Under the pieces are notes generated by a model. It ran no database searches. It was not told the DNA's origin and worked only from the letters and a program-made list of their open reading frames with translations. Shown here in pieces: positions 1-36,479 of a stretch of DNA of 36,479 nucleotides; within the stretch, counting starts at the first letter, position 1, and each line of letters begins with the position of its first letter. This DNA is from an uncultured Clostridia bacterium (GTDB taxonomy: Bacteria; Bacillota; Clostridia; Christensenellales; Borkfalkiaceae): assembly GCA_944367465.1 (NCBI GenBank), contig CALVWO010000012.1, positions 1-36,479 on the forward strand, read 5' to 3'. The position numbers and the translations under genes were made by a program.

Positions 1-44
1 GATTGTCATATTACTACGGCGCTTTGCGCCTACAATCCCCCCTT

Positions 45-169
45 AATCCCCCCTTTACACAAGGGGGGCACGGTGTGGGGTATCCCCTTTGCACAAAGAG
101 GCACGGTGTGGGGTATCCCCTTTACACAAAGAGGCACGGTGTGGGGTATCCCCTTTACACAAGGGGGGC
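45..169. repeat. 33-bp tandem repeat array (about 3 units)
   Basis: Three head-to-tail copies of a 33-bp unit begin at 68, 101 and 134. Each contains GCACGGTGTGGGGTATCCCC followed by TTTRCACAA. The array is bracketed by two copies of a TTTACACAAGGGGGGC segment (from 54 and from 154). The first bracket forms a hairpin, CCCCCCTT (48-55) with AAGGGGGG (61-68). The unit length is a multiple of three, so a frame stays open through it, but no ribosome binding site or convincing protein is present. I read it as non-coding repeat DNA. Nothing else is seen in 1-226 apart from a short GGCGC/GCGCC hairpin at 18-30. Confidence 0.8.
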
Positions 170-226
170 TTGTCCGCTGTTTGCTCATGCGTCCTTTTTA
201 CTCATCGGCAAAAGCCTGTTCCTGAA

Positions 227-250
227 CCCCCGGACTATCCGGGGGTTTTC
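227..250 (+). terminator. Rho-independent terminator (rightward)
   Basis: An 8-bp perfect stem CCCCCGGA (227-234) / TCCGGGGG (238-245) with a 3-nt loop is followed by TTTTC. It would stop rightward transcription entering from the left edge or from the repeat array. Confidence 0.75.
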
Positions 251-255
251 TTTAT

Positions 256-283
256 ACAAAAAGGCGCATGCTCCGCATGCGCC
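256..283 (-). terminator. Rho-independent terminator of the lipoprotein gene
   Basis: A 9-bp perfect stem GGCGCATGC (263-271) / GCATGCGCC (275-283) is followed, read on the minus strand, by TTTTTGTATA. It lies 35 bp past the stop of the gene at 318-809 and stands back to back with the rightward terminator at 227-250. Confidence 0.8.
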
Positions 284-317
284 GGTAAAAACTTTTTTCC
301 TTCTACAAGATCAGTTT

Positions 318-809
318 TCAGGAATCTGCCTTCCAGATCAAGATCTTATTCCCATTGTTATAGGAAAATACGATATCCGCAATGACATCCTGTTCCAATG
401 CCTCGGTATAACTGAAATATTTATCCGTCATCATGACAGCGACGCAATCGTTATATGTGCCGCAATATTCTATGATCGTGAAGTCATCCGCCGATGCTTT
501 TATTTCGTATTCCTCACGGTAATCGTATGCGGCAGTATTCCGGATCCTTGAAGAGGTCTCATCGTCTAATTCCTGCGGATCTTTGGGTTTCGGCGCGTAA
601 TCCTCAGCCATGACCGTTTCGTTGCACCGCCTGCCGCCGTTATGATGATAGGCAATACTCATAAGGTCGTCATGAGACAGAAGCCCTTCTTCGTACGCTC
701 CTTTTAACGAGTAAAACGTGCCCGTTGCCTTCGGGGTACAACCCGCAGCCGCAATGCAAAACATCGCAGCCAAAGCTGCGACGAGAAAAGCAGAAATCCA
801 TCTTTTCAT
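318..809 (-). CDS. Small putative lipoprotein, function unknown
   Basis: A 163-residue protein with an N-terminal signal peptide: basic MKRW, a hydrophobic stretch, then a lipobox AAGC with the modified cysteine at residue 24. It is therefore probably anchored to the outer face of the cytoplasmic membrane. The mature part is acidic and polar, opening with GTFYSLKGAYEEGLLSHDDL, a motif I associate with small uncharacterised Clostridia lipoproteins. I recognise no catalytic motif. The start is supported by GGGGAG about 7 nt upstream. It has its own promoter (858-886) and terminator (256-283), so it is a single-gene transcript. The function cannot be assigned. Confidence 0.8.
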   Translation of the reverse strand: MKRWISAFLVAALAAMFCIAAAGCTPKATGTFYSLKGAYEEGLLSHDDLMSIAYHHNGGRRCNETVMAEDYAPKPKDPQELDDETSSRIRNTAAYDYREEYEIKASADDFTIIEYCGTYNDCVAVMMTDKYFSYTEALEQDVIADIVFSYNNGNKILIWKADS

Positions 810-857
810 ATCAAACTCCCCCCTGCCCGTAACGTGCGCAGGTTTTCCCGTGGTTTT

Positions 858-886
858 ATATTACCATTGAACGATAATTCTGTCAA
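858..886 (-). promoter_or_regulatory. Promoter of the lipoprotein gene
   Basis: On the minus strand, TTGACA (886-881) and TAATAT (863-858) are separated by 17 bp, about 50 bp upstream of the start codon at 809. Confidence 0.75.
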
Positions 887-892
887 TACTTT

Positions 893-928
893 CAGAAAAA
901 GCCGCCGCACGAAAATGCGTGCGGCGGC
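893..928 (-). terminator. Rho-independent terminator of clpB
   Basis: An 11-bp perfect stem GCCGCCGCACG (901-911) / CGTGCGGCGGC (918-928) is followed on the minus strand by TTTTT (900-896). It begins 15 bp past the clpB stop codon. Confidence 0.85.
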
Positions 929-943
929 TGTACGCCTCAAAGT

Positions 944-3535
944 TTACTTATCCGTTTTCTCGGCACGGAGCGTGAGCTCGCCGTCGGCGCAGTCGAGAAT
1001 GATCTTCGTGCCAGCCTCGGGGTTCTCTTTCACGATGAACTTAGCGAGCAGCGTTTCGGCGTGAGACTGAATGAACCGCTTTAAGGGACGGGCGCCGAAT
1101 GCGGGATCGTATCCGTTATCGGAGATATACCCCACGGCGCGCGGCGTGACCTCGAGCGTGAGATTCTCCTCCGCAAGGCGCTTTTCCAGCCTGCCGAGCA
1201 GGATCTCAACGATCTTATCGATATTCTCGCGCGTGAGCGGCTTGAAGATGATGATCTCGTCCAGCCTGTTCAGAAATTCGGGACGGAAAGAGCGCTTCAG
1301 AAGTTCAGAGACCTGTTCGCGCGCTTTCCGGGAGATCTCGCCGTTCTCGATGCCGTCCATGATATACTCGGAGCCGAGGTTGGAAGTAAGAATGATGATG
1401 GTATTCTTAAAATCCACCGTTCTGCCCTGCGAATCGGTCACGCGGCCGTCGTCGAGGATCTGCAAAAGAATATTGAATACATCGGGGTGTGCCTTCTCGA
1501 TCTCATCGAAAAGCACAATGGAGTAGGGCTTTCTTCGCACCGCCTCGGTGAGCGTGCCGCCCTCTTCGTAGCCGACATATCCGGGAGGCGCGCCGATGAG
1601 ACGGGAGACGGAGAATTTTTCCATATACTCCGACATATCGATACGCACGATGTTTTTCTCGTCGTCGAACAGATTTTCCGCGAGAGACTTCGCAAGTTCC
1701 GTCTTGCCCACGCCCGTAGGCCCCAAAAACAGGAAGGAGCCGATCGGGCGATTGGGATCGGAGATGCCTGCGCGGGAACGCAGGATCGCCTCGGAGACCT
1801 TTGTGACAGCCTCATCCTGCCCCACGACGCGCTTGTGCAGATCGTCGGGAAGACGCAAAATCTTTTCGCGCTCCCCCTCTTTCAATTTTGCGACGGGAAT
1901 GCCCGTCCAGCGGGCGACGATACGGTTGATCTCCTCTTCGGTGACCTCGTCCTGCAAGAGCGCGTCTTCACGGTCGTTGACGGAAGACTTTGCCGCCTCG
2001 AGTTTTTTCTGCAATTCTACGAGATCGCCGTACTTGAGCCGCGACGCCTCCTCGTACCTGCCCGCGTTCATGAGCGAATCGATCTCGCCGTTCATGCGGT
2101 CGATCTTCTCTTTGAGTTCCTTCTCGGCGCGGATGGAGTTCTTTTCGTCCTCCCACTTGGTCTTCATTGCCGTGAACGTCTCTTTGAGGGAAGCAAGCTC
2201 CTTTCTGAGCGCCTCGAGCCTCGCCTTGGAGAGATTATCCTGCTCTTTGGAGAGCGCCTTTTCCTCCACCTCGAGCTGGGCGATCTTGCGATTCATTGCG
2301 TCCATATCGGCGGGCATCGAATCGATCTCCGTGCGGATCATCGCCGCCGCCTCGTCCACGAGGTCGATCGCCTTATCGGGCAGGAAACGGTCGGTGATAT
2401 AGCGGTTGGAGAGCACCGCCGCCGCGACGAGCGCGTCGTCGTGAATGCGCACGCCGTGGAAAATTTCAAAACGCTCTTTCAGCCCGCGCAGAATGGAGAT
2501 GGTATCCTCCACCGTCGGCTCGCCGACGAGCACGGGCTGGAAACGGCGTTCGAGCGCCGCGTCCTTTTCAATATATTTGCGGTATTCGTCGAGCGTGGTC
2601 GCGCCGATGCAGTGCAGCTCGCCGCGCGCCAGGAGCGGCTTTAAGAGGTTCCCCGCGTCCATTGCGCCGTCCGTCTTGCCCGCGCCGACGACGGTATGCA
2701 GCTCATCGATGAAAAGAAGGATATTGCCGTTCGACTTGGTGACTTCGGCAAGCACCGCCTTCAAACGTTCCTCAAACTCGCCGCGGTACTTTGCACCCGC
2801 AATAAGCGCGCCCATATCGAGGGCAAAGAGCGTCTTGTTCTTCAGGGTCTCAGGCACATCGCCCTTGACGATACGCTGCGCAAGCCCCTCGGCGATCGCC
2901 GTTTTGCCGACGCCCGGCTCGCCGATGAGCACGGGGTTGTTCTTCGTCTTACGCGAAAGGATGCGTACGACGTTGCGGATCTCTTCATCGCGCCCGATGA
3001 CGGGCTCGAGCTTGTGCTCGCGGGCGCGCTTTGTGAGATCGGTGCCGTATTTTTCCAGCGCCTCGTAGGTATCCTCGGGGTTGTCGCTCGTCACGTTCTG
3101 ATTGCCGCGCACCTGTTTCATTCCCTCAAGGAACTTGTTCTTGGTGATGCCGAAGCGTCCGAACAGCTCTTTGAGCCCCTTTTCATCGTTATCGAACAGG
3201 CACAGGAAGAGGTGTTCGACGGAGATGTATTCATCCTTCATGCCGTTCGCGAGCTTCTCCGCCTCGTTCAGCAGTCTGCTCACGGCAGGCGTGGCGTACG
3301 GCTGACTGCCCCCCGACGTGCGCGGAAGCCGCTCGACGGCGTCCTTAACGGCGGAGGCAAACCCGTCTGCGTCCGCACCCGTGCGTTTGAGGATACGGAA
3401 CACCAGCCCGTCGCGCTCCATGAGCGCATAGGCGATATGCAGCGCGGTGAGTTCGGGGTTGCCGTACTCGACTGCGGCGCTCTGCGCGCTCTGGATCGCC
3501 TGCAGCGATTTTTGCGTGAATTTGTTTGCGTCCAT
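944..3535 (-). CDS. clpB: ATP-dependent disaggregase chaperone ClpB
   Basis: An 863-residue Hsp100 chaperone, the usual ClpB length, which rescues aggregated proteins together with DnaK in the cytoplasm. Visible in order: a Clp_N double repeat (about 1-145); NBD1 with Walker A GEPGVGKT (residues 205-212) and Walker B FIDELH; a long charged middle domain rich in K/E; NBD2 with Walker A GPTGVGKT, Walker [10 protein letters not shown] and the C-terminal D2-small domain ([10 protein letters not shown]). The middle domain separates it from ClpA, and the absence of a UVR motif in the linker argues against ClpC. The frame stays open a further 73 codons upstream, but ATG 3535 is the start. It is preceded by AAGGAG at proper spacing and begins at the canonical [10 protein letters not shown]. 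Transcribed alone; no CIRCE or CtsR operator was seen upstream. Confidence 0.97.
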
Positions 3536-3549
3536 ATTCGTTCTCCTTC

Positions 3550-3598
3550 GGAGCGGCGTCCCCGCTCCTGCGTATTTCGTACTTCCGTTACAATTATA
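3550..3598 (-). promoter_or_regulatory. clpB -10 element and leader hairpin
   Basis: The minus strand carries TATAAT (3598-3593) without a convincing -35 at 16-18 bp (best is TTTAGA). The ~50-nt leader contains a 7-bp hairpin GGAGCGG / CCGCTCC (3550-3568) ending just before the AAGGAG ribosome binding site. A regulatory role for the hairpin is speculative. Confidence 0.45.
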
Positions 3599-3684
3599 CC
3601 GCAAAATCATGCGCTCTAAACAAAAAAATAAACGCACGTTCGGAAAAAAATTCTCTTCCGCCGCCGCGTAACGTGTCCATTTAT

Positions 3685-3714
3685 TTGACAAAAATAAGGA
3701 CGAAAGGATATAAT
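3685..3714 (+). promoter_or_regulatory. Consensus promoter of the ABC ATPase remnant
   Basis: TTGACA (3685-3690), an 18-bp spacer and TATAAT (3709-3714): both hexamers match the sigma-A consensus. It lies 39 bp upstream of the start at 3754. Confidence 0.85.
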
Positions 3715-3753
3715 ATTCAAGGTATTGATATATAAATAAGGAGCAATAAAACA

Positions 3754-4191
3754 ATGTTGGAGATCAAGAACCTTGTAAAAGTTTACAAGGCGAAAGGCGG
3801 CGCGGAAGTGCGCGCGTTGGACAACGTCTCCGTACGGTTTGAAGAGAAAGGCATGGTCTTTCTGCTCGGTAAATCGGGCAGCGGCAAATCCACTCTCCTC
3901 AACCTTTGCGGCGGACTTGACTCCCCCGATTCCGGCGAGATCATCATCAAGGGCAGGAGCAGCAAGGATTTTTCACAGTCCGATTTCGACAGTTACCGCA
4001 ACACCTTCGTCGGATTCGTCTTTCAGGAGTACAATATCCTCGACGAATTCACCGTAGAGGACAACATCGCCCTTGCGCTTGAATTACAGGGAAAGAACAA
4101 AAACAAAGCGCAGGTACACTCCATTCTGGAACAGGTCGACCTTGCAAATTTTGCAAAGCGCAAGCCCGTTGAGAGTATCCGCGCATTGTAA
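3754..4191 (+). pseudogene. Truncated ABC transporter ATPase (MacB/LolD-like)
   Basis: A 145-residue remnant of the ATP-binding part of an FtsX/MacB-class ABC exporter. It has the A-loop region, an intact Walker A (GKSGSGKST, about residue 41) and Q-loop (FVFQEYN). It stops at KRKPVESIRAL, where family members continue KRKP-x-LSGGQ-xxR-xAIARAL. The signature motif, Walker B, D-loop and H-loop are therefore missing, and so is any permease. The ending looks like an internal deletion that removed the LSGGQ segment and shifted into a stop. It could not hydrolyse ATP in the normal way. It keeps a perfect promoter, an AAGGAG ribosome binding site (3738-3743) and its own terminator, so it may still be expressed. 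A regulatory stub is possible but unsupported. Confidence 0.8.
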
Positions 4192-4204
4192 CCGGCGTAT
4201 AATG

Positions 4205-4237
4205 AAAAAAGAGCGGACATTTCCGCTCTTTTTTTAT
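4205..4237 (+). terminator. Terminator after the ABC ATPase remnant
   Basis: Stem GAGCGGA (4211-4217) / TCCGCTC (4222-4228) is flanked by six A on the left and a long T run on the right, so it can work in both directions. Confidence 0.85.
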
Positions 4238-4276
4238 AAGGAAACAAAAGATGCACGCCCCGTTCGCGGGAATTAT

Positions 4277-4301
4277 AAAAGCGCGGTTTTGCCGCGCTTT
4301 T
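4277..4301 (-). terminator. Terminator of the tyrS-yigZ-ilvE region
   Basis: Stem GCGCGG (4281-4286) / CCGCGC (4292-4297), flanked by AAAA and TTTT. On the minus strand the T run follows the stem directly after the ilvE stop at 4305. Confidence 0.75.
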
Positions 4302-4304
4302 CGT

Positions 4305-5366
4305 TTATTTGATGATCTTTCTCCAACCGTAGGGATCGGGAAGCCTGCCGTACTGGATCCCCGTGATGGTATCGTACAGCATTCCGGTGATCTCCCCCAT
4401 CTTGCCGCCGTTGATGGTATAGTCGACGTTCTTGTAGCGGATAAGTCCGACGGGCGAAATGACCGCCGCCGTACCCGTGCCGAAGGCTTCGTTGAGCTTA
4501 CCGTTCTTTTCCGCCTCGATGACTTCGTCGATGGAGATGCGGCGCTCGGTGACCTTATAGCCTTTATCGCGGAGCACCTGGATACTGCTCTTTCTCGTAA
4601 TGCCGGGCAGAATGGATCCGACGAGCGCGGGCGTGATCACCTCGCCGTCAATGACGAAGAACATGTTCATGCTGCCCACTTCCTCGACGTACTTCTTTTC
4701 GTTCGCATCCAGCCAGAGCACCTGATCAAACCCCTTCTCTTCGGCGACCTCGCCCGCCTTCATGGACGCGGCGTAGTTGCCGAGGCACTTCGCCTCGCCC
4801 GTGCCGCCCAGCGTTGCGCGGGTATAGTAATCCTCGACGATGAGCTTTGTGGGTTCAAGACCGTGCGCATAGTAGCTGCCGACGGGAGAGAGAATAATGA
4901 AGAAGAGGTACTCCGTGGAGGCATGCACGCCGAGCATCACGCGGGTGGCGACGATGGTCGGACGGATGTACAGCGCCGTCCCGGGCGCCGTGGGGATCCA
5001 GTCCTTTTCCAGCTTGAGCAGAGTTTCCAGCCCCTCTTCCACGACGTCCTCGGGGAAATTCGGGATGCACATACGCGTTGCGGAGCGGTTCATGCGTGCC
5101 CAGTTCTCTTCGGGACGGAACACGGCAATGGATCCGTCGGGCTGAAGGAACGCCTTCATGCCCTCGAAAATACCCTGCGCATAGTGGAAGATGCTGGTCG
5201 CAAGGTCGAACGGTTTGGGTTCGTTTGGCTCCACTTTGGCGTCGTGCCAGCCCTTTTCGGCAGTGTACTTCATCGTGAACATATAGTCGGTGAAATAGTG
5301 CCCGAAGCCGAGAGAATTGTCCATGGCGGGCTTTTCTTTCAGCGTTTTTCTTCTGATGATCTCCAT
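4305..5366 (-). CDS. ilvE: Branched-chain amino acid aminotransferase
   Basis: A 353-residue fold-type IV PLP enzyme (class-IV aminotransferase, eukaryote-like BCAT branch). It interconverts Leu/Ile/Val and their 2-oxo acids with glutamate/2-oxoglutarate in the cytoplasm. Visible features: YAQGIFEGMKAF (about 62-73); RPTIVAT (about 135); the PLP-lysine segment GGTGEAKCLGNYAAS with the Schiff-base Lys near residue 193; and the C-terminal EAFGTGTAAVISPVG that closes the cofactor pocket. A GTG three codons upstream keeps the frame, but the GAGGTGA ribosome binding site lies over that codon. ATG 5366, 6-7 nt after it, is therefore the start. It has its own promoter (5418-5446) with no terminator separating it from yigZ, so read-through from tyrS is likely as well. 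Confidence 0.95.
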   Translation of the reverse strand: MEIIRRKTLKEKPAMDNSLGFGHYFTDYMFTMKYTAEKGWHDAKVEPNEPKPFDLATSIFHYAQGIFEGMKAFLQPDGSIAVFRPEENWARMNRSATRMCIPNFPEDVVEEGLETLLKLEKDWIPTAPGTALYIRPTIVATRVMLGVHASTEYLFFIILSPVGSYYAHGLEPTKLIVEDYYTRATLGGTGEAKCLGNYAASMKAGEVAEEKGFDQVLWLDANEKKYVEEVGSMNMFFVIDGEVITPALVGSILPGITRKSSIQVLRDKGYKVTERRISIDEVIEAEKNGKLNEAFGTGTAAVISPVGLIRYKNVDYTINGGKMGEITGMLYDTITGIQYGRLPDPYGWRKIIK

Positions 5367-5417
5367 AACGTTCACCTCACGCGATCGGGGAACGGTGCGT
5401 TCCCTTTTATTGTTCTT

Positions 5418-5446
5418 ATTATAGTACTTTGCCGTCTATTTTTCAA
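5418..5446 (-). promoter_or_regulatory. ilvE promoter
   Basis: Minus strand TTGAAA (5446-5441), 17 bp, TATAAT (5423-5418). The -35 overlaps the last codons of yigZ. The short leader carries a GGGAAC/GTTCCC hairpin (5388-5404) of unknown role. Confidence 0.7.
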
Positions 5447-6065
5447 GCGGAAAGGCAGAAAAATACTTATTTTGCTCAAAAATTTGTACTTTTCCGTTGA
5501 GAAGATCGGCAAGCTCCGCACAGAACGACGCGGCGTCCCCTTCGCGCACGCGCACTGTGAACGCGGCGTCAGCGGCAAATTCGCGGCCGAGAACGGCGCA
5601 GCGCCCTTCGAGAAAGCGCATGAGCGCGTTGACCTCGGGATACTCCGCGCGAAGCAAAATCTCGGAGCACATATCGTAAACGCATTTTTCCGACTCGGCG
5701 AGCGCCTCCGCCGCCGACGAGGAATAGGCGCGCGTAAGCCCGCCCGCACCCAGCTTGATCCCGCCGAAATAGCGCACGACGGCGACCGTCGTTTCAAACA
5801 GCCCCTGCGCCTTGATGACGTTCAGGATGGGCATGCCCGCCGTCCCCTGCGGTTCTCCGTCATCGGAAAAGCGCTGCAGATTGCCGATGCTGTCGGCAAT
5901 AAAGGCATAGCAGACGTGCGTGGCAAGCGGATGACCGGCGCGGACGGACGCGAGAAATGCGCGCGCATCTTCCTCGCCCGCCGTGTGCGCGGTATAGGTG
6001 AGAAAGCGCGATTTTTCGATGATCTTCTCGCGCAGATGCGTACCCGAAAGGCTCTTATAGCTCAT
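5436..6065 (-). CDS. yigZ: YigZ/IMPACT family protein
   Basis: A 209-residue member of the UPF0029/IMPACT family. The N-terminal half shows the family signatures [14 protein letters not shown] (about 64-77) and [15 protein letters not shown] (about 92-106). The C-terminal ~75 residues fit the DUF1949 ferredoxin-like domain. IMPACT relatives affect translation-stress signalling in eukaryotes; the bacterial role is not settled. The start ATG (6065-6063) overlaps the tyrS stop by four bases (ATGA), implying translational coupling. The reading frame continues upstream inside tyrS, but that part is antisense-like and not homologous to the family. Confidence 0.92.
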
Positions 6066-7255
6066 TCGCTGACGACCTTGACGCGGATCTTTTTCCCCTT
6101 GAAGAGCGTGAACGGGAAGGCGGGCAGCACAGCGTTCGCATCCGTCACCTTCTCGCCGTTGACGGTAACGCCGCCCTGCTCGACGAGACGGCGCGCCTCG
6201 CCGTTGGACTTGCAAAGCCCCGCGGCAACGAGCGCCTGCAGCACCGTAGCGGTATCGGAGGGCACCTTCTTTTCGGGCATCTCGCCCTCGCCGCCGAATG
6301 CGGCGCGCGCCTGTGCCTCTGCCGCAGCCGCCTTCTCTTCGCCGTGCACGAGCTTGGTGAGCTCGAAGGCAAGCACTTCTTTTGCCCGGTTGATGCGTTC
6401 ATCCTTGTGCGCGCAGAGCGCGGCGATCTCCTCCAACGGAAGGAAGGTAAGAAGTTTCAGGCACTTTTCCACGTCGGCATCGTCTGTGTTGCGCCAGTAC
6501 TGATAGAATTCGTAAGGGCTCGTTTTGTTTTCATCGAGCCAGACGGCGCCCTTCTGCGTTTTGCCCATCTTCTTACCCTCGCTCGTGGTGAGGAGGGTGA
6601 ACGTCATGGCGAACGCCGCCTTGCGCTCCTTGCGGCGGATGAGATCGGCGCCGGCAAGAATATTGCTCCACTGATCGTCGCCGCCCATCTGCAGCAGGCA
6701 GCCATACTTGCGGTTGAGCACCAAAAAGTCGTACGCCTGCATGAGCATATAGTTGAATTCGAGGAAGGTGAGCCCCTTCTCCATGCGCGAACGGTAGCAC
6801 TCCGCCGTGAGCATTTTATTGACGGAGAAATATACGCCGATATCGCGCAGGAAATCGACATAGTTGAGATTGAGGAGCCAGTCGGCATTGTTGACGACAA
6901 TGGCGCCGTTTTCGCCCTCGAAACGGATAAACCGCGCCATCTGCTTTTTGAAGCACTCGACGTGGTGTTCCACCGTTTCGCGCGTCATCATAGAGCGCAT
7001 GTCCGTTCTGCCGGAAGGGTCGCCGATCATGCCCGTGCCGCCGCCGATGAGAATGATGGGACGGTGCCCCGCATCCTGCATGTGGCGCATTGCGATGAGC
7101 GTGAGGAAATGCCCGACGTGAAGGCTGTCTGCCGTCGGGTCAAATCCGATATAGAAGGGAACGGACTCGCTCCCGAGCTTTTCGTAGAGCTCCTCTTCGT
7201 ACACCGTCTGTTTGATAAATCCCCGCGCGCGCAGGGTGTCCATTACGTTCTGCAT
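6062..7255 (-). CDS. tyrS: Tyrosyl-tRNA synthetase
   Basis: A 397-residue class I aminoacyl-tRNA synthetase that charges tRNA-Tyr in the cytoplasm. The HIGH signature is HVGH (residues 46-49), the substrate pocket motif GGDDQWSNI is near 191, and the KMSKS loop is KMGKT (229-233). A C-terminal S4 RNA-binding domain (about 335-397, with GVTVNGEKV) binds the tRNA. Length and layout resemble the TyrZ-like bacterial branch. The start is fixed by GAGGAG (7267-7262) six bases before ATG 7255. It is the first gene of an operon with yigZ. Upstream there is no T-box but a Tyr-codon-rich leader peptide and attenuator (7287-7413), so expression is probably controlled by Tyr-tRNA charging. Confidence 0.97.
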
Positions 7256-7286
7256 TTTCTTCTCCTCTTTTCGGGCTCGTTCTGTA

Positions 7287-7389
7287 CAAAAAAACGGTTT
7301 ACGCCGCGCGTAAACCGTACAAAATCTTATAATGATCTACGCGCGCAAAAACTGTATTACAGGCAAGCGTAATACAGATAGCCGTAGAT
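7287..7389 (-). promoter_or_regulatory. Putative tyrS transcription attenuator
   Basis: Read on the minus strand, four mutually exclusive segments are visible. Segment 1, ATCTACG (7389-7383, inside the leader peptide's first Tyr codon), can pair with segment 2, CGTAGAT (7341-7335). A segment overlapping 2, CGCGCGTA (7345-7338), can instead pair with segment 3, TACGCGCG (7312-7305). Segment 3 lies inside an intrinsic terminator: CGGTTTACG (7317-7309) / CGTAAACCG (7303-7295) followed by seven T (7294-7288). A further perfect 9-bp hairpin CTGTATTAC / GTAATACAG (7377-7369 / 7360-7352) joins two Tyr codons to the leader stop codon. Ribosome stalling on Tyr codons would free segment 2 for 2:3 pairing and prevent termination. 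Pairings are seen; the mechanism is inferred. Confidence 0.75.
7288..7317 (-). terminator. Attenuator terminator upstream of tyrS
   Basis: A 9-bp perfect stem with a 5-nt loop and seven T. It sits 33 bp before the tyrS start codon and 40 bp after the leader peptide stop, the position expected for a conditional terminator. Confidence 0.85.
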
Positions 7390-7413
7390 TGCAACTGCGA
7401 GCGAACGTTTCAT
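7357..7413 (-). CDS. Tyr-rich leader peptide of tyrS (18 aa)
   Basis: A short frame ATG...TAA encodes MKRSLAVAIYGYLYYACL, with four Tyr codons in a six-codon window (TAC, TAT, TAT, TAC at codons 10, 12, 14 and 15). The ATG falls exactly about 7 nt after the -10 box (7425-7420), where transcription should begin. It may therefore be translated as a leaderless message, and no separate ribosome binding site exists. Tyr clustering in front of tyrS, with an overlapping set of alternative hairpins and a terminator, is the hallmark of trp-operon-style attenuation leaders. It is too short for ordinary gene callers. Confidence 0.75.
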   Translation of the reverse strand: MKRSLAVAIYGYLYYACL

Positions 7414-7419
7414 GATGCT

Positions 7420-7448
7420 ATTATACTCCGCGGCGCTCGCTTTGTCAA
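7420..7448 (-). promoter_or_regulatory. Consensus promoter of tyrS
   Basis: Minus strand TTGACA (7448-7443), a 17-bp spacer, TATAAT (7425-7420): a perfect sigma-A consensus. A strong promoter followed by an attenuator is logical, because output is then set by read-through. Confidence 0.9.
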
Positions 7449-7464
7449 ACGCCTGCGCTCACAA

Positions 7465-7650
7465 TCATGCAAAATTCAGCTCCTTTTGTTCGCTTTCCGG
7501 CATATTCAGCCCGCGCAGCGCGCAGAGGCGCGCAAAGGCGCGTTCGAATGTGCCGTCGCGCCGCATATTTTCGCAGAGTTCGCGGTTGCGTTCGGCACGG
7601 GCGGCGCGGCGCTTGTCCTCGAGATACATTTCCATAGAGAGCGTTTTCAT
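7465..7650 (-). CDS. Possible small charged protein, unknown
   Basis: A 61-codon frame starting at ATG 7650 (MKTLSMEMYLED...). It is rich in Arg/Glu and predicted helical by eye, with codon choice like neighbouring genes. It recognisably resembles nothing I know. GGGAG lies only two bases before this ATG. Other in-frame starts at 7668, 7680 and 7635 are no better supported. The gene would lie between the WYL promoter and the tyrS promoter. It may be a real small protein or a chance open frame. Confidence 0.35.
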   Translation of the reverse strand: MKTLSMEMYLEDKRRAARAERNRELCENMRRDGTFERAFARLCALRGLNMPESEQKELNFA

Positions 7651-7673
7651 ACTCCCTATTTTACGCATGATAC

Positions 7674-7702
7674 TTGACATATATTGTCATGTATGCTAAA
7701 AT
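7674..7702 (+). promoter_or_regulatory. Promoter of the WYL regulator with palindrome
   Basis: TTGACA (7674-7679), 17 bp, TAAAAT (7697-7702). A TGACA-N5-TGTCA inverted repeat (7675-7689) overlaps the -35 and spacer. This is a plausible autoregulatory operator site for the HTH protein encoded downstream. Confidence 0.7.
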
Positions 7703-7740
7703 TTTTTTAAGAAAACAAAAAAATTTTCGAGGGGTCACAC

Positions 7741-8667
7741 ATGAAATACCAGCACATGATCGACATGCTCTTCGTTCTGCTTGCAAAGCGCCGCATTTCG
7801 GCAGGCGAACTCGCCGCACGGTACAATATCTCGGTGCGCACCGTCTACCGGTACATCGACGAAATGACGGTGGCGGGCATCCCCATCGACGTTGCGCGCG
7901 GCGCAGGCGGCGGGATCTACATCTCCGATACATATAAACTGCCGAAGGGATATATGACGCGCGAGGAGTACGAAAGCGCCATTAACGCCATGCAGGCAAT
8001 GGAGAGCGAGCTTGGCGACCCCGCCCTCTCCTCCGCGATCAGCAAGCTCAGCGCCAAGGCAAAGGAGGAACGGCAGGACGGCGCCATTACGGGGAATATT
8101 CTTGTGGACAGCGGAACATGGGGAAACGAACGTAAATTTTCGGAAAAGCTCACGCTTCTGGAGCGGGCGATCGCGGAAAAGGAGGCGCTGGAGATCGACT
8201 ACATCGCACGGGACGGCGAGCGGACGCGGCGGATCGTTCTGCCCCATCTGCTCGTTTATAAGCAGAACATCTGGTATGTGTACGCATACTGCCGCCTGCG
8301 CGGCGCCTTCCGCCTCTTCAAGATCGGGCGCATGCGCTCCATATTAAAGACCGGGGAACACTTTTCCCCCATGCCCTTTTCGCGAGACGACGTACCGCTC
8401 TCCTTCTGGACGGACGAGGAACAGACGGTACAGGCAAAATTCCTCATCTCGCCCGACGTTCTCCCCTTCGCAGAGGAGTGGCTCGGCATTGAAAACGTGC
8501 GCGAGGAAGACGGACAGTTCGTTGCAGACGTCGCCCTCCCGGACGACGATCAGCTCGTGGAAAAGATCCTCTCCGCGGGCGCGGGATTCAAAGTACTTTC
8601 CCCCGCGCCGCTTGCCGAGCGTGTACGCGACGAGGCAAGGAAGATCGCGGAGAGCTATTCAAATTGA
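7741..8667 (+). CDS. HTH/WYL-domain transcriptional regulator
   Basis: A 308-residue YafY/PafC-type regulator. Residues ~1-60 form a DeoR-like winged helix (LAARYNISVRTVYRYIDEM as recognition region, then the GGIYI wing). Residues ~140-225 form the WYL ligand-sensing fold with IWYVYAYCRLR in place of the WYL triplet. The C-terminal ~70 residues match the WCX extension. Such proteins act as DNA-binding switches responding to small ligands or nucleic acid. The start is supported by GAGGGG six bases before ATG 7741. It is transcribed alone from 7674-7702 and ends in a terminator shared with the convergent giant gene. Targets are unknown. A related TGACA/TGTCA palindrome occurs at the giant gene's promoter. 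Confidence 0.9.
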   Translation: MKYQHMIDMLFVLLAKRRISAGELAARYNISVRTVYRYIDEMTVAGIPIDVARGAGGGIYISDTYKLPKGYMTREEYESAINAMQAMESELGDPALSSAISKLSAKAKEERQDGAITGNILVDSGTWGNERKFSEKLTLLERAIAEKEALEIDYIARDGERTRRIVLPHLLVYKQNIWYVYAYCRLRGAFRLFKIGRMRSILKTGEHFSPMPFSRDDVPLSFWTDEEQTVQAKFLISPDVLPFAEEWLGIENVREEDGQFVADVALPDDDQLVEKILSAGAGFKVLSPAPLAERVRDEARKIAESYSN

Positions 8668-8686
8668 TAAATATCCCTTTCATTAT

Positions 8687-8720
8687 AAAAACGGCGTCCC
8701 CAATGGAGACGCCGTTTTTT
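8687..8720. terminator. Bidirectional terminator between convergent genes
   Basis: Stem ACGGCGTC (8691-8698) / GACGCCGT (8708-8715), with AAAA on the left and six T on the right. It serves both the WYL gene (+) and the giant gene (-), whose stop is at 8723. Confidence 0.85.
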
Positions 8721-8722
8721 GA

Positions 8723-11700
8723 TTACCAACCCTGTTCCGTGTACTGCGATACCGTACCGAGTTCAATCGTCTGCTGCGACCCGTCCGCCGCAGTATAGGT
8801 ATAGCAATAGGTGAGGCTGACTGTGATTTCAAAACGCTTACCGCCCATAATCTCCCCACCGAATGAGCAGGAATCCGATGCCACATATCCCTGATGCGTT
8901 TTATTATAAGTCCTGTTCAGCGCACCACCGGTTAAATGGAAATTGTAGGTCGTTTGAATCGTTAAATTGTCGTCGAATTCCAGACCGTAAAGACTTCCAC
9001 CAGAAATTTTAGCTTCCGATGAATACTTTCTGCTCATTCCCAACCAACCATCTGAGACATCGGATGCCGTCGCAGAAATCTGAATATTGCTTGCCCAGAG
9101 CGCCTCGACGGTCGTGTTTGCACCGCCGACGACGGAATAGGAGATCTCCGTCACTCTGACGGGATTTCCGTTTTCATCGAGCACATACCAGCCGAGGAAG
9201 GTATAGCCATCCGCCGCGGGCGTTTCGAGCGTATACGTGCCGTCGAACTCCACCGTCGTTTCGGAGACGTTCTCCGCCCCGCCCAGCGTGAAGTTCACGC
9301 CGCTGCTCCTGTAAGTGACCGTATCGGGTGCGAGCGGAACGCGGATGGAGGAATCGTCTGCGGTGTATTCGAACGTTCCCTCTTCCCAGAGCATGTTCTG
9401 CGGGAGCCCTTCGATCGCGGTGAGATCGAACACACAGTTCTCACCCGTAACGCGGAACGTATAGGTATTCTCGCCGTACACAAGGCTGATCGCGGAATCT
9501 GCGAACATCTGCACGGAGACGGAATAGGTTCCGTCTTCGTTCTTTTCCCAGCTCGGGCCGAGCGCACAGGGCGCAATGATCGTGACGGTATACAGATCGG
9601 GGATCTGATCGGAAAGATCCGCCGTAGGATCCTGCGTGCCGTCCGAAATATCGCAGGGATTATGGAAGGTGAGCGTTGCGTCCACTTTGAGAACGGAGAG
9701 CGACGTCCGGAAATTCAGCGTGCGGAGCACGTTATCGGTTCCCGCATAGTTCGACGAGGCAAGCGTGAGCTGCATATCGCCGAGAACGCCGCCCGTGAGC
9801 GCGCTGCCGTTGAAATTGAGCACCCACTCGCTGCCCTGTTCGCCCTGCCGATAGGAATAACTGCTGAGCACATCGGAGAGCACGGTTCCGTAATCGTCCG
9901 TCTCCGGAGTCGTCTCCGAAGAACCGCCCGATCTCATCGCATCAGCAACGGTATCGGAGAAGTTGAACATGAATATGACGTGATCCATGATGTCGGCAAA
10001 GAAACTCTCCAACGTAAGAACACGGTACTTCACATCGCTCCCGATCGTACGGCGCAGGTACACCATGCCCTGTTTGACGGTGATATCCGTCGTGCCGCCC
10101 TCGTTGATCGCAATGATGACCTTCGGGAACGTGATGCTCGCGTTGATCGTGAGCTCCCCGTTCTCATCGACGGAGACGGACAGTCCGTTGACCGTGACGG
10201 TGGCGGCGGGGATCTCGAAAAGAGTCAGATCGATGACGACTTCCGCCGAACCGCTGATAAAGAAGTTTCCGTTGAGGGCGTATCCGTCGTCCGTTTTGTG
10301 CGTGGCGGAGAGCGCAATGGATTTGAGCAGTTCGTCCGCGCCCTCGAACATATAATTGCTGTAATCGGTATAATTGAGGGAAGCGACCTGCGCATCGCCT
10401 GCGGACAGCGTGATTCCGCTCTCCGTATAGCCGAGCGTGAGCGCATCGTAACCGATATCGAAGTTCACGCTCGTCTTATCGGCATTGCCCGCGCCGTAGA
10501 TATTGGCGACCGAAATGCCCGAAAGGAAGGAACTGCCTGCCTCGCCGTTTTTACGGAGCATAACGGTGAGATCGTCGAGCCCCTCTCCGCCATAGACGAG
10601 GTCGGAATCGAGCGTGACGGTGAACACCGTTTCGCCGTTCTCCGAAGAGACGCCCAGCTCTTTCAGATAATAATCGAAGGGCATATCCGCAAGCACGGTT
10701 TCGCCCGTGATCGCATCGGACACATCGCCGAGGATCCCCTCGACCGCGTCTTTGATGCCGAGCGTACTTGCGAGCATCCCGCCGACCGCGCCGAACTGCC
10801 CCTGCTCGTCGTCGGAAAGCCACTTGGAGACGAAGTAGCTGTCGAGCGTTTCAAAGAGCGCTGCCGTCGTCTCCTCGGGGAACCCGAGCGTTGTGAGGAA
10901 GTCTGCAAGCGTATCCTCCATCAGCGAAACGCCGCTGGCGGCGATCGTCATAAGATCGCTTGCCGAGACCGCAAAATTGAGCGGTTTACAGCGCGAATCT
11001 TCCGGCTGATACTTGGAGAGACTGATAAAGAAGTCGAGCTCGCCGTCCTGCTCGTAATCGAACATCCAGAACTGCAGATACAGATCGGTGCCGTCCGCGG
11101 CGACTTCATCGAGCCAGAGCGTGAAATAGACGTAAGCCTCGGGATTGACGACGAGAGACTGCGCCGCAGTATCCAGCGTGAAGAAGGTTTCGCCCGCATT
11201 GCCCGCATGGTAGACGAGCTCGCCGTCGATCTCGAATTTCGCGGAGCCGTCCGCATTCACGGAAACGGAATCGTTGAAGCTGATGCGGACATCGTTCGAA
11301 GAGAGCGTTGCTGCCGCGGCGCCCACGAAATCGAGAAGTTCGCACAGGCTTCCGGCAGTCATGTACGAGCCCGAAGGCTGCGTTACAGCGCCGTCGGAGA
11401 CGCCTGCCGTGAGCGAGCCCGAGAACGCCGCCTCTCCAAGAGAAACTTTGCCAATATCGACGGAGACAGCGCCCTCCGAGACGAAGAGTTCCGCACGGAT
11501 ATTGCCGTAAGCGACGGAGGCAACGCCGCCCTTTTCGGGCGCGCCGAAGGAAACGCCATCGATGATCTGCGGGATATCAAGCCCCGCGAGAAGATCGGTC
11601 ACGGCGGCGCCGGCGCCCGCGAGCGCGGAGAGTTCCCCGAGCGTTGCAGGGATCTGCGCGCCCTTCACGTAATTGCTCAGGATCGCGGAGATGCGCTCGT

Positions 11701-14700
11701 ACGCTGCCTCGAAGGCGTTGCCGACCTGATAGAGTTCATCGTATACGAGATCGACGCCGACGCTGCCGTACACGATCGTGACGCGCGTTTCATCGGCATA
11801 GACGACGATCTTCTGCGCCGTTTCGCCCGCCGTGATGATCAGATCGAGCGAGAGGCGGAAACCGTCTTTCCAGCTCACCGTACCGTTCTGCACGGAGACG
11901 GAGGCGGCGAAGTCTTTATAGCCGACGCTGAGCGTGCCGCTGAGGGCGAGCGCCTTGTTTTCCACGACGGCAAGCACCGTATCGAGCACGGGCGTGATGT
12001 CGGCATGACCGGCATACTCCGAAGCATCGACCGCGAATGCGCTGCCCGCCGCGAGCGTGACGTGCAGTCCGCCGAGCAATGCCTCCTCACCCTGTACTTC
12101 GGCGGTCAGTTTGCCGTTTTCCGCAGTGAGCGCCACGTCCCCAAGTGCGAAATCGACCCCGAGCGCCTCCAGAAGCTGCGTTCCACCGATGACGGCTGAT
12201 GTTTCTGATTTGAAACGGATGATCTCGCCGAGATCGAGCGAGAAAAGATTTTTCAGGATCGCGGAGATATCGCTCCCGTCCTGCGTTCCGATGGCGGAGG
12301 AGACGAGCCCGGCTGCATCTGCCGCGTTGAGTTTGAGCTTTGCCCCTTCGAGGGTGAGGTAGACATACCCTTCCTCGCCGTAAGCGAAGTCGATCTTCTT
12401 GGCTGCGGAGCCGCTGCCGTCCGTATAGGAAACGGTAAGCGAACCCTTTACCGCAAGATTTTCAAGGGAAACGGAGACATCCGCAAGCAGCGATACCTGC
12501 CCGGCGGCAAACTGCACCTGCGCATCGACGCCGCCGTCTGCCACGATCCCGAGAATGGTCTCCGCCATCGGAAGGATATCCGTGTACCCTTCGGTATCGG
12601 CGGAGAACTCCGTCGTCTTCGTGACGGAGAGCTTTGCGCCGAGCGCGCTTGCCGCGATCTCTTCCGAAGAGACCGTGAGCGACACGTCGCCCAACTCAAA
12701 ATCAATGCCGAACGCCTTCAGCAGCTCCGTTCCCTTCGCGTTCACCGTGAGCGCGTTCGTATCGTCAAGTCCGATGAGTTTGCCGAGATCCAGCGAGAAC
12801 AGCGTTTCGAGAATGTCCGTCTCTTCCTGCGTGAATCCCTTCCCGTCCGCGCCCAAAAGATCTGCGACGAGCGAAATCGCCTCTTCCGCGTTCGCCTTCA
12901 CTTTGAGCCCGTTCACGTTGAGGTACAGCGCACCGTCCTGATAGATGAGCCCGACGGCGATCGCTGCACCGCTGTAATCGATCGTCACTTCGCCCTGCAC
13001 GGCGAGCTCTTTCAGCGAGAGGTTCACATACCCCTCCGCAGAAAGTTCTCCCGCCGCATAGGCGATCTCCGCGCGCAGATACTCCGCATCCGTAAAGAAT
13101 CCGATGAGCGCCTCTGCATACGGCAGGATGTCCGTATATTCGTCGGTGATGACCGCCTCGAACGCCTCCGCGCCCGTCACCGTTGCCGTCGCCCCGAGCA
13201 CTTCCGCCGTCAGCGCGCCGTCCTTTACCGTGAGCCGCACGTCGCCGAGCGCAAAGTCGATCCCGATCGCCTTCAACAGTTCCGTCCCCTTCACGACGAC
13301 AGAACTCTCGTTTTCAAAATCGATGAGGCTGCCCAAGTCGAGCGAGAGCAGTTTGCCGAGAAGATCGCCCTCCTCCGCACTCAGTCCGCCCTCTGCGCCG
13401 AGCAGATCGGCGATGAGCGAGACCGCCTCTTCAACGTTCGCTTTGACTTTGATGCCGTCGATATCCAGACCGAGCTCGCCGTCGCCGTAGATGACGCCGA
13501 CCGCCTTTGTTTTACCCTTGTACCCGAGCGTGAGTTCCCCTGCCGCCGCGAGCGTGCTCACATTGAGCTTTACGTTCCCCTTTACCGTGAGATCGCCCGC
13601 CGCGTAGTTCACGCTTGCCTGCAAATTCTCGTTGCCGAACAGCGCGATGAGTTCGTTCACCATCGGAAGAATATCCGTGTACCCCTCGGTATCGACGGAG
13701 AATTCCTTCCCTGCGGTAACGGAGAGCTGCGCGCCGAGCACGCTTGCCGCGATCTCTTCCGAAGAGACCGTGAGCGACACGTCGCCCAACTCAAAATCGA
13801 TCCCGAACGCTTTCAGCAGCTCCGTTCCCTTCACGTTCACCGTGAGCGCGTTCGTATCGTCAAGTCCGATGAGTTTGCCGAGATCCAGCGAGAACAGCGT
13901 TTCGAGAATGTCCGTCTCTTCCTGCGTGAATCCCTTCCCGTCCGCGCCCAAAAGATCTGCGACGAGCGAAATCGCCTCTTCCGCGTTCGCCTTCACTTTG
14001 AGCCCGTTCACGTTGAGGTACAGCGCACCGTCCTGATAGATGAGCCCGACGGCGATCGCTGCACCGCTGTAATCGATCGTCACTTCGCCCTGCACGGCGA
14101 GCTCTTTCAGCGAGAGGTTCACATACCCCTCCGCAGAAAGTTCTCCCGCCGCATAGGCGATCTCCGCGCGCAGATACTCCGCATCCGTAAAGAATCCGAT
14201 GAGCGCCTCTGCATACGGCAGGATGTCCGTATATTCGTCGGTGATGACCGCCTCGAACGCCTCCGCGCCCGTCACCGTTGCCGTCGCCCCGAGCACTTCC
14301 GCCGTCAGCGCGCCGTCCTTTACCGTGAGCCGCACGTCGCCGAGCGCAAAGTCGATCCCGATCGCCTTCAACAGTTCCGTCCCCTTCACGACGACAGAAC
14401 TCTCGTTTTCAAAATCGATGAGGCTGCCCAAGTCGAGCGAGAGCAGTTTGCCGAGAAGATCGCCCTCCTCCGCACTCAGTCCGCCCTCTGCGCCGAGCAG
14501 ATCGGCGATGAGCGAGACCGCCTCTTCAACGTTCGCTTTGACTTTGATGCCGTCGATATCCAGACCGAGCTTGCCGTCGCCGTAGATGACGCCGACCGCC
14601 TTCGTTTTACCCTTATACCCGAGTGTGAGTTCTCCTGCCGCCGCGAGCGTGTTCACGTTGAGATGGATCGTTCCTTTCGCCGTGAGATCGCCCGCCGCGT

Positions 14701-16921
14701 AATTCACGCTTGCCTGCAAATTCTCGTTGCCGAACAGCGCGATGAGCTCGTTTACCATCGGGAGGATATCCGTGTATCCCTCGGTATCGACGGCAAATTC
14801 CTTCCCTGCGGTAACGGCGAGCTGCGCGCCGAGCACGTTGACGGAGAGCGCGCCGTCCGAGACGGAGAGTTCCACGTTGCCGAGCGCAAAGCCGCCGAGG
14901 TCGACGCCCAGCGCCTTGAGAAGTTCGTTCCCCGCAAGGACGACTTCGAGCACGTTCTCCTTTTCGGAGAGAGAAATATTGGAGGCAAATTCATCGGAGA
15001 GGAGCGTCGTGAGCAGATCACCGAGCGCAAAATCGCCCGTGCCGACGGCGGGAAGTTCTCCGCCGATAAACTGCATGACGAGCGCGATCGCCTCCTCCGC
15101 ATTCGCCCTGATCTTCACGCCGTCAAGATCGATATACGCATAACCGCCCGTATAGGCGATGCCGATCTTCTTTTGCGCGCCGCCGACGGAAAGCGTGAGC
15201 GTACCCTGCGCGGAGAGGTCGTTCAGATCGGAAATATTGACGTTGAGCGTACCGCCGACGGAGAATCCGTTCCCCGCGTAATCGACCGAGACTGCAAGGA
15301 CATCGCTGTCCATGATGCCGAGCACGGTCTCCGCATAGGGAATGAGATCGGCATATTCGCCCTCTTTGACGGGCACGCTCTCATCGGAATAGGCAAGGCG
15401 CGCGGAGATCTCCGTGCCGTCGAGCGATATATCCGCAGAGATATGCCCGAGCGAGATCGTGCCGTCCTCCGCGATGAGGAATTCAAAGTGAACGGGAAGC
15501 GAGACCCCCATGAGCCCGAGCGTGGAGTCGAGCGTGGCGCTCCTGCCGTCGTCGGAGACTGCGAAGTCTCCCCCGCCGAGCTGCGCGAGGAGCTCATCGG
15601 TATCGAGAGAGATCCCGCCGTTCCCGCCTTCCGGAAGGAAGGAACGCAGGAGCGCGAGGAGTTCTTCCGTTCCCGCGCCGACCTTTACGCCGTCGCCGTA
15701 AGCGAGGCGGATCTGCCCGTCCGCATAGCCGATATAGAGATTGCCGAGCTGCGCCCGAAGCTCCATATCCGCCATGTCCGCCGCGTCCACATAGACGAGC
15801 CCCGAGACAGACGCGCCGTCGATCGCAAGATCGAGCGAGAAGGTGACGGGGCCGCTCAGCACGGGTGCGAAGGCATTGGAAAGGCACGCCGCCGCCGTGA
15901 CGGTTTCCCCGTCGGGTGCACCCGTAGCGGGCTTATCGGCATAATCTTTGAAGTACGTATCGTATGCGTCGGAGAGGGCTTTCTCGGTATCGTACTCGTA
16001 ATTCGTCGTGTAGGACGCGGTGCAGCCGACGGAGACGCCCATGGTCGCCGTATACGTTTCGCTGATGACCGACTGCAGAACCTGCCAGGTGCTGTCGAAT
16101 GTGTACGTTACGGTGATCTGCTCGAAGGAAGGCAGCGCCGTGAGCCCGCCCGTGAACATCATCTGGTTGACGTAGTAGGCGGGCGCCTTGTCGGTCGCGG
16201 GATCGAGGTAATAGGTCTGGGTATAGGTGCCGTCCGCATTGACGACGACGGGATCGGCGCCGAGCAGCGTCTCCTCGTTGATGACATAGACGGAGAAGGA
16301 CGTGCCGGGCAGCCCGTTGCGCTTTTTGAAATCCTCAATGAGCGTGTTGCCGTAAGGCTCCCCGTCCTTCCAAACGGTATCCACGCCGTTGTACGTGGAG
16401 GGGCCGCCCGCGGCGTCGCGCCAAAGCACGCGGTCGCCGACATAGCAGAACTGCCGCGCCGAATTGACCATGCTCGAAGTGGTGATATCCGTCTGGATGA
16501 GCACGTCGTCGCTGAACTGCTTGTAGGTGCCCACCTCCTGCTTGATCATCGTATCGACGAGCCCGTGCATCTCGTTGTAATAATTATCCTGCCCCATGAG
16601 GCGGGTGTTCATATAGCCGATATTTTCGAGCGCGGTGTGCGCATCGGGCGTGGAGCCGTCCGTCGGCAGATCGTACGCGACAGTGACGAACCCTTCATCG
16701 ACAACATTGGGTGCAGTATCCTGAAAAAAGAGCGCGTTCACGCCGAAAACGCCGAGGCACAGAACTGCCGCAGCGGAAAAACTTGCCAGAACCTTGGTGA
16801 CCCGGCGGTGATATTTGGCTTTGAGGCGCAAGCCCCCTCTCTTTTTTGCGACTGCGCGGGGGCGTTTTTCGTTTTCGATCGGGTGGAGCCCCTCCTCCAC
16901 ACGCTCATGAGGCTGTTTCAT
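8723..16921 (-). CDS. Giant secreted repeat protein with InlB-type repeat
   Basis: A 2732-residue protein. The N-terminus is ~40 basic residues followed by one hydrophobic segment (about 44-66): an uncleaved anchor or a long signal peptide, placing the rest outside the cell. Residues ~520-1800 contain about seven tandem modules of ~180-190 residues. Each starts near Y(T/A)D(I/L)(L/I)P and includes a GxAYxDGxxYLxxxGxKxKxNAEEA-like beta segment and LFSLDLGxLI. Two further regions resemble diverged modules. Near the C-terminus is one Listeria-Bacteroides (InlB B) repeat, recognisable by YTFLGWY followed by VEALWA. No LPxTG sorting signal, catalytic motif or LRR was seen. It is likely an adhesin or structural surface protein; the fold of the module is unknown to me. 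The start has GGAGG three bases before ATG 16921, with a promoter at 16973-17001. Confidence 0.85.
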   Translation of the reverse strand: MKQPHERVEEGLHPIENEKRPRAVAKKRGGLRLKAKYHRRVTKVLASFSAAAVLCLGVFGVNALFFQDTAPNVVDEGFVTVAYDLPTDGSTPDAHTALENIGYMNTRLMGQDNYYNEMHGLVDTMIKQEVGTYKQFSDDVLIQTDITTSSMVNSARQFCYVGDRVLWRDAAGGPSTYNGVDTVWKDGEPYGNTLIEDFKKRNGLPGTSFSVYVINEETLLGADPVVVNADGTYTQTYYLDPATDKAPAYYVNQMMFTGGLTALPSFEQITVTYTFDSTWQVLQSVISETYTATMGVSVGCTASYTTNYEYDTEKALSDAYDTYFKDYADKPATGAPDGETVTAAACLSNAFAPVLSGPVTFSLDLAIDGASVSGLVYVDAADMADMELRAQLGNLYIGYADGQIRLAYGDGVKVGAGTEELLALLRSFLPEGGNGGISLDTDELLAQLGGGDFAVSDDGRSATLDSTLGLMGVSLPVHFEFLIAEDGTISLGHISADISLDGTEISARLAYSDESVPVKEGEYADLIPYAETVLGIMDSDVLAVSVDYAGNGFSVGGTLNVNISDLNDLSAQGTLTLSVGGAQKKIGIAYTGGYAYIDLDGVKIRANAEEAIALVMQFIGGELPAVGTGDFALGDLLTTLLSDEFASNISLSEKENVLEVVLAGNELLKALGVDLGGFALGNVELSVSDGALSVNVLGAQLAVTAGKEFAVDTEGYTDILPMVNELIALFGNENLQASVNYAAGDLTAKGTIHLNVNTLAAAGELTLGYKGKTKAVGVIYGDGKLGLDIDGIKVKANVEEAVSLIADLLGAEGGLSAEEGDLLGKLLSLDLGSLIDFENESSVVVKGTELLKAIGIDFALGDVRLTVKDGALTAEVLGATATVTGAEAFEAVITDEYTDILPYAEALIGFFTDAEYLRAEIAYAAGELSAEGYVNLSLKELAVQGEVTIDYSGAAIAVGLIYQDGALYLNVNGLKVKANAEEAISLVADLLGADGKGFTQEETDILETLFSLDLGKLIGLDDTNALTVNVKGTELLKAFGIDFELGDVSLTVSSEEIAASVLGAQLSVTAGKEFSVDTEGYTDILPMVNELIALFGNENLQASVNYAAGDLTVKGNVKLNVSTLAAAGELTLGYKGKTKAVGVIYGDGELGLDIDGIKVKANVEEAVSLIADLLGAEGGLSAEEGDLLGKLLSLDLGSLIDFENESSVVVKGTELLKAIGIDFALGDVRLTVKDGALTAEVLGATATVTGAEAFEAVITDEYTDILPYAEALIGFFTDAEYLRAEIAYAAGELSAEGYVNLSLKELAVQGEVTIDYSGAAIAVGLIYQDGALYLNVNGLKVKANAEEAISLVADLLGADGKGFTQEETDILETLFSLDLGKLIGLDDTNALTVNAKGTELLKAFGIDFELGDVSLTVSSEEIAASALGAKLSVTKTTEFSADTEGYTDILPMAETILGIVADGGVDAQVQFAAGQVSLLADVSVSLENLAVKGSLTVSYTDGSGSAAKKIDFAYGEEGYVYLTLEGAKLKLNAADAAGLVSSAIGTQDGSDISAILKNLFSLDLGEIIRFKSETSAVIGGTQLLEALGVDFALGDVALTAENGKLTAEVQGEEALLGGLHVTLAAGSAFAVDASEYAGHADITPVLDTVLAVVENKALALSGTLSVGYKDFAASVSVQNGTVSWKDGFRLSLDLIITAGETAQKIVVYADETRVTIVYGSVGVDLVYDELYQVGNAFEAAYERISAILSNYVKGAQIPATLGELSALAGAGAAVTDLLAGLDIPQIIDGVSFGAPEKGGVASVAYGNIRAELFVSEGAVSVDIGKVSLGEAAFSGSLTAGVSDGAVTQPSGSYMTAGSLCELLDFVGAAAATLSSNDVRISFNDSVSVNADGSAKFEIDGELVYHAGNAGETFFTLDTAAQSLVVNPEAYVYFTLWLDEVAADGTDLYLQFWMFDYEQDGELDFFISLSKYQPEDSRCKPLNFAVSASDLMTIAASGVSLMEDTLADFLTTLGFPEETTAALFETLDSYFVSKWLSDDEQGQFGAVGGMLASTLGIKDAVEGILGDVSDAITGETVLADMPFDYYLKELGVSSENGETVFTVTLDSDLVYGGEGLDDLTVMLRKNGEAGSSFLSGISVANIYGAGNADKTSVNFDIGYDALTLGYTESGITLSAGDAQVASLNYTDYSNYMFEGADELLKSIALSATHKTDDGYALNGNFFISGSAEVVIDLTLFEIPAATVTVNGLSVSVDENGELTINASITFPKVIIAINEGGTTDITVKQGMVYLRRTIGSDVKYRVLTLESFFADIMDHVIFMFNFSDTVADAMRSGGSSETTPETDDYGTVLSDVLSSYSYRQGEQGSEWVLNFNGSALTGGVLGDMQLTLASSNYAGTDNVLRTLNFRTSLSVLKVDATLTFHNPCDISDGTQDPTADLSDQIPDLYTVTIIAPCALGPSWEKNEDGTYSVSVQMFADSAISLVYGENTYTFRVTGENCVFDLTAIEGLPQNMLWEEGTFEYTADDSSIRVPLAPDTVTYRSSGVNFTLGGAENVSETTVEFDGTYTLETPAADGYTFLGWYVLDENGNPVRVTEISYSVVGGANTTVEALWASNIQISATASDVSDGWLGMSRKYSSEAKISGGSLYGLEFDDNLTIQTTYNFHLTGGALNRTYNKTHQGYVASDSCSFGGEIMGGKRFEITVSLTYCYTYTAADGSQQTIELGTVSQYTEQGW
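12646..14835. repeat. 1095-bp tandem duplication inside the giant gene
   Basis: Positions 12646-13740 and 13741-14835 are head-to-tail copies of a 1095-bp (365-codon, two-module) unit. Between about 12741-13484 and 13836-14579 I found no differences by eye, whereas the flanks of the unit differ at scattered positions. The duplication is in frame, so the protein gains two modules. The near identity implies recent duplication or gene conversion. Confidence 0.9.
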
Positions 16922-16972
16922 ATTCCTCCGACACGGCGAAAGCCGCGAGATGTAACGAAATTTTATGACAGT

Positions 16973-17001
16973 ATTCTAACACCTTTATATGACAATGTCA
17001 A
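16973..17001 (-). promoter_or_regulatory. Promoter of the giant gene with ATGACA repeats
   Basis: Minus strand TTGACA (17001-16996), 17 bp, TAGAAT (16978-16973). The plus strand shows three ATGACA boxes at 16965, 16989 and 17010. The middle one forms ATGACA-ATGTCA-A around the -35, a shorter version of the palindrome at the WYL gene promoter. Confidence 0.75.
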
Positions 17002-17056
17002 CAAAATATATGACATTTTCTCCAACTTGTGCAAATTGGAAGGAAAAATCACAGAA

Positions 17057-17085
17057 AATAAAAAATCCTCTCATAGAGAGGATTT
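17057..17085 (-). terminator. Terminator of the TM1266-ABC transporter operon
   Basis: Perfect 9-bp stem AATCCTCTC (17064-17072) / GAGAGGATT (17076-17084). On the minus strand it is followed by a T run, 47 bp past the ATPase stop at 17132. Confidence 0.85.
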
Positions 17086-17131
17086 GAAAACGCGCAAAAA
17101 CACAGATTTTGTGAGATTTGTTCCGATTAAT

Positions 17132-17806
17132 TTAATCGCTCCCGCCCATGAGCGCCCTTGTGAGCGCCGCCTCGCAGTCGGGTCGGGCGAAAAAATCACG
17201 CGGGAGATCGCCCTCCACGGGAAGATCGAGCGCCACGGAACCGCGGTGCAGAACGACGGCGCGATGCGAGAGGATTGCCGCTTCGTGCACGTCATGCGTG
17301 ACAAAGACGACCGTTTCGCGCCGCTCCCGCCAGAGCGCTGAAACAAGCCCGAGGAGCGTTTTTTTGAGAGCGAGATCGAGCGACGAAAAAGGTTCGTCCA
17401 TCAGCAGCAGATCGTGCGGGTACAAAAAGGCACGCGCAATGGCAACACGCTGGCGTTCCCCGCCTGAAAGCTGGCGCGGGTACGACTTTTCGCGCCCTGC
17501 GAGCCCGACTTTGGAGAGCATCTGCGATATTTCCGCCCACATATTTTCGGGCAGAACGAAGCGAAGATTTTCCTCCGCGGTGAGATTGGGCAGGAGCTTC
17601 GGCGACTGGAAAAGATAGGAAAACGCCCCCCTGCCCTCCACGCTGCCTTCGTAAGGCGTGAGCCCCGCAAGCACGTTGAGAAGGGTCGTTTTCCCAGCTC
17701 CGCTCTCGCCGAGCACTGCCGTGATCTCCCCTTCGCGCAGTTCGAGCGACACATCGGAGAGCGCAACCTTCCCGCCGTATTTTTTTGTGACGTGTTCGAG
17801 TTTCAT
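17132..17806 (-). CDS. ABC transporter ATP-binding protein (SsuB/TauB-like)
   Basis: A 224-residue ATPase that powers import by the neighbouring permease. It has Walker A GESGAGKTT (about 33-41), signature LSGGERQR, Walker B LLLMDEPF with D-loop SSLD, and H-loop THD. The sequence is closest in feel to the nitrate/sulfonate/taurine/pyrimidine-precursor family. The start ATG (17806-17804) overlaps the permease stop by four bases (ATGA). The open frame extends far upstream, but that portion is a shadow of the permease gene. Last gene of the operon, followed by a terminator at 17057-17085. Confidence 0.92.
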   Translation of the reverse strand: MKLEHVTKKYGGKVALSDVSLELREGEITAVLGESGAGKTTLLNVLAGLTPYEGSVEGRGAFSYLFQSPKLLPNLTAEENLRFVLPENMWAEISQMLSKVGLAGREKSYPRQLSGGERQRVAIARAFLYPHDLLLMDEPFSSLDLALKKTLLGLVSALWRERRETVVFVTHDVHEAAILSHRAVVLHRGSVALDLPVEGDLPRDFFARPDCEAALTRALMGGSD

Positions 17807-18549
17807 CTTCTCCACCTCACGATAAGAACATAGGCAAGACGGCAGAGCCCTTCGAGCGCGAAGCCCATGAGCACGGTCAACAGCGTGAGCGCCATGAGCC
17901 GCGGCATCTGCAAATAGATCTGCGCCTCCTGCATCATGCCGCCGAGCGAGCGGTATGTGGAGGCGAGCACCTCGCCCGAGATGACGACTTTCAGCCCGAG
18001 CGAGAAGATGGAGCCCGCTTGTTTGAGAAGGACGGGCGCGGAGAGCGGCAGATACATTTTTACGATCTTTCTGCCCGCGCCGACGCGGAAGGCGCGCGCG
18101 AGTTCGCCGTACTCCTCCCCCACTTCGTCGAATGCGGCGAGCGCGGCGGCATACGCCGCAGGAAAAAGAACGAGCGCGGAGACAATGACAGGCGCAACGG
18201 CGGGCGTCGTCCACAGAAGGAGCATCAGGACGACCGCCATCGTCGGCACAGTGCGGAGCACGGAGATGACGGGCGCCAGAAATGCGCGGACGCCCCCGGA
18301 AAGGTGTGCGGGTACTGCGAGCGCGATCCCCAGCGCCATAGAGGCGAGGAACGCCCACAGCGTGCGGAGGAAAGTGTTCCCGAATGCACGCCAAAAGGAC
18401 GCTTCCGTAAGAAGGCGTCCCGTTTCGCGGATGGTCTCCCAAAAGGACGGGAGCACGTAGTCGTTCCGCACAAGATAGAAGGCGATCACCCAGACGAGCC
18501 ACAGCGCAATGAGCGCGACCGCCGAGAAGAGCGCGTTTTTCTTAGCCAT
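17803..18549 (-). CDS. ABC transporter permease (SsuC/TauC-like)
   Basis: A 248-residue inner-membrane permease with about six transmembrane segments. It carries the cytoplasmic EAA loop (EYGELARAFRVGAGRKIVKMYLPL region, about 146-169) that contacts the ATPase. It belongs to the BPD_transp_1 family, NMT1-linked importers. Its ATG begins immediately after the TAA of the upstream substrate-binding protein, with no gap. It ends in an ATGA overlap with the ATPase gene, so the three products are translated in tight sequence. The substrate cannot be read from the sequence. Nitrate, sulfonate, taurine and thiamine-precursor importers share this architecture. Confidence 0.9.
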   Translation of the reverse strand: MAKKNALFSAVALIALWLVWVIAFYLVRNDYVLPSFWETIRETGRLLTEASFWRAFGNTFLRTLWAFLASMALGIALAVPAHLSGGVRAFLAPVISVLRTVPTMAVVLMLLLWTTPAVAPVIVSALVLFPAAYAAALAAFDEVGEEYGELARAFRVGAGRKIVKMYLPLSAPVLLKQAGSIFSLGLKVVISGEVLASTYRSLGGMMQEAQIYLQMPRLMALTLLTVLMGFALEGLCRLAYVLIVRWRR

Positions 18550-19563
18550 TTACCCTGCGTAATAGAAGGAATCCGAGACCGCGGAAGTAAATTCCGCGTT
18601 GAGATCGATGAGTTCGGCGAGGAAGGCGTTCACGCGCGACTTGCAGTCCTGCGCGGCGGTAAAATACACGGAGCAATTCGCAATCACCGTTGCGTTGAGG
18701 TTGTTTGCGTTCAGCGAAGGCGTCATGCCCTCCGTGTAGCAATCCTCCAAAAGCGCCACGACATCCTCCGCGGATGCGGCGGCGAGATATTCGTCGCTCC
18801 CGTTCATGTACTCGATCATCTTCCCGACCGCCTCGGAATCGGAGTCGATCACCGTCTTTTTTGCCACCAAAACCGCCTGCGGGTAGCCGTTTTCGCCGTC
18901 GTACAGCGTTTGCAGGCTGCCTGCGAGTTTGAAGGGGTTCGCGCTCGAGGCAGTGCCGTTGATTTTTCCCGTTGCCGCCGGCTCGGGGCAGAGATAGTAG
19001 TCGCATCCGCTTGCGGGCGTGACCGTCGATGCATCGGCAAACGCCTGCAGGTTGACCTTATCCGACGCCGCTTCGACGTCGTTGCCGAGGATCTGATAGT
19101 CGATGTCGTTCCTGCTGAGAACTGCCTGGAACGTGAGTCCGGGAACGTTGTTCAGCTGCACGACGCCCACCGTTTTGCCGACGAGCGTAGAGAGATTGTC
19201 GGTCGTGATCTCGGGATTGCCGCCCGTGGTAAGAAGGTACATATTGCCGTTGGTGACGGTGCCGAGCATCTGATAGGTCTCCCCTTTTCCCAAAAGTTTT
19301 GCCGCCACATTGACGGGAAGGATACAGAAATCCGCGGCAGGCTCCTCTCCCTGCACCTGCGCGGTGATCGCGTTGGACGCGACGATGCGGAAATCGTACC
19401 GATCGTCGTCTTCGCTCACGGCATTGGCGAGCGCCAAGGCGGGCGCGCCGTCGGGCGCATAGACGGTGTACGTGCCGTCGTCATTCTCCCCTGCGCATGC
19501 CGTAAACACGCAGGCAGCTACGCCGATCGTGAGCGCGAGCGCTGTTGCAAGAAATTTTTTCAT
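18550..19563 (-). CDS. NMT1-like substrate-binding lipoprotein
   Basis: A 337-residue extracytoplasmic solute receptor. A signal peptide is followed by candidate lipobox cysteines at residue 18 (VAAC) or 23 (FTAC). The body fits the periplasmic-binding type II fold used by SsuA/NMT1/ThiY-like proteins: an early region binding ligand (PDGAPALALANAV), a central GKTVGVVQLNNVPG hinge-type segment, and CDYYLCPEPAATG. GGAGG lies six bases before ATG 19563. It follows the TM1266-type gene by 15 bp and abuts the permease, giving the order receptor-permease-ATPase. The ligand is unknown. Company with a hydrogenase-associated regulator raises the possibility of a cofactor precursor or metal-related ligand, as inference only. 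Confidence 0.88.
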   Translation of the reverse strand: MKKFLATALALTIGVAACVFTACAGENDDGTYTVYAPDGAPALALANAVSEDDDRYDFRIVASNAITAQVQGEEPAADFCILPVNVAAKLLGKGETYQMLGTVTNGNMYLLTTGGNPEITTDNLSTLVGKTVGVVQLNNVPGLTFQAVLSRNDIDYQILGNDVEAASDKVNLQAFADASTVTPASGCDYYLCPEPAATGKINGTASSANPFKLAGSLQTLYDGENGYPQAVLVAKKTVIDSDSEAVGKMIEYMNGSDEYLAAASAEDVVALLEDCYTEGMTPSLNANNLNATVIANCSVYFTAAQDCKSRVNAFLAELIDLNAEFTSAVSDSFYYAG

Positions 19564-19578
19564 GATAGCCTCCGAAAC

Positions 19579-19827
19579 TTAAAATTTGCTAAATAACGTT
19601 TTTGCGGTCACGCCGTCGAGCTGACCGATCCTGCCCGTGAGCGCATTGACGACGGGCGCGGGCGCGTCCATGACGACGCACAATACCGAAACATGCTTTT
19701 CACGGTAAGGTATCCCCATCCTGCCCACGATATATTCGCCGAATTCCGAGAGACAGGCATTGAGTTTTTCCGCCTCTTCGCGCTTTTCGACGATGACGGA
19801 GAGGACGGCGATGCGGTTTTCTTCCAT
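19579..19827 (-). CDS. TM1266-type putative Fe-only hydrogenase regulator
   Basis: An 82-residue ACT/ferredoxin-like protein. It matches what I know of the TM1266 family (putative iron-only hydrogenase system regulator) by EKLNACLSEFGEYIVGRMGIPYREKHVSV and a second VDAP...ALTGRIGQLDGV half. Family members usually sit near hydE/hydF/hydG maturation genes; none are visible here. Instead it heads an ABC importer operon. The start ATG 19827 has GGAGGGAGA a few bases upstream; the frame continues upstream only through the structured leader. A role in sensing and regulating, possibly by binding a small ligand, is inferred from the fold. Confidence 0.85.
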   Translation of the reverse strand: MEENRIAVLSVIVEKREEAEKLNACLSEFGEYIVGRMGIPYREKHVSVLCVVMDAPAPVVNALTGRIGQLDGVTAKTLFSKF

Positions 19828-19833
19828 AAAAAA

Positions 19834-19935
19834 TCTCCCTCCGCCCGAACGGCAAAGGGAGACGGCGCGCTCTGCGGCGCGCAATTGTTCTTCTTTTCGT
19901 CTCCTTTGCGGTCAGATTCCTCTTTCCGTTCAGGC
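19834..19935 (-). promoter_or_regulatory. Structured leader, candidate riboswitch
   Basis: Read on the minus strand, the ~100-nt leader forms nested helices. P1 is GCCTGAACGG (19935-19926) / CCGTTCGGGC (19852-19843) with one G-U pair. P2 is GCAAAGGAGACG (19909-19898) / CGTCTCCCTTTGC (19864-19852) with one bulge. P3 is GCGCGC / GCGCGC (19882-19877 / 19870-19865). P1 and P2 are continuous on the 3' side and separated by a 16-nt bulge, AAAGAGGAATCTGACC, on the 5' side. TCTCCC (19862-19857, part of P2) can alternatively pair with GGGAGA (19839-19834), the ribosome binding site. Folding P2 would therefore free translation. I match it to no known riboswitch class (TPP, SAM, cobalamin, glycine, THF, fluoride). 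Confidence 0.6.
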
Positions 19936-19941
19936 GATACG

Positions 19942-19971
19942 ATTATAGCACAGTCCCGCCCGCATTGTCAA
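19942..19971 (-). promoter_or_regulatory. Promoter of the TM1266-ABC operon
   Basis: Minus strand TTGACA (19971-19966), 18 bp, TATAAT (19947-19942): both hexamers consensus. Transcription should begin at about 19935, exactly where helix P1 of the structured leader starts. Confidence 0.85.
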
Positions 19972-19984
19972 ATCATTGCATGCA

Positions 19985-20018
19985 GAAAAGCAAAACCGCC
20001 GCCTTCCGGCGACGGTTT
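19985..20018 (-). terminator. Terminator of the phosphoketolase gene
   Basis: Stem AAACCGTCGCC / GGCGGCGGTTT (20018-20008 / 20003-19993, minus strand) with a GGAA loop and one wobble pair, followed by TGCTTTTC. It sits about 40 bp beyond the stop at 20057. Confidence 0.75.
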
Positions 20019-20056
20019 GTTGTTCTGATCGGAATGCCTTGCGGCATACGGGCGCC

Positions 20057-22477
20057 TTACTTGTTATCTTCGGGCGTGTGCCACTTCCAGTTCTGGATCT
20101 CGGGCAAATCTTCGCCGTACTCCGCAATGTAGTTGCGGTGCTCGACGAGCTTGTCGTTCATCATCTGGATCAGGAAGGAGCCGCGGTTGCCCAGCTGAGG
20201 CAGGCTCATCATCGCCTCGCGGACGAGGTGGAATCTGTCGATATGGTTCTGCACGCGCATATCGAAGCCCGTCGTGATCGTGCCCTCTTCCATATAACCG
20301 AACACCTTGATGTTGCGGTTGTGGCGGGTATAGGTGAGCTCGTGGATGAGCTTGGGATAGCCGTGATACACGAAGATGACCGGCTTATCCTTCGTGAAGA
20401 TCGCATCGAACGCGCTGTCGCGGAGGCCGTGAGGATGATTCTCGTGAGAATCGAGCTTCATAAGGTCGACGACGTTGACGAAACGGATCTTGAGATCGGG
20501 CATATAGTCGCGCAGTATGGTCGTAGCGGCAAGCGCTTCCACCGTGGGCGTATCGCCGCAGCACGCCATGACGAGATCGGGCTCTTCACCTGCGTCGTTG
20601 GACGCCCAAGGCCATACGCCGATACCCTGCGTGCAGTGCTTGACCGCCTGATCCATCGTGAGCCACTGATAGGTCGGGTGCTTGGAGGCAACGATGACGT
20701 TGATATAGCCCTTGCTCTTGACGCAGTGGTCGAAGCAGGAGAGCAGGCAGTTGGAATCCGGCGGAAGATAGCAGCGGATAACATCTGCCTTCTTGCAGGT
20801 GACGTGATCGAGGAATCCGGGATCCTGGTGCGTGAACCCGTTGTGATCCTGCTGCCAGACGTTGGACGTGAGGATGAGGTTGAGCGAGGAGATATCCTGT
20901 CTCCAGGGCAGCTCGTTGGTAACTTTGAGCCACTTTGCGTGCTGGGAGACCATGGAGTCAACGATACGGATGAAGGACTCGTAGGACGCGAAGAACCCGT
21001 GGCGGCCGGTGAGAATGTAGCCTTCGAGCCAGCCTTCGCACATGTGCTCGGAAAGATAAGCGTCCATGATCCTGCCCTGAGGCGCGACGTTGTCGTCTTC
21101 AACATAGACGCAGTCTTCGGGGCAAGCCTTATCGTAGATCTTCGCCTCGAACGGACGGGAAGAGACTTCGAACGCCGCATACATACGGTTGGACATCGTC
21201 TCATCGGGTCCGAACATACGGAAGTTCCTGCTCTCTTCGTTGAGCTTGAGGACGTCTCTGATATAGGAACCGAGCACAAGCATATCCTGCGCCTTGACGG
21301 TGCCGGGAGCGTCCATCTTGACGCCGTACTTCGTGAAGTCGGGCAGACGGAGATCCTTCAGGAGCTTGCCGCCGTTGGTATGAGGATTTGCCGAGATGCG
21401 GTGGTCGCCCGTGGGAGCGAGCGCTTTGAGCTCGGGCTTGAGCTTATAGTCCTCGGTGAAGAGCTCTTCGGGACGATAGGAAAGGAGCCACTCTCTGAGC
21501 AGATCGAGATGCTCGGGCTTCTCCATCGTGATCGGGACCTGGTGCGCACGGTAGCTGCCTTCGATGTGCTTGCCGTCGACGACCTTGGGACCCGTCCAGC
21601 CCTTGGGCGTGCGGAGAACGATCATAGGCCATACAGGGCGCTCGGAGCAGCCCTCTTCTCTTGCCTTTCTCTGGATCTCCTTGATCTCCTTGATGCACTT
21701 GTCGAGCGTTTCCGCCATCTTCTTGTGCATGGGCATGGGATCGTCGCCCTCGACAAAATAGGGCTTCCAGCCGCAGCCGTGGAAGAAACTCTTGAGCTCG
21801 TCCTTGGAAATACGCGCGAACACCGTGGGGTTATTGATCTTGAACCCGTTGAGGTGAAGGATGGGCAGGACGGCGCCGTCCGTTACGGCGTTGAGGAACT
21901 TGTTGGAGTGCCATGCCGTTGCAAGAGGACCCGTCTCCGCTTCGCCGTCGCCGACGATGGTCGCCGCGATAAGGTCGGGGTTATCGAACACGGCGCCGAA
22001 CGCGTGCGCGAGCGAATAACCGAGCTCGCCGCCCTCGTTGATGGAACCGGGCGTCTCGGGCGCGACGTGCGAGGAGATACCGCCGGGGAAGGAGAACTGC
22101 TTGCACAGTTTCGTCATGCCGACTTCGTCCTCGGAGACGTTGGGATAAACTTCGCTGTACGTTCCCTCGAGGTAGGAGTTTGCGACAAAGAAGTTGCCGC
22201 CGTGACCGGGCCCGGAGAGAAGGATCATATCGAGGTCAAACTTTTTGATGACGCGGTTAAGGTGCACATAGACGAAGTTCTGTCCGGGCACGGTACCCCA
22301 GTGACCGACGATCTTCTTCTTGACCTGATCGCGTGTGAGAGGCTCGCGAAGGAGAGGGTTTCTCAGCATATAGAGCTGCGCAGCCGAGAGATAGTTCGCG
22401 GCACGCCAGTAAGCATCCATCTTTTTGAGATACTCTTCCGTCAAGGGCTTCTTTTCGGGAATGATTTCGTTGCTCAT
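20057..22477 (-). CDS. xfp: Xylulose-5-P/fructose-6-P phosphoketolase
   Basis: An 806-residue thiamine-diphosphate enzyme that splits xylulose-5-P (and often fructose-6-P) with phosphate to acetyl-P plus glyceraldehyde-3-P (or erythrose-4-P), the key step of the phosphoketolase/bifid shunt. Visible: [17 protein letters not shown] near the N-terminus, GPGHGG, the family signature [14 protein letters not shown], the ThDP/Mg-binding [19 protein letters not shown], the middle-domain [10 protein letters not shown], and the C-terminal [11 protein letters not shown]-like region. Length matches the family. A TTG four codons upstream overlaps the GGAGG ribosome binding site; ATG 22477 is the start. 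It is monocistronic, with a perfect promoter and its own terminator. No acetate kinase gene is in view. Confidence 0.97.
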
Positions 22478-22511
22478 GAGTTCCTCCAATAATTATAGTG
22501 TTTCTGGTAAC

Positions 22512-22540
22512 ATTATACCCCCTACTTTCCGCCTTGTCAA
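22512..22540 (-). promoter_or_regulatory. Consensus promoter of xfp
   Basis: Minus strand TTGACA (22540-22535), 17 bp, TATAAT (22517-22512). Both hexamers are perfect, 35 bp upstream of the start codon, suggesting high expression. Confidence 0.9.
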
Positions 22541-22624
22541 TAAGAGTACGTAAAAATTTTTCGCATTTTTTGCGCGATCCCGCCGCGAGCGGCAAAAATC
22601 AACCCGCTTACACAAAACAAACAT

Positions 22625-22658
22625 AAAAAAATCCCCGTTTTCGGCGGGGAAATTTTTT
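22625..22658 (-). terminator. Terminator of the sufCB-like operon
   Basis: Stem TCCCCG (22632-22637) / CGGGGA (22645-22650) with A and T runs on both sides. On the minus strand seven T follow it, about 40 bp after the stop at 22692. Confidence 0.8.
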
Positions 22659-22691
22659 TTGGCGCTTGATTTTCGGCAGATTTGCGGGCGT

Positions 22692-23612
22692 TCAGCTCAA
22701 AAAACCCTTGATGATCTGCTCTTCCGCTTCCTGTTCGGTGAGTCCGAGCGTCATGAGTTTCAGAAGCTGTTCGCCTGCGATCTTTCCGATCGCAGCCTCG
22801 TGGATGAGTTCCGCATCGACGCAGTTCGCCGCGAGCGCGGGAACGGCGATGACGTGCGCGTCGTCCATAATGATGGCGTCGCACTCGCTGTGTCCGTGGC
22901 ACTTGCCGTTGCCGTCGATCCTGAGCTCCAGCTCCTGGCGGGAAGTTCCCGCAGCGACCGAACGGGAAACGATATCCGCCCCTGCGCCGTCGCCCTCGAG
23001 CTGCACGGAAAAATCCGTTTTGGCATACTGCTTTCCGTGCGTATAGATCTTTTCGCGGATGACGAGATCGGCATTCGCCGCAAGCGTGGCGCGGGTGGTG
23101 CGCGCGGTGGAATCGACGCCCTTGATCTGCGTCGTCTCCATCTCCATGCGCGCGCCCTCTTCGAGATACATCACCGTTTCGGGGTTCATCACATTTTCGC
23201 CGTTGCCGTCCCCTTCGGCGTAATGCTTTTCCACATATTTCACCCTGGCGCCCTTGCCGAGGTGGAAGGTGTGGACGCCGCTGTGCTCCGCCGTTTCGAC
23301 GCCGCAGTTATGGATGCCGCACCCGGCAATGATGAGGACATCCGCGCCCGCCTCGACATAAAAATCGTTATAGACCTTTTCGCGGTAGTCCGTTTTGGTG
23401 ATGACGACGGGGATGTGCACGCTCTCCCCCTTCGTTTCGCCGGAGACGAAAATATCGATGCCCGATTTTCCGTCCTTCCTGCCCTCGATGCGGATGTGCG
23501 GCGTACTTCTGCGCCCGTCCGCCTCGCCGTTTTTTCTGATATTATAGGCGCCGTCCGGCACCTTGTGCAGATCTGCGATCTGCATCAAAAGCATTTTTTC
23601 AAGTTCATCCAT
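22692..23612 (-). CDS. SufB/SufD-family Fe-S cluster scaffold protein
   Basis: A 306-residue SufBD-family beta-helix protein. It has the typical right-handed beta-helix core pattern (GADVLIIAGCGIHNCGVETAEHSG, then HTFHLGKGARVKYVEKHYAEG). The C-terminal part carries HGHSECDAIIMDDAHVIAVPAL with conserved Cys/His/Asp, followed by the EAAIGKIAGEQLLKLMTLGLTEQEAEEQIIKGFL tail. It is much shorter than E. coli SufB (about 495 aa) and resembles the short SufB of minimal two-gene SufBC (SmsCB) systems of anaerobes. It works with the ATPase encoded just upstream to assemble Fe-S clusters in the cytoplasm. GGAGG precedes ATG 23612. No SufS, SufU or SufD partner is visible. Confidence 0.9.
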   Translation of the reverse strand: MDELEKMLLMQIADLHKVPDGAYNIRKNGEADGRRSTPHIRIEGRKDGKSGIDIFVSGETKGESVHIPVVITKTDYREKVYNDFYVEAGADVLIIAGCGIHNCGVETAEHSGVHTFHLGKGARVKYVEKHYAEGDGNGENVMNPETVMYLEEGARMEMETTQIKGVDSTARTTRATLAANADLVIREKIYTHGKQYAKTDFSVQLEGDGAGADIVSRSVAAGTSRQELELRIDGNGKCHGHSECDAIIMDDAHVIAVPALAANCVDAELIHEAAIGKIAGEQLLKLMTLGLTEQEAEEQIIKGFLS

Positions 23613-23629
23613 TTTGCAGACCTCCTGTG

Positions 23630-24343
23630 TTACTGCCCGAACGCGGGGCAGATGCGCCCTGCCAGAAGATTGGGCAGGATCTCCTCGCGCGAGCCCTCGC
23701 GCTCTACTTTGCCGTTTGCGATGACGACGATCTTATCCGCGATGTTGAGGATGCGCTCCTGGTGGGAGATGATGAGGATGCTCCCGTTCGTGCGCGCGTG
23801 CATCTTTTCGAACACGGAAATGAGATTCTGGAAACTCCACAGATCGATGCCCGCCTCCGGTTCGTCGAACACGGAGAGCGCCGTGCCGCGCGCGAGGACG
23901 GTGGCGATCTCGATGCGTTTGAGCTCGCCGCCCGAAAGCGAGGCGTTGACCTCGCGGTCGATATAGTCGCGGGCGCACAGCCCCACCTCCGAGAGATAGG
24001 TACATGCCTCGCTGACAGTGATCTTTCTGCCCGCCGCGAGCGAAATGAGATCTTTTACCGTAATGCCCTTGAACCGCACGGGCTGTTGGAAGGCATAGGA
24101 AATGCCGCGGCGCGCGCGCTCGGTGACGGAAAGCCCCGTGATATCCTCGCCGTCGAGAAAGATCTTTCCCTCCGTCGGCGTGAGAATGCCCGCGATGATC
24201 TTGGCAAGGGTCGACTTGCCGCTGCCGTTGGGACCGGTGATGGCGACGAAACGCTCGTTCACTCTGAGCGAGACGTCGTTGAGGATCTCCTTATTTGCGT
24301 CGCCGTCGGACGCGGCGAAACTGATGTGACTGAGTTCTAACAT
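23630..24343 (-). CDS. sufC: Fe-S assembly ATPase SufC
   Basis: A 237-residue ABC-type ATPase that energises the SufB scaffold rather than transport. Walker A is GPNGSGKST (37-45) and the Q-loop is YAFQQPVRFKGI, typical of SufC. The signature is ASLSGGELKR, Walker B ALSVFDEPEAGID, and the H-loop ISHQ. Two residues, CPAFGQ near the end and the lack of any permease in the operon, fit SufC over a transporter. The frame extends 17 codons further upstream into the operator region. I place the start at ATG 24343, which begins the conserved MLELSHIS; AAGG lies about 8 bases before it, a weak site. It precedes the scaffold gene by 17 bp. Confidence 0.9.
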   Translation of the reverse strand: MLELSHISFAASDGDANKEILNDVSLRVNERFVAITGPNGSGKSTLAKIIAGILTPTEGKIFLDGEDITGLSVTERARRGISYAFQQPVRFKGITVKDLISLAAGRKITVSEACTYLSEVGLCARDYIDREVNASLSGGELKRIEIATVLARGTALSVFDEPEAGIDLWSFQNLISVFEKMHARTNGSILIISHQERILNIADKIVVIANGKVEREGSREEILPNLLAGRICPAFGQ

Positions 24344-24374
24344 ATTATATACCTTATATATGGATTGCGTTATA

Positions 24375-24397
24375 GCGTTGCAACTCCGTTGCAACGC
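24375..24397. promoter_or_regulatory. Perfect 23-bp palindrome at the suf transcription start
   Basis: GCGTTGCAAC (24375-24384), 3 nt, GTTGCAACGC (24388-24397): a perfect inverted repeat whose arm core GTTGCAAC is itself palindromic. It spans the expected transcription start (about 24394) just downstream of the -10 box. That position suits a repressor operator, for instance an Fe-S or redox sensor controlling sufCB. It could also fold as a 5' mRNA hairpin. The binding protein is unknown. Confidence 0.7.
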
Positions 24398-24400
24398 AGG

Positions 24401-24429
24401 ATTTTACCACATTGTGCGCAAAAAGTCAA
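24401..24429 (-). promoter_or_regulatory. Promoter of the sufCB-like operon
   Basis: Minus strand TTGACT (24429-24424), 17 bp, TAAAAT (24406-24401), followed immediately by the 24375-24397 palindrome. Leader length to the sufC start is about 50 nt. Confidence 0.8.
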
Positions 24430-24497
24430 CTAAAATGCCGCCGTCCCGCGGGCGCTTGCCATTATGCTCCCGCCCGTGTGCGCCGCCCGCCCCGCAA

Positions 24498-24525
24498 TAC
24501 AAAAACGGGCGGTTCCCCCGCCCGT
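24498..24525 (-). terminator. Terminator of the two-component/membrane protein operon
   Basis: Stem CGGGCGG (24506-24512) / CCGCCCG (24518-24524), followed on the minus strand by TTTTT (24505-24501), 15 bp after the stop at 24540. Confidence 0.85.
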
Positions 24526-24539
24526 TTTCTCACCGTGTT

Positions 24540-26102
24540 TTACTGCCGTTTGTTCTGTCCGTCGGCTTTATCGTTCTTTTCGTCCCCGTCCGATCCGCCG
24601 AGATCGGGGAAGGGATCGAGATCGATCTTGCCGTTTTCCGCCCTGCCGCGTTTGAGTTTTTCCTCTTCCGCGCGCATCTTTTTTCGGGCGCGCGCGTGCA
24701 CGCACAGAACGACGACGACCACGACGGCAGCCGCGCCGACCGCAACGCCGAGCATGATAAGCGCCGCCGTGAGCGTGGGCGTTCCGCCGTCGACGGGCTG
24801 CGGTTCGTATCCCATGCCCTCTTTGCGGGCGACGACGAAGGAGAGTTCGCCGAGCGGGAGCCCGTCCTTCGAGAACGTGTATCCCGACTGCGTTTTGCTG
24901 AAATTCAGGGTGCTGCTCTCGAGGCAGAAGGGCGTTTGGATATTGATGGTGATCGCGCGGAAATCCGCCCAACGCTGTCCGGGAGAGAGCAGATAATCGA
25001 ACAACCACTTGCCCGTGTTTTCGGAGGGGATATCGGGCATGAGCGGAGCGGTGACGGTGTTGACGATACTTCCATTCGCAGGCACCGTTACTTCATACTC
25101 ATACCAGAGCATGAGGTTTTCCAGCACGGCGGCGGCATCGATGCGGGAAGTGAGCCGCAGATCGCTGTCCGCGGAGAGCATGGCGACCGTGGCGTTGTAA
25201 AAATCGAGATAACTCACGGCAGTACCGGCGTCCGCATACATCTCCTGTACGAATGCGGAAAAATCGATCCGCCGTTTTTCCGGCTGTCCGACATGCGCGC
25301 CCGCGATGAGCTGCGCATTCGCGCCGGACATGGAGTATACGCCCGCCTCGACCCGCTTGGGAACATCGCCGATGGCGTAAATGACGATCTCCTGCGTCTG
25401 CCCCGTTTTGACGTTCCTGTACACCTCGCCCCGGCCGTTGTTGACGCCGACGACGCCGCTCCCCGCGCTGAACACCTGCGTGCGGCTCGGGTTGGCATCG
25501 TAACGGAAGATAAAGGTGCGCAGATCGCTCCCGTCCTCGGGCACGGTCACGGAGAACGTGTACACCGTGACGCCCTGTCCGGCATAGAAAAAATCGTCCT
25601 GCATCGCGGTCTTGCGCGGGAGCTCGCCGTCGAGATCGAACGCCGTTCCGTAATAGTTCTTTTCGTGATAGGTGAACCGCTCGCGGATCTCCCCGCCGTT
25701 CACGATGTCGAGCGGATCGCCGTCCACCGTGACGGAATACCCGCCGCGCAGTTCGGAAAGATAGTCGGGCTTGAAACCGACGGGAAGGTACATGGTGAGC
25801 GCCACGTCCTCTGCCGTCCGGTTTTCCAGCGTATAGCTTGCCTCCACGCGGGAAGTGCTCTTTTCCGCCTCCTCCTGCGTGATGGGAAGATCGTCGATAT
25901 AGAATGTGAGCGTTTCGTCCGTGACCACAACGGGACAATCGCCGCCGCCGAAATCCACGACGACGTCCGACCCGTTCACGCCGGACCAGTTCGCATACGC
26001 GGAAGCCGCGCGCGCTTCGGTGTTTTTCGCACCGAAGGCGAGCAGGCTGCCCGTTGCGACAGGCAACGCAAGCAGGAATGCCCCCAACGATCTACTCCTC
26101 AT
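24540..26102 (-). CDS. Signal-peptide surface protein with C-terminal membrane anchor
   Basis: A 520-residue protein of unknown family. The N-terminus has a signal peptide (MRSRSLGAFLLALP..., probable cleavage after ARA near residue 32). About 410 extracellular residues rich in beta-type sequence follow. One transmembrane helix (about 447-470, LTAALIMLGVAVGAAAVVVVVVLCV) leads to a ~50-residue charged cytoplasmic tail ending DGDEKNDKADGQNKRQ. Topology is therefore outside-in. It lies 23 bp after the histidine kinase gene and shares its terminator, so it is probably co-expressed with the two-component system, as a target or accessory sensor. AAGGAGGT lies 14 bases before ATG 26102, with weaker AAAGAG nearer; an upstream in-frame TAA rules out a longer start. 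Confidence 0.8.
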   Translation of the reverse strand: MRSRSLGAFLLALPVATGSLLAFGAKNTEARAASAYANWSGVNGSDVVVDFGGGDCPVVVTDETLTFYIDDLPITQEEAEKSTSRVEASYTLENRTAEDVALTMYLPVGFKPDYLSELRGGYSVTVDGDPLDIVNGGEIRERFTYHEKNYYGTAFDLDGELPRKTAMQDDFFYAGQGVTVYTFSVTVPEDGSDLRTFIFRYDANPSRTQVFSAGSGVVGVNNGRGEVYRNVKTGQTQEIVIYAIGDVPKRVEAGVYSMSGANAQLIAGAHVGQPEKRRIDFSAFVQEMYADAGTAVSYLDFYNATVAMLSADSDLRLTSRIDAAAVLENLMLWYEYEVTVPANGSIVNTVTAPLMPDIPSENTGKWLFDYLLSPGQRWADFRAITINIQTPFCLESSTLNFSKTQSGYTFSKDGLPLGELSFVVARKEGMGYEPQPVDGGTPTLTAALIMLGVAVGAAAVVVVVVLCVHARARKKMRAEEEKLKRGRAENGKIDLDPFPDLGGSDGDEKNDKADGQNKRQ

Positions 26103-26125
26103 AACTCTTTACCCTGACCTCCTTA

Positions 26126-27580
26126 TCAGCTCTTGCCTTCTGCGGGCTTCTCGTCGGGAGGCGGCGCAAACTCCGCCCAGAAGCAGCTCCCCTTGCCCAC
26201 TTCGGAAATGACGCCGAACGGACAGTCGTGCTGCAGGAGGATGTTCTTGACGATGGAAAGCCCCAGCCCCGATCCGTTGACGGGGCGTTTATGCGTTTTA
26301 TTCGAACGATAGTAACGATCCCAGATGGTATCCACCTCTTCGGGCGGGATGCCCTTGCCCGAATCGATGACTTCAAAGCGGGCGTTGCCGCCCTTTTTGT
26401 ACAGCTTCACGCGCACGCGCTTATCTTCGCCCGTATAGTTGACGGCGTTGCCGATGAGATTGTACAGCACCTGATCGATGCGCTCGCGGTTTGCCTGCGT
26501 ATACAGATCGTCCTCGATCTGCGTTTCGATGACGTACCCCGAAGTCTCCTTCAGGAAGGAAAAACGTTCGGCGACGGAATACACCTCTTCCGAGAGATTG
26601 AACACCGTCTTTTCGCCCATATTGACGCCCGCGCGCAATTTGGAAAGATCGAGAAGATCTCCGACGAGCAGCGTGAGGCGGTCGCATTCGTCGATGATGA
26701 CTTTGGCGTTCGCGTCGCGCTTCTTCTTATCTTCGCCCGTGATCTCGACGATCATGGACGCATACGCCTTGATCATGGTGAGCGGCGTTTTGAAATCGTG
26801 CGAGACGTTCGCAATGAGCTCCTTTTGCATGGTGTCTGCCTTGGAGATCTCGGAGCGGGCATAATCGAGCGCTTCCGAGAGCTCGGTGAGCTCGGCGCAG
26901 AAATAATTTTTCTTGAAATGCAGGTCGTAATTGCCGCGCGCGAGCTCCTTGGCGCGCTCGGTGACCTCGGTGACCGGTTTGGTGATGAACGCCGCCACGA
27001 ATCCGCTCGTGACAAACGCGAGCACGACCGCGACGAGCGCGGTGATGAGCGAGAGGCACTGCATGCTCACCGCAAGATCGCCGTACTGCTCTATGGATGC
27101 AGATACGAAAAGAAAGGTGCTGCGCCCCTCGAGCGAGACCTCCTCCGCATAGGAAACGACGGATTGTGAGACGAGAAACGCCGGGAGCCCGCCCTTCGTC
27201 TTCTGTTCGACGAGCATCTCCGCAAGGTCGCGGTGATCGGTATCGTCGAAATCGAGCGCGCTCTCGCCGTTCTCGTAAAAGAGATAGACGCTCAGCCCGT
27301 AATCGTTGGCGATGTCGGTGAGCCGGAGCCCCAGCACGGAGGCGTTCTGCGCGTTATCGATCTCGGTGATCATCCTGCCGCGCGCATCGGTGATGTTGGC
27401 GAGCGTACTCTCGCGGTACTGCCGCGTGATGAGCGAGTTCTGCACCAGCACGAAAATGACGACGACGAGCAGAGCGAATGCGGAAAAAGCGAACCACAAA
27501 ACGAGGTTCAGGCTTCTGCCCGACCTCACTCTCTGCTCTTTTCCACGTTCTCTCATGCCTCTGTTTACCCCTGAACGCAT
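26126..27580 (-). CDS. Sensor histidine kinase
   Basis: A 484-residue membrane kinase. Two transmembrane helices (about 24-47 and 176-198) enclose a ~125-residue extracytoplasmic sensor domain. A HAMP linker (about 199-250) leads to the HisKA helix with phospho-acceptor His261 in NVSHDFKTPLTMI. The HATPase_c domain has an N-box (LYNLIGNAVNYT), G1 DSGKGIPPEE, F-box region and G2 GSGLGLSIVKNIL. It signals to the response regulator encoded upstream in the same operon. The start is uncertain: ATG 27580 has poor ribosome-binding sequence, and ATG 27556 (MRERG) is an alternative eight codons later. The stimulus is unknown. Confidence 0.92.
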   Translation of the reverse strand: MRSGVNRGMRERGKEQRVRSGRSLNLVLWFAFSAFALLVVVIFVLVQNSLITRQYRESTLANITDARGRMITEIDNAQNASVLGLRLTDIANDYGLSVYLFYENGESALDFDDTDHRDLAEMLVEQKTKGGLPAFLVSQSVVSYAEEVSLEGRSTFLFVSASIEQYGDLAVSMQCLSLITALVAVVLAFVTSGFVAAFITKPVTEVTERAKELARGNYDLHFKKNYFCAELTELSEALDYARSEISKADTMQKELIANVSHDFKTPLTMIKAYASMIVEITGEDKKKRDANAKVIIDECDRLTLLVGDLLDLSKLRAGVNMGEKTVFNLSEEVYSVAERFSFLKETSGYVIETQIEDDLYTQANRERIDQVLYNLIGNAVNYTGEDKRVRVKLYKKGGNARFEVIDSGKGIPPEEVDTIWDRYYRSNKTHKRPVNGSGLGLSIVKNILLQHDCPFGVISEVGKGSCFWAEFAPPPDEKPAEGKS

Positions 27581-27597
27581 CCGACCCGCAAAACAGT

Positions 27598-27629
27598 CCC
27601 GCGCAAAAGCGCGCTGCGCCCTGCGCGGG
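27598..27629. other. Intergenic hairpin between response regulator and kinase
   Basis: CCCGCGCA (27598-27605) pairs with TGCGCGGG (27622-27629). There is no T run after it, so it is not an obvious terminator. It may act as an mRNA stability or processing hairpin that sets kinase output lower than regulator output. Confidence 0.4.
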
Positions 27630-27643
27630 AGCCGTTCCTGCGA

Positions 27644-28312
27644 TCATGCTTCAAATTTATACCCGAGCCCTCTGAGCGTGACGATATACTTTCGGTATTC
27701 CTTGAGATTCCCGCGCAGCATCTTGACATGGGTATCCACGGTACGGTCGTCGCCGTAAAAATCGTACCCCCACACCTTGTTCAGAAGGCGTTCGCGCGTG
27801 AGCGCCACGCCGTTGTTCTGTACGAAATAGAAAAGAAGTTCGTACTCCTTGGGCGTGAGCTCCGCTTTCTCGCCGTTGACGGTGACGCTCCGCCCCGCGA
27901 TATCCACATGCAGCCCCTCGAAGTCGTAGACCTGCGAATTTTCCGCACGCGCCGGCTTGCCGCGCTTCATTACGGCATGGATCCGCGCCATGACTTCCTT
28001 GGGGGAAAACGGTTTGGTCACATAGTCGTCGGAACCGATCTCGAACCCGAAGAGTTTATCGTACTCCTCGCCGCGCGCCGAAAGCATGATGACGGGCGTA
28101 TCTTTGAACTTGCGGATCTCCTTGACCGCCGAAAACCCGTCGAGCTTGGGCATCATGACGTCCATCAGAATGACGTCGTAATCATTCTCCCTGCACTTTT
28201 TGACGGCTTCCATCCCGTCCTGCGCCTCGTCCGCCTCTCCGCCTTCAAATTCGACGTATTCACGGAGCACCGCGCGGATCATCTCCTCGTCGTCTACGAT
28301 CAAAACTTTCAT
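27644..28312 (-). CDS. OmpR/PhoB-family response regulator
   Basis: A 222-residue DNA-binding regulator. The receiver domain (1-118) shows the acidic pair D7/D8, phospho-acceptor D51 in LMDVMMPKLDG, and the conserved Lys in VTKPFSPKE. The C-terminal winged helix (about 130-222) has the typical LTPKEYELLFYFVQNNG and DDRTVDTHVKMLRGNL recognition helix and ends GLGYKFEA. The start ATG 28312 (MKVLIVDDEE) has AAGGAGGAG upstream; an 8-codon longer frame exists but lacks support. First gene of an operon with its cognate kinase and a surface protein. Confidence 0.95.
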   Translation of the reverse strand: MKVLIVDDEEMIRAVLREYVEFEGGEADEAQDGMEAVKKCRENDYDVILMDVMMPKLDGFSAVKEIRKFKDTPVIMLSARGEEYDKLFGFEIGSDDYVTKPFSPKEVMARIHAVMKRGKPARAENSQVYDFEGLHVDIAGRSVTVNGEKAELTPKEYELLFYFVQNNGVALTRERLLNKVWGYDFYGDDRTVDTHVKMLRGNLKEYRKYIVTLRGLGYKFEA

Positions 28313-28334
28313 ATGCTCCTCCTTGATAGCCGAC

Positions 28335-28389
28335 ATTATATCTCTTCTCCTTTATACCTGCTTTAAGAGCGCGTGAAAATTGAGTGAAA
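28335..28389 (-). promoter_or_regulatory. Possible self-activated promoter of the two-component operon
   Basis: Minus strand TATAAT (28340-28335) has no recognisable -35. Upstream are two direct TTTCAC repeats spaced 11 bp (28389-28384 and 28378-28373), the geometry used by PhoB/OmpR-type regulators. Autoactivation is inferred. Confidence 0.45.
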
Positions 28390-28443
28390 TATACACCTCA
28401 TACACAAATCCGGCGCAGACGCGCGCCTTTCCGACGCTCATAT

Positions 28444-28726
28444 TATACTGTAAGGGAGTAATATGAACCCGATCAAAAGCGGAAACTGTGCGCTCATACA
28501 TTGTTGAACCCTTGCCCGTGCCACACGGCACGCGCTGCGGGCTTCGCCTCGTCTGAGACGCTCATCTTGCCGCTTTTGATTGCTACGCACCTTTGGCGTG
28601 AAGATTTTCGTGTCAGATTTTTGTGAAGATGACGCCGCTATACAAGCGTATTGCAAGGAAGATGAGCAAAAAGATGCCGAAAAGATTCCGCCAAAGGCGT
28701 GGTTCGTATTTTTCCCTTACAGTATA
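28444..28726. mobile_element. 283-bp MITE-like element
   Basis: Terminal inverted repeats of 26 bp (28444-28469 and 28701-28726) match at 23 positions; the outer 14 bp, TATACTGTAAGGGA, are perfect. If the outermost TA on each side is the target duplication, the element is TACTGT...ACAGTA flanked by TA, as in IS630/Tc1-mariner derivatives. The interior is non-coding and full of fold-back pairs: ATCAAAAGCGG (28472-28482) with CCGCTTTTGAT (28570-28580), and CCTTTGGCG (28590-28598) with CGCCAAAGG (28689-28697). No transposase is in the window. It fills most of the gap between the response regulator and the radical-SAM gene. Confidence 0.75.
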
Positions 28727-28784
28727 CCACGGAGCCGCCCGACGAATCAAGTAAAAAATATATCGCAATAATTCAAACATTTGT

Positions 28785-28813
28785 TTGACTTTTCCCCGCG
28801 TATGTGCTATACT
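28785..28813 (+). promoter_or_regulatory. Promoter of the radical-SAM/DUF4130 genes
   Basis: TTGACT (28785-28790), 17 bp, TATACT (28808-28813). Transcription should begin at about 28820, which is the A of the start codon, so the message appears leaderless. Confidence 0.75.
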
Positions 28814-28819
28814 CAGAGC

Positions 28820-30067
28820 ATGATCACGGAAGAGAAACTGCATATTCTTACGGAGAGCGCGAAGTACGATGTTTCCTGCTCCTCTTCGGGCAGCGGGCGG
28901 AAAAACGCGGGCGGGATCGGGAACGGCATGCCGGACGGCTGCTGCCATTCCTTCACGCCGGACGGGCGGTGCGTATCGCTTTTGAAAATTTTGATGAGCA
29001 ATGACTGCGTGTTCGACTGCAAATACTGCATGAGCCGCAGGAGCTGCGACGTTCCGCGCGCCACCGCCACGCCCGAGGAGATCTGCGAACTGACCGTGGA
29101 TTTTTACAAACGCAACTATATCGAGGGGCTCTTCCTCTCCTCGGCAGTGCACGTCTCCCCCGATCATACGATGGAACAGCTCGTCCGCACCGTAAAACAT
29201 CTGCGTACGAAGTATAACTTCCACGGATACGTGCATCTTAAAGGTATCCCCCGCGCGGACAGGGCGCTCGTGAGCGAGGCGGCAAGGTACGCCGACCGCA
29301 TGAGTTACAATGTGGAGCTGCCCTCCGAATCGAGTCTGAAGCTGCTCGCGCCGCAGAAAAGCAAGCAGAGCCTTCTCCTTCCGATGAAACAGCTGAAGAG
29401 CGAGCGCGAGATCTTCCGCGCCGAAAAGCGCAAAGGCTACTTTTTGCCCGCGGGGCAGACCACGCAGATGATCGTGGGCGCCTCGCCCGAGCGGGACGGA
29501 CAGATCCTGCGCCTGGCGCAGGGGCTGTACCGCGTGACGGGACTCAAACGCGTGTATTACTCCTCTTACGTTCCCGTCGTGGAAGATTCCGTCCTCCCCG
29601 CCGTACAGAGCCCCGCGCTGCGCGAACACCGCCTCTATCAGGCGGACTGGCTGCTCCGCTTTTACGGATTCGACGTTGAAGAGCTCGTCCCCGCGGCGGA
29701 AAATCTTCCGCTCGAATTCGACCCGAAGTGCGCATGGGCGCTCAGGAACATGCACCTTTTTCCCGTGGAAGTCAACCGCGCGCCCCTCGAAATGCTCCTC
29801 CGCGTTCCCGGGATCGGCGCACGGAGCGCGCAGAAGATCCTTTCGGCGCGGCGGTATACCGCGCTCACTTTCGAACATCTGCAAAAGATGCGCGTGGTGC
29901 TCAAACGCGCGAGGCACTTCATCACGGCGGGCGGAAAGTTTTACGGGACAAAAAACGAGCTCTCCGTTCGCGAGCTGCTCGCGGCGGGCGAAGCGCAGGA
30001 AAACGCGCGGCAGCTCTCTATGTTTGAGAACGGGACGGCGCTCTCCGTCCGCACCGGAGAACTGTGA
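28820..30067 (+). CDS. Putative DNA modification/repair radical SAM protein
   Basis: A 415-residue member of what I know as the TIGR03916 family. The radical-SAM cluster motif is CVFDCKYC (C63, C67, C70; CxxxCxxC). It is preceded by a Cys-rich N-terminus (GCCHSFTPDGRCVSLLKI). A helix-hairpin-helix DNA-binding element occurs near the C-terminus (LLRVPGIGARSAQKILSARR, about 335-355). The reductive cleavage of SAM and an action on DNA are family-level predictions; the reaction is unknown. ATG 28820 (MITEEK) coincides with the expected transcription start. An in-frame ATG at 28781 overlaps the promoter and is rejected. Followed 41 bp later by its usual partner gene. Confidence 0.9.
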   Translation: MITEEKLHILTESAKYDVSCSSSGSGRKNAGGIGNGMPDGCCHSFTPDGRCVSLLKILMSNDCVFDCKYCMSRRSCDVPRATATPEEICELTVDFYKRNYIEGLFLSSAVHVSPDHTMEQLVRTVKHLRTKYNFHGYVHLKGIPRADRALVSEAARYADRMSYNVELPSESSLKLLAPQKSKQSLLLPMKQLKSEREIFRAEKRKGYFLPAGQTTQMIVGASPERDGQILRLAQGLYRVTGLKRVYYSSYVPVVEDSVLPAVQSPALREHRLYQADWLLRFYGFDVEELVPAAENLPLEFDPKCAWALRNMHLFPVEVNRAPLEMLLRVPGIGARSAQKILSARRYTALTFEHLQKMRVVLKRARHFITAGGKFYGTKNELSVRELLAAGEAQENARQLSMFENGTALSVRTGEL

Positions 30068-30108
30068 GTACATAATGGGATACGGACGCAGACGCGTCGG
30101 GCAACGCT

Positions 30109-30936
30109 ATGATCTGGTTTTTTGACGGCAGCAAAGACGCCTTTCTGACAACCTTCCTTCTCGCCTACCGCGACGAACACCCCATCGTTTCGGCGGGCAG
30201 CCATCAGCTCTCGCTCGGGCAGGAGTGCGTTTTCGTCCGTGCAGACGAGAACAAGGCGCGCCGATGCGAGGCACGCCTCAAGGAACTGGATAAAAACTGC
30301 ATGCGGGATCTCGATCTCCTCCTCAGGAGCGGAGAAAGCGACGCGCCGCGCATCGCTTTCGAATATTTCAGGCTCATCGCCGAACGCGGCCGCCCCGTAC
30401 GCGGGATGCTCGCCGAGGACGCCGTCGCAAAGGCGACGGAGTGTATCCGCCGCGTCACCTTCGAAGTGCATCGGTTCAAGGGATTCGTGCGTTTTCTGGA
30501 GAGCGCAAGCGGCGCCCTGTACGCCCCGATTTCGCCCGATCACGACATTGCCGACCTTCTCGTCCCGCACTTCCGCGGACGCATCCCGGATATCCCGTTC
30601 GTCATCCACGACGTCCGCCGCGGCAAAGCTGCGGTATGGGACGGCGCCCACGCCTTTCTTGCGCCCCTCGAGGAGGCGGAGGTCGTCCTCTCCGCCGATG
30701 AAACGGCATGGCAGGCGCTCTGGAAACAGTATTACCGCAGCGTGAATATCCCCTCGCGGGAGCGCATCAGACAGATGAAGGGGTATATGCCCGTGCGATA
30801 CTGGAAATTCATGCCCGAGGATCCTGCCTCGGCGGCTGATCGCACAGCTCGCGGCGCATCTGTTCAAAAATCTCCAGATGCCGCACCTCGTCCGCCCGGA
30901 TCCCCTCGATCGCCGCACGGATCTCCCCGTCCGTGA
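30109..30936 (+). CDS. TIGR03915/DUF4130 family DNA metabolism protein
   Basis: A 275-residue protein whose first ~235 residues match the DUF4130 family, the constant partner of the radical-SAM gene just upstream. Recognisable points are the N-terminal IWFFDGSKDAFLT, LREERVTFEVHRFKGFVRF-like core (VTFEVHRFKGFVRFLE here) and the C-terminal YYRSVNIPSRERIRQMKGYMPVRYWKFMPE. Both are thought to work in DNA repair or base modification. The family normally ends around that WKFMPE; here 40 further Pro/Ser/Arg-rich residues follow, encoded opposite the ferritin-like gene. This suggests loss of the original stop codon. No clear ribosome binding site. Confidence 0.85.
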   Translation: MIWFFDGSKDAFLTTFLLAYRDEHPIVSAGSHQLSLGQECVFVRADENKARRCEARLKELDKNCMRDLDLLLRSGESDAPRIAFEYFRLIAERGRPVRGMLAEDAVAKATECIRRVTFEVHRFKGFVRFLESASGALYAPISPDHDIADLLVPHFRGRIPDIPFVIHDVRRGKAAVWDGAHAFLAPLEEAEVVLSADETAWQALWKQYYRSVNIPSRERIRQMKGYMPVRYWKFMPEDPASAADRTARGASVQKSPDAAPRPPGSPRSPHGSPRP

Positions 30937-31300
30937 CCACGCGCAGAACGCGGTCGTAGCCGGCGATCGCGCACCGCTCCGCGCGGATATCCGATTCGAG
31001 CATCTGCGCGATCTGCCTGACATAGTCGACGTTCGCGGCGGAATAGTACGCCACGGGATAGGGCGGGCAGGCGGTGAATACGGGCGGCACGCCGAGGGAG
31101 ACAAGGATGGAACCGATCTTTTCAAGATGACGCATCTCCTCCACGGCGATCTTCAGAATGGTCTTTGCCTCTTTTTCCTTTCCGCATCCGTCCAGCAGGA
31201 TCGACTGGTAGACATACTGCAAAACGGCGGTAAGTTCCCCTTCCCGCCCCGCATAAGCGGGCGAGAGCGTGCGAAGCAGACAGGCTCTGTTTTGTTCCAT
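30809..31300 (-). CDS. Ferritin-like diiron protein
   Basis: A 163-residue four-helix-bundle protein. Diiron ligands appear in the rubrerythrin/ferritin pattern: E22 (first helix), E55xxH58 (EEMRH), E108 and E138xxH141 (DEVRH). The ~32-residue loop PPVFTACPPYPVAYYSAANVDY lies between the helix pairs. Likely roles are iron storage or peroxide/oxygen detoxification in an anaerobe; the exact reaction is not readable. ATG 31300 is preferred because GGGGG (31313-31309) lies eight bases upstream; ATG 31306 is too close to it. Its 3' end overlaps the DUF4130 gene by 128 bp on the opposite strand. No terminator is visible. Confidence 0.85.
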   Translation of the reverse strand: MEQNRACLLRTLSPAYAGREGELTAVLQYVYQSILLDGCGKEKEAKTILKIAVEEMRHLEKIGSILVSLGVPPVFTACPPYPVAYYSAANVDYVRQIAQMLESDIRAERCAIAGYDRVLRVVTDGEIRAAIEGIRADEVRHLEIFEQMRRELCDQPPRQDPRA

Positions 31301-31364
31301 CGGCATTTCCCCCTTTTTTCTCTCCATCCTATGCAATTCCGGCGGCGCACGGTGCGGCAAACGC

Positions 31365-31393
31365 TTGCTTTTTTTTTGCCGATGTGATAAAAT
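31365..31393 (+). promoter_or_regulatory. Promoter of the aldo/keto reductase
   Basis: TTGCTT (31365-31370), 17 bp including a T run, TAAAAT (31388-31393), 40 bp before the start codon. The T-rich spacer may bend the DNA. Confidence 0.6.
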
Positions 31394-31433
31394 TTCTGCG
31401 TTCAAAAGCACATCGCACCTGAGGCAGACGACT

Positions 31434-32462
31434 ATGGATGAAACGACGTTCAAACGGCTGATCGAAAATAAAACGAGAAAGCCCGACCCTATGCGCTATA
31501 AAAACGCAGCGGTCAAATACCGCCGTGCGGGGAACAGCGGGCTCAAACTCCCCGAACTGGCGCTGGGGCTCTGGCACAACTTCGGCAGTTTCGATAATTT
31601 CGAAATCATGCGCGACATGGTTTTTACCGCGTTCGACAGCGGCATCACCATGTTCGATATCGCCAACAACTACGGCCCCCGCGGCGGCACCGCCGAAGAA
31701 AATTTCGGCAGGATCCTGCGCGAAAGTTTTGCGGGCTACCGCGACGAAATGATCATCACGACGAAAGCGGGTTTCCCGATGTGGCGCGGCCCCTACGGCA
31801 CGGGCGGAAACCGCAAATATCTCACGGCTTCTCTCGACGCCAGCCTGCAAAGGCTCGGGCTCGACTATGTGGACATTTTTTACCACCACCGCCCCGATCC
31901 CGAAACGCCGATCGAAGAGACGTGCTACATGCTCCATCAGCTCGTCGAGCGCGGGAAAACGCTCTATGTCGGTATCTCCAATTATAACCGCGAACAGACG
32001 GAAGCCGCGGTAAAGGTATTCCGCGAGCTGAAAACGCCCTTCATCCTCAACCAGGTGTGCTACAATATGCTCGACCGCACCATAGAGGAAAACGGGCTCA
32101 AGGCGCTTGCGGAAGAGGCGGGATTCGGCATCGTCGTTTACTCCCCTCTCGCACAGGGGCTTCTGACCGAACGCTATACGCACGGCATCCCCGAGGACAG
32201 CCGCATGCGCAAGAGCTGGACGCTCAAAGAAGAGCGTCTGACCCCCGCCTTCTTTGAAAAGCTCTCCAAGCTGCGCGATATCGCCGCTGCACGCGGACAG
32301 ACGCTCCCCGAACTTGCCCTCTCCTGGACGCTGAAAGATAAGGCCGTCTCGAGCGTGATCATCGGCGCCTCATCTTCCGAACAGATCCTGGAAAACATCA
32401 AGATCAATCCCGATTTCACCGCCGAAGAACTCACGGCAATCGACGGGATCTGCAACTCCTGA
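31434..32462 (+). CDS. Aldo/keto reductase, YghZ/GAP-reductase type
   Basis: A 342-residue NADP-dependent TIM-barrel reductase. The catalytic tetrad is visible as D75 and Y80 (FDIANNYGP), K111 (TTKAGFPM) and H151 or H152 (YHHRPD). The block LGLWHNFG...TAEENFGRILRE...GPYGTGGNRKYL closely follows E. coli YghZ (L-glyceraldehyde-3-P/methylglyoxal reductase). A role in detoxifying methylglyoxal or L-GAP is plausible from family knowledge. ATG 31434 is chosen because GAGG lies nine bases upstream and the length fits YghZ (about 346 aa). It is transcribed alone; the next DNA is repetitive. Confidence 0.93.
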   Translation: MDETTFKRLIENKTRKPDPMRYKNAAVKYRRAGNSGLKLPELALGLWHNFGSFDNFEIMRDMVFTAFDSGITMFDIANNYGPRGGTAEENFGRILRESFAGYRDEMIITTKAGFPMWRGPYGTGGNRKYLTASLDASLQRLGLDYVDIFYHHRPDPETPIEETCYMLHQLVERGKTLYVGISNYNREQTEAAVKVFRELKTPFILNQVCYNMLDRTIEENGLKALAEEAGFGIVVYSPLAQGLLTERYTHGIPEDSRMRKSWTLKEERLTPAFFEKLSKLRDIAAARGQTLPELALSWTLKDKAVSSVIIGASSSEQILENIKINPDFTAEELTAIDGICNS

Positions 32463-32513
32463 CGCATACATGTAAGATTTGCGCCGCGAAAGGAGCATAC
32501 CTTTTCCCTGAGC

Positions 32514-32738
32514 GCGCTGCCTGCGGCATCGGACGATCGCGGCAAGAACGAAAATAAAAAATTTGCCGATTTTTCCCGGCAATTTCAATACGGAAGGTTG
32601 GCGGAGCGGTACTTCGCTTGCGCTCGTGCGCTGCCTGCGGCATCGGGCGATCGCGGCAGGAACAAAAAAATTGCCGATTTTTCCCGGCAATTTCAATACG
32701 GAAGGTTGGCGGAGCGGTCGATCGCGGCGGTCTTGAAA
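32514..32738. repeat. Tandem ~110-bp repeat with partial tRNA-Ser copies
   Basis: Two copies of a unit GCGCTGCCTGCGGCATCGG... (from 32514 and from 32628) each end in an A/T-rich hairpin (TTGCCG...CGGCAA) followed by CGGAAGGTTGGCGGAGCGGT. That last segment is nearly identical to the 5' end of the real tRNA-Ser gene at 33012. Copy one stops after the D-arm (32592-32610). Copy two continues to the anticodon loop GTCTTGAAA (32700-32738), then diverges. The same hairpin also precedes the real tRNA (32981-33006). These look like scars of tRNA gene duplication or of repeated integration at the tRNA. Confidence 0.8.
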
Positions 32739-32748
32739 TGCGCTTGAA

Positions 32749-32965
32749 ATCAAGCGGTCTAAACGCGCTACTTGTTTCTACAACGGAAACGGAACTTCGG
32801 CAGATTTGCCACGCAAGCGATTGATTTTACCCTGTATCTTGTGGTAAAATATCTGTTGTCAAAGCAGTCGATTTGCAAGTCGGTTTCTACAAACTATCCG
32901 CAAACGCCGTAAATTCTACAAACTTTTCTACAAATTGCAAATCAAGCGGTCAAAACTTGTAGAAA
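32749..32965. repeat. Short dispersed repeats TTTCTACAA and ATCAAGCGGTC
   Basis: TTTCTACAA occurs at 32775, 32884 and 32925, ATTCTACAA at 32913, and the inverted form TTGTAGAAA at 32957. ATCAAGCGGTC occurs at 32749 and 32941. Iteron-like or integrase arm-site-like, but with no regular period. No gene is seen in 32463-33011. Confidence 0.55.
32821..32850 (+). promoter_or_regulatory. Possible promoter of tRNA-Ser
   Basis: TTGATT (32821-32826), 18 bp, TAAAAT (32845-32850), embedded in a perfect ATTTTACC/GGTAAAAT inverted repeat (32824-32831 / 32843-32850). It is about 155 bp upstream of the tRNA, with a terminator-like hairpin in between, so its role is uncertain. Confidence 0.35.
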
Positions 32966-32980
32966 CGCAAAACTGAATAA

Positions 32981-33006
32981 AAAATTGCCGATTTTTCGGC
33001 AATTTT
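32981..33006 (+). terminator. Hairpin immediately before tRNA-Ser
   Basis: Perfect 10-bp stem AAAATTGCCG (32981-32990) / CGGCAATTTT (32997-33006), only five bases from the first tRNA base. It resembles an intrinsic terminator, but may be part of the tRNA precursor. Variants precede both partial tRNA copies. Confidence 0.45.
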
Positions 33007-33011
33007 AACAC

Positions 33012-33099
33012 GGAAGGTTGGCAGAGAGGTCGATGGCACCAGTCTTGAAAACTGGAGACCTGCAAGGGTCCGGGGGTTCGAATCCCTCACCTTCCGCCA
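33012..33099 (+). tRNA. tRNA-Ser (UGA anticodon)
   Basis: An 88-nt gene with acceptor arms GGAAGGT (33012-33018) and ACCTTCC (33089-33095), discriminator G and encoded CCA. The anticodon stem CCAGT/ACTGG holds loop CTTGAAA, with anticodon TGA at 33046-33048. The T-arm contains GGTTCGAATCC. The long variable arm between the anticodon and T arms is the class II shape of serine tRNAs. It lies at the boundary between GC-rich host DNA and the AT-rich defence island. Confidence 0.95.
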
Positions 33100-33138
33100 T
33101 ACCGAGCCTAAAATGATTTTAACTAGGCTCGGTATTTT
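33099..33138 (+). terminator. Terminator of tRNA-Ser
   Basis: A perfect 12-bp inverted repeat ATACCGAGCCTA (33099-33110) / TAGGCTCGGTAT (33124-33135) followed by TTTTG, directly after the CCA end. Confidence 0.8.
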
Positions 33139-33154
33139 GTTATATCAATCGCTC

Positions 33155-33183
33155 TTGATTTTTTATGATAACAATGATATAAT
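33155..33183 (+). promoter_or_regulatory. Promoter of the hamA-hamB-like genes
   Basis: TTGATT (33155-33160), 17 bp, TATAAT (33178-33183), 33 bp upstream of the first start codon. Confidence 0.7.
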
Positions 33184-33215
33184 TGATTTAATAATTATAG
33201 ATATGGGAAATTGAA

Positions 33216-34130
33216 ATGATTACTTGTTCTAGATTTCAAGATTTTGATGTATATAGTGAGTATACTGAAAAGCAATTTAGATATATCCATATAACTCAAC
33301 CTGATTTTTATGGTAAACTATGCGAATATTTATTATCACCAGAAATTATCAATGCGCATACTACTTTCAATATCGACGTGGAAACAGAGCTTTCAATTGA
33401 AAACTACAGAGAAATTTATGATCGTCTAATTCAATTTATTGATTTTGAAAAAGTCATTAATGTTAATGATCTTTTAGACCCCTCACTTAAAGCAATATTA
33501 GATGCTGAACTGATTAACTTTTCCACCGATTTAAGAAAAGATAAATGGGGAAGAGTTGGTGAATATATTTTTAACATCATATTAGATACATATTTTAATT
33601 TAGACTGCGTAATTCGAAAATTTGCTTTAAATACTAGTCCTAATATGCCAGTATATGGCATTGATACTGTTCATTGCTCTTTGGAAAACAAATGCTTATT
33701 TTTCGGAGAGTCAAAATTTGTATCTAATTTATCCAACGGTGTTGAATTAATTAATAAGTCTTTGGAAAAATATGAGGCTCAAATAAGTAAGGAATATTTT
33801 AATATTACAAACACAAATTTCCGTCGTAATCCAAAGTTTCTAGATGAATTTCAAAAATATTTAAATTTATGTTACACTTTTAGTGAATTTATTGATGAAT
33901 TAAAAATTGAAACAATTGGAATACCAATTTTTATAGCGCATGCCGGTAATTACAACACAACTGATATCTTTAATGAATTGCGTAAAATCAAAAAGAAAAC
34001 TCTATTTGGATTAAAGACAGAATATATAGTTATTTCTTTCCCCGTAATAAACAAAGAAAACTTTCGAAAAGCATTTGTAACTGAAGCCAATCACCAGTTA
34101 GAGGAGATAAAGAAATGCCAAAAGCGTTAA
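33216..34130 (+). CDS. hamA: HamA-like nuclease effector (DUF1837), Hachiman defence
   Basis: A 304-residue DUF1837 protein. It has the layout of a PD-(D/E)xK nuclease: E116 in GRVGEYIFN, D150 in VYGIDTVH, then E165-S-K167 in LFFGESKF. In characterised Hachiman systems HamA is the nuclease held in check by HamB and released on sensing damaged or phage DNA, degrading DNA and aborting infection. The related AbpA of the AbpAB system has the same domain, so AbpAB is the main alternative. ATG 33216 has only a weak GGGA site. It overlaps the helicase gene by 16 bp. Codon use is strongly AT-biased, unlike every gene to its left. Confidence 0.82.
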   Translation: MITCSRFQDFDVYSEYTEKQFRYIHITQPDFYGKLCEYLLSPEIINAHTTFNIDVETELSIENYREIYDRLIQFIDFEKVINVNDLLDPSLKAILDAELINFSTDLRKDKWGRVGEYIFNIILDTYFNLDCVIRKFALNTSPNMPVYGIDTVHCSLENKCLFFGESKFVSNLSNGVELINKSLEKYEAQISKEYFNITNTNFRRNPKFLDEFQKYLNLCYTFSEFIDELKIETIGIPIFIAHAGNYNTTDIFNELRKIKKKTLFGLKTEYIVISFPVINKENFRKAFVTEANHQLEEIKKCQKR

Positions 34131-36229
34131 TTGAATTAAGAGAGAAAACAATAAAAGCAATTAATGAATCCTCCGATAAACAAGCATTTATATATAAAAA
34201 TGCGGAATTATTATATAATTTGGATTTAACAATGTATTCAAAAAATTATTGTTTAAACTCGCTCTTTTTTAATGCAATAACAATATCTAAAGTTTTACCT
34301 AATATTTCACTTCATCCAGACCAATGGAAAGCATTACAGCTTCTAGAGCAAAATGATGGATTGATTTTAAGTGCCCCTACAAGTTTTGGAAAAACTTTTG
34401 TCGTATTTGAATATATTGCAAGATTTAAACCAACTACAGTTGTATTGGTTGTTCCCACCCTGGCATTAGTAGATGAGTATAAGCAAAAACTTTTTAAAGA
34501 ATATAATCATGCTTTTCGTGATTACAAGATTTTTATTACATTAGATAAAATCGGAGAATTAGATGAAAATCAGAAAAAGATATTTGTTGTAACGCATGAC
34601 AAAGTAGTTGATCATAATTCATTTGAAGTATTTGATAATATAGATTTTTTAGTAATTGATGAAGTTTATAAATTAGATACACGTTCATCCGATGACAGAA
34701 AACTTGTATTGAATTTTGCTTATTTTCATTTAGTCAAAAAAAGTAAAAAACATTTACTTTTAGCTCCCTTTATTTCAGATATACAAAATAAAGACAAACT
34801 AGATAAAAAACCTGTGTTTTTTCAGACAAATTTCTCTCCTGTAGTTAATGAGGTAAAAGTAAAAGAAATTGCAACCGATAATGAAGAGGCTCGATTTATT
34901 GAAGCAAATAGAATTATCAATGAAGAAATTAAACCTAGTGAAAAAACACTAATTTATTTTTCTAATGCAACTGATATTCCGAAGTTTAGTAAAAACTTTT
35001 CTCGAGCTAATTTTGTATGGGAAGAATGCGACGAAGCTATTTTATCATTTATTGAATGGGCTTCTACAGAAATTCATCCTCAATGGTATCTTGTAGACGC
35101 TATGAAACGAGGATATTTAATCCATAGCGGAGAATTACCGCTAGGTATAAGAAATATTCAAATAGATTTATTTAATTCTTTAGATAGTGATTATAATATA
35201 ATCTTAGGCACTTCTACTCTTCTTGAGGGGGTTAATACATCAACCCAAAATATTGTAATAACGAAACCTTCTAAATCTCATTCTTATAGTAAAAATAATT
35301 ATTTTTCAAATGACTTTGAGGCTTTTGATTTCTTTAATCTTGTAGGACGTTCAGGAAGAATGTTTAAGCATTTTCTAGGAACGGCATATTATATTAAGGG
35401 ACCAAATGATAAGATATATAATAAAGAAGAAGCTATAAAAACCATTGAGTTTGAAGTAACTTCTAATAGTGTTGATGTGCAAATACAATTAAAAGAATGT
35501 ACAGACGAAGAATATCTAGAATTACTTAACACCCTTGATTGTACAGAAGATGAATATCTAGATAAAGTTGGCTATACAGGATTTAAAAAAATACAACAAT
35601 TATTTAAAAGTTATTCGATTTTAAAAGGAGAGTTAAATTCCCGTATAGACACATACAAGATTCTTGGGGAGAAAGGTTCATTAGTACCCATTATATATAC
35701 CTTGCTCAAAATCATAAATGCAAAATTAGATACTAAATTTGATAATTATATTAATTATCGCGCCACTATCATTCGTAACTGTATAAATAGAAGACGTCTA
35801 TCTATTAAAGAAAATATAGAAGACGTTCAACTATTTATTTCAAACAATAACTACTTTAAACGTTCTCTTGATCAAATTATATCAGATGTAATAAAAGTGA
35901 AAAATTCATATGTCGAATATGATTTTTTCAAATTTGTAAAAATCATTTCATTTTTTATAGAAAAGCTTGATTCTAATACAGGCAATCATCAATTTTTAGA
36001 AGACGAGATCATTAATAGAATTAATTACATATATTACAAAGATAATCCAAGTAAGCGAGCGCTAAAAGAGTTAGGAATTTTTGATAAAGATATAGAATTC
36101 ATATCTCAAAAAATTCAAATAAATAATTTAAGCTTATCTGACTTGCAATTTGCTCTTAAAATAAATTTTGATATATTAAAAGATAATTTATCTTTTGTAA
36201 GCAACTATATAATTAGGAGAATGATTTAA
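34115..36229 (+). CDS. hamB: HamB-like superfamily 2 helicase, Hachiman defence
   Basis: A 704-residue SF2 helicase. Visible are a Q-motif-like LHPDQWKAL (66-74), motif I SAPTSFGKT (86-94), motif Ia VVPTLALVDEY, motif II as DEVY (182-185, a DExH-type variant), motif V-like TSTLLEGVN (367-375) and motif VI NLVGRSGRM (408-416). The C-terminal ~280 residues are helical and system specific. HamB binds and surveys DNA and restrains the HamA nuclease. ATG 34115 lies inside the end of hamA, with GAGGAG at 34101-34106, so the two are translationally coupled in a 1:1-type arrangement. AT-rich throughout; horizontally acquired. Confidence 0.85.
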   Translation: MPKALIELREKTIKAINESSDKQAFIYKNAELLYNLDLTMYSKNYCLNSLFFNAITISKVLPNISLHPDQWKALQLLEQNDGLILSAPTSFGKTFVVFEYIARFKPTTVVLVVPTLALVDEYKQKLFKEYNHAFRDYKIFITLDKIGELDENQKKIFVVTHDKVVDHNSFEVFDNIDFLVIDEVYKLDTRSSDDRKLVLNFAYFHLVKKSKKHLLLAPFISDIQNKDKLDKKPVFFQTNFSPVVNEVKVKEIATDNEEARFIEANRIINEEIKPSEKTLIYFSNATDIPKFSKNFSRANFVWEECDEAILSFIEWASTEIHPQWYLVDAMKRGYLIHSGELPLGIRNIQIDLFNSLDSDYNIILGTSTLLEGVNTSTQNIVITKPSKSHSYSKNNYFSNDFEAFDFFNLVGRSGRMFKHFLGTAYYIKGPNDKIYNKEEAIKTIEFEVTSNSVDVQIQLKECTDEEYLELLNTLDCTEDEYLDKVGYTGFKKIQQLFKSYSILKGELNSRIDTYKILGEKGSLVPIIYTLLKIINAKLDTKFDNYINYRATIIRNCINRRRLSIKENIEDVQLFISNNNYFKRSLDQIISDVIKVKNSYVEYDFFKFVKIISFFIEKLDSNTGNHQFLEDEIINRINYIYYKDNPSKRALKELGIFDKDIEFISQKIQINNLSLSDLQFALKINFDILKDNLSFVSNYIIRRMI

Positions 36230-36243
36230 CCAATAATGAAACA

Positions 36244-36479
36244 TTACATCTCCATATTCTTTGACTTATCGCGGCGTTTTTGCAGGCGTTCCTGAAAGTC
36301 GAGATATTCAAAATATTCGTCGAGCGTTTCCAAACCGAGCCGCGACATTTCTTCTTTCGCTTTTTTGAAAACAGATAAATCGTCGGCATTATCGGGCGAG
36401 GCATCTTGCGAAACTTCCGCTGCTGCATTTTCCTCAACGGGTTCGTCGTCCTCATCCAACACCTCAAAAGTCTGCAAAT
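36244..36479 (-). CDS. C-terminal end of an unrecognised protein (cut by window edge)
   Basis: About 77 residues are visible, and the frame runs off the right edge without a start codon, so this is the 3' end of a longer gene. The visible part begins acidic (EVLDEDDEPVEENAAAE) and ends in a charged helical stretch (SVFKKAKEEMSRLGLETL then YLDFQERLQKRR). GC content returns to the host level. No family is recognised. It converges with hamB with only 14 bp between the stops. Confidence 0.6.
   Translation of the reverse strand, partial: LQTFEVLDEDDEPVEENAAAEVSQDASPDNADDLSVFKKAKEEMSRLGLETLDEYFEYLDFQERLQKRRDKSKNMEM

Follow-up and report, generated by a model that had tools for sequence, protein, structure and literature searches.

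A candidate leaderless attenuator with a tyrosine-rich leader peptide upstream of tyrS in a gut family of uncultured Clostridia

In the trp operon of Escherichia coli, attenuation employs a leader peptide (trpL) rich in the cognate amino acid, three mutually exclusive helices (1:2, 2:3 and 3:4) and a terminator with a T tract. The tyrS gene of Bacillus subtilis is a textbook T-box gene, in which the charging of tRNATyr is read directly and the output is a choice between terminator and antiterminator. Leader-peptide attenuation can also act on a synthetase gene, as described for E. coli pheST with its leader pheM (Springer et al. 1985, as cited in PMC11802643). In bacilli, his leader peptides have been predicted for hisS paralogues and hisZ (PMC2965389), and leader peptides of his operons have likewise been predicted for the B. 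cereus group, Peptostreptococcaceae and Erysipelotrichales (PMC9413887). Leaderless leader peptides are found in Streptomyces lividans, where leuL precedes leuS, trpL precedes trpS and thrL precedes thrS (PMC8079986), and the trpL leader peptide of S. meliloti is leaderless as well (PMC7298713). As for tyrosine, the one mechanism that a 2005 survey names is the T-box (PMC1262725). Our search of the open-licence literature turned up a single further leader peptide in which a Tyr codon is a candidate, AroR of Corynebacterium glutamicum, an aromatic leader with a Phe-Tyr-Phe stretch before aroF that responds to phenylalanine and on which tyrosine has no effect (PMC11802643).

We describe here, from its sequence and from comparison with its relatives, the leader of tyrS in an uncultured Clostridia bacterium (Christensenellales; Borkfalkiaceae), found in assembly GCA_944367465.1, contig CALVWO010000012.1, positions 1-36,479, a stretch of 36,479 nucleotides that we call the window. 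The leader appears to be a ribosome-mediated (trp-type) transcription attenuator responding to charged tRNATyr, a reading to which we assign a probability of roughly 0.88. The mechanism itself is known, being classical ribosome-mediated attenuation. This locus shares with E. coli trp and pheST a cognate-rich leader, exclusive 1:2, 2:3 and 3:4 helices and a T-tract terminator, and in pheST the target is also a synthetase gene. Unlike them, the tyrS leader would sense tyrosine, is predicted to be leaderless and belongs to Clostridia, and its 1:2 pairing forms an outer helix, enclosing a distinct inner hairpin in which Tyr codons and, for the window leader, also the stop codon are located. Like the his leaders of Bacillota, it is an attenuator in place of T-box control and is known by comparison only; in contrast, those leaders concern histidine in other genes and lineages, and the available portions of the reports make no mention of a leaderless start (PMC2965389, PMC9413887). 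Leaderless frames, several of them before aminoacyl-tRNA synthetase genes, are a likeness to S. lividans and S. meliloti, although those cases come from Actinobacteria and Alphaproteobacteria and concern Leu, Trp, Thr and others, with no Tyr. AroR resembles the tyrS leader in its aromatic peptide, but does not respond to tyrosine. Finally, the T-box of B. subtilis tyrS has the same gene, the same proposed input (tRNATyr charging) and the same terminator/antiterminator output, but it reads the tRNA directly, without a leader peptide, and is absent here.

Layout of the tyrS leader

The leader is about 125 nt long and mostly occupied by the leader frame (Table 1). The gene regulated is very probably tyrS. 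A preliminary description of this DNA had proposed a perfect promoter, an 18-residue frame in which codons 10, 12, 14 and 15 specify Tyr, and a pairing of 7389-7383 with 7341-7335, and each of these is present as described, the pairing (helix 1:2) comprising 7 bp. The second pairing it proposed, between 7345-7338 and 7312-7305, also exists but is longer, extending in register to a 12-bp antiterminator (2:3; 7345-7334 with 7316-7305). Likewise, the intrinsic terminator between the leader frame and tyrS has the seven T it was credited with, on a stem of 11 rather than 9 bp (7318-7294). The 10-bp inner hairpin (7377-7352) was absent from that list. Segment 1 overlaps leader codons 9-11, segment 2 can pair with segment 1 or with segment 3 but not with both at once, and Tyr codons 10, 14 and 15 are located inside conserved helices.

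Table 1. Parts of the tyrS leader and its gene, by position in the window
Feature	Position	Strand	Basis
Promoter, sigma-70 type, TTGACA-17-TATAAT	7420-7448	minus	12/12 consensus positions
Leader frame, MKRSLAVAIYGYLYYACL and stop, 18 codons, predicted leaderless (ATG 7413, TAA 7359-7357)	7357-7413	minus	sequence; transcription start predicted
Segment 1, AUCUACG, contains Tyr codon 10	7383-7389	minus	pairs with 7341-7335
Inner hairpin, 10 bp then TTTTT; contains Tyr codons 14-15 and stop codon	7352-7377	minus	93.2% paired (23 sequences)
Segment 2, CGCGCGUAGAUC; partner is segment 1 or segment 3	7334-7345	minus	pairing analysis
Segment 3, forms the 12-bp antiterminator with segment 2	7305-7316	minus	nine core pairs 96.1% paired (23 sequences)
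Intrinsic terminator stem-loop (3:4), 11 bp, 3-nt loop	7294-7318	minus	97.2% paired (23 leaders)
T7 tract of terminator; first T also in stem pairing	7288-7294	minus	sequence
tyrS, tyrosyl-tRNA synthetase, 397 aa; AGAGGAG upstream	6062-7255	minus	Pfam tRNA-synt_1b E 1.3e-84, and S4

The ATG of the window leader lies 6 nt past the -10 element, at the expected transcription start. Each of the 53 curated leaders has a promoter in the equivalent position, and the gap from the -10 element to the ATG is 6 nt in 30 leaders, 7 in 12, 9 in 10 and 10 in one, leaving no room for a ribosome-binding (Shine-Dalgarno) site. On these predicted promoters, the start codon would sit at the 5' end without Shine-Dalgarno space, as in leaderless mRNAs, and the suggestion that the leader peptide is leaderless extends to 53 of 53. 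We infer that the leader frame would be translated from a leaderless 5' end. The source genome also has many consensus promoters with an ATG about 6 nt past the -10 element, at which the frame of a long protein begins (e.g. L065, L070, L075, L081, L082, L091 and L304), and thus leaderless mRNAs seem common in this lineage of Clostridia. A search of the source genome for further leaderless leader peptides, with strict and 2-mismatch promoter patterns, returned tyrS alone among the loci examined.

The surroundings hold features of their own. The tyrS promoter is separated from a divergent HTH-WYL regulator by a small frame of about 61 aa with no Pfam match (7465-7720, and 7741-8667 on the plus strand), and the gap between promoter and regulator contains the palindrome TGACATATATTGTCA. 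Similar TGACA-N-TGTCA palindromes and small frames recur upstream of tyrS in many relatives, and the palindrome is perhaps an operator of the HTH-WYL regulator. Further away (8723-16921, minus strand) is a frame of 2732 aa that contains long internal repeats and probably encodes a large surface protein.

Conservation of the tyrosine codons and of the helices

Judged by sequence comparison, it is the tyrosine codons that are conserved in the leader peptide. Among the 328 ATG frames of 10-40 codons on both strands of the window, the leader frame alone has at least four Tyr and at least 20% Tyr. Across the 53 leaders whose start is anchored by a promoter, 200 of the 1015 in-frame codons are TAY (19.7%), compared with 13 (1.3%) and 24 (2.4%) in the two remaining frames; all 53 frames carry at least two Tyr and 48 at least three. 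The other positions of the peptide vary freely between leaders (MKNISVTLAYVYYFYYRG, MKSFFCENGRYYIYAYAYCACASVCRA, MKNFALKNGLSYGYSYCYYRNTSFRVE, MKHEMSLAIYGKYLYRGEASGCFCA), and one leader (L129) has an apparent frameshift relative to its relatives. The position of the stop codon shifts between the inner hairpin and segment 2 while the Tyr run is retained. In L014-L016, L018, L019 and L023 the stop codon is inside segment 2, so that a finishing ribosome would occupy segment 2, just as the ribosome finishing E. coli trpL sits on segment 2 at the stop codon.

With Tyr codons 10, 14 and 15 lying within helices, one could suppose that RNA structure alone regulates the gene and that TAY is conserved merely through pairing (UAC within segment 1 and UAUUAC within the inner hairpin). 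However, genera with differing helix sequences still have Tyr-rich frames, with up to 6 Tyr per 18-28 codons and in one frame only. Moreover, the start of the frame keeps its fixed short distance from the promoter in 53 of 53 leaders, and the stop codon moves while the Tyr run stays intact. We give this alternative a very slim chance. A second alternative accepts the peptide but not the sensing of tRNA charging: the leader would be a nascent-chain arrest peptide of the TnaC or Erm type, with free tyrosine or some other small molecule being sensed inside the ribosome tunnel. Conservation of a short frame ahead of a regulated gene suits that proposal equally well, and I-Y-G-Y is kept among the leader peptides of close relatives. 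However, arrest peptides need specific residues at set distances, whereas only Tyr content and rough Tyr position are kept between genera, and the target gene here is the synthetase of the same amino acid. We regard an arrest peptide as very unlikely, and favor a trp-type attenuator reading charged tRNATyr.

The pairings are conserved along with the codons. Across 23 sequences, helix 1:2 is 88.8% paired with 2 pairs changed on both sides, the inner hairpin has 3 such pairs and the terminator helix 3:4 has 5. Combined in one alignment (A1), the terminator-form helices have 93.7% of cells paired and 10 two-sided pair changes, compared with 28-49% paired in slid controls; of 500 shuffles of this alignment, none reached the observed value on four of five measures and 3 did so on the fifth. 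Since the single-sequence shuffle test of helix 1:2 is weak (median z -1.1), support for this helix is taken from the alignment. The antiterminator 2:3 behaves differently in the covariance comparison of the segments. Its nine core pairs far exceed the slid controls (14-49% paired), but it varies by one-sided changes only, the pattern to be anticipated when both arms are needed for other pairings as well. In one leader (L047), segments 2 and 3 are both altered and pairing is retained. In another genus (g12), the terminator helix is predicted in a separate alignment, together with a partner for segment 2 further upstream within the frame.

Distribution, T-boxes and history of the element

TyrS was located in 59 of the 61 genomes of the genus, and the DNA upstream of tyrS was inspected. 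The leader architecture is shared by 23 genomes, most others having a promoter near tyrS and no leader; the element is absent from more than half of the sampled members of the genus. A covariance model built from the 23 leaders (R1) has a single match in the source genome, at tyrS; of the 398 genomes searched in the family, 77 have matches. Every inspected match of at least 38 bits is immediately upstream of tyrS and comes with a Tyr-rich frame, as do many weaker ones. In total, the architecture was verified before tyrS in 63 genomes from at least four genera of one family, so the Tyr-rich short frames and terminators that the preliminary description had suggested looking for in related tyrS leaders were found. 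This recurrence places the architecture far beyond chance, and together with the frame test rules out a chance origin.

Weak matches of the model at other places (L140, L142, L147-L150, L155, L157-L161 and L165-L167) have no Tyr leader and are mostly gene-end terminators. Outside the family, no match lies before tyrS, including those in other families of the order (L310-L312), and a convincing Tyr leader was found in none of some 30 additional families of the order, each represented by one or two genomes. Two loci of another family of the order (f31), L312 (genome G449) and L315 (G427), have an Ile/Val/Leu-rich frame (MNQTSSHNFIVVLINLISLVIIGRANKAYCGCAGGAR and MSKQYSHNFIVVLINLISLVIIGEANKAYCGCAERA, respectively), followed by a terminator with a T tract and then by an acetolactate-synthase-like gene, which is likely an ilv leader-peptide attenuator.

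A T-box, intact or degenerate, might also control the terminator by reading uncharged tRNATyr. A tyrS T-box is present in some other Clostridia (at L241, with the core motif at L235, L243 and L276), and each of the 61 genus genomes examined has T-boxes; in the source genome they control other genes, preceding a leuA-like (HMGL-like) gene, a putative asnB-like gene, pheS and thrS. Against this, Rfam searches of the tyrS leader at gathering and at permissive thresholds, up to E<=10, gave no match, T-box included, the core motif is absent before tyrS at every genus locus, and none of the T-box matches listed for the 61 genus genomes is at tyrS. Furthermore, the roughly 125-nt leader is largely filled by its frame. 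A T-box at this locus is therefore extremely improbable. The search for a T-box aptamer, which could have overturned the attenuator reading, thus came out in its favor, and relatives keep both the Tyr codons and the alternative pairings on which that reading was first proposed. The accompanying generalization, that leader-peptide attenuation is mainly a matter of Proteobacteria and Actinobacteria while tyrS in Bacillota is typically under T-box control, holds less well: its rarity claim is too strong because his leader-peptide attenuators had already been predicted in Bacillota (PMC2965389, PMC9413887), and the T-box core was seen in few of the sampled tyrS genes of the order.

On a TyrS tree, a minimum of 16 gains or losses is needed to account for the leader (mean after shuffling, 28), and leader-free species are interspersed among leader carriers. 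Some of these loci hold remnants. L021 and L171 have kept the promoter and the 3:4 hairpin, but nothing is left of the frame, of segments 1 and 2 or of the T tract; in L183 and L186 the terminator with its T tract is kept, and the Tyr frame and segments 1-2 are missing. The pattern reads as that of an old element lost repeatedly within the family, although transfer may also have played a part. In one genus (g4), nine loci (L127-L129, L131, L133, L137, L138, L141 and L152) have the Tyr leader before a strongly divergent TyrS (branch of 1.7 changes/site), and two (L125 and L126) have it before the ordinary TyrS type. Two types of TyrS under the same leader suggest either a replacement of the gene while the leader stayed in place or two separate acquisitions of the leader.

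Proposed mechanism and meaning

In the mechanism we propose, the first nucleotide transcribed would be the A of the leader's start codon, and a ribosome would load on the leaderless 5' end and trail the RNA polymerase. When Tyr-tRNATyr is scarce, the ribosome would stall at Tyr codons 10-15 and cover segment 1 and the inner hairpin; with segment 1 covered, 2:3 would pair and the polymerase would continue into tyrS. With ample charged tRNA, the ribosome would get to the stop codon and depart, allowing 1:2 to form, whereupon segment 3 would pair with segment 4 and transcription would terminate in the T tract. The inner hairpin is possibly a polymerase pause hairpin that would synchronise polymerase with ribosome.

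Folding calculations bear on both states. With a ribosome mask on Tyr codons 12-15, the probability of 2:3 is 0.97-1.00 (0.60 for codon 10), so stalling should antiterminate. At ViennaRNA equilibrium, the full window leader without a ribosome also favors 2:3 (probability 0.90), as it does with a ribosome modelled at the stop codon, and the energies with forced helices are about equal, the terminator form being better by 1.1 kcal/mol in the window and by a median of 0.5 over the 23 leaders. Equilibrium folding is thus no proof of a default 'off' state, which instead depends on the order of co-transcriptional folding. We infer that helix 1:2 would form first during transcription, perhaps aided by a pause at the inner hairpin.

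Tyrosine specificity, tyrS as the target and a lineage of Clostridia appear undescribed for such a leader in the open-licence literature. That it represents the first tyrosine-specific leader-peptide attenuator, leaderless, family-wide, standing in for a T-box and persisting across a replacement of its TyrS (two TyrS types in one genus), we put forward tentatively, at somewhat below an even chance. Tyrosine would be added to the set of amino acids that leader peptides read, and Clostridia would have a family of leaderless attenuators absent from Rfam. A lineage with T-boxes at pheS and thrS appears to run tyrS via a leaderless peptide. It would offer a natural case of how one tRNA sensor comes to replace another, in which the frequent losses in close relatives provide built-in comparisons.
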